Part shown: positions 1-64,000 of the stretch, one piece after another | Layout: each line of letters opens with the position of its first letter | How positions within the stretch are numbered: the stretch's first letter is position 1 | From: Reichenbachiella agariperforans | GTDB lineage: Bacteria > Bacteroidota > Bacteroidia > Cytophagales > Cyclobacteriaceae | Direction of reading: 5' to 3' | Length of the DNA: 64,000 nucleotides | Assembly: GCF_900142205.1 (NCBI RefSeq) | Contig: NZ_FRAA01000001.1 | Span: forward strand, 340,803 to 404,802 | Program-made: the position numbers and the translations under genes | Notes under the pieces: generated by a model | Database searches by the model: none | What the model saw: only the letters and a program-made list of their open reading frames with translations | What the model was told of the DNA's origin: nothing

Positions 1-3000
1 ACTTCGATAGCTACGGTATGATCCGTTGTATTGATAGTAGCTGCTCCTGTTTGATCTGTTAGTACAAAAGTTAGCACTTCAGTGGCGATACTATGAATAG
101 TAATTGCAACAATTTCAGAATCAGAGAATTCTCCATCGCTTACCAATACCTCCACCGAATGACCTCCAGCTTGTTCAGAAGAAGCTGTCCAGCTCAAAAC
201 GCCTGTAGAAGCATCTATGTTCATTCCTTTATCTTCGGAATTCGAGTCAATAGAATAGACCAATGTATTAGCTGGTAGGTCAACATCCAAAGCACTAGCC
301 GTAAAAGACAGTTCTTCTCCTACTCTACCTGTCTGCGCCCCAATAGCCGTCAATTCCGGTGCTTCATTCACATCTGTGAGCGCAACAGTGACCTCTTGCT
401 CTACAACTCTAGCTGGCTCTCCACTATCACTAACCTCGACTGTCAAAATGAATGAGGGACTGGTTTCAAAATCAAGGACTGAGGAAGTATTGACTGTTAT
501 AGACCCTTCGTTGCTGATAACAAACGCTCCGCCAGTATCCCCTCCAATAATTGCATAAGTCAATGTCTGGAAGCTATCTTCGTCTGAAGCCGTCACGGTA
601 GCTACTTCTGTTCCTTCGCTGGCATTTTCTTGCAAGTCATTGATCTCTACATTAGATACGAATGGTGCAAATTCATTAACATCATTCACCACGATCGTCA
701 CGGTTTCGATCGTCTCCAGTGCACCTATACCTTTATCTGTAATCCTTACTTGAAGCTCTACCTCTTGGATACTTTCATAATCCAAACTAAACGCCCCAAC
801 AGCATCGCCATTACCTCCTAGGGTTATCTCTCCTGTTTCAGAATCCAAAGATACAAGCCCTTCCTCACTGACAGATATGATCTCAAACGAGTCTATACCA
901 TCCGTATCATCTGACTCCAAAGTACCGATAACTGACCCTAAAAGAGAATTCTCGTCTATATCAAATTCCGTAGCAAGCAAGCTGGGGAATTGATTGACAA
1001 ATACGAATACCTCTACTGAGATTATCGTTGACAAACTCCCATCGCTCACTTCTACTTCCAAATCGTAACGCGGGGTATTTTCTACATTAATTTGACTAGC
1101 GTCTATGACAGCAGCTACTCCAGTATTCGGTCCTACAGCGAATGCACCTTCTTCGTTTCCTGACAGAATCGTATAAGTCAATACATCATTTTCTGGATCA
1201 GCGGCCAACACAGTTCCCAACACATGTCCATTTTGCACAAAGGCACTCATGTTCAAGCGCAAGTCATCTGCAATCGGTGCTTCGTTGACATCTGTCAAAT
1301 TGATCGTGATAATTTCTTCGTTAAATAATTCTCCAATCCCATCATCTGTCACCCTCACTCGAAGGTCAAAAGATGACTGGGTTTCAAAGTCTAATACAGA
1401 TTGATCCGCTACTTGTAATTCTCCATCCGTATCTATCGAGAACACATCCCTACCGCTACCTCCTACGATTGAGAATAAAAGCTCATTCTCATCATCATCA
1501 GTCGCCTGCACTACAGCTACTACTGTGCCATTTGCAGTATTTTCTTCCAAACTAAAAAACTGTTGAGCGATGACAGGAGGCGTATTCGTGAATGATGAGA
1601 TACCCACTGTAGCACTCCCTGAACGTGTCGGGTTACCATTGTCCGTGACCACTACGGTCAACGAATAATCTGTATCGGTCACAAGATTGCCATTGTCAGC
1701 AACCGTCAACACGCCTGTCGTTTCGTCTATTCCAAAAATAGAATCGTCATTCCCTACGGTAATGGCAAAGGTATGCGACTGATCAGCGTCTTCATCAGCA
1801 AAATCAATGGTTCCAATTACTAAACCATTTGGGCTGACATCACTAATATTAAAACTGACATCACTGACCTCTGGTGACTCGTTGACATCATTTAGGTTGA
1901 TAGTCACCTTCGCACTACTCGCAAGTGGGAGTTCTAGGTCTTGATCTGTGACTTCTATCTCTAGGACGAAAACGGATTGCTCCTCAAAATTTAATTGCTC
2001 TGACGCATTGACTGTGATTTCACCTGTCGAACTCATCTCAAAGGCAGCCCCTGTATTGCCACCAATTATCGTAAAATCCATACCGTCATCGTCGGTAGCG
2101 ACTACTTGTATAACTACCGTACCATTCGCTGAATTTTCATCCAATGTGATCTCCTGATCTGCTATTACTGGAAATTCATTGTCTACTATATTTATCGTAA
2201 CGATACCTGTAGAAGTCAACGCTCCTGGCCCTTGGTCTGCCGCCTGTATGGTCAGTTCAAAACTGGTAGTAGCTGATGCTTGTAGAACAGTTTCGTCAAT
2301 AACAGTTATTCCGCCAGTAACTTCATCGATAGCAAAGATTCCTTCTTCATTACCTGCAGTAATACTATATAGCTGTTTATGTCCTTCTTCATCACTGGCA
2401 ATCACCGTTTCTACTAAACTGCCGTTGGTACTAAAGCGGCTCATCGACACCTCAGCATCTTCTACAGTAGCTGCGGTATTGGATCCATCATTGATCTGAA
2501 TAGTAAACGTCCCTTCTTCATCGATACCATTCCAAAGCTGTAATTTATAATCTGTATTAGGTTCAACATCCATCGTGAACGTACCCTCTCCCTCACAAAT
2601 ATCCAGTGATTCTCCACCACATGTTTCATATCCGTCGATTTGTATGGATTCTGCCACTACCAATGGACCGTCTGCATCAGTATCTGTCAACGCCACCGTA
2701 ACAGACACCTCTACATTAGTACCCGAATTGAATCGATACCATACGTCGTTTATAGTACCGTACTGATCACATTCTTGGGTTTGAGTAAAAGCGGTCGCAT
2801 GCGCATTGGTTCCATTTGTAGGCGTTCCCGTTCCTTCTGCAAATACCGTAAGCACTTCTGCTCCTGAGCAGTTGTCATTGGCTGGAGGTGGGGTGGTGGG
2901 CACACTTGATGTGATTAAATCAAACTCACCTTTAGCGTCTCCATACCCATCCACTAACACAAAGTATTCTTCGTCTAATATGGAATTGAAACTTAGCCTA

Positions 3001-6000
3001 GCTAAATAGCCATCACCTCCACATTCGGCTTGCTCTCCATCCTCATTTCCTGCCAAACATACCAGACCTGTAGTACAAGATCCTGTATACACGCTCAAAC
3101 TCGTATCATCAAAATCATATTTATCTCCTGTGCAGGTGTTTAATGTAATGGTTTCGCCATTTCCCACCAATTTATACCAGACGCCAACCGATATCCCTCC
3201 ATTTTCGCCATCATTATCATTTCGCACTTCGTTATTACCACAACTTGAAGCCACCGCTGCATCGTTGGAGGCAAAAGTCGTATTGCCAGACACGGTCTCT
3301 CCTATGGTGACTGTGATAGCATCTGAGCAGAAGTCGTTGCTTGGCACGACATTCACCGTGACGATCCAATCCTGCGTCGTGGTTCCATCCTCGGCAGTGA
3401 CAGTAATGGTAACAGGATCGGTAAAGTCTACCACCTCCTCATTAGCCGGTGAAGTAGTTGCTCCAGGAGAAAGCGTCATCAAAGGTTGCAAAACACTTAC
3501 ATCCGTGTTTTGAGGAAGTACAATCCTCAAGGTATGGTTGGTAGTATTTACTGATGCAGACTTATTGAAGTTCAGCATTGCCAAACTAAGAATATCTGTT
3601 TCGCTGGAGCAAAACTGCCCATCATCTCCGATAGTCCAGCCATGGTCGTCGATCAAGGCCTGTCTGGCCTCTGCTCCTTTGCAAAAAGTGATGTCCTCTG
3701 CGTCCAAGGACACGTTATCATGGACTTCTTGAGCAGACCAAGCCATAAGTGCCTTATCATAATTTTGAGGGGACAGCCCTGAGTTAGAAAACATTTCACC
3801 CATATCTGTAACTGCACCGATTTCCCAAGAACTTAGGTCACTATTGAAAACTGTTGCATTTTTGAACATCTGGGATAGATTAGTAACCTTACTTACATCC
3901 CATTGAGAGATATCTTGGTTAAAGGCCTGCGCATTAGAAAACATGTCTCTCATATCCGTGACATTACCTGTTTGCCAACCGCTAATGTCTTGGTTGAAAT
4001 TTTCTGCACCAGAAAACATCAAAAACATATTCGTTGCTTCATTTACTTGCCAGTTGTCTACGTTTCCATTAAACGCTGTAGCATTTCTAAATGTACTTTC
4101 AAAAGTAGTCACCTGACTTACATCCCAGTCACTAAGGTTGCTGTCGAAGGTACTAGCATTATCAAACATAGATGACATATTGGTGACACTACTCACATCC
4201 CAATCACTAAGATCACTGTCAAAAATACTGGTATTCTCGAACATAGATGACATATTCGTAGCACTACCCACATTCCAGAGACTCAGATCGCTATTGAAAA
4301 CACTCGTTCCAAAAAACATCCGTGACATATTGATAACCTGACTGACATCCCAGTTACTTAGATCCTCATTGAAATTTTCAGCATTTTCAAACATTCTGGA
4401 CATATTGGTGACACTACTCACATCCCAGTCCCTTAGATGACCGTCAAAAACACTGGCATTCTCGAACATAGATGACATGTTGGTAACACTACCCACATTC
4501 CAGAGACTCAGGTCGCTATTAAAAACACTCGTCCCAAAAAACATTCGTGACATATTGATAACCTGACTGACATCCCAGTTATTAAGGTCCTCACTGAAAC
4601 TTTCAGCATTCTCAAACATTCTGGACATATTGGTAACCTTACTGACGTCCCATGCACTGAGATCACCATTAAAATTCGTTGCTTGAAAAAACATTTGGCT
4701 CATATCATCTACCTGACTCAGGTCAGGTAGATCTGTGGTACTAAAATCAGCACCTGGCCATTCATTAAAACTTTGATAAAAGCTTTCCCATACAATATCT
4801 CCCCATTGCAAAACATCCAGCAGCTGATCCTTGGGGTAGTTGCCAGTCAAATGAGAGAAACCTCCAAAAACCTCAAGGGTGTACGTTCCTGTTTCTGAGA
4901 AAACAGTACTGAAATCGCCATCTTCAGACCGATGGCTACCAAAGTCTGTTACATTTCCTTCATCATCTTTCCAGATATAACTAAAATCATACAGAAGATC
5001 GTCATTGAGCCCAATCGTAATATCTTCTTCTGCTGTCACAGACCATGAGGTGATAAATGGGCGCTGACTAGTAACACTCATACTGACTGTCCAATCCTGT
5101 AAAGTTGATCCATCTTCGGCTGTAATCGTATAAGTCACAGCATTGGTAAAATCTTGCAAGACACCACTTTCAGGATCGCTTATTGCTCCTTCTGACAATG
5201 TCAATACAGGCAACAAAGTGGTAACATCCACCTCTGAAAGCACCCCAAGTTCTATCGTATGATTACTATAGTCGATCATTGCTTCATCTACCTGACCTTC
5301 AGAGAGTTTAAAAGAAAGAATGTTAGTAGCTTGATCACAGGTTCCACCATCTGTGATCGTCCAATTAAAATCTTTGACAAGCCTTTCTCTTGCTACTTCA
5401 GCCTCCGTGCTACAGACTTCAATATTTCCTATACCAAAATCGACTCCCCTCTTTACCTCCTGTGCTGCCCAACTGATTAATATATCATCATAAGTAGCGG
5501 TTGAGATAGAAGTACTATTAAAAGTACCATTAAACCTTGATGCATTACTGATGTCCCATTGGCTTAAGCCATGTCCCTCAAATTTATTGGCACCATTAAA
5601 CGAATTCCCGAAATTATCGACCCCTGTGAGATCCCATGAACTTAAATCAGAATTGAAGGAACGAGCACTCTGAAAAGCCTCATTAAATTTATTGACATGA
5701 CTAACATCCCAGTGGTTAAGATCTCCATTGAAACTACCTGATTGCCGAAAAATTCTAAAAAAGCTCACCCCATCACTACTCAAAATGGGGGCGTCAATAG
5801 CAGAGAATGTACTTCCTCCCCAATTCGCAAAGGTTTGATCGAAACTCCCCCAGACAATATCCCCCCATTGATTTACATCCACCAATTGGCTCTTGGAGTA
5901 GCCTGTAAGATGAGGGAATGCACCTGCTATATACAACTCAACAGTATCAGGTTCAGTAAGTCCAAAAGCAGAGAAGTCACCCGCCGAAAACACGGTAGCA

Positions 6001-6224
6001 AAATCACCATCTACCGACTGGTGTGCACCGTCAGATATAGTGTCCCCCTCATGCACCCATGCATAGGTAAAATCATAGGTAAAATTCGTATTCAGTGCAA
6101 TGGTCACACTTTCATCAATGGCACTCAGTTTCCATGATGAGACAAATGGTTGAAAATCTTCTTGAGCCAATAGCGGTTGAAAAAGCATGAGACTCAGGAC
6201 AATAGATAGAAATGAATTTTTCAT
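1..6224 (-). CDS. Giant secreted BspA/PPC/cadherin-repeat surface protein (3' end beyond window)
   Basis: At least 2074 codons are open on the minus strand with no stop before the left edge; I checked that the frame holds at several points. The ATG at 6224 is followed by a clear signal peptide ending in LLAQ. Domains in order: a short BspA/DUF285 array (about 5.5-5.76 kb), cadherin-like beta-sandwich segments with the TAEDGSTLQDW signature, a second DUF285 array of about 12 units of roughly 25 residues (about 3.77-4.7 kb, each with a WDVS core), two PPC-like domains with WYKL/WYRF motifs (about 2.5-3.3 kb), then cadherin-type repeats to the edge (DENS, DVNE and TGEI motifs). The family is extracellular and adhesive or carbohydrate-binding. 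A T9SS sorting domain would be expected beyond the window; this is inference. The exact function is unknown. Confidence 0.88.
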   Translation of the reverse strand, partial: MKNSFLSIVLSLMLFQPLLAQEDFQPFVSSWKLSAIDESVTIALNTNFTYDFTYAWVHEGDTISDGAHQSVDGDFATVFSAGDFSAFGLTEPDTVELYIAGAFPHLTGYSKSQLVDVNQWGDIVWGSFDQTFANWGGSTFSAIDAPILSSDGVSFFRIFRQSGSFNGDLNHWDVSHVNKFNEAFQSARSFNSDLSSWDLTGVDNFGNSFNGANKFEGHGLSQWDISNASRFNGTFNSTSISTATYDDILISWAAQEVKRGVDFGIGNIEVCSTEAEVARERLVKDFNWTITDGGTCDQATNILSFKLSEGQVDEAMIDYSNHTIELGVLSEVDVTTLLPVLTLSEGAISDPESGVLQDFTNAVTYTITAEDGSTLQDWTVSMSVTSQRPFITSWSVTAEEDITIGLNDDLLYDFSYIWKDDEGNVTDFGSHRSEDGDFSTVFSETGTYTLEVFGGFSHLTGNYPKDQLLDVLQWGDIVWESFYQSFNEWPGADFSTTDLPDLSQVDDMSQMFFQATNFNGDLSAWDVSKVTNMSRMFENAESFSEDLNNWDVSQVINMSRMFFGTSVFNSDLSLWNVGSVTNMSSMFENASVFDGHLRDWDVSSVTNMSRMFENAENFNEDLSNWDVSQVINMSRMFFGTSVFNSDLSLWNVGSATNMSSMFENTSIFDSDLSDWDVSSVTNMSSMFDNASTFDSNLSDWDVSQVTTFESTFRNATAFNGNVDNWQVNEATNMFLMFSGAENFNQDISGWQTGNVTDMRDMFSNAQAFNQDISQWDVSKVTNLSQMFKNATVFNSDLSSWEIGAVTDMGEMFSNSGLSPQNYDKALMAWSAQEVHDNVSLDAEDITFCKGAEARQALIDDHGWTIGDDGQFCSSETDILSLAMLNFNKSASVNTTNHTLRIVLPQNTDVSVLQPLMTLSPGATTSPANEEVVDFTDPVTITVTAEDGTTTQDWIVTVNVVPSNDFCSDAITVTIGETVSGNTTFASNDAAVASSCGNNEVRNDNDGENGGISVGVWYKLVGNGETITLNTCTGDKYDFDDTSLSVYTGSCTTGLVCLAGNEDGEQAECGGDGYLARLSFNSILDEEYFVLVDGYGDAKGEFDLITSSVPTTPPPANDNCSGAEVLTVFAEGTGTPTNGTNAHATAFTQTQECDQYGTINDVWYRFNSGTNVEVSVTVALTDTDADGPLVVAESIQIDGYETCGGESLDICEGEGTFTMDVEPNTDYKLQLWNGIDEEGTFTIQINDGSNTAATVEDAEVSMSRFSTNGSLVETVIASDEEGHKQLYSITAGNEEGIFAIDEVTGGITVIDETVLQASATTSFELTIQAADQGPGALTSTGIVTINIVDNEFPVIADQEITLDENSANGTVVIQVVATDDDGMDFTIIGGNTGAAFEMSSTGEITVNASEQLNFEEQSVFVLEIEVTDQDLELPLASSAKVTINLNDVNESPEVSDVSFNISDVSPNGLVIGTIDFADEDADQSHTFAITVGNDDSIFGIDETTGVLTVADNGNLVTDTDYSLTVVVTDNGNPTRSGSATVGISSFTNTPPVIAQQFFSLEENTANGTVVAVVQATDDDENELLFSIVGGSGRDVFSIDTDGELQVADQSVLDFETQSSFDLRVRVTDDGIGELFNEEIITINLTDVNEAPIADDLRLNMSAFVQNGHVLGTVLAADPENDVLTYTILSGNEEGAFAVGPNTGVAAVIDASQINVENTPRYDLEVEVSDGSLSTIISVEVFVFVNQFPSLLATEFDIDENSLLGSVIGTLESDDTDGIDSFEIISVSEEGLVSLDSETGEITLGGNGDAVGAFSLDYESIQEVELQVRITDKGIGALETIETVTIVVNDVNEFAPFVSNVEINDLQENASEGTEVATVTASDEDSFQTLTYAIIGGDTGGAFVISNEGSITVNTSSVLDFETSPSFILTVEVSDSGEPARVVEQEVTVALTDVNEAPELTAIGAQTGRVGEELSFTASALDVDLPANTLVYSIDSNSEDKGMNIDASTGVLSWTASSEQAGGHSVEVLVSDGEFSDSEIVAITIHSIATEVLTFVLTDQTGAATINTTDHTVAIE

Positions 6225-6593
6225 AGCTGTCTGTATAATTTTAGATGAATTATTATCTTTCATCAAACTTTTGAGAGATGTACTTTGTAGTTGACAAGTG
6301 TCAAATACAAAGAAAAGTCAAGAGAGAATCCTTCTTTATTCGTGAACACATATCGGAAAAGGGTGACTCACTGAGTCACCCAAACCTAAGGCCTACTTTG
6401 GCCTAACCTAACCGTGTTGTGGAACTTGAATTTATCTTTTAGCACTTCAGTACATAGCGTACAAGAAATGTATGCTACATCAATTTTCCCTTTGAAAGTT
6501 TAACTATTGTAAAATTACACCGAAACAGTACTGGTCGGTTAGTACAAAACCGACCATTTCTTAAACAATTCCGACACTTTAATTGGCTTTGAG
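6225..6593. other. Intergenic region with two perfect inverted repeats
   Basis: No gene is visible. It holds a perfect 21-nt palindrome at 6361-6381 (arms GGGTGACTCA, 1-nt centre) and a hairpin at 6532-6556 (arms TGGTCGGTT / AACCGACCA, 7-nt loop). The second lies about 40 nt past the stop of the minus-strand regulator gene and may be part of its 3' end, but it lacks a U tract. The rest probably carries the promoter of the surface-protein gene. Confidence 0.55.
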
Positions 6594-8318
6594 TTAGATC
6601 ATTTCAGAAAGCGCTATGGTTTTTGCGACTGGCTCATACCTAGATTGGTTTTGCAAAAAATCTGATGGAGATAATCCAAACTCTTTTTTAAAACATTTAG
6701 AAAAATAGGAAGGGTTTGAGAACCCCATTTTAAAAGCAATTTCTGTGATATTGTAATCATGGTGACCAAGGATTAACTCCTTGGCACGGTGTAGCCTTAC
6801 CGAACTGATCAGTTGATTAGGGGATTTATTGGTAATCGCCTTGAGTTTTCGTTGCAACTGACGCTCACTAACACCTACTTCTCTACACAACATTTCTACA
6901 CCAAAGCATTCATTACTTATATTTTCTTCAATGCTCTCTAGAACATTCTCCAAGAATGACCCTCTTCTATCTAAATTACTCGCCTTAAAATCAACATGAT
7001 ATTTATCAGCACTCGTATTATCCTTCACGTCAAATAACAGCATTTTTTCACCTAACACAGTCTCAAACACCGATGTATGTGGAACGAAATTCAATCCCGC
7101 ACCTGACAGTAAATGTTTCACTGTTTGTGTGATCAATATTTGATTAGGTTGGGTGTGCTTTAGAATCTCATTGACCAACAGTTCTGTTTCATCACGAACG
7201 AAATGTACTTGATCTACGGCACCCTCTAGAATATGAATCCCTATAGCCAATTCGAGTGCTAACCCTTTCACTGCATTTTGTAAATCTAAGCTACAATGCA
7301 CCGCTTTATTCGGCCCTTCGAAAGCCGCAATGAATACACCCTGATCGAATTGAATAATACTGCCACGATGCTGCCCTACAAATTGGCCTACGATCTCTTG
7401 ATGACTCATGTCATCTGATGGGATAACCCGTCCAGTCAAAATGGTGAGAAGTCTTTTTTGATAGCTTACCTTTGGTATGACATGCGTCACAAATGCTCGT
7501 ATTTCTTCCAATACCTCTTCGGTATTGCCTGCCCAAAATAGATGGTCACTCCCCTCAAATTCTACGAAAATCGAATCCTCTATGCGATCAGCAATGAATC
7601 TTCCCTCTTCTATTTTGACATCTACATCATGGGTGCGTTGCATAAGTAACGTAGGTACTTTGATCGAACCCAAGATATCCACAATATCCACCTCTGTATT
7701 CATTTTGGTCAATACCATAGCCGCACTCGGGCTAGCCCCAGATCTAAAATAATTAGCCAGCCAATCCATAAAAACCCGATCATTGGCTAACGAAGGAGCA
7801 AGAGACTCTAGTCTCATTTCTCCACTTCCCCAGCTGTTTTCGATCATCTCATAGACTTTCTGTCGTTCTTCATCTGTGGGTGCCCAAGGATAGTCAGGAG
7901 AGTACCTTCGTTTAGCAAACGCACCAAATGTGATCAAGGATATTGTTCTGTTAGGATAGGTCGCTGCAAACAATGCCGACACAGAACCACCCTCTGAATG
8001 TCCAAACAACACTGCTTTGGGAGAGCCTACTGCATCCATCACGGCTCTGATATCATCCATTCGTTCCTCGATGGTTGATAACTCTACGATACGATCTGAC
8101 AGACCCGTACCACGCTTATCAAACAAAATGAGTCTAGCAAACTTGCCCACTTCCTCAAAGAAATGAACCAACTCTGGGCATGCCCACATCCAGTCTATAT
8201 TGGATACCCATCCAGGAATGTATACCAAATCGATGGGACCAGATCCATATACCTGATAAGCTATATTGATATGACCGCTTTTAGTGTATTGCGTTGCTGG
8301 TTTCATCGGTTCAATCAT
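6594..8318 (-). CDS. Three-domain regulator: alpha/beta hydrolase, degenerate class III cyclase-like domain, AraC HTH
   Basis: Numbering follows the longest 580-residue form (TTG at 8336); I prefer the ATG at 8318, with another ATG 12 nt downstream. Residues 15-290 are an alpha/beta hydrolase with nucleophile motif GHSEGG (Ser114) and probable Asp237 and His265 (GSDH). Residues 294-438 align by eye with the guanylate-cyclase homology domain that commonly follows such hydrolases (RGSIIQFDQGVFIAAFEGP, QNAV, AIGIHILEG), but both metal-binding Asp positions are lost, so it is probably a sensor or scaffold rather than an enzyme. Residues 465-562 are a two-HTH AraC domain ending in MGFSNPSYFSKCFKKEFG. 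The inferred role is a cytosolic transcription factor sensing a small hydrophobic ligand. The hydrolase-cyclase pair is known; replacing catalysis with an AraC output is unusual. It is a single gene, with no partner nearby. Confidence 0.88.
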   Translation of the reverse strand: MIEPMKPATQYTKSGHINIAYQVYGSGPIDLVYIPGWVSNIDWMWACPELVHFFEEVGKFARLILFDKRGTGLSDRIVELSTIEERMDDIRAVMDAVGSPKAVLFGHSEGGSVSALFAATYPNRTISLITFGAFAKRRYSPDYPWAPTDEERQKVYEMIENSWGSGEMRLESLAPSLANDRVFMDWLANYFRSGASPSAAMVLTKMNTEVDIVDILGSIKVPTLLMQRTHDVDVKIEEGRFIADRIEDSIFVEFEGSDHLFWAGNTEEVLEEIRAFVTHVIPKVSYQKRLLTILTGRVIPSDDMSHQEIVGQFVGQHRGSIIQFDQGVFIAAFEGPNKAVHCSLDLQNAVKGLALELAIGIHILEGAVDQVHFVRDETELLVNEILKHTQPNQILITQTVKHLLSGAGLNFVPHTSVFETVLGEKMLLFDVKDNTSADKYHVDFKASNLDRRGSFLENVLESIEENISNECFGVEMLCREVGVSERQLQRKLKAITNKSPNQLISSVRLHRAKELILGHHDYNITEIAFKMGFSNPSYFSKCFKKEFGLSPSDFLQNQSRYEPVAKTIALSEMI

Positions 8319-8523
8319 TTTGTGTACAACGATCAAATATCAAAACTAGTATGGGTAGGCAATATCTAGTACTCCTCAGATGCATAGGAGCATTTTTTGG
8401 CTCGGTCATTTTTCTCGGTATTTATGGTTTGACTATTGTATAACTGCTGCTACAAAAGTACTTGCCTAGATGCTCGCTAACCAGTAGACACGGGTAAACG
8501 GAATATACAATGAGTGAACGACT

Positions 8524-9240
8524 CTAAAACACGGTCAAACGATCCATAAATGGTTTCCTATATACCTTACCAATAGGCAACGGGCTGCCGTTGACAAAAA
8601 CCACACTGTGCTCGATGCGATCGATTTTCCTCAAATTCACTAGAAAGGTCTTATGAATACGACAATACCCCTGATCACCGAGAATATCCTCTACATTCTT
8701 TAGCGTCTGAGACACCACATACTTGTCTTCTTCTGTATAAAAAATCGAATAGTTGTCTGATGCCTCTACATAGATGACCTGATTAAAGTCAAGTGGAACG
8801 ATGGCATTATTGTTCCGAACGAATAGATTGAGCTGCTCCGTATTAGGTTTGCTCACGGGTTCAATTTGCACTTTGGCTAGTGCCATATCCACCGCCACTT
8901 GGATATCCTCATCTTTGAAGGGTTTGACTATATACCCAGATGGGCTAGCATTTTTTGCCCGGGTGATTGTTGTCTTATCATATAGCGATGAAATAAATAT
9001 GAATGGTACCGCTCTCTTTTGACGAATGAGCTGCGCCAATTGAATCCCATCTTTGTCTCCTTTGATTTTGATATCCAACAGCACAAGGCTCACCTCTTTT
9101 TGATCCAAAACTGCCAAAGCCTGATCCGCCGAATCACAAATACCCACGACCTCATGACCCATTTGCTCCAAGTAGATCGCTATGTCATCTGCAATAATAG
9201 GTTGATCCTCTACTATCATTATTTGTCGTTTTTTATCCAT
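8524..9240 (-). CDS. LytTR-family response regulator
   Basis: 238 residues, cytosolic. The receiver domain (about 5-120) has acidic residues E11/D12, phospho-acceptor Asp56 in LVLLDIK and Lys106 in IVKPFKD. The LytTR DNA-binding domain (about 140-236) has the signatures YVEASDNYSIFY and CRIHKTFLVNL. It starts 2 nt after the end of the upstream histidine kinase gene, so the two form a tight kinase-regulator operon. The target genes cannot be read from the sequence; LytTR proteins usually bind direct repeats upstream of their own or neighbouring promoters. Confidence 0.95.
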   Translation of the reverse strand: MDKKRQIMIVEDQPIIADDIAIYLEQMGHEVVGICDSADQALAVLDQKEVSLVLLDIKIKGDKDGIQLAQLIRQKRAVPFIFISSLYDKTTITRAKNASPSGYIVKPFKDEDIQVAVDMALAKVQIEPVSKPNTEQLNLFVRNNNAIVPLDFNQVIYVEASDNYSIFYTEEDKYVVSQTLKNVEDILGDQGYCRIHKTFLVNLRKIDRIEHSVVFVNGSPLPIGKVYRKPFMDRLTVF

Positions 9241-9242
9241 GC

Positions 9243-11168
9243 TTAGAATGTTAGTCTAAAGGTTGTTCCCTTCTCATGTTGCATCGTGATCGTCCCTCCC
9301 AGCCCTCTAGAGATGGACCTTACAATCCTATAGCCATAAGACTTCAATAGATCATCTGGTGAAGCTATACCCACACCATCGTCCGAGACTTCTAGTTCAT
9401 GAATCTCCTCTACTTTTCGGAGAGATAGAGAAACCACCCCTTGTTTGGTATCAGGAAAAGCATATTTTAAGGCATTGGACACGAGCTCGTTGATAATCAA
9501 ACCAATCTGAATAGTGGTATCGATTGACAAGTCCACCATCTCTATCTTACTTGAAAACCTCACTCTCTCCTCAGACACATCGTAGGATTGAAACAAAGTG
9601 TTGGCAAGCTCGTGAAGATATTCCTTGACATTTACCTGAGACAGATTTTCGGATTGATACAGCTTCTCGTGAACCAATGCCATGGATTGTACTCTATTCC
9701 TACCTTCTAACACAGCCTTCTTGGCCAGCTCGTCATTCAGATATTTGGACTGGATATTGAGTAAACTACTCACCACTTGTAAATTATTCTTGACTCGATG
9801 ATGAATCTCTCGCAGCAGGACTTCACGCTCATCCAAAGCCTCAGATATTGTCTTATTTTTCTTTTGAAGTATGGACTTGGCCTTTTGACTCAATCGGTAG
9901 TAGCGATAGATCACAAAGGTAAAAATCAAAGTAATCAGCAACCCAGCTATCGTTACATACTTCATCAACCGCTGCTGATCTAGTTGGGCGTTGACCGACA
10001 GCAATTCGGATTGCTTTTGAAACTCCAGTGAGTCACGCTCTTGCTCGAACGTATAATTAAGCTCCAAAGTGGTCAGTTGCTCCGTCATGCCTTCATTGAA
10101 TAGCTCAGTATTGAGTTCAAACGTTATCTCCAAATAATGTAAGGCTTGATCAGAAGCACCTTTAGATTTGTACAACTCAAATAGCGACTCGGCTAAACTC
10201 ATTTTGGAGGTTTTTAAATCATACTCTTCTGCCAGCTCATATCCCTCTTTCCATTTTTGCTCGGCAAGGTCGTATTGTCCCTGCTTAAAATAGATTTGTC
10301 CCATAGAATACAAAGATTGACAAACGCCCTCTGGGATATGACAAACTACAGACCAGTCATAGCTAATTTTCAAGTACTGAAGTGCCTCATCCAACCTGCC
10401 CAACTCAAGGTAGGTATGCCCTATATTTATTGCTGGATATGGCAATCTACATGACTCGCCCAGCGAATCCAACAATCTGTAAGACTGCAAACTATAGTTC
10501 AACGCTTCTGGATAATTTTCAAGACTCATATGAATCAACCCAATGTTGCCCAGCGTAGATGCTTGGTCCATCAAAACGCCCATGTACTCTTGTATGTCGA
10601 GCGTTTGCTGGTAATAATTCAGCGCTTTGTCATAGTTTTTTTGACGAAAATAAAGGGTACCAATACTATTAAGCACGTTGGAAACACCAATAGTATCGCC
10701 TAAGGCACGTCTTATTTTAAGAGCCTCTAAGTGGCTCTCCAATGCTTTGGGATATCTACTCATGACTCTATACACTTTACCTACGTCATTTAGGATAATA
10801 GCTCTCCAAGCAGAATCGTATACGAATCCATTGACAACCAAAGAACTATCATAGTAATCCAAAGCATACTCGAATTGTCCTGAATTATGATAATTTAAAC
10901 CCAACAAATAAAAAGCTCTTCTTTTAGCCGCTTGATCGTTGATCTTTTTTGCTATGGACAATGCCTCTTGGGATGCCCAGATAGAGGAATCATTGCTTTG
11001 ATAAAAATACGCATAAGAGAGGTCATTAAGAATCTGCACCTTAGATGTGTCCTCTTTGTGGAGAGAAAGCGCATGTCGCAGACTATCTATGTTTTCGTTT
11101 GACCTAGCATCATTTGTCATCACGAACATCGTGACAACCAAATGCCAGAATAAAGCAGTATTTCTCAT
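9243..11168 (-). CDS. TPR-containing membrane sensor histidine kinase (HisKA_2 type)
   Basis: 641 residues. An N-terminal signal or membrane segment is followed by tetratricopeptide repeats over about residues 40-380 (repeated ALNYYQ/ALEYL-like helices, periplasmic by analogy), one transmembrane helix near 402-424 and a short coiled coil. A HisKA_2 dimerisation domain follows, with the phospho-acceptor in REIHHRVKNN (about His456), then an HATPase domain with N-box NELVSNALKYAF (about 560), a DDGVG G1 box and a GLGG G2 box. It is translated from the ATG at 11168 and is followed 2 nt later by its LytTR response regulator. The HisKA_2 plus LytTR pairing is common in Bacteroidota. The signal is unknown. 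Confidence 0.94.
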   Translation of the reverse strand: MRNTALFWHLVVTMFVMTNDARSNENIDSLRHALSLHKEDTSKVQILNDLSYAYFYQSNDSSIWASQEALSIAKKINDQAAKRRAFYLLGLNYHNSGQFEYALDYYDSSLVVNGFVYDSAWRAIILNDVGKVYRVMSRYPKALESHLEALKIRRALGDTIGVSNVLNSIGTLYFRQKNYDKALNYYQQTLDIQEYMGVLMDQASTLGNIGLIHMSLENYPEALNYSLQSYRLLDSLGESCRLPYPAINIGHTYLELGRLDEALQYLKISYDWSVVCHIPEGVCQSLYSMGQIYFKQGQYDLAEQKWKEGYELAEEYDLKTSKMSLAESLFELYKSKGASDQALHYLEITFELNTELFNEGMTEQLTTLELNYTFEQERDSLEFQKQSELLSVNAQLDQQRLMKYVTIAGLLITLIFTFVIYRYYRLSQKAKSILQKKNKTISEALDEREVLLREIHHRVKNNLQVVSSLLNIQSKYLNDELAKKAVLEGRNRVQSMALVHEKLYQSENLSQVNVKEYLHELANTLFQSYDVSEERVRFSSKIEMVDLSIDTTIQIGLIINELVSNALKYAFPDTKQGVVSLSLRKVEEIHELEVSDDGVGIASPDDLLKSYGYRIVRSISRGLGGTITMQHEKGTTFRLTF

Positions 11169-11479
11169 AACTATGCATTCATTTGTCGCCCCACAATTAC
11201 TCGAAAGGCTAATTAAACAACGTATTCAAAGAGCTGTGATCTGACATATGCTATCATGACAACCCCACACCTATATTTAGGCTAAAATAGATATAGCATT
11301 TTATATACAATGGCCTTTGGTCACAAAATGAATACAATAATATCCAGTAGGATTTACCTCCATAAAAAACATGATCACTTTCGTTTCCTCCCACCTCTGT
11401 TTCACTACTCTTGCCCATAGTTGTTGTCTTTTGTACACCAGACTGTGTACTTTCGCAGCTTCATAGCTAAGCGAACAAT
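11169..11479. other. Divergent intergenic region between the histidine kinase and hrpB
   Basis: No gene is visible in these 311 nt. It must hold the two divergent promoters; the hrpB-side candidate is listed separately. The kinase-side half is AT-rich and gives no clear motif. Confidence 0.5.
11421..11455 (+). promoter_or_regulatory. Candidate Bacteroidota promoter of hrpB
   Basis: A TTG (11424-11426) is followed after 21 nt by TACTTTCG (11448-11455), close to the Bacteroidota -33 TTG / -7 TAnnTTTG consensus, 24 nt ahead of the hrpB ATG. Assigned by pattern only. Confidence 0.4.
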
Positions 11480-13963
11480 ATGTCTTTTGACCCCTATCAG
11501 ATAGACCTTCCCATCACGGAGGTCATAGCTCCTACCCGACAGCATCTTGCACAGGAAAACACACTCATCGTGCACGCACCTCCCGGAGCTGGCAAGAGTA
11601 CTTTGCTACCCTTAGCACTACTAGAAGAGAACTGGCTCAATGGCAAAAAGATCATCATGCTAGAGCCCCGGCGACTCGCTGCACGATCCATTGCCGTACG
11701 TATGTCGGAGTTGATCGGTGAGCCAGTCGGCAAAACCGTCGGGTATCGCATTCGCTTTGACACCAAGGTCAGTGAGCACACCCAAATAGAAGTCGTCACC
11801 GAAGGCATCCTCACACGCATGCTTCATAGTGACAATGCCATTGAAGATGTAGCACTAGTGATCTTTGACGAATTTCACGAACGTAACCTACATGCAGATG
11901 TAGCACTCGCTCTGTGCCGGGAGGCCCAAAGCATCCTCCGCCCTGATCTCAAGCTCATGATCATGTCCGCTACGCTGAACACCACTGAACTGACGGCACT
12001 ACTCAAAGCGCCGCTCATAGAAAGCAAGGGACGCCAATATCCAGTCGACGTATTTTATGAAGACCAGCAGGACGAATGGATGATGGCAGAGATCGCTGCA
12101 CGTATCATCAGTAAGGCCACCAAAAAACACGATGGAGATGTCTTAGCATTTTTCCCTGGTCAGGGAGAGATTATTAAATGTGAAGAGGTCCTGCGCAAGG
12201 ACATGCATGATTTTGCCATCCACCCACTCTATGGCTCCTTGCCACATGGCAAACAAATGGCAGCCATTCTGCCCAACCGAGACGGCAAACGCAAAATCGT
12301 CCTAGCGACCTCCATCGCAGAGACGAGTTTGACTATCGAGGGGATCAAGATCGTCGTAGATACAGGTTTTGGGCGTACATCCAAGTTTGACATCAAATCG
12401 GGCCTATCCAAACTAGAAACCGTACAAATCAGCCAAGACTCAGCTGACCAGCGAGCTGGACGTGCTGGACGTCTCAGTCCAGGGGTCTGCTACCGGCTAT
12501 GGAGCAAAGCCACACAAGACCGGTTGCAAAAACACCTGACACCAGAGATCATGGAAGCCGATCTCGCCAGTCTCGTACTCGACATGGCGCAGTGGGGTAT
12601 CAGCAACGTCCAAGAAATGACCTGGCTCACTCCTCCCCCCAATGCCGCTGTGCTACAGGCACGAGAGCTACTACACCAACTCGGAGCACTCGACAACAAC
12701 AAGATCACACCACATGGGCAACGTCTGCATCAACTTCCCTGTCACCCGAGGATTGCTCATATGCTACGCATGGCTGAAGAGCAAGACCTCATCGCACTCG
12801 CCTCTGATATCGCGGCACTACTTGACGAACGTGACCCCCTCGGCAAAGAAGCCGGTACAGACATCAACGAGCGAATCGAAGTACTCCGAAGATTGAGACG
12901 TGACAATCGACTCGGACGGAAATTTGCACGAATAGAGAAAGTAGCTCAACAATACAGACAACTCTTTTCGCTCGACGCAGAAAACGACAGCCACGATCCT
13001 TATGAAACAGGCATACTGTTGTCATACGCCTATCCCGAGCGCATCGCCTATGCTCGACCGGGCAACAATGCTCAGTTTCAACTTTCCAATGGTAAATATG
13101 CCATGCTCGGACACCGTGATGATCTCGCCAACGAACCTTGGTTGGCCATCGCACACATGGACGCACGTGACGGGATGGGAAAAATATTCATGGCCTCTCC
13201 GCTCAACCCTCGTGACCTGATGCCTATGGTCGAAGAGAAAGAAATCATCACATGGGATACACGGCAAGGCGGATTAATAGCCTCACTAGACATGCGTATC
13301 GGTAGCATCACCCTGCGCTCTACCCCGCTATCAAATCCCGACGAATCAAGACTTGTAGAGGCAATCTGCGATACTCTCAAAAAAGAAGGCGAGCGCCTAT
13401 TGAACTGGGAAGAAAACGTGACCCAGTGGCAAAACCGCGTACTCAGCCTCAGACAATGGAATCCTAACCAAGGATGGCCTGATGTTAGTACTCCTACGCT
13501 ACTCGCGACTAACCATGAATGGCTAGCCCCCTATCTTGAAGGAATTAAAAAACCAGAAGCCCTTAAAAAGATTGATTTGAAATCAGTACTGCAGCATTCG
13601 CTAGCTTATGACCTACAGGGCAAGCTAGATGCGCTCGCTCCCGTAAAAACCAATGTGCCAAGTGGCTCACATATCAAATTAAACTATGCTGCTGATGGCA
13701 GTGCACCGATACTGGCCGTTCGCCTACAGGAAGTATTCGGACTAGTCGACACGCCTAAAATCAATGAGGGAAAAACCAGTGTCTTAATGCACCTTTTGTC
13801 TCCTGGCTACAAACCAGTGCAAATCACAAGTGACCTCAATAGCTTCTGGAACAATGCCTACTTTGAGGTACGAAAAGACCTCAGAGGACGCTATCCGAAA
13901 CACGTATGGCCAGAAGACCCTTGGCAAGAACAAGCCATCAGCGGTGTAAAACGAAAGAAATAG
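11480..13963 (+). CDS. hrpB: ATP-dependent RNA helicase HrpB
   Basis: 827 residues, close to the usual HrpB length. A DEAH-type superfamily 2 helicase: Walker A GAGKST at about 36-41, motif II in the HrpB form DEFHER at about 130, motif III SATL, motif VI QRAGRAGR near 330, then the winged-helix/ratchet and the HrpB C-terminal domain (ending KHVWPEDPW). It starts at ATG 11480. HrpB is a widespread cytosolic RNA-dependent ATPase of poorly defined cellular role. It stands alone, convergent with the lipase gene with only 3 nt between the stops. Codon use looks slightly richer in GC than its neighbours. Confidence 0.96.
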   Translation: MSFDPYQIDLPITEVIAPTRQHLAQENTLIVHAPPGAGKSTLLPLALLEENWLNGKKIIMLEPRRLAARSIAVRMSELIGEPVGKTVGYRIRFDTKVSEHTQIEVVTEGILTRMLHSDNAIEDVALVIFDEFHERNLHADVALALCREAQSILRPDLKLMIMSATLNTTELTALLKAPLIESKGRQYPVDVFYEDQQDEWMMAEIAARIISKATKKHDGDVLAFFPGQGEIIKCEEVLRKDMHDFAIHPLYGSLPHGKQMAAILPNRDGKRKIVLATSIAETSLTIEGIKIVVDTGFGRTSKFDIKSGLSKLETVQISQDSADQRAGRAGRLSPGVCYRLWSKATQDRLQKHLTPEIMEADLASLVLDMAQWGISNVQEMTWLTPPPNAAVLQARELLHQLGALDNNKITPHGQRLHQLPCHPRIAHMLRMAEEQDLIALASDIAALLDERDPLGKEAGTDINERIEVLRRLRRDNRLGRKFARIEKVAQQYRQLFSLDAENDSHDPYETGILLSYAYPERIAYARPGNNAQFQLSNGKYAMLGHRDDLANEPWLAIAHMDARDGMGKIFMASPLNPRDLMPMVEEKEIITWDTRQGGLIASLDMRIGSITLRSTPLSNPDESRLVEAICDTLKKEGERLLNWEENVTQWQNRVLSLRQWNPNQGWPDVSTPTLLATNHEWLAPYLEGIKKPEALKKIDLKSVLQHSLAYDLQGKLDALAPVKTNVPSGSHIKLNYAADGSAPILAVRLQEVFGLVDTPKINEGKTSVLMHLLSPGYKPVQITSDLNSFWNNAYFEVRKDLRGRYPKHVWPEDPWQEQAISGVKRKK

Positions 13964-13966
13964 ACA

Positions 13967-15157
13967 CTATAAATCCTCAGGCAAGTATTTGACCATTAAT
14001 GCATCGTATTCTTCTGGAAAATAGGCTTTCAAAACAGCGACATAATAATTGTGCGGTTTGTGTTGATAAAACATAGGAGGCCTTTCGTAATATGATTCAT
14101 CCACAAAATAACCTTCTGAATCTCTAACAGCTGTTTCGGCCAACGAATCGTAAGACGCTGCTACCCATTCTTTGTACATCCTGGGATAGGCAAACGGATG
14201 TAGCGTAATCAGTTGCCCCGTCTGAAAATAGTTGATATCATCTACATAAGGAGGGAATACAATATCTCCTAAATCTTTGGCCAGTCGTTCGCTTGCTGAC
14301 ACACTCATGGATTGAACCCTATTAGTCGCGAACCCTTCAAATGTCTGAACGAATGCGCTTTTCAACAATAGCCCTGTATCAAAACCATTTTCATCCTCTA
14401 ATAGAGAAAGAATTCCTCTTTTTGACAATGCCTTTTCTTCCATATAGTTCATAGGTAGTTTAGGCACTGGATCAGCTGGATTGATCACACGCATACTCCA
14501 GCCTGTCTCGGCATATTTCTCATTATATGCCTGCGCAAACCGTTTGTTTCCCACCATGGGATTAGCAAATGAATAATTCTTGAATTGGTTTCTGGAGGAG
14601 ATGGTTTCCTTAGGTAGACCATCTAGGTATGCCAACAGCAAGGCAGACAAAGCACCTCCCTGACTATGTCCAGTTAGATAAATATCGAAGATCCCCTGCC
14701 TGTTGAGTGACCGTATCTGTTCTAAGACAGATGCATGCAAATATCCCAATCCGAGCATATACCCTGAATGTACCGCAGCTCCCTCAACATTAGACACCAC
14801 ATAGTTGAAAGGTTCGTTCTTTATTTTGATATCCCCAGCAGCAGGGATCATGGCAGAGGTAAAATTCGCCAACCAGCTTTTTTGATCAGCAGTTGATCCC
14901 CTAAAGCAAATTACACCATGATTACCATTGGTGTAGACCTGATACTTGTTATCCATCCCAAAAACACCAGACGTAAAGATTTTTTCATACCCCGAAGGAA
15001 TAATCACCGTATCACTATCGTAGAGTTCGAGGTAGGTAAAACTATTGCACAGCGCAATGAAATCTTTAGCTTCCTGTGCTTTGAATCCTGGATACATCTG
15101 AGCATAAAGAGGTAGGCTAAATACTAGAGACAGGAAAAATGCTATAGGTTTGCGCAT
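13967..15157 (-). CDS. Secreted class 3 lipase-family protein
   Basis: 396 residues with a signal peptide (1-19, ending PLYAQ). The alpha/beta hydrolase core carries the lipase-class-3 nucleophile elbow GHSQGGA (Ser165), an upstream VICFRGS strand, a probable catalytic Asp in NPADPVPKLP and a C-terminal HNYY that could supply the His. No T9SS sorting domain or lipobox is seen, so it is probably periplasmic, or exported by a route I cannot see. The predicted activity is hydrolysis of acylglycerols or other esters; the substrate is unknown. It converges on hrpB with a 3-nt gap, so no terminator lies between them. Confidence 0.9.
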   Translation of the reverse strand: MRKPIAFFLSLVFSLPLYAQMYPGFKAQEAKDFIALCNSFTYLELYDSDTVIIPSGYEKIFTSGVFGMDNKYQVYTNGNHGVICFRGSTADQKSWLANFTSAMIPAAGDIKIKNEPFNYVVSNVEGAAVHSGYMLGLGYLHASVLEQIRSLNRQGIFDIYLTGHSQGGALSALLLAYLDGLPKETISSRNQFKNYSFANPMVGNKRFAQAYNEKYAETGWSMRVINPADPVPKLPMNYMEEKALSKRGILSLLEDENGFDTGLLLKSAFVQTFEGFATNRVQSMSVSASERLAKDLGDIVFPPYVDDINYFQTGQLITLHPFAYPRMYKEWVAASYDSLAETAVRDSEGYFVDESYYERPPMFYQHKPHNYYVAVLKAYFPEEYDALMVKYLPEDL

Positions 15158-15250
15158 ACAAGTATGGAATGAATTGTTTACATACCCTTAGAAAAAACCA
15201 TACCAAATTCGCAAACCTGTGTTAGTTAAATATTCTTCAGAGAGAAAGAC

Positions 15251-16795
15251 TTAATGTATACCGTGCATCATCTTTCGCATCAAAGGAGCCAATACAAAGG
15301 CCAAAGCAGCACCACTGAGTACTACGAAAGCAATACTCTCGAACCCATCGGTATAGATTTGTAGTGAGACCAAAGGGTCAGCATCTTCGGCAGCTCCTCC
15401 CACAGCCAGCAGTTTACCCACTGCTCCGACGATTCTAAACGCAAAGGCAGAAGACAAGAACCATACGCCCATCATGAATCCCACGACTTTCTTGGGAGAC
15501 AACTCCGTGACCTTAGACAAACCTACGGGCGACATAAATAACTCTCCCGTCGAGAACAGTAAATAGCCCAGCAATAAAAACCACATCGGTACTTTACCCA
15601 ACTCATCTGCGAAACTGCCACTCCAGGCAAAAACAGCAAATCCTCCCCCTAAAAGCAACAGACCGAAGGCAAACTTGAATGGTGTGACAGGATTGGCTTT
15701 AATTTTGGACAACCTGACCCATATCCATGAAAATGGAACTGCCAAAGCTATAATATACAACGCAGTGATGGAGTTGGCCTGTGAGGCATTGATCCCTACC
15801 ATGTTCACATTGCGAAGTGCAAATAATGTCAACGTACTTCCCGACAATTCATATCCACCCCAAAACATCGTCATAAACATCGTGAGCAGTACGATCACGA
15901 GTAGCTTTTCTTTCTCAGGCCTACTGACCTGAGCCATCGTACTAAAGATCACTCCCAGTATCACGATCAATATCGCATAAAATATATATTCGACAATCTG
16001 TCCTTCATAGTGAAAAGTACCCAACAGTGGCAAGGTCATTTCTCCATAGTACATGATCACAGCAATCATAGGTACCAGTACTGTAGCGATGATCGGGACC
16101 CAATGTTTAATATGTAAACCTGCAACTGACTTGCTCAGATAAGCCTCATCCGGTGCATAACCATGTGATCCAAACACGCCAGTCTTCAAGCCAGACTGAA
16201 ATACAATCACACCTGCTAACATACCGATACCTGCCGCACCGAAACCATAGTGCCAACCATAGGCCATCCCTAACCAACCACATAGAAGCGGTGCGACGAA
16301 TGCCCCTAGATTGATCCCCATATAGAAGATCGTAAAACCTGAGTCCCTACGTTTATCTCCTTCTGTATAGAGTGCTCCGACAAAAGATGAGATATTTGGT
16401 TTGAAGAGACCATTGCCTACGATCAACAAAGCCAAGGCCAAGAAAAAGCAGATTTGATTATCAAAGGCTAGAACGAAATGTCCCAGTGCCATCGCTATAC
16501 CACCTAGCAATATCGCTCTACGGTAGCCCAACAGGCGATCAGCCAACATACCTCCGATCACAGGCGTTGCATACACGAGTGCCCCATAGGCCGCATAGAT
16601 CGTAGACGCGATCGCATCACGTTCGACCAATGATCGGTAAACCTCCTCGGTCATATAGACCATCAGCAGTGCACGCATGCCGTAGAAACTAAATCGCTCC
16701 CATAGTTCTGCAAAAAAAAGGTAAAACAACCCTTTTGGATGCCCCATCAGCTGGGGAGTTTCATGTGCATTCGCCTCGTTCATCGTCATAATCAT
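15251..16795 (-). CDS. Proton-dependent oligopeptide transporter (POT/PTR family, MFS)
   Basis: About 514 residues with around 12-14 hydrophobic helices. The POT signature ELWERFSFYGMRALL near the N-terminus carries the ExxER motif that couples protons to peptide binding, and the second PTR signature (FYMGINLGAF) lies in TM5. It imports di- and tripeptides across the inner membrane using the proton gradient. Several in-frame ATGs crowd the start (16795, 16789, 16783); I chose the first, and a TTG at 16819 is less likely. It sits alone, separated from the lipase by about 90 nt. Peptide uptake would fit a protein-degrading marine bacterium. Confidence 0.94.
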   Translation of the reverse strand: MIMTMNEANAHETPQLMGHPKGLFYLFFAELWERFSFYGMRALLMVYMTEEVYRSLVERDAIASTIYAAYGALVYATPVIGGMLADRLLGYRRAILLGGIAMALGHFVLAFDNQICFFLALALLIVGNGLFKPNISSFVGALYTEGDKRRDSGFTIFYMGINLGAFVAPLLCGWLGMAYGWHYGFGAAGIGMLAGVIVFQSGLKTGVFGSHGYAPDEAYLSKSVAGLHIKHWVPIIATVLVPMIAVIMYYGEMTLPLLGTFHYEGQIVEYIFYAILIVILGVIFSTMAQVSRPEKEKLLVIVLLTMFMTMFWGGYELSGSTLTLFALRNVNMVGINASQANSITALYIIALAVPFSWIWVRLSKIKANPVTPFKFAFGLLLLGGGFAVFAWSGSFADELGKVPMWFLLLGYLLFSTGELFMSPVGLSKVTELSPKKVVGFMMGVWFLSSAFAFRIVGAVGKLLAVGGAAEDADPLVSLQIYTDGFESIAFVVLSGAALAFVLAPLMRKMMHGIH

Positions 16796-16953
16796 TTTTT
16801 GGTTTGCTAATATATACAATCAAGTCTGATGGTTAGACATTGTACATATAGTTCTTATTATTTCACATATTCCCTTCCTCAAAAAAGGAAAGATTACAGC
16901 TATCAATCTAAAGTGGCGTGCATACAAAATCTGATCAGGAAATGTACGACCAC

Positions 16954-17057
16954 AAACCCGCGGGGACTTGAATGTAAACCTGCGCGGGTTTACCGTCAAA
17001 TCTGCGCAGGTCTGAGTGTAAACCTGCGCAGGCTTTAGCTCAAACCCGCGCAGGTTA
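16954..17057. repeat. 22-nt mosaic palindromic tandem array (5 units)
   Basis: Five units start exactly 22 nt apart at 16954, 16976, 16998, 17020 and 17042. Each begins with a GC-rich near-palindromic core of about 14 nt (consensus AAACCTGCGCAGGT) followed by a variable spacer of about 8 nt (TTGAATGT, TTACCGTC, CTGAGTGT, TTTAGCTC). It lies between the POT transporter and the SprB-repeat gene, downstream of the latter. A second array with the same period but a different core is at 39964-40109. Confidence 0.9.
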
Positions 17058-17175
17058 TGGACACCCATAACAATGGTCCTGAAAAGGATATAATGATGGT
17101 ATAAACAGAATAACCTAACAACAAAAAAGGCAAAGAATACCTCTTCACCTTTTTTGTTGTTATAAATCAAGAGCA

Positions 17176-20100
17176 CTATTGAATGCCGCTTTCTTCGATC
17201 ATCTGACCACTGAGTGTACCTGTCAATGAGATAAACTCTACACGTCGGTTCTCCGCTTTACCTGCTGATGTAGCATTGGTCGCGATAGGTTTAGACTCTC
17301 CCCATCCTTGGGTATATAGCCTTGCTTCAGAGATACCAAACTTAATCAAGGCATCCTTGATCGCCTCAGAGCGTCTCTCTGACAAGGATTGATTGGACTC
17401 CTCTGTTCCGTCACTATCCGTGTGTCCATCGATTCGGAATACCAAATCTGGATGTTCCTTCATCAAGGTAGCAATTCTATTCACTACGATAAATGACTCA
17501 GGCTTAAGTGTTGTCTTTCCAATATCAAACTGGATTCCCCTGGTGACAAATTTACCATTGGTAACAATCTGCTCATACAAGTTCAGCGCATCATCATCCA
17601 ATGGACTGATTTCACATCCATTGCTATCAGAGATATTGACAGTGTATTTACCCAAGATCAAGTTTTGAATATCCTGCGTCGTTGCGCCATTGCTCCACTC
17701 ATACTGATAAGGCTCTACCCCACCATAGACTGAGATAAAGATGGCTCCACTCTGATCCCCACAACACTTGACATTGTGAACCGAGTCGATCTTCATTCTC
17801 AGTTCATCAGGTTGGTTCACGAAAGCATTGATGGTGTTCAAACATCCATTGGCATCTGTCACCATCACAGAGTAGTTGTCCGCTTTGACCCCCAAGATAT
17901 CCTCTGTAACTGCTCCATTGCTCCACGCATAAGCGTAAGGTTCTACCCCTCCACTTACGTCTATTTTCACCTCTCCAGTCTCATCATCAAAACACTTCAC
18001 ATCTTTGACATCCGTCAAATTGGACACAAACAGAGTAGGCTGTTCGATGGTGGCTTCTAGGTGATTGACACAACCGTTGGCTTGCGTGATCTTCAGTTCA
18101 TAATGCCCCGCTACCAAACCTGTAATGTCTGCCGTTTTCTCACCATTGCTCCATTCAAAATCATAGGGCCCGACACCCTCCAGTGCTGTGACATATATAG
18201 ATCCTGTACTATCTCCGTGACACTGTATATCGGTAATCGCATCAATCGTATGTATCAACTTGACAGGTTGCTCTATAGTTGTTTTGATCACCGATGAACA
18301 ACCATTTGCATCCGTCACAGTGACATCATAATCTCCCGCCAAAGCATCTTGAAGATACGGTGTATTCACGCCATTGTCCCAGTGATAGGTATAGGGTTCT
18401 ACACCTCCTTTTACTGCTACACTGGCATAACCCGTTTCATCTCCATAACAGTTAACATTAGATACAGAGTCTATGCGCAATACTAGTAGCTGAGGTTCTT
18501 CAACTTTTGCGGTCAACTTCTGGATACAACCATTGGCATCCTTGACATTGACACTGTACTCGTCGGCGATTACATTGACCAGGTCTTCAGTGTGCGCACC
18601 ATTGCTCCAAGCGTATTGGTATGGCGTAACACCTCCACTGACTGTAATATCTACCAAGCCCTTCTCATCGTCTTTGCAAAGATTGTTTTGTATGGTATCC
18701 AGTGCCAACACCAGCTGTGCGGGCTGTAGCACCTGCGCTTGAATCTCTCCGACACATCCTTTGGCATCCGTGACGGCTAGTGAATATTGCCCTGCTACCA
18801 CTTTTTTCAAATCTTGGCTGGTCTCACCACTACTCCATTTGTAGTTGAATGGTGCTGATCCTCCTTGGACGTCTATGCTAACGTTACCCTTTTGGTCTCC
18901 AAAACATGCGACATTGTCAATCGAAGCTATGCTCACCTTCATTTCTTCTGGTTCGGCGATCGTCGCTTCTAAAGTCTGTTGACAACCTAAAGAATCACGA
19001 ATAATAACGTCATATACACCTGCGGAAAGATTTGATATATCCTGGATGCTATCTCCGTTGCTCCAGCTATAGGTATAGCTTCCAAACCCACCATACACAT
19101 CTAGTGACACAGAGCCTTTTTTCTCTCCGAAGCAACTGTTGTCAACCACTTCTGTGATTTTAGCAACTAAAGCTGGTGGTTCGGAAATGACCGTACTCAA
19201 TCCAACGACACAACCGTTGGCATCATAAATCTTGACAGAGTACTCTCCTGCGATTACTTCTGTAAGGTTCTGGGTTTTCTCTCCATTGCTCCAGCTGTAT
19301 CTATAGGGCTCCACACCACCTAACACCTCGATCCTGACAGCCCCTTTATTATCTCCGTGACATTTGACGTTTTCTACGTCAACTATTTTAGCCACTAATT
19401 CATTAGGCTGAGCTATCTCTATGGTTTTAGATTTCTCACATCCATTCCGATCTGTTACCACAAAATCATAGCTACCAGCGGGGATATTCTTCAAATCTTG
19501 GCTAGTTGCACCATGGCTCCAGCTATAGGTATAAGGCTCCTGCCCTCCAGTGATCGTGAGTGCCACCGAACCTGTCTCAGCTCCGTAGCATAGTACATTC
19601 TTGACATCATCTACGATGATATTGATAGGCACTGGTTCAGATATTTTAGAAGTCACTACCTCCCTGTGATTGTTGGCATCAATGACAGTCAAGGCATAGT
19701 CCCCTGCCGGTACATTGGACAAATTCTGGATACTATCCCCATGATTCCACTCGAATCTATAGGGTCTCACTCCCCCTGTCACGTTGACATTGATAGCTCC
19801 AGTACTTTCTCCACTACAGGCAATATTGACCACCGACAAAATAGATAATTTCAATGCTGGTGGCTGCTTCACATTCATATTGAGTGATGCTTGGCACCCT
19901 TGATTATCAACAATATTCACGGAATAATTACCCGCTTGTATTTTTGAAATATCTTGAGTCTTAGCTCCATTACTCCAACTGTATACATAAGGTGCTACAC
20001 CGCCTGTCACGTTGATATCTATGGCACCACTGCTGATTCCATAATTCATCACATTCGTCACACTTACAATTTGAGCATTCAGTTTTTCTGGTTCAGTAAT

Positions 20101-23100
20101 CGTCACAGAGATGTGTGAGTCTGTACACCCGTTGGCATCCGTGATTTGAACTGAATAGGTTCCTTGCGGCACATTGGTCAAGTCTTGAGATACCGCCCCA
20201 TTGCTCCATTGGTATGCATAAGGTGTAACTCCACCATTGACAGTGATGTTTATATTACCATCATACCCTCCAAAACAAGACACATTGGTAGACTCTACCA
20301 ATGCACTAGTCAACAGCATCGGTTCTGTAATCTCAGTCGCTAACTCCTGAATACATCCATTGGCATCCGTTATTTTGACAGAGTACTTCCCTGCAGATAG
20401 GTTGGAAAGATTTTGTGTAATCGCTCCGTTGCTCCATGCGAATACATAAGGCTGAATTCCTCCTCTGACATTGAGTGTAATGGCTCCCTCGTCATCTCCA
20501 TTACATTTGATATGCTCTACTGACAACAAACTAGCTAAAAATGGCTTAGGTTGTTTCACTTCTGTAGATGCAGTCTTGGTACAACCATGCGCATCGGTCA
20601 CGGTCAGTGTGTATTTGCCTGCACCTAAACCCGAAATATCCTCTGTGGTTTCTCCATTGCTCCAGCTATAATCGTATGGAGCTACACCACCTTTGACAGA
20701 TACTTGGATCAACCCCGTATTGTCGCCATTACAAAGTACGTGTCCAACTGTATCCAATTTCATCAGCAATACCTCAGGCTCTTTGATTTGCGCCTGTAGT
20801 ACATTTTTACATCCGTTTCCTTCTGAGATTTCAACAGAATAATTACCTGCAGAAACCCCTACAAGATCCTGAGTAGTCGCTCCATTATTCCAGCTGTACA
20901 CATACGGCCCTACTCCCCCAATAATAGAAATGTCTATTGCACCACTGTTATCGCCATGGCAACTTAAATCAGTGACTTCATTGACTGTATAAATCACTTC
21001 GGACGGCTGTCTAATGGTTGAATTAATCAATTCTGTACATCCGTTGGCATCTGTCACTGTCAACTTATAAGTTCCCGCAGGAATATTGGTGATATCTTGA
21101 GATGAAGCGCCATTGCTCCAAGTATAGGTGTAAGGCTGAACCCCTCCGCTAACGCGAACGTTGATAGCACCCGTACTCTGTCCAAAACATTTGACATGGA
21201 CCTCAGACTCTAAGATGGCAATAAATCTAGATGGCTGAGAAATCATCACATCTTTGATATCAGAACAGCCATTGGCATCTGTAACCACTACAGAGTATTG
21301 GCCAGCTTTGAGACCTTTGATATCCTGTGTCACAGCTTCATTGCTCCACATATATTTGTATGGTGCTACTCCACCTTGAACAGTAAGATCGATGGCACCA
21401 CTGGACTCACCATAACACAGTATGTTAGTCACATCGATACCAACTTCCAACAATGGCTTCTCTTCGACATAAGCAGACAGTTCATCGGTACAACCATTGC
21501 TATCTATGATTTCGACCTTGTATTCACCCGCCTTCAAATCCGTCACATCTTGTGATGTAGCTCCTGTACTCCAGCGGTACTTGTAAGGTGTTTCACCACC
21601 CGATACATCAATATTAATTTCACCATTGCTCTCCCCAAAACACAAGTTATCTACCGTTCCAGATAGAGACGATATTAACTTGGTTGGTGAGGTTAGCTCT
21701 TTGGCGTATTTGACCTGACAGCCATTGGCATCTGTGATAGTCACAGAATAATCTCCTGCTTTTAAGTTCGCTATGTTTTGAGTAGAGTCTCCCGTGTTCC
21801 AGAGGTATTTATAGGGCAGTTCCCCTCCTGATATGTTTAAATTGATCTGACCTGTATTGTTGCCAAAACAATCAATATTCTTTACTTCCCCTTCTCTAAC
21901 TACAAGCAACTCAGGTTGAGTCAGTTTTGTTTTCACGGATTTAATGCATCCATTGGCATCTGTGACAGTTACCTGATAGTCACCTGTCTTCACGCCACTT
22001 ATATTTTGGGTTTTAGCTCCATTGCTCCATTCGAATTGATATGGAGTCGCTCCACCAGTGACAGTAATATCAACAGAACCTGAAGCATCATCGTAGCATA
22101 GGATATCAACTGTATTTTCTATATTGACAATCAATTCATCGGGTTGAGTAATAGAAGCAGACAATTCCAACTGACACCTATTGGCATCCATGATAGTCAC
22201 AGAATAATCTCCTGCTTGCACGTCTATGATATCTTGTGAAATCATACCATTTCCCCAGTGATATTTGTAAGGTTCTACCCCACCTTTCACTTCAATATCA
22301 ATCTCTCCTCTATTCTCTCCATTACAAAGAATGTTCTTTACAGAAACAACAGACGCTTCAAACAACTCAGGTTGTCTAAGCACAGTATCAATTTCAATCT
22401 TGTGATTGTTGGCATCCGTAATGACCACTGAGTATTTCCCTGCTTTCAGCCCACTAATATCTTCTGTAGTACTCCCGTTGTTCCACAAAAATGAATATGG
22501 CTTCACTCCACCGTAAACATAGATGGATACCTCCCCTGATTCATCTCCATTACACTTGATATCGACTGCCTTATCGATTCTAGCATTTAGGGCGGATGGT
22601 TGACCTATCGTTACATTGATGATTTTGCTACAACCCGTAGCATCAGAGACCCTCACATTGTAGTTACCAGAGTTCAGTCCTTCTACATCTTGTGTCAAAC
22701 TACCGTTATTCCACTTGTACTTATACGGCGCTACACCGCCTGTCACATCTATATCGATTGCACCATCAAGACCTCCGTAGTAAGATACGTCACTAGAAGA
22801 CACCAATGTCACTAGCAGGTTTTCTGGCTGGGTGATCTCTACAGACACACTCTCTTTACAGCCATTTTTATCACTTACTTCTACGGCGTATGATCCTGCT
22901 TTCACTCCAGCTATATCCTGTGTTTCGGCACCCGTATTCCATTTGTAATCATAAGGGAATACCCCTCCATCTACTTTGACATTGATAGACCCCCCATTAT
23001 CGCCATAGCACCTTACATTGTTGATTCGGTCAAAACCAATAGTCAACAATTCTGGCTCTAGGACTTTCGTCGTAGATACTTCTGTACATCCCTGCGAATC

Positions 23101-23859
23101 TTTAACAAGCACTTCATACTCTCCGGCTTTCAGATCCTTTAGATCTTCTGTAGATGCTCCGTTACTCCAACTATAAGTATAAGGAGGACTACCCCCTTGT
23201 ACAGATATATCTACCTCTCCTGTTTGATCTCCATTACATAATATATTCTTCACATCGTCAATCGACCTGACGATGAGCGGTTTTTCATCTATAAAGCCCC
23301 TGACTATTTCTTGACAGTTGTTAGCGTCTGTCACCAACACTGAATACTCACCCGAAATAACTCCCTTGAGATCTTGTGTCTTCGCGCCATTGCTCCAGTT
23401 GTAGGTATAGGGCGCTACTCCCCCTTCTACCTCAATATCAATTTCTCCCTGATTGTAGCCGTAGCACAGAATATCCTTTACTTCGACTATTCTCGGCAAC
23501 ATTTTTTGCGGTTGCTTTACCACGACTGTCAGCGTATCACTACAGCTAAAGTTGTCATAAACGGCTACTTTATACTCTCCTGCTTCGAGTGCTGCCACAT
23601 CTTGTGTGGTGCTCCCATTGCTCCAGAAATACTGATAAGGTGGGAACCCTCCCTCTGCAGAAATGTTGATAGCTCCCTTTGCCTCCCCATGACAAACGTT
23701 ATCAGTAACTGCCTCTAAAGAAACAATGATTTTTGGCGATTGTGTAATAATAATCCCGACCCCCTTCTTTTTTGGAGGAGGGTCTTGTTCCTGTGCATAT
23801 AGACTGGATATACCAAAAAGCAAAAAAACAATAAGTAGTAAATGGTTCTTAGTTCTCAT
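17176..23859 (-). CDS. Giant SprB-repeat protein with C-terminal OmpA domain
   Basis: About 2227 residues. The ATG at 23859 precedes a signal peptide ending LYAQ; a TTG 18 nt upstream is less likely. A proline/lysine linker (PPPKKK) is followed by 27 consecutive SprB repeats of about 76 residues, each with a GGVxPYxYxWSNG core, an AGxYxVxVTDANGC motif and a QPE linker. SprB is the mobile surface adhesin of gliding Bacteroidota. The last about 115 residues are an OmpA-like peptidoglycan-binding domain (HTDSDGT, NRRVEF). There is no T9SS sorting domain, so the protein is probably tethered to peptidoglycan or the outer membrane rather than moved on the surface track. The frame is intact over 6.7 kb. 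Function, inferred: adhesion or an envelope-anchored stalk. Confidence 0.93.
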   Translation of the reverse strand: MRTKNHLLLIVFLLFGISSLYAQEQDPPPKKKGVGIIITQSPKIIVSLEAVTDNVCHGEAKGAINISAEGGFPPYQYFWSNGSTTQDVAALEAGEYKVAVYDNFSCSDTLTVVVKQPQKMLPRIVEVKDILCYGYNQGEIDIEVEGGVAPYTYNWSNGAKTQDLKGVISGEYSVLVTDANNCQEIVRGFIDEKPLIVRSIDDVKNILCNGDQTGEVDISVQGGSPPYTYSWSNGASTEDLKDLKAGEYEVLVKDSQGCTEVSTTKVLEPELLTIGFDRINNVRCYGDNGGSINVKVDGGVFPYDYKWNTGAETQDIAGVKAGSYAVEVSDKNGCKESVSVEITQPENLLVTLVSSSDVSYYGGLDGAIDIDVTGGVAPYKYKWNNGSLTQDVEGLNSGNYNVRVSDATGCSKIINVTIGQPSALNARIDKAVDIKCNGDESGEVSIYVYGGVKPYSFLWNNGSTTEDISGLKAGKYSVVITDANNHKIEIDTVLRQPELFEASVVSVKNILCNGENRGEIDIEVKGGVEPYKYHWGNGMISQDIIDVQAGDYSVTIMDANRCQLELSASITQPDELIVNIENTVDILCYDDASGSVDITVTGGATPYQFEWSNGAKTQNISGVKTGDYQVTVTDANGCIKSVKTKLTQPELLVVREGEVKNIDCFGNNTGQINLNISGGELPYKYLWNTGDSTQNIANLKAGDYSVTITDANGCQVKYAKELTSPTKLISSLSGTVDNLCFGESNGEINIDVSGGETPYKYRWSTGATSQDVTDLKAGEYKVEIIDSNGCTDELSAYVEEKPLLEVGIDVTNILCYGESSGAIDLTVQGGVAPYKYMWSNEAVTQDIKGLKAGQYSVVVTDANGCSDIKDVMISQPSRFIAILESEVHVKCFGQSTGAINVRVSGGVQPYTYTWSNGASSQDITNIPAGTYKLTVTDANGCTELINSTIRQPSEVIYTVNEVTDLSCHGDNSGAIDISIIGGVGPYVYSWNNGATTQDLVGVSAGNYSVEISEGNGCKNVLQAQIKEPEVLLMKLDTVGHVLCNGDNTGLIQVSVKGGVAPYDYSWSNGETTEDISGLGAGKYTLTVTDAHGCTKTASTEVKQPKPFLASLLSVEHIKCNGDDEGAITLNVRGGIQPYVFAWSNGAITQNLSNLSAGKYSVKITDANGCIQELATEITEPMLLTSALVESTNVSCFGGYDGNINITVNGGVTPYAYQWSNGAVSQDLTNVPQGTYSVQITDANGCTDSHISVTITEPEKLNAQIVSVTNVMNYGISSGAIDINVTGGVAPYVYSWSNGAKTQDISKIQAGNYSVNIVDNQGCQASLNMNVKQPPALKLSILSVVNIACSGESTGAINVNVTGGVRPYRFEWNHGDSIQNLSNVPAGDYALTVIDANNHREVVTSKISEPVPINIIVDDVKNVLCYGAETGSVALTITGGQEPYTYSWSHGATSQDLKNIPAGSYDFVVTDRNGCEKSKTIEIAQPNELVAKIVDVENVKCHGDNKGAVRIEVLGGVEPYRYSWSNGEKTQNLTEVIAGEYSVKIYDANGCVVGLSTVISEPPALVAKITEVVDNSCFGEKKGSVSLDVYGGFGSYTYSWSNGDSIQDISNLSAGVYDVIIRDSLGCQQTLEATIAEPEEMKVSIASIDNVACFGDQKGNVSIDVQGGSAPFNYKWSSGETSQDLKKVVAGQYSLAVTDAKGCVGEIQAQVLQPAQLVLALDTIQNNLCKDDEKGLVDITVSGGVTPYQYAWSNGAHTEDLVNVIADEYSVNVKDANGCIQKLTAKVEEPQLLVLRIDSVSNVNCYGDETGYASVAVKGGVEPYTYHWDNGVNTPYLQDALAGDYDVTVTDANGCSSVIKTTIEQPVKLIHTIDAITDIQCHGDSTGSIYVTALEGVGPYDFEWSNGEKTADITGLVAGHYELKITQANGCVNHLEATIEQPTLFVSNLTDVKDVKCFDDETGEVKIDVSGGVEPYAYAWSNGAVTEDILGVKADNYSVMVTDANGCLNTINAFVNQPDELRMKIDSVHNVKCCGDQSGAIFISVYGGVEPYQYEWSNGATTQDIQNLILGKYTVNISDSNGCEISPLDDDALNLYEQIVTNGKFVTRGIQFDIGKTTLKPESFIVVNRIATLMKEHPDLVFRIDGHTDSDGTEESNQSLSERRSEAIKDALIKFGISEARLYTQGWGESKPIATNATSAGKAENRRVEFISLTGTLSGQMIEESGIQ

Positions 23860-24488
23860 GATGCTGCTGCTGATCAATAATTAGAAAGTGAGACATCCGG
23901 TGTAGTAACAAAATATTGACTACATCCAGTATTTTGTATAAATATTTAAACAATATGTCAGCAAATATACTCCAGAGCCATGCCTAATAATATTGGTATA
24001 TCCCCCTATATTCTATCTAAGAGGTTTACTTAGTGACAGTAAATAAACTGTTTCAAAACACCCCAAAAACACCCCTTCCGCACTAATAATTAATGTACAA
24101 GCCATATACCTCTCGATAAAACACACCTACTATAGTACCCTTAATCAGAATCCATTTTAAGCCTTCGAAATTAAATATTTCAGCATGGTACTACACTGTA
24201 GATTACCGTTCAAAATTTGATATAAAATCATATGCGTAACAAACAACGTTTTATATAAAATACAATGAACGAAAAGCACAAAACAAACCTTACGTTTCCT
24301 TCTCGAACACTAACGATCACACGGGAATCGACTCTATCAGCTCGACTAGAGGTCTATGTAACACTCTATCACCACACCCGACGAGCCACAGATGCTATCC
24401 AAACCCAACATCAGAATATTGCCGAGAACAATATTGTAAACAAGTCATATTGTAGTTGAAATGTCTTTAGGAATAAGCAAGTAGTCTT
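23860..24488. other. Gene-free divergent region between the SprB-repeat gene and selO
   Basis: About 630 nt, AT-rich. A 64-codon frame at 24265-24459 has no recognisable similarity, composition or ribosome-binding site to support it. I see no repeat, hairpin with a U tract or RNA gene. It presumably holds both divergent promoters. Confidence 0.45.
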
Positions 24489-26111
24489 ATGGAGGATAGA
24501 CAAATCCTCCTAACTTCGTACAGGAAACTATTGACATCCCTTATGAGTGATCTACTACAGCAGCCCATCAACCCTCGTTTCATCGAAGCACTTCCTGCCG
24601 ATCCCATTGCAGCGAACTATCCACGACAGGTACATGGGGCATGCTATTCACGTGTAGAGACCAAAGCGCCTAGTCATCCTGAGATGATACACTATTCTCA
24701 GGTATTATTAGAAGAGTGGGGATTGAATATAGCCGATCAAGAGGAGTTTCTTCGAGTGGTGAGCGGTGCAAAGCCCTATCAGGATTTCATCCCCTATGCT
24801 ATGTGCTATGGCGGGCATCAGTTTGGGCACTGGGCAGGACAACTCGGTGATGGTCGAGCCATCAATATAGCCGACATCCTAATCCATAATCAGCCCATGC
24901 AACTACAGCTGAAAGGTTCAGGACCAACACCTTACTCTAGAACTGCGGATGGTTTTGCGGTACTCCGGTCATCGATTAGAGAATATCTGTGTAGTGAAGC
25001 GATGCATCATTTGGGTGTCCCGACTACACGTGCCTTGTCTCTGGTCAAAACGGGTGATCTCGTCATGCGAGACATGCTCTACAACGGTAACCCTGCACAA
25101 GAGCAAGGAGCAGTCGTCTGCCGTACTGCACCTTCTTTTATCCGTTTTGGAAGCTTTCAGATATTTGCTTCACGAGGCGAGACAGAAGTCCTAAGACAGT
25201 TGGTCGATCACACCATAGAACAACACTTTCCTCATCTGGGTACTCCTTCTAAAGAAACCTACTTGGCGTTTTTCCAAGAAGTAGTGACCCGTACCAAAGA
25301 CATGATCGTGCATTGGCAGAGAGTGGGTTTCGTACATGGAGTCATGAACACGGACAACCTATCGGTCCTCGGTCTCACAATAGACTATGGCCCATACGGA
25401 TGGCTGGAAGACTATAACCCTAGCTGGACACCCAATACGACTGATGCACAGCAGAGCCGCTACCGATTTGGCAATCAACCCAACATCGCCGTATGGAATC
25501 TCATGCAGCTCGCCAATGCACTCTATCCGTTGATCGACGAAGCAGAGCCGCTACAGGAAATTTTAGACGGATACAAAGATGCTTACCTGACGGACTATCA
25601 CCAGATGATGTGTGCTAAGATTGGGCTGGATCAAACAGAGAAAGTAGAAGAGACAATAATCACTCGCTTGACACAGTTGCTTGGTCAGTCGGAGCAAGAT
25701 ATGACTTTGTTTTTCAGAGAATTATCAGCCATTGATTCGAGTGACTGGACTACCTTTTGGCAAATGCTAGAACGAACCAGTTATATGAAAGCCCATGAGA
25801 TGACTCCACTGCACACACAATGGGAGTCGTGGCATGCTAGTTATCGTGATTTGCTCCTAGCCGAAAACCAAGAGTCAAATGCTCGTCGTAAAAAAATGAA
25901 TGCAGTCAATCCAAAATACGTCCTGCGCAACTACATGGCACAGCTCGCTATCGATGCAGCAGAGCAGGGAGACTATACGCTGGTAAACGAACTCTACCAA
26001 ATGCTACGCCAACCCTACAACGAACAACCCCAGTATGAAAAGTGGTACACCAAACGCCCCGAATGGGCACGACATAAGGTCGGTTGTTCGATGCTTTCTT
26101 GTAGTTCATGA
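24489..26111 (+). CDS. selO: SelO/YdiU-family protein AMPylase
   Basis: 540 residues, normal for the family. SelO is a pseudokinase-fold enzyme that binds ATP in flipped orientation and transfers AMP to Ser/Thr/Tyr of redox proteins. Visible motifs: YAMCYGGHQFGHWAGQLGDG, the nucleotide-binding Lys in LQLKGSG (Lys142), the RTADGFAVLRSSIREYL helix, and the catalytic segment HGVMNTDN and TIDYGPYGW. The C-terminus CSMLSCSS carries the cysteine that stands in for the selenocysteine of eukaryotic SelO. The ATG at 24489 is used, but ATG 24543 (MSDLLQQP) fits the family length equally well. It stands alone with a roughly 110-nt gap to the next gene. Likely role: response to oxidative stress. Confidence 0.95.
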   Translation: MEDRQILLTSYRKLLTSLMSDLLQQPINPRFIEALPADPIAANYPRQVHGACYSRVETKAPSHPEMIHYSQVLLEEWGLNIADQEEFLRVVSGAKPYQDFIPYAMCYGGHQFGHWAGQLGDGRAINIADILIHNQPMQLQLKGSGPTPYSRTADGFAVLRSSIREYLCSEAMHHLGVPTTRALSLVKTGDLVMRDMLYNGNPAQEQGAVVCRTAPSFIRFGSFQIFASRGETEVLRQLVDHTIEQHFPHLGTPSKETYLAFFQEVVTRTKDMIVHWQRVGFVHGVMNTDNLSVLGLTIDYGPYGWLEDYNPSWTPNTTDAQQSRYRFGNQPNIAVWNLMQLANALYPLIDEAEPLQEILDGYKDAYLTDYHQMMCAKIGLDQTEKVEETIITRLTQLLGQSEQDMTLFFRELSAIDSSDWTTFWQMLERTSYMKAHEMTPLHTQWESWHASYRDLLLAENQESNARRKKMNAVNPKYVLRNYMAQLAIDAAEQGDYTLVNELYQMLRQPYNEQPQYEKWYTKRPEWARHKVGCSMLSCSS

Positions 26112-26222
26112 ATGGTCGATGTGATGGGTAATGAGCCTCTGAAAGCAAGTATTTTACATCTTATCTGTTAGTATGCTGATCGTATCATATTATTGCATCG
26201 ACGAATAATAACGGTCAATCCA

Positions 26223-26900
26223 ATGATACAAAGCAAGGTAAAGTTGTCACATATCTCTATAGATGAGCTACTCGAAGAAGTGTGCGACGAATATCCAGAC
26301 GCTAGCTATGATTACAAAAAACATCTGGTACAAATCAGTGAAGCCAATCACACCGTAGGATACATTCGTATACCACTGCATCTGTCAATAGATTCGTCAC
26401 TTACCATCGCAGACGAAGAAACTACCGTACTGTATCTGACCATTGAATCTGGTAATGCTGCGATATGCATTATGCAAGGAACGCATCAAGTATTTCATAC
26501 AACTTTCTCGTCTTACATGACTCGCAAGAAGCAAGGTTTCAGTCAGATCAAATACCTAAATAAGAAGGGAAAATCCAGAGCTGGTTCTAGAGTTCGATTG
26601 GCTTCCACCCTAGATTTTTTCGAAAACATCAATGCGACACTAACAGATTTGCTAGAGACTTTCGAAGTGGAGCGCATAGCCCTAGACTGCAACAAGACGC
26701 TGATACCTTATCTATACCAATCCTCGGTTGCTTGCCCTTTTGACAAAAAAGACACACGCCTGTATAAGATTCCGTTGCATATCCCTCAGTCCAATTTCAC
26801 CAACCTGAAATCCACCATCAAAAAACTAGAGTCCCCAGTATTGTTTTGTAATGAAGCCTCGCAGACATCTCTCGAATATTTTTTTGGAGGTTTAAACTAA
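26223..26900 (+). CDS. Bacterial Vms1/eRF1-like (VLRF1-type) putative peptidyl-tRNA releasing factor
   Basis: 225 residues from ATG 26223; a TTG 30 nt upstream is less likely. The middle of the protein has the diagnostic Vms1/ANKZF1 loop: TRKKQGFSQ, then about ten residues later KSRAGSRVR. This corresponds to the conserved RRKxGGSQ...SAGSxLR segment, whose glutamine loop acts in peptidyl-tRNA cleavage in the eukaryotic Vms1 family. No zinc finger or ankyrin repeats are present, as expected of bacterial members. The inferred role is rescue of stalled ribosomal complexes or tRNA cleavage. The gene is followed by an 18-bp palindrome. The assignment rests on motif recognition only; the flanks are divergent. 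Confidence 0.72.
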   Translation: MIQSKVKLSHISIDELLEEVCDEYPDASYDYKKHLVQISEANHTVGYIRIPLHLSIDSSLTIADEETTVLYLTIESGNAAICIMQGTHQVFHTTFSSYMTRKKQGFSQIKYLNKKGKSRAGSRVRLASTLDFFENINATLTDLLETFEVERIALDCNKTLIPYLYQSSVACPFDKKDTRLYKIPLHIPQSNFTNLKSTIKKLESPVLFCNEASQTSLEYFFGGLN

Positions 26901-26912
26901 ACTTGCTCAAAA

Positions 26913-26930
26913 TAGATGTTGCAACATCTA
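26913..26930. promoter_or_regulatory. Perfect 18-bp palindrome upstream of the YceI gene (candidate operator)
   Basis: TAGATGTTGCAACATCTA is perfectly self-complementary and abuts the candidate -33 element of the YceI gene. It lies 12 nt after the previous stop and has no U tract, so an operator is more likely than a terminator. Confidence 0.45.
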
Positions 26931-26958
26931 TTGAACTCAGTATTTCTTCGTAGTTTTA
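26931..26958 (+). promoter_or_regulatory. Candidate promoter of the YceI lipoprotein gene
   Basis: TTG at 26931-26933, 17-nt spacer, TAGTTTTA at 26951-26958, 24 nt before the ATG. This is one mismatch from the Bacteroidota -7 TAnnTTTG consensus. Confidence 0.45.
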
Positions 26959-26982
26959 TACCAAACTAAAAACACAACTACT

Positions 26983-27609
26983 ATGAATTCAAAAATTAGT
27001 CTAGTACTCGCCATCGTAGCGACTGTCATCATGACATCATGCGGAGACAAAAAATCAAGTACTGAAACCACTACTACGGAAGAAGCATCCACAGCTGTAG
27101 CAGCTTCTTATACAGTAGACAAAGCAGCTTCTACAGTGGCCTGGTCAGGAGAAGTCGCCGGCGTATATGGTCACAACGGTGTAATCGAAATCGCAGAAGG
27201 CACCATCACTACAGCAGGAGACAGCATCTCTGGTGGTACGGTTGTAATCGACATGACGACTATCCAGCCATTAGACTCTGCATCTTACTCTGAGGAGCAT
27301 CCTGCATCTGATTTGGTGGCTCATTTATCTACTGAAGATTTCTTCAAGGTTGAAGAAAATCCTACTTCTACATTCGTGATCAAAAGCCAAGAAGGCAGCG
27401 AGCTAGTCGGTGATTTGACTGTAAGAGGGATCACCAAAGAAGAAAAAGCGACAATCAAATCACTAGTAGTAACACCAGAAGGGTTGACTGCATCAGCTGA
27501 GTTGGTATTTGACCGTCAGGACTATGAGGTGAGCTGGGTTCACTACATGGAGGATATGATCCTATCAGACGACATCACCATCAAGTTGGATATCGTGGCT
27601 AAGCCATAA
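26983..27609 (+). CDS. YceI-family lipoprotein
   Basis: 208 residues. A lipoprotein signal peptide has lipobox VIMTSC (Cys20), then a Thr/Glu-rich linker and a YceI beta-barrel lipocalin-like domain (about 45-207; YTVDKAASTVAWSGE, TVDLTVRGIT-like strand, SDDITIKLDIVA). YceI proteins bind isoprenoid chains in a hydrophobic pocket; many respond to base, osmotic or membrane stress. It is predicted to be anchored to a membrane in the periplasm. It has its own promoter with an adjacent palindrome and a strong terminator, so it is monocistronic. Confidence 0.94.
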   Translation: MNSKISLVLAIVATVIMTSCGDKKSSTETTTTEEASTAVAASYTVDKAASTVAWSGEVAGVYGHNGVIEIAEGTITTAGDSISGGTVVIDMTTIQPLDSASYSEEHPASDLVAHLSTEDFFKVEENPTSTFVIKSQEGSELVGDLTVRGITKEEKATIKSLVVTPEGLTASAELVFDRQDYEVSWVHYMEDMILSDDITIKLDIVAKP

Positions 27610-27633
27610 TCCAACCACATAATAAACAATATG

Positions 27634-27661
27634 AAAACCGATCCTTTGGATCGGTTTTTTT
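27634..27661 (+). terminator. Rho-independent terminator after the YceI gene
   Basis: Stem CCGATCC / GGATCGG with TTT loop (27638-27654), followed by seven T and preceded by A's, 25 nt after the stop. Confidence 0.9.
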
Positions 27662-27678
27662 GTTTGGGAGTATAAAAC

Positions 27679-27710
27679 AAAAAAATCCCTAACCTATGCA
27701 GGTTAGGGAT
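27679..27710 (-). terminator. Rho-independent terminator after the DUF2911 gene
   Basis: Perfect 11-bp stem ATCCCTAACCT / AGGTTAGGGAT around a 4-nt loop. Read on the minus strand it is followed by a run of T's, 24 nt beyond the stop. It stands back to back with the YceI terminator. Confidence 0.88.
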
Positions 27711-27734
27711 TGATTCTTGACATCTAATGTCTGC

Positions 27735-28289
27735 TTAATATTTGACAGGAACAGCTACGACTGTCTTGTCCCAAGCGAGTCTCATTACTGCGGACTTACC
27801 ATCTAAATCTTCGAACTGAATCGAGAAAGCCTCGACTTCTTTTGACAGTTTACTCGATGGAACTTTAACTCTCAAGACCTCATATTTCTCTTGATAGCCA
27901 GCAGTGCCCCAGTAATCCAAATCCGTACTGACAATGATCGTCCACTCTTTAGCTCCAGGGATGGTAAACAGAGAGTAAGTCCCGGCTGCTAGTTTTTCAC
28001 CTCCTATTGTGATGTCTTGGTAGGCCTTGAGTTCGGCTGCTTCATTGGCACCTGTTCTCCATACTTTGTCGTATGCTACTACATTACCAAAGACCTCACG
28101 ACCTTTCTTTTGTGGTCTACTGTAGTAAACCTTGGCAACCGCTTTGTCATCTCCCGAGCGATCATGAGCAAAGTTATCTGGCAGATATGCCACGTCCATC
28201 GGACTCTTGTCTATTGATCTGAAAGATTGTGCTGACGCGACTGATACAGTTGCGCTTAGAAGTACTAAAGAAAATAATAAGTTTTTCAT
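27735..28289 (-). CDS. DUF2911 domain-containing periplasmic protein
   Basis: 184 residues with a signal peptide (1-20, ending SVASAQ). The DUF2911 core is recognised by VYYSRPQKKGREVFG, VWRTGANEAAEL and GTYSLFTIPG motifs. The family is common in Bacteroidota and of unknown function. It is exported, probably to the periplasm, with no lipobox or sorting domain. It is monocistronic, with its own terminator and a divergent promoter region shared with the TetR operon. Confidence 0.92.
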   Translation of the reverse strand: MKNLLFSLVLLSATVSVASAQSFRSIDKSPMDVAYLPDNFAHDRSGDDKAVAKVYYSRPQKKGREVFGNVVAYDKVWRTGANEAAELKAYQDITIGGEKLAAGTYSLFTIPGAKEWTIIVSTDLDYWGTAGYQEKYEVLRVKVPSSKLSKEVEAFSIQFEDLDGKSAVMRLAWDKTVVAVPVKY

Positions 28290-28413
28290 TGTGATTGTTA
28301 TTTGTGATAAAGATTACTGCTTATGCAGTCTGAATTGTAACGGGAATTAATTCAAGGAAGTTGTATTAGTCACAAGCTTTCCAAGAACACATAAACATAA
28401 CACAAATTAACAT

Positions 28414-28437
28414 AAAACATTCTAAGTGGTATTTCGT
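28414..28437. promoter_or_regulatory. Degenerate TetR operator candidate upstream of the repressor gene
   Basis: The half-site AAAACATTC recurs here, followed after 6 nt by a poor match (GTATTTCGT) to GAATGTTTT. It is a weaker copy of the palindrome at 29064-29087 and lies close ahead of the repressor ATG. Confidence 0.35.
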
Positions 28438-28448
28438 GTAAAGAGTCT

Positions 28449-29051
28449 ATGCAACAGCAGATCAAATCAGAACTCACCAAGCAACTCATCATCGACAGTG
28501 CATTCAAACTGTTTTATGAGAATGGGGTCAAAACAACTAGCATTGATCAAATCATGAAAGCTAGCAAGCTATCCAAAGGAGCCTTTTACCATCATTACAA
28601 AAACAAAAAGGAGTTAGGACTGGAAGTCATCGGATTAAAAATACAGAAACGAGTCTATGAAGGAATGATACGTCCATTGTATGAAACAGGCCATGCACTC
28701 AAAATACTAGAATCCACCTTTATGAACCGTATAAAGTCATTTCCTTTCTATGACAAACAACATGGGTGCCCCATGAACAACCTCATCAATGAAATAGGAG
28801 ATCATGAGTCTGCCTATCAGTCTGCCCTCAAAAACATCATAGAACAATGGAAAGCAGCACTTGTTGATTTGATCGAAAGAGGCAAAAAAGAAAATGAAAT
28901 CAATAAAAATGTCTCGAGTCAAGCCGTAGCAGTGTATTTGATCAGTGCATTTGAAGGCATACGAGGCATTCGAAAACTATATAACAATGACACCATACTG
29001 GAGGAGTACATTACTGGCCTCTCCATCTATTTCAAACATCTAGAAAGCTAA
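28449..29051 (+). CDS. TetR/AcrR-family transcriptional repressor
   Basis: 200 residues. The N-terminal HTH (about 10-55) has FYENGVKTTSIDQIMKASKLSKGAFYHHYKNK, here split as the recognition-helix signature GAFYHHYKNK. The C-terminal ligand-binding half contains GCPMNN, as in the subfamily linked to quinone or electrophile sensing. It heads a five-gene same-strand operon (HAD, peroxiredoxin-like, DoxX, SDR). A 24-bp palindrome lies just downstream of its stop and a matching half-site lies upstream of its start. It probably represses itself and the operon until a reactive or electrophilic compound appears (inference). Confidence 0.94.
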   Translation: MQQQIKSELTKQLIIDSAFKLFYENGVKTTSIDQIMKASKLSKGAFYHHYKNKKELGLEVIGLKIQKRVYEGMIRPLYETGHALKILESTFMNRIKSFPFYDKQHGCPMNNLINEIGDHESAYQSALKNIIEQWKAALVDLIERGKKENEINKNVSSQAVAVYLISAFEGIRGIRKLYNNDTILEEYITGLSIYFKHLES

Positions 29052-29063
29052 TTTTTTTACCTA

Positions 29064-29087
29064 AAAACATTCATAACAGAATGTTTT
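29064..29087. promoter_or_regulatory. 24-bp palindrome, candidate TetR operator
   Basis: Perfect arms AAAACATTC and GAATGTTTT flank a 6-nt centre (ATAACA) in the 53-nt gap between the repressor and the HAD gene. The size suits a TetR dimer, and the same left half-site occurs upstream of the repressor. Confidence 0.5.
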
Positions 29088-29104
29088 ATAAAACAACAAG
29101 AATA

Positions 29105-29905
29105 ATGAATAGAAACAGAAGAGAATTTGCCAAGAAAACCGCCCTTTTCGGCTTGGCTAGTGCGGTCATTCCACAGGTAGGTTTAGCCTCCAACAGCCCT
29201 AAAAACAAGACCCGATTTGCTTCAGAAACCAGACCTAAAGTACTATTTTTTGATGTCAACGAAACATTGCTTGATCTTACAGCCATGAAAAAAAGTGTCG
29301 GCAAAGCACTCGGAGACAGAAGTGACTTACTGCCGCTTTGGTTTACGACGATGTTGCAGTATTCTTTAGTCTCTACGGTAGGTAGACAATACAATGACTT
29401 TGGTTTGATTGGTGCAGCTGCATTGCAAATGGTAGCAGCTAACCACGACATCAGCATATCTGAAAGTGAAGCAAAAGAAGCCATCCTGACTCCTATCCGG
29501 TCTCTACCAGCCCATACGGAAGTGAAAGCGGCCTTGAAACAATTGAAAGATGCAGGCTACAAACTGGTCTCCTTTACCAACTCGTCCAACAAAGGAGTCT
29601 CCACTCAGTTTCAAAATGCTGGACTTACGGAGTTCTTTGAAGAGCGATTGAGTGTCGAGGACATAGGGAAATTCAAGCCACATGCGGACGCTTATGATTG
29701 GGCTGCTCGAAAAATGGGAGTAAAACCCGAAGAATGTATGTTAATCGCCGCGCACGGCTGGGATATAGCTGGTGCACTCTGGGCCAACTGGAGAGGTGCA
29801 TTCATCGGTAGACCCGGAGCACAGTTGTATCCATTGGCTCCCAAACCCGAAATCGCAGTATCAAATCTAACCTTAGTAGCACAACAATTAGTCGCTTTAA
29901 AATAG
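29105..29905 (+). CDS. Tat-exported haloacid dehalogenase type II-like HAD hydrolase
   Basis: About 266 residues from ATG 29105 (another ATG lies 24 nt upstream). The N-terminus is a twin-arginine signal, NRREFAKKTA followed by a hydrophobic stretch, so the protein should be exported folded. The HAD core follows: motif I FFDVNETLLDL (nucleophile Asp), motif II FTNSSN, motif III Lys in GKFKPHADAY and motif IV-like AAHGWDIAGA. This matches 2-haloacid dehalogenases and relatives, where Asp attacks the C-halogen bond. Other HAD ester substrates are possible. It is the second gene of the TetR operon. Confidence 0.9.
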   Translation: MNRNRREFAKKTALFGLASAVIPQVGLASNSPKNKTRFASETRPKVLFFDVNETLLDLTAMKKSVGKALGDRSDLLPLWFTTMLQYSLVSTVGRQYNDFGLIGAAALQMVAANHDISISESEAKEAILTPIRSLPAHTEVKAALKQLKDAGYKLVSFTNSSNKGVSTQFQNAGLTEFFEERLSVEDIGKFKPHADAYDWAARKMGVKPEECMLIAAHGWDIAGALWANWRGAFIGRPGAQLYPLAPKPEIAVSNLTLVAQQLVALK

Positions 29906-29915
29906 TAATACAAAC

Positions 29916-30692
29916 ATGACAAAAATCAAATTCTACATGCTAAGCGCATACATCCTTTTATTAGCTAGTTGCTCGAATTCCAAAAAAAATGAGCAATCAC
30001 AAACAGTGAAGACCGAAGAAATGGATAACATCGAAGAAAAAAGTACAGAAAGACCTTTGGAAAAGGTTCTAAACGCGCGTAAAGAGAACTTCCTCAAAAA
30101 CGCCGACGAGACGAAAAAGAAAATGAGTGCTGCGGGTTTAGCATCTATAGAAGAAAGTAAGATCACCGAAAATGCACTACAAGTAGGTGATACCGCCATC
30201 AATTTCGAATTACCCAATGCATCGGGCAACTCCATCACGCTCTACGACAAACTACAGGATGGTCCTGTCATATTGATGTGGTACCGTGGTGGATGGTGCC
30301 CTTATTGCAATTTGACGCTACGTCATATGCAAGAATCACTACCTGAGTTCAAGAAATACGGTGCAGACCTATTCGCAATATCTCCACAACTACCCGACAG
30401 TTCAATTACTACCAAAGAAAAAAACGAACTGGAGTTTGAAGTACTAAGTGATGTGGGCAATCACGTAGCAGGCCAGTACAAAGTCGTGTATAAACTGACT
30501 GAAGCACTCGCCAACAAGTACGAAAATGGATTTGGACTGAGTACTTACAACGGGGATCAGAGTGGAGAACTACCCATAGCCGCTACCTACATCATCGGAC
30601 AAGACAAAGTAATCAAGTATGCCTTTCTCGATGCAGACTACAGAAACAGAGCAGAGCCTCAGGATCTCATCGAAATATTAAAAGGAATGTAA
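29916..30692 (+). CDS. Peroxiredoxin-like (AhpC/TSA) lipoprotein
   Basis: 258 residues. A lipoprotein signal has lipobox LLLASC (Cys19), then a charged linker. A thioredoxin-fold AhpC/TSA domain follows (about 85-255) with the redox motif WYRGGWCPYCN, a CxxC with a preceding GG as in the alkyl-hydroperoxide-reductase-like AhpC/TSA subfamily. It probably reduces peroxides or acts as a thiol reductase at the periplasmic face of a membrane. The start is 10 nt after the HAD stop, and its stop overlaps the next start (TAATG). It is part of the TetR operon, consistent with an oxidative or electrophile-stress role. Confidence 0.92.
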   Translation: MTKIKFYMLSAYILLLASCSNSKKNEQSQTVKTEEMDNIEEKSTERPLEKVLNARKENFLKNADETKKKMSAAGLASIEESKITENALQVGDTAINFELPNASGNSITLYDKLQDGPVILMWYRGGWCPYCNLTLRHMQESLPEFKKYGADLFAISPQLPDSSITTKEKNELEFEVLSDVGNHVAGQYKVVYKLTEALANKYENGFGLSTYNGDQSGELPIAATYIIGQDKVIKYAFLDADYRNRAEPQDLIEILKGM

Positions 30693-31026
30693 TGAGAAGG
30701 ATCATAGACCAAATACTCAACATCTTTGTAATCTTAGCCATGGCATTTTTTGCCATGCCTAAGTTACTCGGCAAACCCAGAAGCATCGCAGGGTTTGAAC
30801 AATTCGAAAAGGTATTGCAGAGTTAGGAATGGCATCTATGATACTCGTTTTCGCGATCAACAAGAACAAGAATCTCGGGAAGATAGCTTATGCGTTCTTG
30901 CTCATCACCATGATCACAGCCTTGGCTCTAGAATTCTTCGTCAGACCCGAGCCTAAAAACATGCTCGTCATCCTTGCAATTATATTGACATCCATCTCAG
31001 GTTACAAACTAAATCTTACAAAATGA
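30692..31026 (+). pseudogene. DoxX-like membrane protein gene, frameshifted with an internal deletion
   Basis: The frame from ATG 30692 encodes a typical DoxX start (helix plus MPKLLGKP and FEQFEK) but stops at 30824-30826. The rest of the protein continues in another frame from about 30811 (GIAELGMASMILV, then two more helices, ending NLTK at 31026). The usual residues between FEQF and the GIAELG helix are missing, so a small deletion near 30805-30811 probably removed a few codons and shifted the frame. The gene overlaps its neighbours (TAATG before, ATGA after), so it belonged to the operon. It could still make two short peptides. Confidence 0.82.
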
Positions 31027-31766
31027 ACACCATGCAATTAGACAACAAAGTCATCATCGTCACGGGATCCTCTCGTGGAATAGGCAAAGAGACCGCTTTG
31101 CTTTTGGCTGCCCATGGCGCCAAAGTAGTCATCAACCATTCCAACAGTGAAGCTGATGCTCAAGCGACCGTAGATGAGATCTCCCAACTAGGAGGCACTG
31201 CGCTAGCCATCAAAGCTGACGTGAGCCAAAGAGAAGAGGCTGCCCTCCTATTTGACGGTACGATAGCAGTCTATGGCCAAGTAGATGTACTGGTAAACAA
31301 CGCTGGCGTCATGGTCTCCAAAAAGCTAAAAGACAACACACAAGAGGATTTCAACAGGCAGTTTGATGTCAACGTCAGAGGAATCTTCAATATGCTCCAA
31401 GAGGCTGACAGTAAATTGGCTGACCATGGCAACATCATCAATTTTTCGTCTAGTACCGTGAAGTTGATGTTCCCAACTTACGCACTATACTCTGCATCCA
31501 AAGCGGCAGTTGAGCAAATGACACGTGTGTTTTCGAAGGAAATAGGCAGAGGTATTTCTGTCAATGCATTGGCGCCTGGAGCCACAGAGACCGAGCTATT
31601 CATGACCGGGAAATCACAAGAAACTATGGACAAACTCAGCGCCATGAATGCCTTTAATCGATTGGCAAAACCAATAGATATCGCAAGAGTCGTATTGTTC
31701 TTGGCGAGCGATGCGTCCAAATGGATTTCGGGTCAAGTGATTGGTGCCAATGGTGCTTTGGTCTAA
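31023..31766 (+). CDS. Short-chain dehydrogenase/reductase
   Basis: 247 residues, a classical SDR. The cofactor motif is TGSSRGIG near the N-terminus, then NNAG (about 91-94), catalytic Ser in NFSSST, and YxxxK in YSASKAA; it ends with WISGQVIGANGAL, as in FabG-like 3-oxoacyl-ACP reductases and related SDRs. The AHGAKVVINHSNS stretch after beta-2 suggests NADP(H). The substrate cannot be read. It overlaps the broken DoxX frame by 4 nt and closes the TetR-headed operon. Confidence 0.94.
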   Translation: MNTMQLDNKVIIVTGSSRGIGKETALLLAAHGAKVVINHSNSEADAQATVDEISQLGGTALAIKADVSQREEAALLFDGTIAVYGQVDVLVNNAGVMVSKKLKDNTQEDFNRQFDVNVRGIFNMLQEADSKLADHGNIINFSSSTVKLMFPTYALYSASKAAVEQMTRVFSKEIGRGISVNALAPGATETELFMTGKSQETMDKLSAMNAFNRLAKPIDIARVVLFLASDASKWISGQVIGANGALV

Positions 31767-32077
31767 AAGAGCCATTTTTATCACTCTTAGAGATAGCAGC
31801 TAATAAACAATTGATATGGCGTTGATTTGGCTTGTGTGCCACACGTTAAGGAAGAGGAATTTGCTATGCTGAAAGGTATATATGGTGAGAGTCGGCACCT
31901 TGGAAACTTTTCTTCCTCTTTTAGGGATCCTATCAAGAAAACAGATATGAACGAATAATAACTAACCCTATACGAATATGTTTTTAAACCCGACACTTAT
32001 TCAAAGCTCGGGAATCTAAATAAGGGAAATCGTAATTTTATACATACTATAATTCACGATTTTAAACCAACCTTATC
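31767..32077. other. Intergenic region upstream of the metalloprotease gene
   Basis: 311 nt with no supportable gene. Short 8-bp inverted arms (AAGAGGAA / TTCCTCTT) about 60 nt apart are too weak to call. It contains the promoter of the downstream gene. Confidence 0.4.
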
Positions 32078-35000
32078 ATGAAACAAATAAGACAAACCCT
32101 ATTGTCCATTTTGATGTGCTTTGCGATATACACGTCCCATGCACAAAAATCAACAAGCCATGTCCAATACTGTGGACAAGATTTACTCAACAACTGGATG
32201 GAGATTGAAAACTCCGACTTTAGCCAACAACTAAAAAAGCAGAACGAAGATATTGAGCTTCGGATGAATGAAAGTGCACGAATGGCCATGACAACTAGTG
32301 CAGTCAATGGAATTTATCATATCCCCGTTGTGTTTCACTTTATAGTTAGCCAAGCCACACTAAGCCAACTCCCAAACGGGCCTGGGTGGACTGATGAATA
32401 CCGAATGTACAAGGCATTCTATGATGGTGGTGCTAGCGCCAGTAGCAACCGGCTCTTGGATCAACTAGCGAGAATCAATACAGAATTTTCGGATGCCAAC
32501 ATCTCTTTTTGTAGTGCACAGCTTGCCCCACAGACTTTCCCATGGCAGCAGATAACTGATCCCTCCACTGGAACTGTCTTTGAAACAGCTGGTGCGACCT
32601 ATACGGTTGACAATACGCTAGCACATATGAACGGAATGATCAGTGCACAAGCCATACAGTTGGAGCAGGCATTGCCCTTCAACCAGGCCAACGAACCTCA
32701 ATACCTAAATGTATACGTTACCGAAACTACCGCTTTGGGAAATCAAACAGTGGGCGGCTATGCTCTCCCCGGCGGGATTGATGGTAACGGGATTTATGTA
32801 TCCCAATTTTTGTTCGGTGACAATACAGGCAACAACCCCAACTATTTTTTGCCTGCAAGTGTATCTCCTCAATACGAACAAGGCAAGACTGCGGTACATG
32901 AGGTCGGCCATTGGCTTTCTTTATGGCACACCTTTGCCACTGATGGCGCATGTACCAATCTAACTTTACCACCACACCTTATGCCTCATGGAGACTTTGT
33001 CGTGGATACTCCTCCACAAAGGAATCCTTCCCTCCAGTGCAGCACGACCAATATGATCTCATGTACGAGCACGCTAGTTCCGGGTAACAACCACATGGAT
33101 TATACAACCGATAATTGTAAAGTACCTAATGGTTCGGTGATGCCCTTTACATTAGGACAAATTCAGCGGATGCACCTATACCTTGATGATTTTTTGGAAA
33201 ACATACATTCACATACCAACAGACTCTTGACAGGTATTGAGAAGAATGGATGTGTGAATAGCCCTATTCCCTTTACAGCGGAATTTGAAATCGACAGTAA
33301 CATATTATGTGAAGCCCAATCTATACAAGTAGAAGGGTTAGATATAGCCCTTCTACCTGCAGGTCACAGTCTACAGTGGCGTCTGACGCTCACAGATGGT
33401 ACGACCACACACCATGTCCCCTCGGCGAGTACGTACAACACAGGTGCTATTAACACCTCATTTCCGACTTTAGGCATGGGACAAGGTACCTTTACTATGA
33501 GCTCGGAAATGATCATCACCGATCCGAGTAGTGCCACCACGACGATTTCCTACCAACTGAATGACCCTATATTAATAGAAGATTGTACCGCTTCGGCACA
33601 AAAGTATACCCGTAGCTATGAATACCCTGAAGGAGACTTGGACAATATGTCCATCGTTACCACACACGCAGGAGATGGCTATATCGTATCAGGTAGCAAC
33701 AGGAACTTGACTACCGACATTAGCTCAACGATTGTATTACGGGCAGATTTGTTTGGCAATATCCTCTGGGAACGAACTTTCGACAACAATGGTCAAAACA
33801 TCAGAGGGTTGGACATCATCCGAAACAACAGTACCACCGATACATATATCATTGCAGGGGCTGTAGAAAGTGCCGCAGGCAACGACGACATACTGGTCAT
33901 GGAGATCGATGAATCGGGTAATCCTACATCTGTAGCAGGTAATCCTTTTTCTATCAACATCTCCTCAGGCCCAACACAAAACAGTTCCGCTGCTTTCGAA
34001 ATCATCAATACTGTAGATGGAGGTTTTGCACTAGCAGGCTATGTGGGTGCAGGGTTAGAATTTGCAGACGCCAAAGAGCAATTGATTGTCAAATTGAATC
34101 AAAACTTTTCTGTTGCATGGTCAGAACGATACGACTACTCTAACAACAGTCCTAGTGACCTAGATGTGGCCAATTCGATTTTAGAAATCCCTAATTATAA
34201 CGGGACTGGCGTCAATGCTTATTTTCTAGGTGGATCAAGGAACAGGATGACACTTTCGGGTCTTCAACATAGCAATACATCTATGTTACTCACAGACAAC
34301 GTAACTACTCGTACAGTCGTCTGGAATGATACTTGGCAAGGTAACGAGCGAGATTTCGCATATGATGCACTTTATGACGCTAACCAAAATGTAATCTATC
34401 AGTCTTCTTTCAATAGTGAAAAACATGGAAATGTAATCGCTATGTTAGACCCTACAAATGGCAATATATTGGGTTGGTACGATAGTAAATTGAGTAATAT
34501 AGAAGAGTATTTAGGAACACAACTCTTAGAAAATGCTGCAGGTGATTCTTTAGTTTTAACTGGTTATGCCCACTGGGATGGTTTCCAACCAACTGCAGAC
34601 CGAATAGATAAGCTCACTTTTACAAATCAAACGGCAGGTAGATTCAATGTAAACATGTTTGATACTCATCTTGACAATGTATGGCACAACCAAAACATCT
34701 ACGGCTTTGACAGCCACAGTGATGCCTATGCTTTTCCTAAAAGTACAACCTTGAGCCCCAATGGAGGATATATGATTGTAGTAGGTGGTAGAGACAATGA
34801 TTTCCCTGATCATACCAATAAGCTAACCTTCATCAAGATCAATACAGACTTAATGACTGCATGTCAAGCGAATGAAGAAACTGAAGCATTAGACGGATAT
34901 ACACTAAGAACAACACTACCAGTAATCACCCATACAGCTAATAATAGTGCTGTAAACCTCGCAAATGGCTCCAATACTTTGGCGACAGAGTTTCCTTGTG

Positions 35001-38000
35001 CGACTTACTGTGATGGAGGGTTGATCAATACGACAGAGGTGATTTGCGGTAGCAATCCAGTTGTGTCATTAAATATCGATCCTGCCTACCCGATTCAGAA
35101 CACCAACATGGTCTGGTCTCCTGCCAACTTGGTCACTCCTACCAACGACCCTCGCATATTTGAGACAGTAGCCCTGACAGAACCTCAGGTTATCACACTA
35201 CAAGGCTTTTCAACTCAAGGTGGATGTTTGATTTACGAACAGACTTTTAATATTTCATTCGCTGCTGGTAATGACTTACATTATACGGATTGTGCAGGAG
35301 TAACAAGTATTGAGCTATGCCAACTGTTACCCTCTTTAGATGCTGGATCGACAGATGGCATTTGGTATGTAGGCACTGTAAGCGCAAGCACTGAGCTTAA
35401 TAGCACAAATTATCCTGCTCCAGCTAGTTGGCCACCTACTACTTACCCATACGTGTCAGGACAAAATACGGGCTGTAACGCTAGTCCCTCTATAGGTATT
35501 GATGCTACTCCTACTACATTAGTTTATCAAGTAATAGATCCAGTGACTGGGTGTATTGATGAATCTATATTAACAATAGACACGGACGCCAATAGTATAG
35601 ATCCTAATTTCGACCCAGCGACAAGTACCAGCCCATATTTGTATTGGGATTTTAGATCTCAGCTTCCAGATGATGATTTTGGGCAGTATATCTTTACTTG
35701 TAGTCCTAACGACATTGATTTTATACCTGTAGACCAAAGGTCATCTATTGGCCACAATTGGAAGTTTGATGAACAGAACTCTAACCTACAAACTTTCAGT
35801 ACTAGCGTAAACCCACAATTCAGTATCAATAACATTGTCTACGGTGCAATTTTGCCTAATGCTAATGCTGAAGCTATCGACGTAGAACATACACTTACCT
35901 CTCTATGTGGTGAAGACACGACAGTAGCAGCACTAATAATAGTACCTGAGATAGATCCTAGCATAGTGATCGATCCCCTCTCCGATTGTAGTCATAATTT
36001 GACGGTAACAGATAACGTATTTGACATCAGAGATTTTATCCTTTCTAACCCAGATTTTTCTAGCTTAACAGGTATACCGAGTATTGATGCCTTTGCTTCC
36101 ATCATATGGAGTGATGCCAATGGTATCGTAATCGGGTCTGGTCAAACCTATCAGGCCACAGCGGACGGTACTTATACTGCTACGATCACTTATTTTGGCG
36201 GGTCGTGTACAGCGTCTGTATCGGCAACTGTCACAGGTACAAATACATTTACGCTCAATGACATCAGTATAGATGGATGTGATATCGGCAATGGTACGGG
36301 GGTATTTGATCTAGCTGCAACGCAAGGTGCTATTAGTTCCTTATCTGGGCTGACCTTTACGTGGTGGGAAGATGCTATTCAAACTATTCAAATCAATACG
36401 TCTACACCATACATAGGCCCAGCGGGTACAGTATACGCTGTAGCTAGCTCTCCAGATGGCTGCCAAAGCATGGCTACCGTTTCGTTGAATCTAAAAGACG
36501 CACCGATACTAATAGTGAATGGTGAAACGGAATTGTGTGCCGGAGATCTCTTAGAACTCCAAGCTACTGCCGATGGTGGAGTACCACCTTATTCGATTGA
36601 CTGGGTATACAACAACGGCAATAACACCCACACTGGCAATGTACTACAAGTAACCAGCTCTGTAGGTGTGAGCAGCTATCAAGTGACCGTCACAGATGCC
36701 AATGGGTGCTCCACGACACAGACCATAGATGTCCGTGCGACCTCCTGTTGTCCTATCCAGAAAGACGAGGACTATTTTCAAATTACTGATTACCAATCAG
36801 GCAACCATCTCGTCACTAATGGTGATTACAAAATTTGGCCAGACAAAGTATATATTGGCCCTGGACTCACAGTAGTCGTATCAGGCAAAGAAAGTGTTCT
36901 GGATATCACTAATTGTGATGTAGTCTTTGGGGAATGTGCCAAAATAGAAGTAAGAAACGGTGCAAGGATAATCGCAAACAATGCTGTACTGAGACCCTGT
37001 GATGAAATGCAAACGTGGCAAGGTGTAGAGTTCATCTTCGAAGAAAAGTCTGCCCCTACTGGTAGTTTTACCGAATCAACCTTTATCAATGCTACGACAG
37101 GCATTGGCATCAGACGAGCAAACCAAATAGACACTGGTATCCCTGTGGAAGTTGAGATCACAAACAATTTGTTCTTAAACAACAAGACAGGCGTTCAAAT
37201 AGCTAATGACTATTTCGAGGGGGCTATTACTGGAAATACCTTTAAGATAGAAAAGCAAGTAGCTGAGCTCCACTACTGTGATGAGAAAGAACCTAATAGT
37301 TCACCATCGGTCAACTTTGGTGGGATCAAGCTCATTAGTAATGAATACTTGAACTATTCGGTTAGAAATCACAACGTCATCGCACAAAACGATTTTGTAA
37401 AAGGAATAAACCTTATTTCCGAAGAAAGTAAACTGATCCAGTTCGATGGTATTCATATGATCGGTACGGTAGGAACCAGTATTTCATTCAATCAATTCAC
37501 CAACAATGATCGCAGTGTCATCATGCTCCGTGTCATTGATGTAACAGTAGAAAACAATAGCATGGAAGTCACCCGTAGGTCCAATGCAGATTTAGGCACC
37601 TATCAAATCAGCTTTGACGGTGTGGGCAATTACGATTTCAATGCTTTGATCCAAAACAATGAAATACTGAACTCAGCAGAACTGCTGTACGAAAGCAATG
37701 CCACCAACAGCAATGGAAATTTCGTAGGTACAGGAGCCATCTATGCATCTAAGGGTGGTAAAGTCCAAATTGAGTCCAACAAAATAATCGGGTATGAGAT
37801 TGGCATATTCATAGACAATCACAAGTCTGCTGGTATCCTGAGTCGTATCGTCAACAATGACATACAGACACACACCTACGGTATCTATCAGCGTGATGCA
37901 CGCTGGACTACTGAGATTTACACGTCATTCATTGGCTGTAACACGATAGACATGTTGCTCAACGTACCTGGAAATACCCTCTCATCTGGTGTGGTTGGAT

Positions 38001-39310
38001 ATTACTTGGACTATACTTCCACAACAGTCACCTCTACTAATCCGGCCTCTAATAGTAAGATTATCTCCAACGTGTTTTTATTCGGCAACTGTATCAAAAA
38101 CACTACTTCGGCAGTCAAATTGGTACACACTAACCCTGCCCCTAGCTCTTCATCTACGCTACCACTCATGATTCGAATGGAGAACAACTACCTCTACAAC
38201 TATAGGTACGCGGGATTAGACATCACGGATTTTCATGGCACGGTACAGCAAAACAATAGCTTCATTAGCAACCAACCACAAGCAGTAGCAGACATTCACT
38301 CCAACCGAGTGATTCCTCTGGTGATTCCAAACAATCAATTACCTATTGTCTCTAAACTAAGTCACTTTGGAATAGATAATGCACCTACAGCTGGTGGCAA
38401 TGGCACTGTGTATGCTACACACATTGATTATCCTTCGGTCACCAGCTGTGGCAACCAAGACGCGGGCAGTAGCTTGAAAAAGAGTTTCATCGACTATTGT
38501 GAAAACGAGAATTGGGCTGATAAGCCTAAAGCAGCTATTGCTGAACAGCATGGCAATACGGTAAGCCTGAATGATGACTACCAAGAAATACTGCTAAGGC
38601 AAGCTGAAGAATCACTAGACCAAGTCGTATCAACCACTTTCGAAATGGTAAATACACTCACTGACGAATCAGATCAATCCAGACTCGTAGACTTTGTGAA
38701 TCAGCATAACTGGCTTTCTCATCAAGACAACCAATGGCTTACCTACTATCGTCTAGCCAATCAGTCCAACTATGAGCAAGCTCAGGTACAGCTTGCCTCA
38801 ATGATCGCTATAGACGAACAAGATAGACAGCACCTCTTTATTGAAAGCTTACTAATTGGTAAACTGTTGGACCGTGAAGCTGATCATTTTGGAATCTCTG
38901 AAATGGTAACCCTGCAGAATATCGGTAACACAGATACAAAATGGAGTACCTTAGCCAATGCGCTGTTACATAGTCAAGGAGATGATAATCACTATTCATA
39001 CCCTAGTACTGCTAGAACCACTACCTACTCAGATACGGAAGTGTATAATTTGGATATGAATGCACTGAGTGTATATCCGAACCCGGCCAATGACCAAATC
39101 AATGTACTGGTCACAATGACCGAATCACTAGATACTGGCATATTCAAAATATATGACATCAGTGGCAGTGAGGTGCATAGCGTCACCGTCGATCTATTGT
39201 CCAATGTATCGGTCACCGTCGATATCTCTCAGCTACCTGCTGGTATCTACTTGATCAAATTAGACAACCACTCCGATAAACATCTGACTCAGAAGTTTAT
39301 CAAAAAATAA
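32078..39310 (+). CDS. Giant T9SS-secreted M43-type metalloprotease with beta-helix-like region
   Basis: 2410 residues with a signal peptide ending in SHAQ. The N-terminal catalytic domain has the zinc motif HEVGHWLSLWH (His274, Glu275, His278, third ligand His284) and, about 60 residues on, NHMDYTTDNC with the Met-turn and FTLGQIQRM, as in pappalysin-like M43 peptidases. Then come long beta-rich domains, including a propeller-like block (about 510-970) and an SprB/PKD-like repeat near 1490-1550. An Asn-rich right-handed beta-helix-like region follows (about 1600-2000, NNxFxNN patterns). The last about 80 residues are a T9SS type A sorting domain (VYPNPANDQINV...GIYLIKL). It should be exported to the surface and cleave external proteins. 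It is monocistronic, with its own terminator. Confidence 0.9.
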   Translation: MKQIRQTLLSILMCFAIYTSHAQKSTSHVQYCGQDLLNNWMEIENSDFSQQLKKQNEDIELRMNESARMAMTTSAVNGIYHIPVVFHFIVSQATLSQLPNGPGWTDEYRMYKAFYDGGASASSNRLLDQLARINTEFSDANISFCSAQLAPQTFPWQQITDPSTGTVFETAGATYTVDNTLAHMNGMISAQAIQLEQALPFNQANEPQYLNVYVTETTALGNQTVGGYALPGGIDGNGIYVSQFLFGDNTGNNPNYFLPASVSPQYEQGKTAVHEVGHWLSLWHTFATDGACTNLTLPPHLMPHGDFVVDTPPQRNPSLQCSTTNMISCTSTLVPGNNHMDYTTDNCKVPNGSVMPFTLGQIQRMHLYLDDFLENIHSHTNRLLTGIEKNGCVNSPIPFTAEFEIDSNILCEAQSIQVEGLDIALLPAGHSLQWRLTLTDGTTTHHVPSASTYNTGAINTSFPTLGMGQGTFTMSSEMIITDPSSATTTISYQLNDPILIEDCTASAQKYTRSYEYPEGDLDNMSIVTTHAGDGYIVSGSNRNLTTDISSTIVLRADLFGNILWERTFDNNGQNIRGLDIIRNNSTTDTYIIAGAVESAAGNDDILVMEIDESGNPTSVAGNPFSINISSGPTQNSSAAFEIINTVDGGFALAGYVGAGLEFADAKEQLIVKLNQNFSVAWSERYDYSNNSPSDLDVANSILEIPNYNGTGVNAYFLGGSRNRMTLSGLQHSNTSMLLTDNVTTRTVVWNDTWQGNERDFAYDALYDANQNVIYQSSFNSEKHGNVIAMLDPTNGNILGWYDSKLSNIEEYLGTQLLENAAGDSLVLTGYAHWDGFQPTADRIDKLTFTNQTAGRFNVNMFDTHLDNVWHNQNIYGFDSHSDAYAFPKSTTLSPNGGYMIVVGGRDNDFPDHTNKLTFIKINTDLMTACQANEETEALDGYTLRTTLPVITHTANNSAVNLANGSNTLATEFPCATYCDGGLINTTEVICGSNPVVSLNIDPAYPIQNTNMVWSPANLVTPTNDPRIFETVALTEPQVITLQGFSTQGGCLIYEQTFNISFAAGNDLHYTDCAGVTSIELCQLLPSLDAGSTDGIWYVGTVSASTELNSTNYPAPASWPPTTYPYVSGQNTGCNASPSIGIDATPTTLVYQVIDPVTGCIDESILTIDTDANSIDPNFDPATSTSPYLYWDFRSQLPDDDFGQYIFTCSPNDIDFIPVDQRSSIGHNWKFDEQNSNLQTFSTSVNPQFSINNIVYGAILPNANAEAIDVEHTLTSLCGEDTTVAALIIVPEIDPSIVIDPLSDCSHNLTVTDNVFDIRDFILSNPDFSSLTGIPSIDAFASIIWSDANGIVIGSGQTYQATADGTYTATITYFGGSCTASVSATVTGTNTFTLNDISIDGCDIGNGTGVFDLAATQGAISSLSGLTFTWWEDAIQTIQINTSTPYIGPAGTVYAVASSPDGCQSMATVSLNLKDAPILIVNGETELCAGDLLELQATADGGVPPYSIDWVYNNGNNTHTGNVLQVTSSVGVSSYQVTVTDANGCSTTQTIDVRATSCCPIQKDEDYFQITDYQSGNHLVTNGDYKIWPDKVYIGPGLTVVVSGKESVLDITNCDVVFGECAKIEVRNGARIIANNAVLRPCDEMQTWQGVEFIFEEKSAPTGSFTESTFINATTGIGIRRANQIDTGIPVEVEITNNLFLNNKTGVQIANDYFEGAITGNTFKIEKQVAELHYCDEKEPNSSPSVNFGGIKLISNEYLNYSVRNHNVIAQNDFVKGINLISEESKLIQFDGIHMIGTVGTSISFNQFTNNDRSVIMLRVIDVTVENNSMEVTRRSNADLGTYQISFDGVGNYDFNALIQNNEILNSAELLYESNATNSNGNFVGTGAIYASKGGKVQIESNKIIGYEIGIFIDNHKSAGILSRIVNNDIQTHTYGIYQRDARWTTEIYTSFIGCNTIDMLLNVPGNTLSSGVVGYYLDYTSTTVTSTNPASNSKIISNVFLFGNCIKNTTSAVKLVHTNPAPSSSSTLPLMIRMENNYLYNYRYAGLDITDFHGTVQQNNSFISNQPQAVADIHSNRVIPLVIPNNQLPIVSKLSHFGIDNAPTAGGNGTVYATHIDYPSVTSCGNQDAGSSLKKSFIDYCENENWADKPKAAIAEQHGNTVSLNDDYQEILLRQAEESLDQVVSTTFEMVNTLTDESDQSRLVDFVNQHNWLSHQDNQWLTYYRLANQSNYEQAQVQLASMIAIDEQDRQHLFIESLLIGKLLDREADHFGISEMVTLQNIGNTDTKWSTLANALLHSQGDDNHYSYPSTARTTTYSDTEVYNLDMNALSVYPNPANDQINVLVTMTESLDTGIFKIYDISGSEVHSVTVDLLSNVSVTVDISQLPAGIYLIKLDNHSDKHLTQKFIKK

Positions 39311-39340
39311 ACATCTCTTTACTTTAAGCTATAACCATAA

Positions 39341-39377
39341 AGGCACCACTCGGATCATATCGAGTGGTGCCTTTTTT
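39341..39377 (+). terminator. Rho-independent terminator after the metalloprotease gene
   Basis: Perfect 12-bp stem AGGCACCACTCG / CGAGTGGTGCCT with an 8-nt loop, then a T run, 31 nt after the stop. Confidence 0.92.
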
Positions 39378-39439
39378 ACATATTCCCAGTTACTAATTAC
39401 CCCCTGAAATAAAAAGAGTAGCGCGAGATCCTGTCTAAT

Positions 39440-39630
39440 AAAGTATATCTACTCAAGGAAACATTAAGTCCATAGCCTACCTATCCAATGGGGCTTGAAG
39501 CCCCATCCCAACCCTTCGTTGTGATCAGATACCTCTAAAGCTATTGCCGACCAGCGAGCCTTTCGTCGTGGAAACGGGTATTTGATACTAAGAGGCAAAC
39601 TGGTATGGGAAGAAGATTCCTATTAGAGTT
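39440..39630 (-). pseudogene. Remnant of a PorP/SprF-type T9SS membrane protein gene
   Basis: On the minus strand this stretch closely resembles, at DNA level, part of the PorP-OmpA gene at 61132-62619. The segment ACTCAAGG...AAGTCCATAGCC...ACCCTTCGTTGTGATC...TACCTCTAAAG...GACCAGCGA...TTTCGTCGTGGAAACGGGTATTT matches 62270-62420. After a jump of about 100 nt, GGCAAACTGGTAT...GGAGAAG matches near 62525. Stops and indels prevent translation. It must derive from a paralogue or a duplicated copy. It sits downstream of a T9SS-secreted protein gene, where PorP-like partners often lie. Confidence 0.8.
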
Positions 39631-39963
39631 GTAATTCTTATTCAATGCTTCATTATCAAAAATGTCTACTTTTAAAAAAATTCATGCTTGAAAAGCCCTT
39701 CAGCATCCTCTTAAAGTAGCTCACTGATATCTCCATGCGCCCGACGGTTCTACACTTCGAAGTGTCAAGGGGGGGCGTCTATGAATGATAACCGACACTT
39801 TTAATCATATACCCATAATTTAAGATTGCACTTTACGAATTCACTGAAGTTGATATATGGACATACATGTAGCGAAGTTGCTAAACCTCTGATTTCTGAT
39901 TTTGCACCCTGATGAGGACATGGTTTAGATTGGAGATAATACTGATTGAGGACAAAGCCAAAA

Positions 39964-40109
39964 AGGTAAGTTTACCTCTTCCTTTTTGTTAAGTAGCAAA
40001 CACCCAAAGGTAAGTTTACCTCCAGCTATAGATAAACTTACCTTTGGGTCACGGTAAAGGTACATTTGCGTTGTGGTAAACTTAAGTTTTCCAAACAGTA
40101 CCTGTACCT
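39964..40109. repeat. 22-nt mosaic palindromic tandem array (7 positions, one degenerate)
   Basis: Cores start at 39964, 40008, 40030, 40052, 40074 and 40096, all multiples of 22 nt apart; the position at 39986 is degenerate. The core is a 14-nt near-palindrome (AGGTAAGTTTACCT in the first two) and the 8-nt spacers vary. The architecture matches 16954-17057, although the core sequence is unrelated and AT-rich. Confidence 0.88.
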
Positions 40110-40418
40110 TAGATTTTTAAGAGAAAAGCCAGGTATATCCCGTTTGATCGCATTTCGGAATGCTACCGAGTGAGACAGATAGCATGTACCTAACAATTCG
40201 GTATGATTAGCAAATATTAACACCTGAATTTAATGACAATCGCTCTGACATGCCATCATGTATGCATGATGACATACAACAATTCAATAAGAGAAATAGA
40301 TACGCTTAGCCCATTACAGTGACAATATCTAATCGATTAGGTGTTTCGTAGTGTTCGGGTTTGTTCCTAACGTCACCGGGAAAGAATCCTCAGCGCTAAA
40401 CCCCAATCACAACCCATA

Positions 40419-41111
40419 TCACTCCAGTGACGCCATGTTTTCCATGAAGGCTTTTTTGTACACCCGTCCGATGGGGACCGTATGCGCACCAGAGAGCTGC
40501 ACCTTGTTGTGAGACACCTTTCTGACGTGCTTGAGGTGCACCACAAAGGATTTGTGTACTTGGCAAAAACTGTCATCCAGTGTTTCGAGCCAATGTCGCA
40601 AAGGGTAGCCACTCAGGTGCTTGGTATCCTCTCCTACTATCTCCGTATAGTCTGCGTCAGACTTGATCAGTACGATATCATCTAGCGACATGCGAATGAG
40701 CTCATGCCCGGACTTAATCACTATGGATCGTTCGTCCTTTTCCTCCTCTACATGCCGTGTGCTAGCAGGAGCAATCTTAGCTACTGCTTGGTTGAACCTA
40801 TCCGCAGAAAAGGGTTTGAGCAAATAATCGATCACCTGATACTCATAACTCTCCAAAGCGTAATCAGGAAAAGCCGTAGTAAGGATCACCGGAGGATGGT
40901 CGGCCTGAGACTTCAAAAACTCCAACCCTGACATCTTAGGCAAATGGATATCCAAAAAGATCAAGTCTATTTTAGACTTTTGCATAAAATCCATCAGCGA
41001 CACTGCGTCCGAAAAGGTCGCCTTTAGACTCAAACCAGGGTGATCCCCTATAAACTTGCTGAGGATGCGCTGCGCTGGCGGCTGATCCTCTACTATCACA
41101 CATTCAAGCAT
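40419..41111 (-). CDS. LytTR-family response regulator
   Basis: 230 residues. The receiver domain (1-120) has the acidic pair E8/D9, phospho-acceptor Asp54 in LIFLDIHLPKMSG and Lys in LLKPF. The LytTR DNA-binding domain (about 130-228) has signatures IKSDADYTEI and CQVHKSFVVHLKHV. It overlaps the upstream sensor kinase by 8 nt (start inside the kinase stop region), so the two are translationally coupled. It lies divergent from the Xus-like iron-uptake genes and is a candidate regulator of them, by position only. Confidence 0.95.
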   Translation of the reverse strand: MLECVIVEDQPPAQRILSKFIGDHPGLSLKATFSDAVSLMDFMQKSKIDLIFLDIHLPKMSGLEFLKSQADHPPVILTTAFPDYALESYEYQVIDYLLKPFSADRFNQAVAKIAPASTRHVEEEKDERSIVIKSGHELIRMSLDDIVLIKSDADYTEIVGEDTKHLSGYPLRHWLETLDDSFCQVHKSFVVHLKHVRKVSHNKVQLSGAHTVPIGRVYKKAFMENMASLE

Positions 41112-42126
41112 AATCTGACTGTTTTAACTTTAGCTGCAACCGTACTTCGAACGCATTGCCCTGATCATGGATCTCCAAGCGGTGACTATCCGGATAGACC
41201 AGTCCCAATTGCTTCTTGACATTGGACAAACCAATACCATGAGCCAAATTTTCCGTATTGGTATGGGGCAAATAACTATTGATACATACGAAATTCAAAA
41301 TACCCTCTGCACTCACCTCCATACGCACATGGATATAAATCTTGTCGGACTGACTGGATGTAGAGTGTTTGAATGCATTTTCTACAAACACAATCAGTAT
41401 CAACGGAGCAATCATGAACCCCTCATGATCCACCTCGGATGTGAATGACACTTCCCCCCTATGCTCGATCCGCAGTTCGTTGAGCGCCATGTAGTCCTGG
41501 AGGTGCTTGACCTCTTGTATCAGATTGACCTGCTCCGAATTGCACTCATACAGCATATAGCGGAGCACCGACGACAGCTCCAAGATAATCGAAGGAGTCT
41601 TGGGCGAATTCTCTATGGCGTAGGCATACAGGTTGTTGAGGTTATTGAATAAAAAATGGGGATTGATCTGTGACTTAAGGAACTGTAGCTCGTTTTCCTG
41701 TGCCAAGGATCGCAGTTCCTCTACCTCCTTTTGCTTCTTGATAAAATCCCACGCCAACTTAAAAGCCACAAAGATGACCATGATCGGCAGAGTCTCACTC
41801 AAGGTGAATACCAACCCAGGAAAATACGTACCCCGAGTATCTGGAAAGTAGAGCTGCTCCAAGCCATACTCATCGACCAAGATCACCAATACAATCACCG
41901 TCACCACTGCTGCGACAAACAGCAGCATGCGGTTGCGATAGTAGAGCTTCGGCAGCAATACATAGTTGATCACCATAACCGCTACCATGTAGTTGGCAAA
42001 GAATGCAATCTTGTATGGCTCTATCGCAAAAGTGTAATCCTGCACATACGAAAAGAAGAAAAGCAGTACAAGCATGACAGCCAACTGGTAGAGTATTTCT
42101 CTGCGTGTCCATTTATTCATCTTCAA
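41104..42126 (-). CDS. LytS/YehU-type membrane sensor histidine kinase
   Basis: 340 residues. Four hydrophobic helices (about 13-30, 42-60, 67-85, 103-125) are followed by a coiled linker and a His_kinase (LytS-type) domain with phospho-acceptor in FLKSQINPHFLFNNLN (His157). The ATPase region has FVENAFKHS (N-box) and HGIGLSNVKKQL (G-box). It signals to the overlapping LytTR regulator. No extracytoplasmic sensor domain is present, so the membrane helices probably sense the signal. A 207-nt divergent region separates it from the TonB receptor gene. Confidence 0.94.
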   Translation of the reverse strand: MKMNKWTRREILYQLAVMLVLLFFFSYVQDYTFAIEPYKIAFFANYMVAVMVINYVLLPKLYYRNRMLLFVAAVVTVIVLVILVDEYGLEQLYFPDTRGTYFPGLVFTLSETLPIMVIFVAFKLAWDFIKKQKEVEELRSLAQENELQFLKSQINPHFLFNNLNNLYAYAIENSPKTPSIILELSSVLRYMLYECNSEQVNLIQEVKHLQDYMALNELRIEHRGEVSFTSEVDHEGFMIAPLILIVFVENAFKHSTSSQSDKIYIHVRMEVSAEGILNFVCINSYLPHTNTENLAHGIGLSNVKKQLGLVYPDSHRLEIHDQGNAFEVRLQLKLKQSDYA

Positions 42127-42270
42127 AACAAGTCATATAATTCTATTCTGTCTTCACATCAATCACAATTTTCTCAGCCTGACACAAACACATGTCGTTC
42201 ACCGTAATTTTTCGGTTGTTGACAGAAACTAACTTTCAAATATGTAGAAAAAATACATTTTTGCTATTCA

Positions 42271-42285
42271 TAATTAGTCTAAATA
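42271..42285. promoter_or_regulatory. Possible iron-regulator (Fur-like) site upstream of the TonB receptor
   Basis: TTAGTCTAA, a 9-nt near-palindrome in an AT-rich context, lies about 50 nt before the receptor ATG. The assignment is weak: it rests on AT-rich symmetry and the iron-uptake context only. Confidence 0.25.
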
Positions 42286-42333
42286 AATAAAAGCTACTTA
42301 ACATTAAATTCTACTGAGTACAAATCATTATCT

Positions 42334-44721
42334 ATGAAAATATTAATCCTTAGCATCACGTTGATTTTAGTTTCTTTCCTCGCCAATGCGCAGGAATACT
42401 ATATATCAGGTGTAGTCACCAATGAGCAAGGAGAAAACATCCCTGGGGTAAACGTGATTATTAAAGGGAGCACGAATGGGGTATCTACAGATGCTGAGGG
42501 GAAGTTCAAGGTTAAAATCCCAGGAGGAAAGCGTATTCTGCTTTTCAGAGGAGTCGGACTCAAAACGCAAGAAATGCTGGTGGATCATTCCTTCAGATCC
42601 AAGCAAGTGAACATCCAGATGGAAGACAGCGCTACTGAGTTAGATGCCATACAGGTAGTAGCCGAATCGGAATCTTTCCTAGTAGAAAAAAAAGGCTTTA
42701 GTGTGGATGCTATCGAAACGCAGAAAATCAAATCTCAAAGCCTAGAAATAAACAATGTACTGGGGAGAACCGCAGGGGTGCGTGTCAGGAAATCTGGAGG
42801 TGTCGGTGCAGACTTCAACTATTCCCTAGATGGGTTGTCTGGCAATGCCATTCGCTTTTTTATAGACGGTGTTCCGATGGACTATTTTGGATCGTCCTAT
42901 TCTATCAACAATATCCCCATTACACTAATAGAACGAATAGATATATACAAAGGTGTAGTGCCCGTAGCACTAGGGTCAGATGCCTTAGGTGGAGCGATCA
43001 ACTTGGTCACGAATCAAGAAGTCTCCAACTACGTTTCTGCCTCTTATTCATTTGGCTCATTCAACACCCATCAAGCAACACTAAATGGGCAGTGGAGGAC
43101 TGATTCTGGTCTCACCACCCGACTTTCTACCTTTTACACCTATTCTGACAACAACTATAAGGTATGGGGTGAAGGCGTTTTTTATGGTGATGAAGATACA
43201 GGCAAAGCCATCTATTTTACCGAAGATGATCCGGCCGAAAGATTCAATGACGATTTTCAAACTGCCACTGTCAAGTTTGACGTAGGCTTCACGCAGAAAC
43301 AATGGGCCGACCAGTTGTTTGTCAGCATATTGACCTCCGATCAGAAAAAGGGAGTACAAACAGGGCAAACCATGGGACATGTCTATGGTGAAATGCGCAA
43401 CAATGAACAGGTACTGATGCCCAGCATCACCTATCAAAAGAAGGATTTATTTACCAATGGATTAGATGTTAATGCATTTGCTGGATATTCATACATAGAA
43501 GGCACTACGGTAGACACCACCACCAACCGATATGACTGGCGGGGAAAAGTAATTGGGAACAATCCCTCTGGAGGGGAGATAGGACGAGGCGGCAGTAAAT
43601 CCTTATTTACCATCAAGGATAAGTCATATATCATGCGATTCAATACGACTTATCAATTGCCTTTAGGTTTTAGACTGGGATTTAATTACCTGTACACCAG
43701 CACAAACCGTACAGGAAACGACCCTTTTTCACCCTCCTATCGAATTCCTTATCTGGAGCCACAAAAAATCGGTTCTCATTTTGCGGGCTTGTCACTAGAG
43801 ACATCTAAGTTCAATGACAAGCTTCACGCCAATGTATTTCTCAAAAAGTATGCTTTCAAGTCTACTATCAATGATTTGGTCTACACGACTGAGTATGAAA
43901 TAATAGAACATAAAAATGATATATCCAATTGGGGTGGTGGCTTTGCAGCTTCCTATCTGATCCAGCCAAACCTGTTAATCAAATCCTCCATAGAACAAGC
44001 TACCCGATTGCCCAGCGCTACAGAGGCGCTAGGTGATGGGGTTACCATTGAAAACAATCCTTCGATAAGGCCTGAGCAAACCTTCAATGCCAATATAGGA
44101 GCTGTACTGGGCAGGTATGAGCTGGGTGCTCGACATGGGGTAAAAATAGCGGTAAGCACATTTTACAGAGATGTAACTGACAAACTGAAACTACTGGTAG
44201 AGGGAGGCCAGGAACAAGGACAGTACGAAAACATAAACAAGGTGAAAGGATCAGGTGCTGAGATAGATATTGTCTACGATTTTGATCAAAAACTAAAGCT
44301 TAATCTAAACGGAACCTATCTAAACTTCAGAAACAACCAGAAGACAGACGAGCATGGCAGGGAAAACATCGTCTATGGCGACCGACTTAGAAATGACCCC
44401 TACCTCATGGCCAATGCAGGGCTGGAATATAATGTAATGAACCTTATTCAAAAGAATAGCCGGTTTTTTGCCTATCTGCAGTCCAGCTATGTGCACGAGT
44501 TCTTCCTTAACTGGCCTAGCCTAGGAAGCAGAAACAACAAGAGTATTATCCCTTCACAACTCGTCTGTGACGCAGGTGTTGGGTACACTTTCCCTTCCGA
44601 GAAAGTGACTCTGGCTCTGGATGTATCCAACCTATTCAATGAACAGGTTTATGACAACTTCTTGCTTCAAAAACCTGGAAGGGCATTTTTCTTAAAAATC
44701 AATTATCAAATTATAAAATAA
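42334..44721 (+). CDS. TonB-dependent outer-membrane receptor, XusA-like
   Basis: 795 residues with a signal peptide ending FLANAQ. A CarboxypepD_reg-like domain (about 22-105; GVVTNEQGENIPGVNV) precedes the plug (about 115-230; NNVLGRTAGVRVRKSGG, GSDALGGAINLV) and a 22-strand-type beta-barrel ending in an aromatic C-terminus. TonB receptors import siderophores, haem or glycans; no SusD gene is adjacent. The following DUF4374 lipoprotein and PepSY membrane protein match the xusABC order known from Bacteroides, where it imports xenosiderophores. The inferred substrate is therefore a ferric siderophore. The gap to the next gene is 15 nt, so they form one operon. Confidence 0.93.
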   Translation: MKILILSITLILVSFLANAQEYYISGVVTNEQGENIPGVNVIIKGSTNGVSTDAEGKFKVKIPGGKRILLFRGVGLKTQEMLVDHSFRSKQVNIQMEDSATELDAIQVVAESESFLVEKKGFSVDAIETQKIKSQSLEINNVLGRTAGVRVRKSGGVGADFNYSLDGLSGNAIRFFIDGVPMDYFGSSYSINNIPITLIERIDIYKGVVPVALGSDALGGAINLVTNQEVSNYVSASYSFGSFNTHQATLNGQWRTDSGLTTRLSTFYTYSDNNYKVWGEGVFYGDEDTGKAIYFTEDDPAERFNDDFQTATVKFDVGFTQKQWADQLFVSILTSDQKKGVQTGQTMGHVYGEMRNNEQVLMPSITYQKKDLFTNGLDVNAFAGYSYIEGTTVDTTTNRYDWRGKVIGNNPSGGEIGRGGSKSLFTIKDKSYIMRFNTTYQLPLGFRLGFNYLYTSTNRTGNDPFSPSYRIPYLEPQKIGSHFAGLSLETSKFNDKLHANVFLKKYAFKSTINDLVYTTEYEIIEHKNDISNWGGGFAASYLIQPNLLIKSSIEQATRLPSATEALGDGVTIENNPSIRPEQTFNANIGAVLGRYELGARHGVKIAVSTFYRDVTDKLKLLVEGGQEQGQYENINKVKGSGAEIDIVYDFDQKLKLNLNGTYLNFRNNQKTDEHGRENIVYGDRLRNDPYLMANAGLEYNVMNLIQKNSRFFAYLQSSYVHEFFLNWPSLGSRNNKSIIPSQLVCDAGVGYTFPSEKVTLALDVSNLFNEQVYDNFLLQKPGRAFFLKINYQIIK

Positions 44722-44736
44722 ATTAAGTCTATAATT

Positions 44737-45954
44737 ATGTATAAAAATAAACTTACAAAACAATTCTTCATTTGCACCCTTTTAGCAGCTGGTTTAACAC
44801 TCGCCTCTTGTGACGATGAAGTAGATGAAGTAAAAGGACCAGAAAACACCAAATATACCGTAGGAGCCGATGTAGATGGCGAAGGCTACTATACCACTAC
44901 CGACGACCTCATGACTGGTACCATATCGATAGTTGGGAGTGGATCCGAAGGCTGGGCCAACCTATCAGTGAGCGTGGATGGGTACATGTATATCCTTAAC
45001 AACACAGAAGGTCTGACTGAAAAATATGAACTGACGGCCACTGGCCCTGTTTTGGTAGATGAGATTTCCAACTCAGCTTTGACTGCTGGCGGTTTCTTCC
45101 GCTATATTCAATCGATCAATGATAGTGAACTATTCCTGTCAACCAACCCAAATGATGAAGGCTCAGTTCCATATGCTATCATAGACTTAGAGACTTTCTC
45201 TGCTACCAGCAAAGGATACCTTGAGATGCCCACTATCAACGATAAAAGCAACCTATGGGTGAACGCCGTTGTGCAAGGAGGTTCAATGTATTTCGGGTCA
45301 CTATATGGAGATGCAGCGACTTGGGGACAGTTGGCAGATTCATTGGTTACCGTAAAATACGACTACCCTTCTTTAACCAATCCTGAGATACTCGTATCGA
45401 CTGCATCTGCGGGCATGACCGCTGGTTACCGTACCAACGGGTCATTCGTGACAGAAAATGGTGATATCTACCAATACAACATCACTGGTTCTCTGTGGTA
45501 TGGCCATGATGAAGTAGCCGATAAGCCATCTGTATTCGTCAGAATCAAAGATGGAGACTATGACGACTATGTACTAGATATCTCTGCCGAGTTCGATGAG
45601 CCTATCGCCATCTGGAATGCTTGGTATGCTGGCGATGGCATAGCGTATGCTAACGTTACTCGCGTAGGTGATTTGGCTGAATGGGGTGACCTTTCTCAAA
45701 ACACTGGTACATTAGTAGAAATCAACTTGGAAACCAAGTCGGTGACGGAGTTGAACTTACCAAAAGCATCTTTTGTCAATATCTTCTCTTTGGATTGTGT
45801 CACTGACGGTAAATTCTACATTCCTGTAAGTATGACTGGAGGAGACGCCAACATCTACGAAATCAACAGAGGCGGTGGGGCAGATGGATTCACAAAAGGA
45901 GCTAAACTTGACGGTAGCAATGTATTTGTCAATGCGCTGTTTAGAAACTTCTAA
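44737..45954 (+). CDS. DUF4374 surface lipoprotein, XusB-like
   Basis: 405 residues with a lipoprotein signal, lipobox LTLASC (Cys25). The rest is a beta-propeller-like DUF4374 domain with repeated strand blocks (YTVGADVDG, SVSVDGYMYILNN, NDSELFLS, DGKFYIPVSMTGG). In Bacteroides, XusB is the DUF4374 lipoprotein that captures ferric siderophores at the cell surface for the XusA receptor. Position and family here point to the same role. It follows the receptor by 15 nt and is followed by a hairpin before the PepSY gene. Confidence 0.9.
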   Translation: MYKNKLTKQFFICTLLAAGLTLASCDDEVDEVKGPENTKYTVGADVDGEGYYTTTDDLMTGTISIVGSGSEGWANLSVSVDGYMYILNNTEGLTEKYELTATGPVLVDEISNSALTAGGFFRYIQSINDSELFLSTNPNDEGSVPYAIIDLETFSATSKGYLEMPTINDKSNLWVNAVVQGGSMYFGSLYGDAATWGQLADSLVTVKYDYPSLTNPEILVSTASAGMTAGYRTNGSFVTENGDIYQYNITGSLWYGHDEVADKPSVFVRIKDGDYDDYVLDISAEFDEPIAIWNAWYAGDGIAYANVTRVGDLAEWGDLSQNTGTLVEINLETKSVTELNLPKASFVNIFSLDCVTDGKFYIPVSMTGGDANIYEINRGGGADGFTKGAKLDGSNVFVNALFRNF

Positions 45955-45992
45955 GCAACCAGATTTAAAACAACCTATTCCAAACCACTGAT

Positions 45993-46026
45993 TGTAATCA
46001 CACGGCTCATCACGAGCTGTGTGATT
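45993..46026 (+). terminator. Hairpin between the DUF4374 and PepSY genes (possible attenuator)
   Basis: Arms AATCACACGGCTC and GAGCTGTGTGATT pair over 13 bp with one mismatch and a 4-nt loop. It is followed by TTGTTTGG rather than a clean T run, so partial termination or 3'-end protection is more likely than full termination. Confidence 0.5.
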
Positions 46027-46059
46027 TGTTTGGTTCATAAACTGTCAGTACTCCTACCT

Positions 46060-47205
46060 ATGAAAAAACCACTCAAAAAACTCATCCTCCAACTCCACCT
46101 CTGGATCGGTCTGCTCACAGGTCTTGTCGTCTTCATCGAAGGAGTCACAGGAGCGATCTATGTTTTTTCGGGTGAGATCACCGAATGGGTGGATGCGGAC
46201 AAACACCGAATACCTGGAGAACCAGGAGTAGCCTACATGCCTGCTAGCGAACTGCAAGCCCTAGCGCAAGAAGCCATCGAAGAAAAAGACGCTTCTCTGC
46301 TGCGCTTTTTCATAACCAACGACCCCAAATCCTCCATCGCCTTCACTTTTCGCAAGCTCAACCCCGATGCGCTGTTTTATCACGACTATATGGAGACTTA
46401 CAAAACAGTCTACCTCAACCCCTACACCGGAAAAGTCCTAAAAGTAGAAAACACCAAATGGGAGTTTTTCAACATGATCATGTGGCTACACATGACCCTC
46501 CTACTCAACTACAGCCTTGGAGGTACGATCGTGGCGTGGGGCGTACTGGGCTTTGTACTGCTTATCGTCTCGGGTCTCATACTCTGGTGGCCCAACAACA
46601 AAACAGTACGCAAAAAACGATTGACCTTCCTCTGGAAACCTGAATTCGGATGGAAAAGAAAAAACTTTGACCTCCATGCCGTCTTGGGCTTCTACATCAT
46701 CGCATTGGCCTTGATCATATCCATCTCTGGGCTCTTTTACTCCTTTCACTTCGTGAGTGACAGCCTCCGATGGATCGCCAACGGTGGCCAAACCATCAAG
46801 CGTCCGTTTCCCACAACCGCCGAGGTGATCCCCAGCTCCGACATGCAACCGATCGATATTGCCTTCCAAGCATCCCTCCTCAAAACGCCCAACGCAGACT
46901 CCTATGTAGTCAAACTACCCCGAAAACCAGAATTCCCCTATGTCGTAAGAGCCTACATGTCTAAAGATGTCTACTACCACCGCGTGGTACACTACTACGA
47001 CGGCCAAACTGGAGGCCTACTCCAAACAGACACCAGAGAAGACCTCACCAACGGCGAACACTACAGCAACATGAACTACGACATACACGTCGGTAGCATA
47101 GGCGGCCTACCCACCAAGATCCTCGCCTTCCTCGCCTGCCTGATCATCGCCAGCCTACCCGTCACAGGCTTTCTGATTTGGAGAAACAAGAGTTACAAGA
47201 TCTAA
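46060..47205 (+). CDS. PepSY-associated transmembrane protein, XusC-like
   Basis: About 381 residues from ATG 46060; a GTG at 46021 is in frame but precedes no plausible signal. Four membrane helices: LHLWIGLLTGLVVFIEG near the start, a second around residues 150-175, a third near 205-230 and a fourth at the C-terminus (ACLIIASLPVTGFLIW). A large periplasmic PepSY_TM domain lies between. His residues in the helices (LHLW, HVGSIGG) could bind haem, as proposed for inner-membrane ferric reductases of this family. In XusABC-like loci it would act in iron release or transport at the inner membrane. It completes the operon. Confidence 0.88.
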   Translation: MKKPLKKLILQLHLWIGLLTGLVVFIEGVTGAIYVFSGEITEWVDADKHRIPGEPGVAYMPASELQALAQEAIEEKDASLLRFFITNDPKSSIAFTFRKLNPDALFYHDYMETYKTVYLNPYTGKVLKVENTKWEFFNMIMWLHMTLLLNYSLGGTIVAWGVLGFVLLIVSGLILWWPNNKTVRKKRLTFLWKPEFGWKRKNFDLHAVLGFYIIALALIISISGLFYSFHFVSDSLRWIANGGQTIKRPFPTTAEVIPSSDMQPIDIAFQASLLKTPNADSYVVKLPRKPEFPYVVRAYMSKDVYYHRVVHYYDGQTGGLLQTDTREDLTNGEHYSNMNYDIHVGSIGGLPTKILAFLACLIIASLPVTGFLIWRNKSYKI

Positions 47206-47915
47206 GCAAACCTTATAGTTTGTCTAAACCCAGTAGTGGCCCGCCTGACTCGTGAGCATACTCAAGCCAAAAGACGCTCGACCCAAAAAGCTGTAGATCT
47301 GAGTTCGATTAATAATCACTATAAATCATCTATTATCTGCTTTATTCAGTGTTTTGAAAATTATACTGTTTGAGCGATAGCGAGTTTATGACTTTCTGGC
47401 CCTTTTGCTTCCTTTTTTGGCAATGAAAAAGAAGCGTTTACCTGCCGGAAGCATGGCTTGTCTGACTTGAAGACAAAGTAGGATTGTAGCATTACAGAAA
47501 AGGTTTTAATGAAATTTAAAACCGAACTCAGGTTGTAGCTTACCCAAGTGAACACTCTTCCTACAATACCCCTTACTCATCCAAGATGGATAAATAAGCC
47601 TTTGTGCTTTAACTCGATTGGGCTATCTTTCTGACTTAATCAAAGCTTAGGACGTCACCTGTAGCATCGTTACTTCAACCAATTATTACCTATGAACTAT
47701 TCTAGCTCTTTGCTTTTTCAGCAAACACTGACAGGGAGTATTTCCCGATCAAGTGATCGCCGCATTCCCCATGCAAATGGAAGATTGCTTGACCTCCACA
47801 TAGGTTTATCAACCGATTGAATCCTGTCAACTGACAAGATGTAATGGATCTCAGACCCAGCAAGAGGTAGCACGTCTTGCCTCACTGCCTCTGGTACTAC
47901 AAAATTCTGCATACA
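47206..47915. other. Long intergenic region with no recognisable gene
   Basis: About 710 nt between the PepSY gene and the next kinase. Short frames on the minus strand (near 47361-47555 and 47718-47912) have no supporting signal. I see no repeat or clear terminator. It may contain decayed sequence. Confidence 0.4.
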
Positions 47916-49808
47916 ATGAGCAAAGCCCTTTTTACCTTATTCACCCTAGCCATATTCTCCTTGTCTTGTTCCCAAAAACAAAGCGCACAACTGGAACCGA
48001 TCACCTCCTCTCAAGATTCATTGACAATGGAGGAAATCCGTGGACGATGGAAAAAGTCGCTCTACCAAACTCCCGACTCGGTAAAGGCAGCAGCTGAAGA
48101 AATGTTGCAGTTCGCTCAAGCAAAAGGCATCAGATCAGGCATCATCGCTGGCAACAACATGACGGCCGTCTACTACTCAAAAAGCGGAGATGATAAGCAA
48201 GCACTTGAAATCTATGATGAAAATTTGACACTGAATCAAGGAGATCTCAAAGGAGAAGCCAACATTTATAACAATATGGGGAATTGCTACCTCCGGTTGG
48301 GTGATTTTGATTTGGCACTAGAGGCTCAAATCAAAGGGCTAAAGGCTGAAGAAGCCAGAGACAATACGGAAGGCATTGCGATCTCTCATCTCAACATATC
48401 AGGTGTGTACGCGCATCTCAAAAATGATGACAAGACGCTAGAAAGCGCCATGAAGGCCTACGACATGGCGCAGAAGCATAGCATAGAGCCTGTCATCATG
48501 CAGAGTGCTTTTCAGATTGCTGAGCTTCGGATCAAGCAAGGAAATGATTCTTTGGGAATGGTCTATGCCGATACGGTGATCCGCTCGGCCCAAAGACTAG
48601 GCTCGAGTTTTGGGGTACACAAAGGCATGTCTGTGCAGGCCAAAGCCCTTGCCAAACAAGGCAAATTGCCTGAAGCACTGGCCGTAATCAGAGAGGTCAA
48701 ATCATACTATCTCTCCAAGGATGTCAAAAATGAGGTGCTCCTCCAATCCGTATCTGAAATCGAGTTTCTAAACATGATGGAGCGATACCATGAATCTGAA
48801 ATATTGATCTCCAAAGCCCTCAACCTGGCTCAGCAACTAGGAGAAAAAGAGCAACTGGCCAGCCTCTACTACACCCTATCGATGATTCATCAGCACCGAA
48901 ACAATGCTATAGCAGCACTGGAAGATTTCAAGCGGTATCACAGCTATAAGGACAGTCTGCTCAATTCCGAAAAAGTAAAGGCGATCGAGGATATGGCGAT
49001 CAAATACGAAACAGAAAAAAAAGAAGCAGAAATAGCCACGCTCTCTCAGCAGGCGGCTATTCAAGCGCTGGAATTGAAACAAAAAAACCTTGCAATCCTT
49101 ATTGGCTTGGTCGTTTTCACCCTGGTGATCGTCATTGCCTACTTTGTATACCGAGAGCGGTCACTCAAGAAGGAACGCGCACAAACCGAGCTAGAACAGC
49201 GCTTCCTTCGCTCCCAGCTCAATCCTCATTTCATCTTCAATGCACTGATGGCCATTCAGAATTTCATGTTGAAAAATGACGGGCCAACAGCCGCAATGTA
49301 CCTCACCAAGTTCTCCAAACTCATGCGAGAGATTTTGGAGAGTTCGAGACAAGAGTTCATACCTCTGGCCTCTGAAGTAGAACTGATCACCAACTATCTC
49401 GACATACACAAAATGCGCCTAAATGATGCCTTTGCATACAGTATTGAGATTGATGAGGCGGTAGATCCTGAGACCGACACCATCCCTCCGATGTTCGTAC
49501 AGCCCTTTGTTGAAAATGCCATCGAACACGGCATAGCAGACAAAAAGAATGGAGGACAGATCGACCTTCGGTTCAAAAAATATGACGAGCACATTGCGAT
49601 AGAAATCACGGACAACGGAAAAGGACTCATCAAGAAGACCCATTCAGGACATAATTCACTGGCTTCTACCATCATTCAGGAGCGAATGACCCTCTTCAAC
49701 AAATCCCTGAAAACCAAAATCCAATTGGTACTGGGCGACATCAAAAATGACCAAGGAGAAATTGAGGGTACGAGAGTAGAATTGAAGGTTCCTTTCAGTT
49801 ACATTTAA
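47916..49808 (+). CDS. TPR-containing LytS-type sensor histidine kinase (orphaned)
   Basis: About 630 residues from ATG 47916; a TTG 39 nt upstream is less likely. A lipoprotein-like signal with FSLSC is followed by about eight TPR-like helical pairs (about 50-360), a membrane helix near 400 (LAILIGLVVFTLVIVIAYFVY), then a His_kinase domain with FLRSQLNPHFIFNAL (His438) and an ATPase region with FVENAIEHGIADK (N-box). Such kinases normally precede a LytTR response regulator. Here the regulator, starting 22 nt downstream, is destroyed, so the kinase is orphaned or cross-talks with another LytTR protein. Confidence 0.92.
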   Translation: MSKALFTLFTLAIFSLSCSQKQSAQLEPITSSQDSLTMEEIRGRWKKSLYQTPDSVKAAAEEMLQFAQAKGIRSGIIAGNNMTAVYYSKSGDDKQALEIYDENLTLNQGDLKGEANIYNNMGNCYLRLGDFDLALEAQIKGLKAEEARDNTEGIAISHLNISGVYAHLKNDDKTLESAMKAYDMAQKHSIEPVIMQSAFQIAELRIKQGNDSLGMVYADTVIRSAQRLGSSFGVHKGMSVQAKALAKQGKLPEALAVIREVKSYYLSKDVKNEVLLQSVSEIEFLNMMERYHESEILISKALNLAQQLGEKEQLASLYYTLSMIHQHRNNAIAALEDFKRYHSYKDSLLNSEKVKAIEDMAIKYETEKKEAEIATLSQQAAIQALELKQKNLAILIGLVVFTLVIVIAYFVYRERSLKKERAQTELEQRFLRSQLNPHFIFNALMAIQNFMLKNDGPTAAMYLTKFSKLMREILESSRQEFIPLASEVELITNYLDIHKMRLNDAFAYSIEIDEAVDPETDTIPPMFVQPFVENAIEHGIADKKNGGQIDLRFKKYDEHIAIEITDNGKGLIKKTHSGHNSLASTIIQERMTLFNKSLKTKIQLVLGDIKNDQGEIEGTRVELKVPFSYI

Positions 49809-49830
49809 ATAAGCTAGTGAAAAAACAATT

Positions 49831-50010
49831 ATGCGCGTAGTTCTGGTAGATAACAATGATGTCCAATCTAAAGACCTTATTATCAATGTATGCTCCTTAG
49901 GCAGAAGTAGTCGGTGAAGCAGACGGAGTACAGTCAGGGATTGCCTGCCTCAAGGCGAACAAACCTGACCTCCTACTTTTGGATGTAGAAATGGAAGACG
50001 GTACAGGCTA
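49831..50010 (+). pseudogene. Frameshifted, truncated LytTR-type response regulator remnant
   Basis: ATG 49831 opens a receiver start (MRVVLVDNNDVQSKDL) but the frame ends at 49915-49917 after 28 codons. In another frame the receiver resumes with AEVVGEADGVQSGIACL and the phospho-acceptor strand DLLLLDVEMEDGTGYA, then stops resembling a receiver at about 50010. The rest of the receiver and the whole LytTR domain are gone; ice-binding-protein sequence follows directly. It is the wrecked partner of the kinase 22 nt upstream. Confidence 0.88.
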
Positions 50011-50277
50011 TGCCACTTCACCGCAAATAACAGGTGAAGTATATGCAGCAGATATGACACCTCCTACCAACACCAACTTGACTACAGCGGTAGTGCGCAA
50101 GCCAAAAACATCTTCTGGCAAGTGGCTGGTGAATTAGTGTTAGGTACGATATCACATTTCGAAGATGTCATCCTGTCTATGACAGGGATTACCCTACAAA
50201 CTGGGACAACACTGAATGGGCGTGCCCTCGCGCAGACAGCTGTTATCCTAGATGCCAATACGGTAACAAAACCGTAA
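50011..50277 (+). pseudogene. Remnant of a DUF3494 ice-binding protein gene
   Basis: After the response-regulator remnant the same frame gives TSPQITGEVYAADMTPPTNTNLTTA, split here as ITGEVYAADM and NTNLTTA, which match the start of a DUF3494 ice-binding domain. The frame then jumps, with the middle of the domain missing, to its conserved C-terminal part: AQAKNIFWQVAGELVLG, SHFEDVILS, TGTTLNGRALAQTAV, LDANTVTKP and a stop at 50275-50277. At least two deletions have removed the N-terminus and the centre. Intact members bind ice and are typical of cold-adapted bacteria. Confidence 0.87.
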
Positions 50278-50300
50278 TTACATTCAAATTATTTCAATGA

Positions 50301-50338
50301 CAAAAAGCCATCCTTCATATCGAAGGATGGCTTTTTGT
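50301..50338 (+). terminator. Rho-independent terminator after the ice-binding remnant
   Basis: Stem AGCCATCCTTC / GAAGGATGGCT (11 bp, 5-nt loop) followed by TTTT and preceded by A's. It was probably the terminator of the ice-binding gene. Confidence 0.88.
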
Positions 50339-50358
50339 CTAAAATCTAGTTGCTAATA

Positions 50359-50446
50359 TCTAATTACTCAACATGGGATATATGTAATCCTTCTTGATTC
50401 ATGTGTAACGCATCCGATGTCAGAGCGAGCGACCTTTACATCATAG
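50359..50446. promoter_or_regulatory. Conserved 5' element, copy A (upstream of the alcohol dehydrogenase)
   Basis: Shares an ordered set of blocks with 57731-57825: CTCAA, GGGATATATG, AATCCT/AAATCCT, TGTNTAAC, CATCCGA and a final (A/G)TCTTT/CCTTT block, over about 80 nt. It lies directly ahead of the ADH gene. Function unknown; a shared promoter or leader is the simplest reading. Confidence 0.5.
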
Positions 50447-50471
50447 CAAATTAGTTATTCATTTAAAGAAA

Positions 50472-51581
50472 ATGAAGATGTCAACTACAGTTATCCCTAC
50501 CGAAAAAACTCCTTCAAACGGCGTTTCTACAGCCAACAAAACCACAATGAAAGGACTGGTCTATAACGGCCCAAGCAAGATAGAGTGGAAAAAGGTGCCT
50601 AAGCCAAAAATTGGCAAACCAACAGATGCCCTCCTCAAAATAATCAAAACTACGATATGTGGAACAGATTTAGGCATCCTACACGGCAAGACTCCCTCTG
50701 TAAAGCCTGGTACTACACTAGGTCATGAAGGTATCGGTATAGTCGAAAGTGTAGGAACCTCAGTTAGTAAATTCAAGAAGGGTGATCATGTCATTATTTC
50801 TTGTATTACTTCTGACGGTACTTGCGAGTATTGTAAAAAGCAAATGTATGGACACTGTGAAGACGGTGGCTGGATCTTGGGCAACCTCATCAATGGTACA
50901 CAAGCTGAGCATGTACGCATACCCCATGCAGACAATAGCCTGTATGCCGTACCCGAAGGAGTAGACGAAGAAGCGGCTGTCATGCTGAGTGATATCCTGC
51001 CTACGGGTCATGAGATGGGTGTAATCAATGGTTGTGTAAAACCAGGTGATACAATCGCGATCATAGGAGCTGGACCGATTGGAATGTCAGCACTACTCAC
51101 TGCTCAATTCTATTCCCCTGCCAAAATATATATGGTAGATCTGGACGCCAATCGTCTGCAGCTGGCTAAGAAATTGGGGGCTACTCATACCATCAATTCG
51201 GGAGAAGAAGATGCCATCAAAAAGATCATGTCAGAGACCAAAGATGGTGTAGACGTAGCTATCGAAGCAGTAGGTGCTCCTGCGACCTTTGACATCTGTC
51301 AAGGGATCGTTCGACCAGGCGGACATGTGGCCAATATCGGGGTGCACGGTCACAGTGTAGACTTGCAGATTCAAGACTTGTGGATTAGAAATATCACCCT
51401 CACCATGGGACTGGTCAATACCAATACGACACCTATGCTGATGAAAACAGTGGAGTCAGGAAAAATCAAACCGGAAGAGCTAATCACCCACCGATTCAAA
51501 CTGGACGAAATATTGGAAGCCTATGAGGTCTTTGGTAATGCTGCCAAAGAAAAGGCATTGAAAATAATCTTATCAAACTAA
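50472..51581 (+). CDS. Zinc-dependent alcohol dehydrogenase (MDR family)
   Basis: 369 residues. The MDR fold has catalytic-zinc ligands in TTICGTDLG and GHEGIG, the structural-zinc loop DGTCEYCKKQMYGHC (Asp in place of the first Cys) and a Rossmann motif GAGPIGMSALL with an acidic residue in MVDLD, indicating NAD(H). It is likely a medium-chain alcohol or secondary-alcohol dehydrogenase of fermentative or redox-balancing type. The N-terminal about 20 residues are a low-complexity extension; an internal ATG (MKGLVYN) is an alternative start. It is the first gene of the stress-like block and is preceded by element copy A. Confidence 0.93.
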   Translation: MKMSTTVIPTEKTPSNGVSTANKTTMKGLVYNGPSKIEWKKVPKPKIGKPTDALLKIIKTTICGTDLGILHGKTPSVKPGTTLGHEGIGIVESVGTSVSKFKKGDHVIISCITSDGTCEYCKKQMYGHCEDGGWILGNLINGTQAEHVRIPHADNSLYAVPEGVDEEAAVMLSDILPTGHEMGVINGCVKPGDTIAIIGAGPIGMSALLTAQFYSPAKIYMVDLDANRLQLAKKLGATHTINSGEEDAIKKIMSETKDGVDVAIEAVGAPATFDICQGIVRPGGHVANIGVHGHSVDLQIQDLWIRNITLTMGLVNTNTTPMLMKTVESGKIKPEELITHRFKLDEILEAYEVFGNAAKEKALKIILSN

Positions 51582-51776
51582 TGAAAAACATGTTGGGTTC
51601 TTCATTCACATCGCATCATTTAATAGATGATATGACTACATGGGAACCAATGTTGTGGGCAGGAACTCAAAACCCTACCCATTTTTTTAGAAAACAAACT
51701 TAAAGTGAGTTATAGGTAATTCACTCCTCTTTTGAAGTAACACTAGAGCGGTGGAACAATGTAAATAACGAAGGAT

Positions 51777-52634
51777 ATGGAAAATAAGAATATGAACGAA
51801 ATAAAGGGCTTATTAACAATGGGTCAATGGAAGAGCTTATTGATAGTAGCAGGTGTAATCATCGTACTCTTCATATTTAAACCATGGGTTCAAATAGGTG
51901 CTGGAGAAAGAGGGGTTTTACAGAATTTTGGTGCAGTACAAGATGTTGTATTGGGTGAAGGCATCCACTTCAAAATACCTGTAGTACAAACAGTAAACGT
52001 AATGGATGTAAAAATTCAAAAAGCCAATACTGATGCAGAATCTTCATCCTCTGACCTCCAGGATGTAGATTTATCTATAGCACTCAATTATCACATCATA
52101 CCCGAAAAAGCCAATCTTGTGTATCAAACGATTGGCGTACAATACAAAGAACGGATCATTGACCCTGCCATTCAAGAAGTCATGAAAGCTGTGTCAGCCA
52201 GGTATACTGCTGAAGAGTTGATTACAAAAAGACCGGCAGTGAGTACAGAGATGCAGGAGTCACTCAAACAAAGATTACTAGCTTCCAACATATCAGTAGA
52301 TGCATTTTCGATTATCAATTTTAGATTTTCTGCCACTTTTACTGAAGCGATTGAAGCCAAACAAACTGCTGAGCAAAATGCCTTAAAAGCAAAGAGAGAT
52401 CTGGATAGAATCAGAGTAGAAGCAGAACAAACCATTGCTGCTGCCACAGCAGAAGCAGAGGCACTGCGTTTACAGAAAATGAATATTTCACCAGACCTCA
52501 TTGAGCTCAGAAAGATCGAGGCAAACCTCCAAGCCATAGAAAAGTGGAATGGAATTTTACCTCAAGTAACAGGTGCTGGTGCTATACCTTTTATCGGTGT
52601 GGGTGATGTCAATGACAACCAAATACAAGGCTAG
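51777..52634 (+). CDS. Prohibitin/SPFH (band 7) membrane protein
   Basis: 285 residues. One N-terminal membrane helix (about 19-36) precedes an SPFH/prohibitin domain (about 40-215; GERGVLQNFGAVQDVVLGEGIHFKIP, here cut to GERGVLQNFG and GEGIHFKIP), then an Ala/Glu-rich coiled coil and a hydrophobic tail. Prohibitin-type proteins form large rings on the membrane and modulate proteases and membrane stress. The 195-nt gap ahead holds no gene. A terminator follows, so it is a separate transcription unit inside the block. Confidence 0.94.
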   Translation: MENKNMNEIKGLLTMGQWKSLLIVAGVIIVLFIFKPWVQIGAGERGVLQNFGAVQDVVLGEGIHFKIPVVQTVNVMDVKIQKANTDAESSSSDLQDVDLSIALNYHIIPEKANLVYQTIGVQYKERIIDPAIQEVMKAVSARYTAEELITKRPAVSTEMQESLKQRLLASNISVDAFSIINFRFSATFTEAIEAKQTAEQNALKAKRDLDRIRVEAEQTIAAATAEAEALRLQKMNISPDLIELRKIEANLQAIEKWNGILPQVTGAGAIPFIGVGDVNDNQIQG

Positions 52635-52655
52635 AAACCAGCCTAACCTTTGCCA

Positions 52656-52693
52656 TACAATCAGTGTTGAGTCTAGCGGTTCAACACTGATTT
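52656..52693 (+). terminator. Rho-independent terminator after the prohibitin gene
   Basis: Perfect 12-bp stem AATCAGTGTTGA / TCAACACTGATT with a 10-nt loop, followed by TTTGTT, 22 nt past the stop. Confidence 0.82.
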
Positions 52694-52728
52694 TGTTGGT
52701 CAAATAATAAACCCATCCTACTTGTACC

Positions 52729-53598
52729 ATGTTCATAGATTATTATAAAACGCTGGGGATCGATCAGAAAGCCACACAGGATGACATCAAAAAGGCCTAT
52801 CGAAAGTTAGCCAGGAAGTTTCACCCTGATTTGAATCCCAACAATGCAGACGCAAAGTTAAATTTCCAGCAAATCAATGAAGCCAATAGCGTTTTGAGTG
52901 ATCTGGATAAACGCAAGAAATACGACCAGTACGGAAAAGATTGGGAACACGCTGATGAATTTGAAAAAGCCAAACGAACTCAGTCAGCCAATCAAAGACA
53001 AAATAGCACCTCACAAAACCGAGGTGACTATTCTGATTTCTTTGAATCCATGTTTGGAGGAGCTGCATCTGGACAAGGACGACAAGTCAAATATAGAGGT
53101 GAAGACTTCCAAACAACCCTGCAGCTATCACTGATAGATGCATACAAAACACATCAACAGAACTTAACTGTAAATAGGAAAACCATAAGAATCACCATTC
53201 CCGCGGGCATCGAAAATGGGCAAACCATCAAAATCAAGAATCATGGTGGTGCTGGAATCAACGGAGGTCCCAATGGCGACTTATACATTAGCTTTTCTAT
53301 TGCGAGTCATCCTGACTTCAAACGCCTAGGCAATGATCTATATACCACCAAAACACTGGATTTGTACACAGCTATCCTAGGTGGTGAACTGATGATAGAT
53401 ACGCTGGACGGCAGAGTAAAATTGAAAGTGAAGCCTGAAACCCAGAATGGGGAAAAGGTCAAACTGAAAGGAAAAGGCTTTCCTGTTTACAAAAAGGAAG
53501 CTGCGTATGGTGATTTATTTTTATCCTATGACATCAAGATCCCGACGGGTCTTACAGACAAACAGAAGGAATTATTTACTGAATTATCCAAGGCTTAA
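52729..53598 (+). CDS. cbpA: CbpA-type J-domain co-chaperone
   Basis: 289 residues. The J domain (1-70) has the HPD tripeptide in KFHPDLNPN. A short linker replaces the Gly/Phe zinc-finger region, and a DnaJ C-terminal substrate-binding domain follows (about 115-285; IPAGIENGQTIKIKNHGG, GDLYISFSI). This is the CbpA architecture: it activates the DnaK ATPase and often binds DNA in stationary phase. The gene for its modulator CbpM follows 11 nt later, which supports the assignment. Confidence 0.95.
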   Translation: MFIDYYKTLGIDQKATQDDIKKAYRKLARKFHPDLNPNNADAKLNFQQINEANSVLSDLDKRKKYDQYGKDWEHADEFEKAKRTQSANQRQNSTSQNRGDYSDFFESMFGGAASGQGRQVKYRGEDFQTTLQLSLIDAYKTHQQNLTVNRKTIRITIPAGIENGQTIKIKNHGGAGINGGPNGDLYISFSIASHPDFKRLGNDLYTTKTLDLYTAILGGELMIDTLDGRVKLKVKPETQNGEKVKLKGKGFPVYKKEAAYGDLFLSYDIKIPTGLTDKQKELFTELSKA

Positions 53599-53609
53599 AA
53601 ACAGGGATC

Positions 53610-53909
53610 ATGCCACGAGAAGATTTAATTGCACTAGAGGAGATTTGTACTCATCATAACATTGCTACCTCCTTCATTCATTCCCTACATCGGACGGGAT
53701 TGATCGAATTGATCACGATTAATGATGCCTTGTTTATAGATCACAAACAACTTCCCTATTTGGAAAAGTACATTGACTTTCATTACAAACTTGATATCAA
53801 TGTGGAAGGAATAGAAAGTATCAGTCATCTACTTCATAACATATACACACTCCAACAAGAAGTAAACAAAATCAAGAACAGGCTTCAATTTTATGAGCCT
53901 GAAACATAG
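53610..53909 (+). CDS. cbpM: CbpM-type modulator of CbpA
   Basis: 99 residues, the usual CbpM length. A MerR-like winged-helix N-terminal half (IALEEICTHHNIATSFIHSLHRTGLI, here IALEEICTHHN and IHSLHRTGLI) and a C-terminal helix (NIYTLQQEVNKIKNRL) match CbpM, which binds the CbpA J domain and inhibits its co-chaperone activity. It is co-transcribed with cbpA (11-nt gap). Confidence 0.92.
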   Translation: MPREDLIALEEICTHHNIATSFIHSLHRTGLIELITINDALFIDHKQLPYLEKYIDFHYKLDINVEGIESISHLLHNIYTLQQEVNKIKNRLQFYEPET

Positions 53910-54051
53910 CATAGTCAATACAAGGTGCTATTCATAGTGGGTATTTCCATCGAAATAAACCTCATCGTCAATGGCCAGATTTCATCAAAAAAACGGGATC
54001 CTCAGTAGTCCTGTAACAAGAGTTTATTCTACACACATAGATCATATTTTC

Positions 54052-55083
54052 ATGTTTACATTAAAGAAAGAAGGTGTTCTCCTTGACAAAACGGACTTTG
54101 AATTTGAAAACGAAGGCGTCTTAAATCCTGCGGTCATTCAGGAAGGCGATACGGTCCATGTTTTTTATCGTGCTGTGCGTAAGGGCAACCATTCTACGAT
54201 AGGCTATTGTAAGCTTAATGGGCCTCTTGAGGTATTGCAGCGCAATGAGACGCCCTTATTAGCACCACATCTAGAATATGAATCGCAAGGCATCGAAGAC
54301 CCAAGAATTGTCAAAATAGATGATCTCTATTACATGAGCTTTACAGCCTATGATGGGGTCAATGCCATGGGTTGCCTTGCGACTTCTGCTGATCTGGTCA
54401 ATTTTGATAGACAAGGCATCATAGTGCCACAGTTCACCTATGAGGATTTTCATCGCATGGCCGAATGCAACCTGCATCTCAACGAAAAATACAAGCGCCT
54501 ACACCTCCAAAACAATGTGGATAGTAGAAATAGAAAAAAGATCCTGCTATCGGATAAAAACGTGGTTTTCTTCCCTAGGAAGATCAATGGAAGATTCTTT
54601 TTCTTCCATCGTATCAAACCAGATATTCAGATAGCATCGGTCGAAAACATCGGTGGTTTGACCAAAGCTTACTGGCAAGATTATCTCATGCAGTTTGACC
54701 AACATATTCTGATAACTCCCAAATACGAACATGAGATCAGTTATGTAGGCGGAGGTTGCCCACCTATCGAGACAGAGGCAGGTTGGTTGGTCATCTATCA
54801 TGGAGTACGTGATTCAGTTGAGGGATATGTCTATTGTGCCTGTACTTCTTTGTTGGATTTGAATGACCCAACCATTGAGTTGGCTAGACTTCCCTACCCT
54901 TTGTTTCAACCTGATGTATCGTGGGAATTAAAAGGAGAAGTAAATAGTGTGGTTTTCCCTACGGGTACAGCCCTCTTTGATGACAAATTGTACATCTACT
55001 ATGGTGCGGCAGACACACGAATAGCCGTCGCATCAGTCAGCTTGACCGAATTGATCACCGAGTTACTCAATCATCAGATATGA
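54052..55083 (+). CDS. GH130-family mannoside phosphorylase or hydrolase
   Basis: About 343 residues from ATG 54052; an in-frame ATG at 53971 would add 27 residues that do not match the family. It is a five-bladed beta-propeller of GH130 type. Signatures: NEGVLNPAVI, FYRAVRKGNHSTIGY, the catalytic-Asp segment GIEDPRIVKI, RLHLQNN, GGGCPPIET and IYYGAADTRIAVAS. GH130 enzymes cleave beta-mannosides by phosphorolysis or hydrolysis; the subclass cannot be told by eye. The stop overlaps the glycosyltransferase start (ATGA), so the pair is translationally coupled, suggesting turnover of an intracellular mannose-containing glycan (inference). Confidence 0.88.
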   Translation: MFTLKKEGVLLDKTDFEFENEGVLNPAVIQEGDTVHVFYRAVRKGNHSTIGYCKLNGPLEVLQRNETPLLAPHLEYESQGIEDPRIVKIDDLYYMSFTAYDGVNAMGCLATSADLVNFDRQGIIVPQFTYEDFHRMAECNLHLNEKYKRLHLQNNVDSRNRKKILLSDKNVVFFPRKINGRFFFFHRIKPDIQIASVENIGGLTKAYWQDYLMQFDQHILITPKYEHEISYVGGGCPPIETEAGWLVIYHGVRDSVEGYVYCACTSLLDLNDPTIELARLPYPLFQPDVSWELKGEVNSVVFPTGTALFDDKLYIYYGAADTRIAVASVSLTELITELLNHQI

Positions 55084-57281
55084 GCCATAATGAAATACTT
55101 GTTATCTCTTCATTCCCGCCTAGGAAATGTGGGATAGCCACCTATAGCCAAGATTTAATACATGCCTTAGAGGATAAATTCTCAGGCGGATTTAAGGTGA
55201 GGGTTTGTGCACTGCAAAACAAAGATGTCTATTTGGACTACCCCAACAAGGTAAATCATGTATTAAAAACATGGATTAAAGAAGATTACATCCGATTGGC
55301 AGAAACCATTAATCTTGACAAAAACATCAAGATCATATATCTGCAACATGAATTTGGGCTGTATGGTGGTGAGTTAGGAGAGCATCTCGTGGATCTATTA
55401 GAAAGGCTCAATGCACCGGTCATCACGACATTTCATACCATTTTGGCCTATCCCTCCCCTGAGAGAAAAGCAGTAGTACAACAGATTACCGAGCTATCAA
55501 GTCAAGTCATCGTGATGACCAAGCTCTCTGCGGAGATCCTAAAATCAGCCTATCAAATATCTGGAGACAAAATCAATGTAATCCCTCATGGCACACATCT
55601 GATCCACCCACACAAACAAGTCAAACGAGAAGATGTGCCCTTCCCTGAAAACACCATTTTGGCCACTTTTGGACTCATAAGTGAGGGGAAATGCATCGAA
55701 ACGGCAATAGAAGCATTGCCACAAGTCATTGACCATTTCCCCAGCGTACTTTATCTGATCATCGGCAAAACCCATCCAGAGGTACTGGAATATGAAGGTG
55801 AAAAGTACCGAGAATTTCTACAAGAGAAAGTTCAGGAACTGAAAATAGAAAAGCATGTCCTGTTTGTCAACAAATACCTTTCTCTCCCCATCCTACTAGA
55901 ATACCTCGAACGTACAGACATCTATCTATTCACTTCTAAGGATCCAGAACAAGCGGTAAGCGGGACTTTGGCATATGCCATGTCAGCCGGCTGTCCGGTT
56001 ATCTCCACTCCTATTCCACATGCCTTGGAGCTCTTGGATGGAGCTGGGATTAACTTTGATTTTCAGAATTCAAAACAATTGGCCGAAGCAGCCATTCTGA
56101 TGCTGTCCAATCCAAACATGATGGCCGATATGCGCATGAATGCCTTGCACAAGATCAGTCCAACTGCTTGGCAGAACTCCGCTATTTCTCACATGGAACT
56201 GGCCAAATCAGTATTGCAAGCAGATAAATTCGAACCCAATTACAGATACCCGTTGATCTCCACAGAGCATGTCAAAAGAATGACCACTGAATTTGGGATG
56301 CTTCAATTCTCAAAAGTCGCTGAGCCAGATATTACTACAGGATACACCATTGATGACAATGCCAGAGCTTTGATTGCGTTGACCAAGAACTTTGGATTGA
56401 CAGGCAACTTTGATGATTTGCATTTGATCAACACCTATTTAGAGTTTATTCTTTTTTGTCAGCGACACGATGGCACCTTTTTGAATTATGTAACTATCGA
56501 ACAAGAGTTTTCTGATCAAAACAAAGGCGAAAATCTAGAAGATGCCAATGGCAGGGCGATTTGGGCCTTAGGAGAGTTTCTTTCTTTAAGACACATCATC
56601 AGTCTACATTTACAAGCCAAAGTAGAGGAAGCCTTCCAAAAATCACTCCCTCTGATCAATAAGCTGCACTCTCCAAGAGCCATTGCCTTCTGTATCAAAG
56701 GGCTTTATTACCATTACCAATTGAAGAAGGATCCAGAAACACTGGAGCTCATCACCAAACTGGCAGACAATCTCATTTCAAAATACCGTGGCGTATCTAA
56801 TGAAAACTGGAAATGGTACGAACCCTACTTGACCTATGCCAATGCCGTATTGCCAGAGGCCATGCTACTGGCTGCCAAATGCACCAATAGTGATCTATAC
56901 AAAGAGACAGCCAAAGAGTCTCTTGACTTTCTTTTGTCAACTACTCAGGTAGATGGTCAGTTCTCTGTGATTTCCAACATTGGCAGACATTACGAGGGCC
57001 AGGTTAAAAAGAAATTTGGAGAGCAACCGATCGAAATTGCCTACACTGTATTGGCATTAGAGACCTTTTATGATGAGTACCATGATGTCAACTACCTGAC
57101 TCAGATGAGGACAGCATTCAATTGGTTTTTGGGCGAAAACCATCTCCACCAAATCATATATAATCCATGTACCAGTGGGTGTTATGATGGGTTGGAGGAG
57201 TATCATGTCAATCTCAACCAAGGAGCAGAATCGACAATCAGCTATTTGCTGGCCAGATTGACGCTTGAAAAGTACGATTGA
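55080..57281 (+). CDS. GT4-type glycosyltransferase fused to an alpha-helical barrel domain
   Basis: 733 residues. The N-terminal half (1-395) is a GT-B glycosyltransferase of family 4: SSFPPRKCGIATYS at the start, donor-site motif FTSKDPEQAVSGTLAYAMSAGCPVIST, split here as DPEQAVSGTLAYAM. The C-terminal half (about 400-733) is all-helical with repeated hairpins (DDNARALIALTK, ANGRAIWALGEFL, QGAESTISYLLARL) like an (alpha/alpha) six-barrel found in glycosidases and glycosyltransferase partners. No membrane segment is seen. It overlaps the GH130 gene by 4 nt. It probably builds or remodels a mannose-containing oligosaccharide; donor and acceptor are unknown. Confidence 0.86.
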   Translation: MSHNEILVISSFPPRKCGIATYSQDLIHALEDKFSGGFKVRVCALQNKDVYLDYPNKVNHVLKTWIKEDYIRLAETINLDKNIKIIYLQHEFGLYGGELGEHLVDLLERLNAPVITTFHTILAYPSPERKAVVQQITELSSQVIVMTKLSAEILKSAYQISGDKINVIPHGTHLIHPHKQVKREDVPFPENTILATFGLISEGKCIETAIEALPQVIDHFPSVLYLIIGKTHPEVLEYEGEKYREFLQEKVQELKIEKHVLFVNKYLSLPILLEYLERTDIYLFTSKDPEQAVSGTLAYAMSAGCPVISTPIPHALELLDGAGINFDFQNSKQLAEAAILMLSNPNMMADMRMNALHKISPTAWQNSAISHMELAKSVLQADKFEPNYRYPLISTEHVKRMTTEFGMLQFSKVAEPDITTGYTIDDNARALIALTKNFGLTGNFDDLHLINTYLEFILFCQRHDGTFLNYVTIEQEFSDQNKGENLEDANGRAIWALGEFLSLRHIISLHLQAKVEEAFQKSLPLINKLHSPRAIAFCIKGLYYHYQLKKDPETLELITKLADNLISKYRGVSNENWKWYEPYLTYANAVLPEAMLLAAKCTNSDLYKETAKESLDFLLSTTQVDGQFSVISNIGRHYEGQVKKKFGEQPIEIAYTVLALETFYDEYHDVNYLTQMRTAFNWFLGENHLHQIIYNPCTSGCYDGLEEYHVNLNQGAESTISYLLARLTLEKYD

Positions 57282-57322
57282 TAATAGCATTAAACTTCAC
57301 ACTAACTCTAAAAATTACCACG

Positions 57323-57689
57323 ATGATCAGATTAATGAGAGACCTTCCAGACAATGTACTGGGAGTTTTAGCGGCTGAAAAAAATTACGGGAGAAGATTA
57401 CGAAAAGATTTTGATTCCTGCTCTGGAAGAAAAACTAAAATCGCACCACAGAATCAGGATGTTGTACCACCTGAAGAGTGACTTTACAGGATTTGAATTG
57501 AGTGCGCTGTGGGACGATGCTAAGTTAGGAATGAAACATCTAACAGAGTGGGAACGAATCGCCTTGGTTTCGGATCACGAAATGGTCAATTCCTTCGTGA
57601 TGTTTTTTAGCCATTTGGTCAAAGCGGACATCAAGCTTTTTAGAGATTCCGAACTGTCCCAAGCCAAGAAATGGATTGTTAAAAATTGA
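57323..57689 (+). pseudogene. SpoIIAA-like (STAS/SEC14-fold) gene with a one-base frameshift
   Basis: From ATG 57323 the frame reads MRDLPDNVLGVL but derails after the A run at 57378-57384. From there the next frame gives the rest of the domain (KKITGEDYEKIL, IPALEEKLK, then SDFTGFELSALWDDAKLGMKHL and VSDHEMV, to NSFVMFFSHLVKAD and the stop at 57689). Adding one A restores a full-length small SpoIIAA-like protein. A single-base loss in a homopolymer is the likely cause; sequencing error or slippage rescue is possible. Confidence 0.85.
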
Positions 57690-58011
57690 ACCATATCATG
57701 AAAAGAATCTTAACACTCACAGTCGAAATGGATCAATTAGTTCTCAATAAGTGGGATATATGCAAATCCTCTTCCTTATTGTATAACACATCCGACCTCT
57801 AGTATGGGGATCTTTGTCTTCTAGTTCTGAATGGAACTAAATGCGTCAACCACGAATAAAATTTGATTGAAAAATTCTGAGTAGATGCCAATGAAAACTA
57901 TAGAAGAACATACAACAGTGGTATATATCACTTGTTATGATGGGTTCTTCTTTACCAAAAAACTAACCCAAGAACAAGTAAATATTCCACCAAGAAATAA
58001 CTAACACTGAA
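57690..58011. other. Intergenic region with conserved element copy B and a 37-codon frame
   Basis: It holds element copy B (listed separately). A 37-codon frame at 57891-58004 (MKTIEEHTTVVYITC...) ends 7 nt before the DUF2892 gene; it could be a small protein or a leader, but similarity is unknown. A 34-codon frame starting at 57699 (MKRILTLTVEM) is probably the stub of a lost gene. Confidence 0.4.
57731..57825. promoter_or_regulatory. Conserved 5' element, copy B
   Basis: Matches copy A at 50359-50446 in order and spacing: CTCAATAAG, GGGATATATG, AAATCCTCTTCC, TGTATAAC, CATCCGA, GATCTTTGTC. It lies about 190 nt before the DUF2892 gene. Confidence 0.5.
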
Positions 58012-58221
58012 ATGAAAAAGAACATGGGAAGAGCAGACCGAAATATCAGATTACTGATGGCTGTCAGTATCGCTGTATTGTACCTGATCAATGTGATCAC
58101 AGGTACGTTGGCTTTGATATTATTACTAGTCATAGGCATTCTAATCGCCACAAGTTTCTTTCAAATCTGTCCACTCTACCTACCATTTGGGATCAGTACG
58201 AAGAAGAAATTGGAAGAGTGA
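58012..58221 (+). CDS. DUF2892 (YgaP-like) small membrane protein
   Basis: 69 residues. It begins MKKNMGRADRNIRLLMAV and has two closely spaced hydrophobic helices (about 14-46) around LINVITGTLAL, ending in ICPLYLPFGIS. This is the DUF2892 membrane hairpin seen alone or attached to rhodanese domains (YgaP), with the CPLY/PFG motif typical of the family. It sits in the inner membrane; the function is unknown. It lies in the stress-like block. Confidence 0.9.
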   Translation: MKKNMGRADRNIRLLMAVSIAVLYLINVITGTLALILLLVIGILIATSFFQICPLYLPFGISTKKKLEE

Positions 58222-58321
58222 GAATTCGTGAATACAGAGAAGAAGCTGCTATGAGTGAATGTCGATATTGCAAAGAAATTCTATGAAGTCATCAAATATT
58301 CAAATGAAACAAATTAGATAT

Positions 58322-58546
58322 ATGAAAACCCAAATAGAGCCGAAAGAGGATATAATGATCATCATAACCAAGATTCACCGTGAATTTCCTGAGCTATCTA
58401 AATACATCATTGAAATGCCTCTAAACGATGCTAAAAACGAAGCAGTGATAGTTAAAAACCTTGAAAGTTACTATGACTCTTTGGTGGATCTTGTAGACAA
58501 GTATGCCAAAACGCATCAGGGAACAGTAGAGATTCCTAGATCATAG
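58322..58546 (+). CDS. Small conserved-looking protein of unknown function
   Basis: 74 residues from ATG 58322; an ATG at 58259 would add 21 residues of unlikely composition. I do not recognise the family. It is acidic and helical, with KIHREFPELSKYIIEMP and ESYYDSLVDLVDKYAKTH. Codon use and position between DUF2892 and HPF-like genes support a real gene. Confidence 0.62.
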   Translation: MKTQIEPKEDIMIIITKIHREFPELSKYIIEMPLNDAKNEAVIVKNLESYYDSLVDLVDKYAKTHQGTVEIPRS

Positions 58547-58605
58547 TTGGTGATCATCAGGAAAATATAAGGTAAGAAAAGACTAATTAAACGAATATAG
58601 AAGAT

Positions 58606-58920
58606 ATGAAAATTCAATTCAATACCGATAAAACTATCAATGGAGATGAGAGAAATGAAAATCACTTTACGTCCATTATAGCCGAAGCACTAAAAAGATT
58701 TCAATCTCATATTACAAGAATTGAAGTGCATCTCTCAGATGAAAATGGTAAAAAAGAAGGCTTGCATGACATGCAATGTAAACTGGAAGCCAGAATCGAA
58801 GGCAGGCAACCGATAGCCGTCACTTGTCAGGCCAACACGATCGAATTGGCTGTAAATGGTGCGATCGACAAACTCAAATCATCTTTAGAAACCATTTTAG
58901 GGCGTCTACAAAATCACTAA
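58606..58920 (+). CDS. HPF/RaiA-like ribosome hibernation factor
   Basis: 104 residues, short-form length. MKIQFNTDKTI followed by an alpha-beta-beta-beta-alpha pattern with ITRIEVHLSDEN, MQCKLEARIEGRQPIAV and AVNGAIDKLKSSLE is the S30AE/HPF fold, which binds between the ribosomal subunits in stationary phase and blocks translation or drives dimer formation. It fits the dormancy-like content of the block. Confidence 0.82.
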   Translation: MKIQFNTDKTINGDERNENHFTSIIAEALKRFQSHITRIEVHLSDENGKKEGLHDMQCKLEARIEGRQPIAVTCQANTIELAVNGAIDKLKSSLETILGRLQNH

Positions 58921-58962
58921 GCCAGTGATATGAAAAGGCCAAGTATTAAAAACTGAACACAC

Positions 58963-59279
58963 ATGAACACACAAAAGAACTTAGGCATATGGATGGATCA
59001 TTCCTCTGCTGACTTGATAGATATAGATACCAAGAAAAACGATCACTCTATCGCATCTCAATTCAATTTTGATACAAAAGAAGAAGCATTGACTAGAAGT
59101 GAAAAGGGCATGCACAACAAACGACAACAAATGCATCAAGCCTATTACAAGGAAATCTCCGAGCAGATTTTGAACTACGATCATGTACTCTTATTGGGTC
59201 CAACCAATGCAAAATCAGAATTGCATAACTACTTAAATTTAGATCTACATTTTAAGGACATAAAAATAGATATTGAGTC
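58963..59279 (+). pseudogene. Truncated eRF1-fold-like (baeRF/host-attachment-type) gene, fused to adhesin sequence
   Basis: It starts MNTQKNLGIWMDHSSADLI, an N-terminus I recognise from a small Bacteroidota family related to the baeRF/eRF1 fold. It continues with NKRQQMHQAYYKEI, YDHVLLLGPTNAKSEL and DLHFKDIKIDIE. The family's last about 20 residues are missing. At about 59270-59280 the frame runs without a stop into HYR-like adhesin sequence, so the two are fused in one 218-codon frame (to 59619). The short sequence GATATTGA occurs at the junction and again in the adhesin repeat at about 59514, suggesting a microhomology-driven deletion. Confidence 0.7.
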
Positions 59280-60888
59280 AACGGACGATTGCACTACAGT
59301 TAATGATCTAGTCATGAGCCTTGATGTGACATCCTTCGATTGTACGGACATCGGCACGACCAGTCAAGTAGCCCTTTCAGTTACTGATCTCAGTGGAAAC
59401 ACCACCACAGAAACAGCCGATGTGACGGTAGTAGATATAACAGAACCAACAGTTAATACACAAAATATTACAATCGTGTTAGATGGAAGTGGAAATGCAT
59501 CTATTACTCCTGCGGATATTGACAATGGATCCAGTGATAATTGCACAGCTGTATCTAACCTAATACTTAGTCTGGATGTAACCACTTTTGATATCAATGA
59601 TCTGGGCAAAACACCGTAATCTTGACTGTAACAGACGCCAATAGCAATAACAATACGAGTACTGCAACCGTCACTATTTCTGAAAAAGAGCAACAGAACG
59701 TAACCTTTACTGGTATAGCGGACAAAGTGTTTGGGGATTCAAATTTCAACATCGTTGCATCGGTCGATAGTGGATTAGCCTTGGACTATGCCGTGACAGG
59801 TCCTGCCACCCTATCGGGAAATGTAGTTACTATAGATGGTTAGGCACTGTAGAAGTGACGGTAAGCCAAACAGGGAATAGCAACTACCATGCGGTGTCAG
59901 ACGCGATTCGTTTCGATGTAGTAGAAAAGCAAGCTCAGACCATTGTGTGTTACTGACATTCCTGATTTGACCTACGGGGCACTTGATCAAAGCATGACTG
60001 CCACGGCATCCTCTGGATTATCGGTGGACTTCCATGTGATATCAGGCCCTGCCGTACTGAATGGAAGTACACTATCGATTACAGGCACTGGCACGGTAGT
60101 AGTCGAAGCGACTCAAGCCGGCGATACAGACTTCCTCGCAGCTGTAGCCCAGCAGAGTTTTGTGGTAAGCAAAGCTCCATTGAGCGTCACAGCAGATGAC
60201 CTGTCCATCACTTATATTAACATTTACTTACGCGGGGTTAGTAAATGGCGAAAGCGGAAATGATTTATTATCTGAACCAACCATTACCACAACAACAAAC
60301 AACACCAGTGATGCGGGAACTTACCCTATCACGCTTTCAGGTGGTGCTTCAGATAATTACGACATTTCGCTACAGGATGGTACCTTGACAATCAACAAGG
60401 TAGACCAGGTTATCAGTATAGATCAGATTGATGACAAGGCGCCAACGGATGTAGACTTTGACGTGGTGGCATCTATGACCTCTGGCTTGACGCTCACCTA
60501 TGACATCTCTGGCCCTGCGACCATCACTGGGACGACCATTAGCCTCCATGGCACCCATGGTACCGTGACACTCACTGTGACACAGGCAGGAGACATCAAT
60601 CACAACGCGGCATCTGAAAGCATAACGTTTGAGGTACAAGTCATAACAGACGTAACCACTTTTGACACGGCTATACGCATCTACCCCAATCCAGCGGTCC
60701 ACGAATTGGTGATCACGGGAGCAGAGCACAGTGCGGTGAAAATGTTCTCCTTGGACGGAAAACTCGTAAAACAAGTGACCCTGAGCCATCAAAAACTGAA
60801 TATCGGAGATCTGGAGAATGGCACCTATCTGGTGGAAATTAGCCAAGGGCAAGAACGAGCAGTGAGAAAAGTAGTGAAGGTGAACTAA
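59280..60888 (+). pseudogene. Multiply frameshifted 3' end of a T9SS-secreted HYR/MBG-repeat adhesin
   Basis: Successive frames add up to one protein. Two HYR-like repeats (TDDCTTVNDL, SSDNCTAVSNL) come first. Then frame breaks occur near 59608-59611 (A run), 59838-59843, 59944-59955 and 60208-60225, with MBG-like repeats (TFTGIADKVFGDSNF, DIPDLTYGALDQS, TYAGLVNGESGN) between them. The final piece is a T9SS type A sorting domain (IRIYPNPAVHELVITGA...GTYLVEISQG) ending at 60888. Intact, it would be the C-terminal third or so of a large surface protein. Its 5' part is absent from the window. Confidence 0.88.
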
Positions 60889-60911
60889 GGCGCGTGTGCT
60901 ACCGCACATGC

Positions 60912-60946
60912 AAAGGCGACTCCTCTGGGGTCGCCTTTATTATTTC
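60912..60946 (+). terminator. Rho-independent terminator after the adhesin remnant
   Basis: 9-bp stem AAAGGCGAC / GTCGCCTTT with a 9-nt loop, followed by ATTATTT. A second hairpin (GTGTGC/GCACAT) lies just upstream. Confidence 0.8.
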
Positions 60947-61131
60947 CAGATCTCGATATACTCGCTAGTCATAAAACAAGGAAAATCAGTAGCGTCTTGG
61001 AGTAACCAGTAAGCGTAATCATAGCACCAAGGTTAATGTAATATGAATACTAAACTAATCAAAAAGAACCAAGACTATGGGAGCCAATAGACACTAGACT
61101 TTAAACAAAAAAACCATAAGTCAACAGCCAA

Positions 61132-62619
61132 TTACTCTTCCATTGAAAACTTAATCTCTACACGTCTATTTTGTGCTCTTGACTCATCGTCGGTATTCTC
61201 CACTAAGGGTTGTGTCTCTCCCTTTCCCTTATATGCCATCTGCCAAGGGTCGGCTCCCAGTTTTTCTAGGAGTTCATAAATAGATCTGGCTCGTTTCACT
61301 GAGAGCCTATGATTGAAGGGGTTCGATCCTGTATCATCTGTATGTCCTATAATCTCCAGATTCAACATAGGATTGCTATTGAGTTCCACCACCACTTGTA
61401 CCAAAAAGTCTCTCACCTCTGGACTCAAAATAGGTTCAGTACTCCCAAACTCAAATTCTGGATGTAGTATCACCAGCTCTGAGGTGTCCACTTCAGGCAT
61501 GTACGGCGTATTCATACTACTAGAGTCAATAGCCACATCTTCAGATTTGGTAGTATCATTGATAAGTGTGTCGTATTCTGTACTAGAGGGTTTAGGCAGT
61601 GGAGGACGATATCTCGGTGGCTTTGCTTTGTTTCCTCTTTTAGATTTATACCGAAGAGGTTTCTTCAAGGATATTCCCAGTTCAAACACACTGTTGTATC
61701 CAACCCCAGAACTAAGAGGCAGTTCGTAACTTGCTCCGACAGCAAAACTAGGGCTGTCCCATGTGACACCCACCATCAATCCTCTGCGATAGATATACTT
61801 CAAAGAGGTTGCCAAGGTGTGTCCACGCAAATCACGCCTCATCCGCTCCAAGTTATAAACGCCAGTACCTCCTACGCTCCATAGTGTTTGGGGACTGGCG
61901 TGCCGGAGCATCATGTCAAGGAAAAACCCCACTTGCCGATTTTGATAGATGCGCTTAGTTCCCTCAAACACGATCAAAACAGGTAGCTTAGAATTATCTA
62001 GCGAGCTAGACGTCTCTGATGCACGAGTAATATTGTAGAAAGCCACTCCAGCTTGATCTTTTAGTCCTCTTCTTTTGTCATTAGACTGCCAGTGTATGCC
62101 CCAGTTGACCGTTAGGTAATTGGTATTAAACAGCGACTCGTACTCACCCAAACTCAAAGACGGGTCAAAACCAAAATCATCAACATATTGGCTCCCTGTA
62201 GTTAGTTTTCCAGTTTGGATTCCTCTATGGAAATAATCCATGGAGACACCCGTACTCATGAAAGAATACCTGCTCAAGGGAATATTGAGTCCATAGCCCA
62301 CACTTACCGAATTGGTCTTGAAGATACCTTCCAAACCTTCGTTGTGATCTGATACCTCTAAAGCAATGGAAGACCAGCGAACTTTTCGTCGTGGAAACGG
62401 GTATTTAACACTCAGGTACGAGCTATTGATCTCCACATCTGGCATACTCTGCTGGTTGCGATGCAGTAGACTGACTTGTACATTGTTATCAGAGGCAATA
62501 TAGGCGGGATTTACTCTAAAAGGGGCAAACTGGTATAGGGAGAAGTTATCCAACTGCCCCATCGCATGAAATACTATTAAAGTTAAAAAAAGAATGAGTA
62601 AAGTTTTGAATTGTATCAT
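61132..62619 (-). CDS. PorP/SprF-family T9SS membrane protein with C-terminal OmpA domain
   Basis: 495 residues with a signal peptide ending FHAMGQ. Residues 20-335 are a PorP/SprF outer-membrane barrel (QLDNFSLYQFAPFRVNPAYIAS, split here as YQFAPFRVNPAYIA; SVGYGLNIPLSRYSFMSTG; FELGISLKKPL). A Pro/Lys-rich linker follows, then an OmpA peptidoglycan-binding domain (about 385-493; GHTDDTGSN, RLSVKRARSIY, NRRVEIKF). PorP/SprF proteins act as outer-membrane anchors for particular T9SS cargo. The fusion to OmpA is less common and would fix the barrel to peptidoglycan. It overlaps the upstream type B surface-protein gene by 4 nt (ATGA), its likely cargo. Confidence 0.93.
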   Translation of the reverse strand: MIQFKTLLILFLTLIVFHAMGQLDNFSLYQFAPFRVNPAYIASDNNVQVSLLHRNQQSMPDVEINSSYLSVKYPFPRRKVRWSSIALEVSDHNEGLEGIFKTNSVSVGYGLNIPLSRYSFMSTGVSMDYFHRGIQTGKLTTGSQYVDDFGFDPSLSLGEYESLFNTNYLTVNWGIHWQSNDKRRGLKDQAGVAFYNITRASETSSSLDNSKLPVLIVFEGTKRIYQNRQVGFFLDMMLRHASPQTLWSVGGTGVYNLERMRRDLRGHTLATSLKYIYRRGLMVGVTWDSPSFAVGASYELPLSSGVGYNSVFELGISLKKPLRYKSKRGNKAKPPRYRPPLPKPSSTEYDTLINDTTKSEDVAIDSSSMNTPYMPEVDTSELVILHPEFEFGSTEPILSPEVRDFLVQVVVELNSNPMLNLEIIGHTDDTGSNPFNHRLSVKRARSIYELLEKLGADPWQMAYKGKGETQPLVENTDDESRAQNRRVEIKFSMEE

Positions 62620-64000
62620 CTGGCCAAGTGAATAACTCCTGATTCTACACCATTTAAATAGATGGGGTTCCCGTCTTCATACGTACCGCTTACCCCCCAA
62701 AAGAACACCCCAGATGGAAGAGGCTTACCCCTGTATTTACCATCCCATCCATACTTTGTCAAAGTAACTAAATCATTAGAAGCAAAAACAACCACTCCAT
62801 TTTTAGTCCATATTTTAAAGGATACATCGATAATCGATTCAAGACCATAGATCAACAAATGATCATTGGAATGGTCTCCATTGGGTGTAAATAGGTTTGG
62901 AAGATGGGCAGTAGTTTCTACCCATACCTGTACCTGTTTAGCCAAGGTAATGCAGCCATATTGATCAACCGCCTCCACTGTATATCGAGTATTTTGTTCT
63001 GGACTGGCAAAGGGAGACATCCCATACGGATCAGACAAGCCTTCTTCAGGTGTCCAGTTATATTGATAGCTAGAATCTCCTTCGATTTTGAGCGTCACAC
63101 CTTCCCCTCTCCTCACACGATAGACCGTGTCAGAAAGATCAAAAGATGGCCTACCCAATCGTACATTGATAATGCCTAAAATCTCCATACCGGACACAGA
63201 TCGATACACGACATTGATCAAGTCATCTTCGTTGGCTAGATAGTTCAACTGTAGATCACTAGACAAGTAGCCTTTATGCTCTGATACCCAAAAAACAGTG
63301 TCACTACAAAATGACGGGTCAAACATATCTTCAAAATCAAAACCAATTACTTGTCCATCACATACTATAGTGTCCCTTTCTTGTGTAAAACCAGACACAT
63401 CTATCTTGTAGCTATTTACATTATTTGAATAGGTCAATTCCGAATAACCTGAAGGAGGAAAAATGGTCTGTGTACTGAGTTGATTGCGATCATCAGGCGG
63501 GTACTGTATTGGTAGATCTACTGTACCAGTATCATTGAAAGAAACAAATAACTCATCGATGGCTGTAATATCACCAGCTAGGACTGCCGAATAAAGGTTG
63601 CTCTCCCCTCCATAAATAAACCCTGGCAAAGTATATGTCCCCATTAGGTTAGCGGTAGCTACATACCGAGGGTCACGATCATAAAAAGCCACAGGAGTCC
63701 CTACATTAATCGTGTCATACCCGTTATTGGACAAAGAAAAAAGAACCAACAACGTGTCAGCACTACTACATAAAACTTCCTCTATATAAGGTGATCCCTC
63801 CATGGTGGGATCGAATACTTTCAGGTTAAAGACATTGCTCTGATCTTCACAGGCACCGTTGATAGCCGTCAACGAGATTTCATATTCTCCGGGTTCTTCA
63901 AAATAGAAATGAAGATCCTTCAGATCTGAAGTAGTGTCTGGCAGGCTAGGGTTAGTACTATCGAAGTTTTGATGACTGATAGTCCATTTGTAGGAAGTAG
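62616..64000 (-). CDS. T9SS type B (gliding-motility C-terminal) surface protein, 5' end beyond window
   Basis: The reading frame is open to the right edge, beyond the apparent TTG at 63872, and the extra 42 codons (TSYKWTISHQNFDST..., then FYFEEPGEYEISLTAI) form a PKD-like repeat, so the start lies outside the window. At least 461 residues are present: a PKD domain, Cys-poor Ig-like segments, another PKD-like module (YTVEAVDQYGC) and a C-terminal type B sorting domain (LPNLFTPNGDHSNDHLLIYGL...WDGKYRGKPLPSGVFFW). It is exported by T9SS and held at the surface. Its stop overlaps the PorP-OmpA start, forming the classic cargo-partner pair. Confidence 0.93.
   Translation of the reverse strand, partial: TSYKWTISHQNFDSTNPSLPDTTSDLKDLHFYFEEPGEYEISLTAINGACEDQSNVFNLKVFDPTMEGSPYIEEVLCSSADTLLVLFSLSNNGYDTINVGTPVAFYDRDPRYVATANLMGTYTLPGFIYGGESNLYSAVLAGDITAIDELFVSFNDTGTVDLPIQYPPDDRNQLSTQTIFPPSGYSELTYSNNVNSYKIDVSGFTQERDTIVCDGQVIGFDFEDMFDPSFCSDTVFWVSEHKGYLSSDLQLNYLANEDDLINVVYRSVSGMEILGIINVRLGRPSFDLSDTVYRVRRGEGVTLKIEGDSSYQYNWTPEEGLSDPYGMSPFASPEQNTRYTVEAVDQYGCITLAKQVQVWVETTAHLPNLFTPNGDHSNDHLLIYGLESIIDVSFKIWTKNGVVVFASNDLVTLTKYGWDGKYRGKPLPSGVFFWGVSGTYEDGNPIYLNGVESGVIHLAR

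Follow-up and report, generated by a model that had tools for sequence, protein, structure and literature searches.

The gene at positions 6594 to 8318 (minus strand) of the window, by which we mean the whole 64-kb stretch of DNA that was analysed, encodes a protein of 574 amino acids that joins an alpha/beta hydrolase, a class III cyclase-like domain lacking the metal-binding aspartates and an AraC-type DNA-binding domain. Since an intact esterase-like domain, a dead cyclase and a DNA-binding domain are found together and the relatives' genes often lie beside a conserved site, this protein of a marine bacterium looks like a one-protein switch that responds to a small molecule and activates adjacent genes, many of which encode secreted or surface proteins, and it is probably a ligand-sensing cytoplasmic one-component activator in which the pseudocyclase is a scaffold and the AraC domain acts at a tandem site. 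The domains, the missing cyclase residues and the conserved geometry between site and promoter were established by computation.

Domain layout and loss of the cyclase active site

The three-part layout, which had been proposed from the sequence in a preliminary description, was confirmed by domain, profile and fold comparisons. The hydrolase domain (residues 9-281; 7476 to 8294, minus strand) has the alpha/beta hydrolase fold and a Ser-Asp-His triad formed by S108 (7995-7997), D231 (7626-7628) and H259 (7542-7544). The class III cyclase-like domain (residues 285-435) lies at 7014 to 7466 and the AraC-type DNA-binding domain (residues 454-558) at 6645 to 6959, both on the minus strand, the latter with a Pfam match to HTH_18 over residues 477-556 (E 4.3e-25). 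Upstream on the same strand are two open reading frames assigned by eye, a response regulator with LytTR-like output (8524 to 9240) and a histidine kinase with repeats (9243 to 11168; cluster c0), and a secreted lipase-like frame, again by eye, is found near the regulator gene at 13967 to 15157.

In a single scan of genome contigs, 77 loci were kept, 68 of which encode proteins of 540-600 amino acids; these 68 and the window protein (A1) make up the 69-member family alignment. The search for homologues with the same three domains suggested earlier was thus successful, and because 68 full-length relatives exist, mis-assembly or chance fusion was dropped as an explanation. The family is mostly Bacteroidota by label, with one Balneolaceae member and two loci labelled Alphaproteobacteria (L002 and L005, both metagenome bins). 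Its presence is patchy, with 5 of 59 relatives carrying the gene at 1e-150, the window's own genome included. The regulator of G004, a genome of the window's genus, looks the same as the Reichenbachiella faecimaris protein (L007). Across the phylum, a whole-protein search found 6 of 395 genomes at 1e-40, one of them with a hydrolase-AraC form that has no cyclase part; as this search scored three candidates per genome and might miss relatives, it was repeated with the hydrolase alone, which gave 13 of 395 genomes at 1e-25, one of these (G337) being just an 81-residue open frame.

The triad is invariant in all 69 members, so that the complete triad claimed at the outset is borne out, and conservation among the three domains is highest in the hydrolase (mean pairwise identity 0.78, against 0.62 for the HTH and 0.35 for the cyclase-like part, the least conserved). 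In a fold search, the solved structures closest to the hydrolase were active esterases and haloperoxidases, with D14, KAI2 and RsbQ just behind, a closeness that suggests that the hydrolase may be used as a receptor.

The full-length fold search was taken up by hydrolases, and the middle region was therefore folded alone; comparison with class III cyclases then gave a cyclase fold, as anticipated, and sequence homology extends over the domain. Pfam found no match to the cyclase part of the window protein, and the assignment therefore comes from profile and fold comparisons. When the 69 middle regions were scanned singly, Guanylate_cyc matched three; a weak match to ALS_ss_C in 10 of the 69 (best E 0.0043) was judged to be chance. 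In the alignments, R297 (7428-7430) and G327 (7338-7340) occupy the places of the two metal aspartates, consistent with the loss noted previously, and intact catalytic residues were not found. An aspartate is present at 297 in one member and at 327 in four members out of 69, and position 297 carries a basic residue (R, K or H) in 48 and Q in 13. The catalytic (transition-state) arginine was absent from 21/21 family rows and present in 8/8 intact cyclases of the same alignment, the segment after the first strand is missing in most of the family rows shown, and only two columns of the domain are invariant. The family hence lacks both the pair of metal aspartates and the transition-state arginine of an active class III cyclase and, judged from its residues, the domain is dead as a cyclase.

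A predicted tandem operator and its candidate target genes

A word scan of the intergenic DNA that separates the gene from the following one on its strand showed enrichment of TGTCGGA (21 of 58 regions, against 0.8 expected from shuffles). A tandem matrix, consisting of the half-site TGTCGGAATTGTTM twice with a spacing of mostly 21 bp, was tested by leaving each region out. Downstream of the gene, a site was found in 38/58 regions at p<=0.01 and in 41/58 at p<=0.05, of which 40 share the orientation of the gene, and 17/58 regions had no site at p<=0.05; in the upstream control regions, to which the full matrix was applied, the corresponding numbers were 3/72 and 6/72. At a score of at least 22, 68 sites were found in 71 loci (877,688 bases), compared to none in one dinucleotide-shuffled and none in a reversed copy, although the loci are related to one another, so that their sites do not count as independent, and also served to fit the matrix. 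A generic direct-repeat test gave a weak signal (6/58 downstream, 3/72 upstream). Among the sites lying away from the gene end for which a gene table was available (ORFs of at least 80 amino acids), 24 of 25 are intergenic.

When two sites from the window's own genome were added to the 68, TAnnTTTG, which we take to be the Bacteroidota -7 element and which played no part in finding the sites, occurred within 95 nt of 57 of the 70 sites and at an offset of 37 or 38 bp from the start of the downstream half-site in 52 of them. In the window, the predicted operator is TGTCGGAATTGTTT - 7 nt - GGTCGGTTTTGTAC (6542 to 6576, minus strand), with half-sites 21 bp apart, and lies 17 nt past the stop codon; the predicted -7 element, TAATTTTA (6510 to 6517, minus strand), is TAnnTTTG with its last base changed, and its offset from the start of the downstream half-site is 38 bp. 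Two intergenic regions had been put forward for DNA-binding tests: 6225-6593 does contain this predicted operator, whereas in 8319-8523, as in the rest of the 64-kb window, the matrix found no site scoring at least 14. A second site in the window's genome was found by the matrix, applied to the window and one 19.6-kb stretch, upstream of the SprB-repeat/YceI operon.

Among five gene-bearing genomes not knowingly used in training, the matrix placed a site at the end of the gene in four (G003, G165, G184 and G196, the exception being G026). Pattern searches over whole genomes served poorly in place of the matrix. With up to two mismatches, the pattern matched 4/5 gene-bearing relatives, compared to 1/54 relatives without a match at 1e-150 (59 genomes); for the match in G025, the stretch printed shows no -7 element at the appropriate spacing. 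Allowing up to three mismatches, the window's genome has a single match, beside the gene, and 19/59 relatives and 117/395 phylum genomes were matched, a level that is mostly noise given the number of matched relatives. By reading of the list, 12 of the 395 phylum genomes match at up to two mismatches and do not carry the gene, and 4 of the 5 phylum genomes with a full-length gene had no match at three mismatches, the matrix finding a spacing of 19 or 23 instead. A composite pattern of operator and -7 element matched 3/59 relatives, namely G004 (five matches, within about 14 kb of the gene), G035 (two) and G020 (one), with none in the reversed control; two of these relatives carry the gene and G020 has no gene match at 1e-150. 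The window's own genome is missed because its -7 elements deviate. In the phylum, the composite pattern was not enriched, with matches in 2/395 genomes, neither gene-bearing, and eight matches by hand count in the reversed control; in the gene-bearing phylum genomes, either the spacing differs or the -7 element deviates.

A few further sites and words were seen. Upstream of the gene, the most strongly enriched word, GGGTAGC, occurs in 8/72 regions (0.8 in shuffles), an enrichment weaker than that of the downstream word, and is perhaps a site for another regulator. In L003 an operator lies upstream of the regulator gene itself (about 5648), where autoregulation is possible. A good match to operator and -7 element (L188) precedes an ORF that is peptide-synthetase-like by eye in G020.

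The predicted target nearest to the operator in the window is a giant secreted protein with DUF285 repeats (1 to 6224, minus strand; likely start 6224), which runs past the window edge. On the same strand downstream, this gene is followed in the window's genome by SprB-repeat-like, YceI-like, DUF5777 and Lipoprotein_15-like genes, named by likeness to tested genes of L003 and, for DUF5777, also directly; the second predicted site precedes the SprB-like gene, and DUF5777 occurs once in this genome. Over the window and the 71 loci, with neighbour clusters identified by Pfam on representatives, the YceI and DUF5777 clusters were each present in 17 loci (14 downstream and 3 upstream), the Lipoprotein_15 cluster in 11, the LRR_5-type cluster in 17 and clusters of contractile injection genes in 6, with Pvc16_N, sheath and tube identified in L036. 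The operator with TAnnTTTG stands directly before the first injection gene in three loci (L036, L039 and L041) and, by eye but with p 0.109, before the injection genes of L038; it was not found before the first injection gene of L022 and L025. The predicted site thus adjoins genes that are not homologous to one another: the YceI operon, LRR_5 and DUF285 giants, Lipoprotein_15 genes and contractile injection operons. By a crude sign of export, a strongly hydrophobic start, 39 of 62 ORFs next to sites would be exported and the other 23 lack it. Small secreted-looking proteins with TGPxAKN-like motifs also follow the operator (L004 9295-9603, L018 9830-10138, L023 7829-8161, L032 3881-4207 and L061 7899-8240), and that of L004 had no Pfam match. 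Overall, the predicted targets of the family are giant secreted proteins, the YceI-DUF5777 operon and contractile injection systems (three loci, and a fourth by eye).

Hydrolase relatives with different outputs

Relatives of the hydrolase are joined to different outputs. Both aspartates and the arginine are retained in all 11 inspected relatives in which no DNA-binding domain was recognised: the eight with a C-terminal cyclase (L112, L113, L114, L115, L118, L122, L123 and L124), L200, and L120 and L199, in which the cyclase is in front. The absence of a DNA-binding domain was judged by Pfam for L113, L114, L115, L118 and L120, and for the remaining six from their length and sequence; L119, although retrieved and scanned, is not among the tabulated relatives. 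When ten of the intact proteins (all but L112) were aligned, D, GDG and R were invariant. Where a DNA-binding domain and a cyclase part occur together, the cyclase is degenerate, and this holds in three lineages: the AraC family described here, the LuxR-type proteins L116 and L117 (in L116 the arginine and the second aspartate persist), and L125, which by eye has a SARP/BTAD-regulator-like region at its N-terminus. A hydrolase joined to a DNA-binding domain and no cyclase was found by Pfam in L102 (AraC) and L121 (OmpR-type), and by eye in L104, L105, L107, L109, L197 and L198 (LuxR-like) and L126 (SARP-like). The hydrolase of L102 is 60% identical to that of the window.

In a tree of the hydrolase domains, L116 and L117 group with the intact L114 and L115 (95/87), L125 with the intact L113 (100/98), and the Bacteroidota AraC proteins with L102 in one clade (100/100), in a tree with long branches, several weak deep forks and unsettled bootstrap, sampled from plasmid records and one phylum. 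If an intact ancestor is assumed, the cyclase must therefore have decayed at least three times. It is conceivable, and we put it forward tentatively, that a widespread bacterial hydrolase module sensing a shared diffusible signal first drove a cyclase and was switched at least three times to direct DNA binding (AraC, LuxR and SARP-like), the cyclase decaying to a scaffold, and that the Bacteroidota hydrolase reads one signal across genera, switching on surface proteins and, in some of them, contractile injection systems.

Other features of these relatives were seen in passing. Two identical-looking hydrolase-AraC genes without a cyclase part are present in genome G160 (L102, 1501-2694, and L110), and a small ORF that is SnoaL/NTF2-like by eye follows the hydrolase-AraC gene in L095. 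L116 and L117 are located on Shinella and Phyllobacterium plasmids, and in both cases the genes that follow encode a carboxymuconolactone decarboxylase and an NTF2-like protein. In the hydrolase-LuxR relatives L105, L106, L107 and L109, a cysteine replaces the nucleophilic serine (GFCQGG or GLCQGG), and in L108 a related hydrolase is fused, by eye, to a serine/threonine-kinase-like and an ATPase-like region.

Mechanism, alternatives and known systems

In the mechanism we favour, the hydrolase domain, which we infer to be the ligand sensor, would bind and perhaps slowly hydrolyse a small ester- or lactone-like ligand. In this view, the cyclase-like domain would be a leftover of a hydrolase-cyclase ancestor that makes no cyclic nucleotide; its most likely role is to keep the dimer together and to connect the sensor with the AraC domain. 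The AraC domain would bind two direct half-sites about 21 bp apart, the downstream one at a fixed distance from the -7 element, and activate nearby genes, which in this genome would be the SprB-repeat/YceI/DUF5777/Lipoprotein_15-like operon and the gene for the giant secreted DUF285 protein. The analysis supports a one-component regulator that contains a dead cyclase fold, as first described, while ligand sensing by the hydrolase is put forward conditionally and a role of the dead cyclase as transmitter is no more than plausible. Since L102 is a natural relative with no cyclase part, that part is dispensable for pairing the hydrolase with AraC, and a scaffold for dimerisation or spacing, handed down from a hydrolase-cyclase ancestor, explains the domain no less well than a transmitter.

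Alternatively, the hydrolase could be a working catabolic enzyme and the AraC part could respond to its product or substrate, making a self-regulating pathway and no receptor. The full triad in 69/69 members and the active esterases among the nearest solved folds would suit such an enzyme, but the neighbouring genes examined form no ester catabolic pathway and the hydrolase is more conserved than the other domains, whereas the targets vary, and we consider this reading improbable, if less so than the two that follow. It is unlikely that metal-free nucleotide binding has persisted in the cyclase-like domain and makes it a second sensor: the second metal and catalytic arginine positions are not conserved, and a pairwise identity of 0.35 with two invariant columns also speaks against it, even though residue 297 is basic in most members (Q in 13) and R is also found at the equivalent position of both LuxR-type proteins. 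More doubtful still is an assignment of the tandem site to another regulator such as the neighbouring LytTR-type response regulator, although a regulator encoded elsewhere in the genome is conceivable. Regulators of the LytTR type recognise direct repeats that recur roughly every two helix turns, which a period of about 21 bp would suit, and the LytTR-like gene (by eye) adjoins the hydrolase-AraC gene; however, the response regulator cluster (c15) has 5 proteins in all compared neighbourhoods, whereas the site accompanies the hydrolase-AraC gene in about 40/58 loci, and among relatives the closer pattern matches track that gene. Binding of the tandem site, and activation from it, by the hydrolase-AraC protein itself is what we infer.

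The favoured mechanism provides a testable operator and target gene set for a family that was recognised here by its domains alone. It would link hydrolase-type sensing directly to bacterial transcription and suggests that DNA binding has repeatedly taken the place of a second messenger as output. Should the strongly conserved hydrolase recognise a single ligand, its identification would reveal a signal common to many marine Bacteroidota that governs surface proteins and, in some, injection systems. The component parts are of known kinds. No hydrolase - pseudocyclase - AraC protein was described in the titles and abstract openings retrieved from openly licensed PubMed Central papers, and these likewise gave no pointer to the predicted operator or to the repeated exchange of outputs.

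The pairing of a hydrolase with a class III cyclase was correctly named as known in the preliminary description. The hydrolase - adenylate cyclase of the Rv1900c / LipJ type (NCBIfam NF058673; PDB 1ybt and 1ybu) has the same domain order, with homology over residues 6-413 of the window protein, but the window protein lacks the metal aspartates and has an added AraC domain; it scored 233.9 bits against NF058673 (LipJ bifunctional lipase/adenylate cyclase), below the cut-off of 800, and has lost the cyclase residues. According to an excerpt of PMC4886424, the DUF2652 proteins of Bacteroidetes are also cyclase-like and keep the metal aspartates that are lost in the window family. The likeness of the window hydrolase to the alpha/beta hydrolase receptors D14/KAI2 and RsbQ is a similarity of fold only. 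With the one-component activators of the AraC/XylS type, the protein shares the C-terminal HTH_18 and predicted direct-repeat half-sites about 21 bp apart beside a promoter, and it differs from them in its sensor part, an alpha/beta hydrolase followed by a degenerate cyclase.
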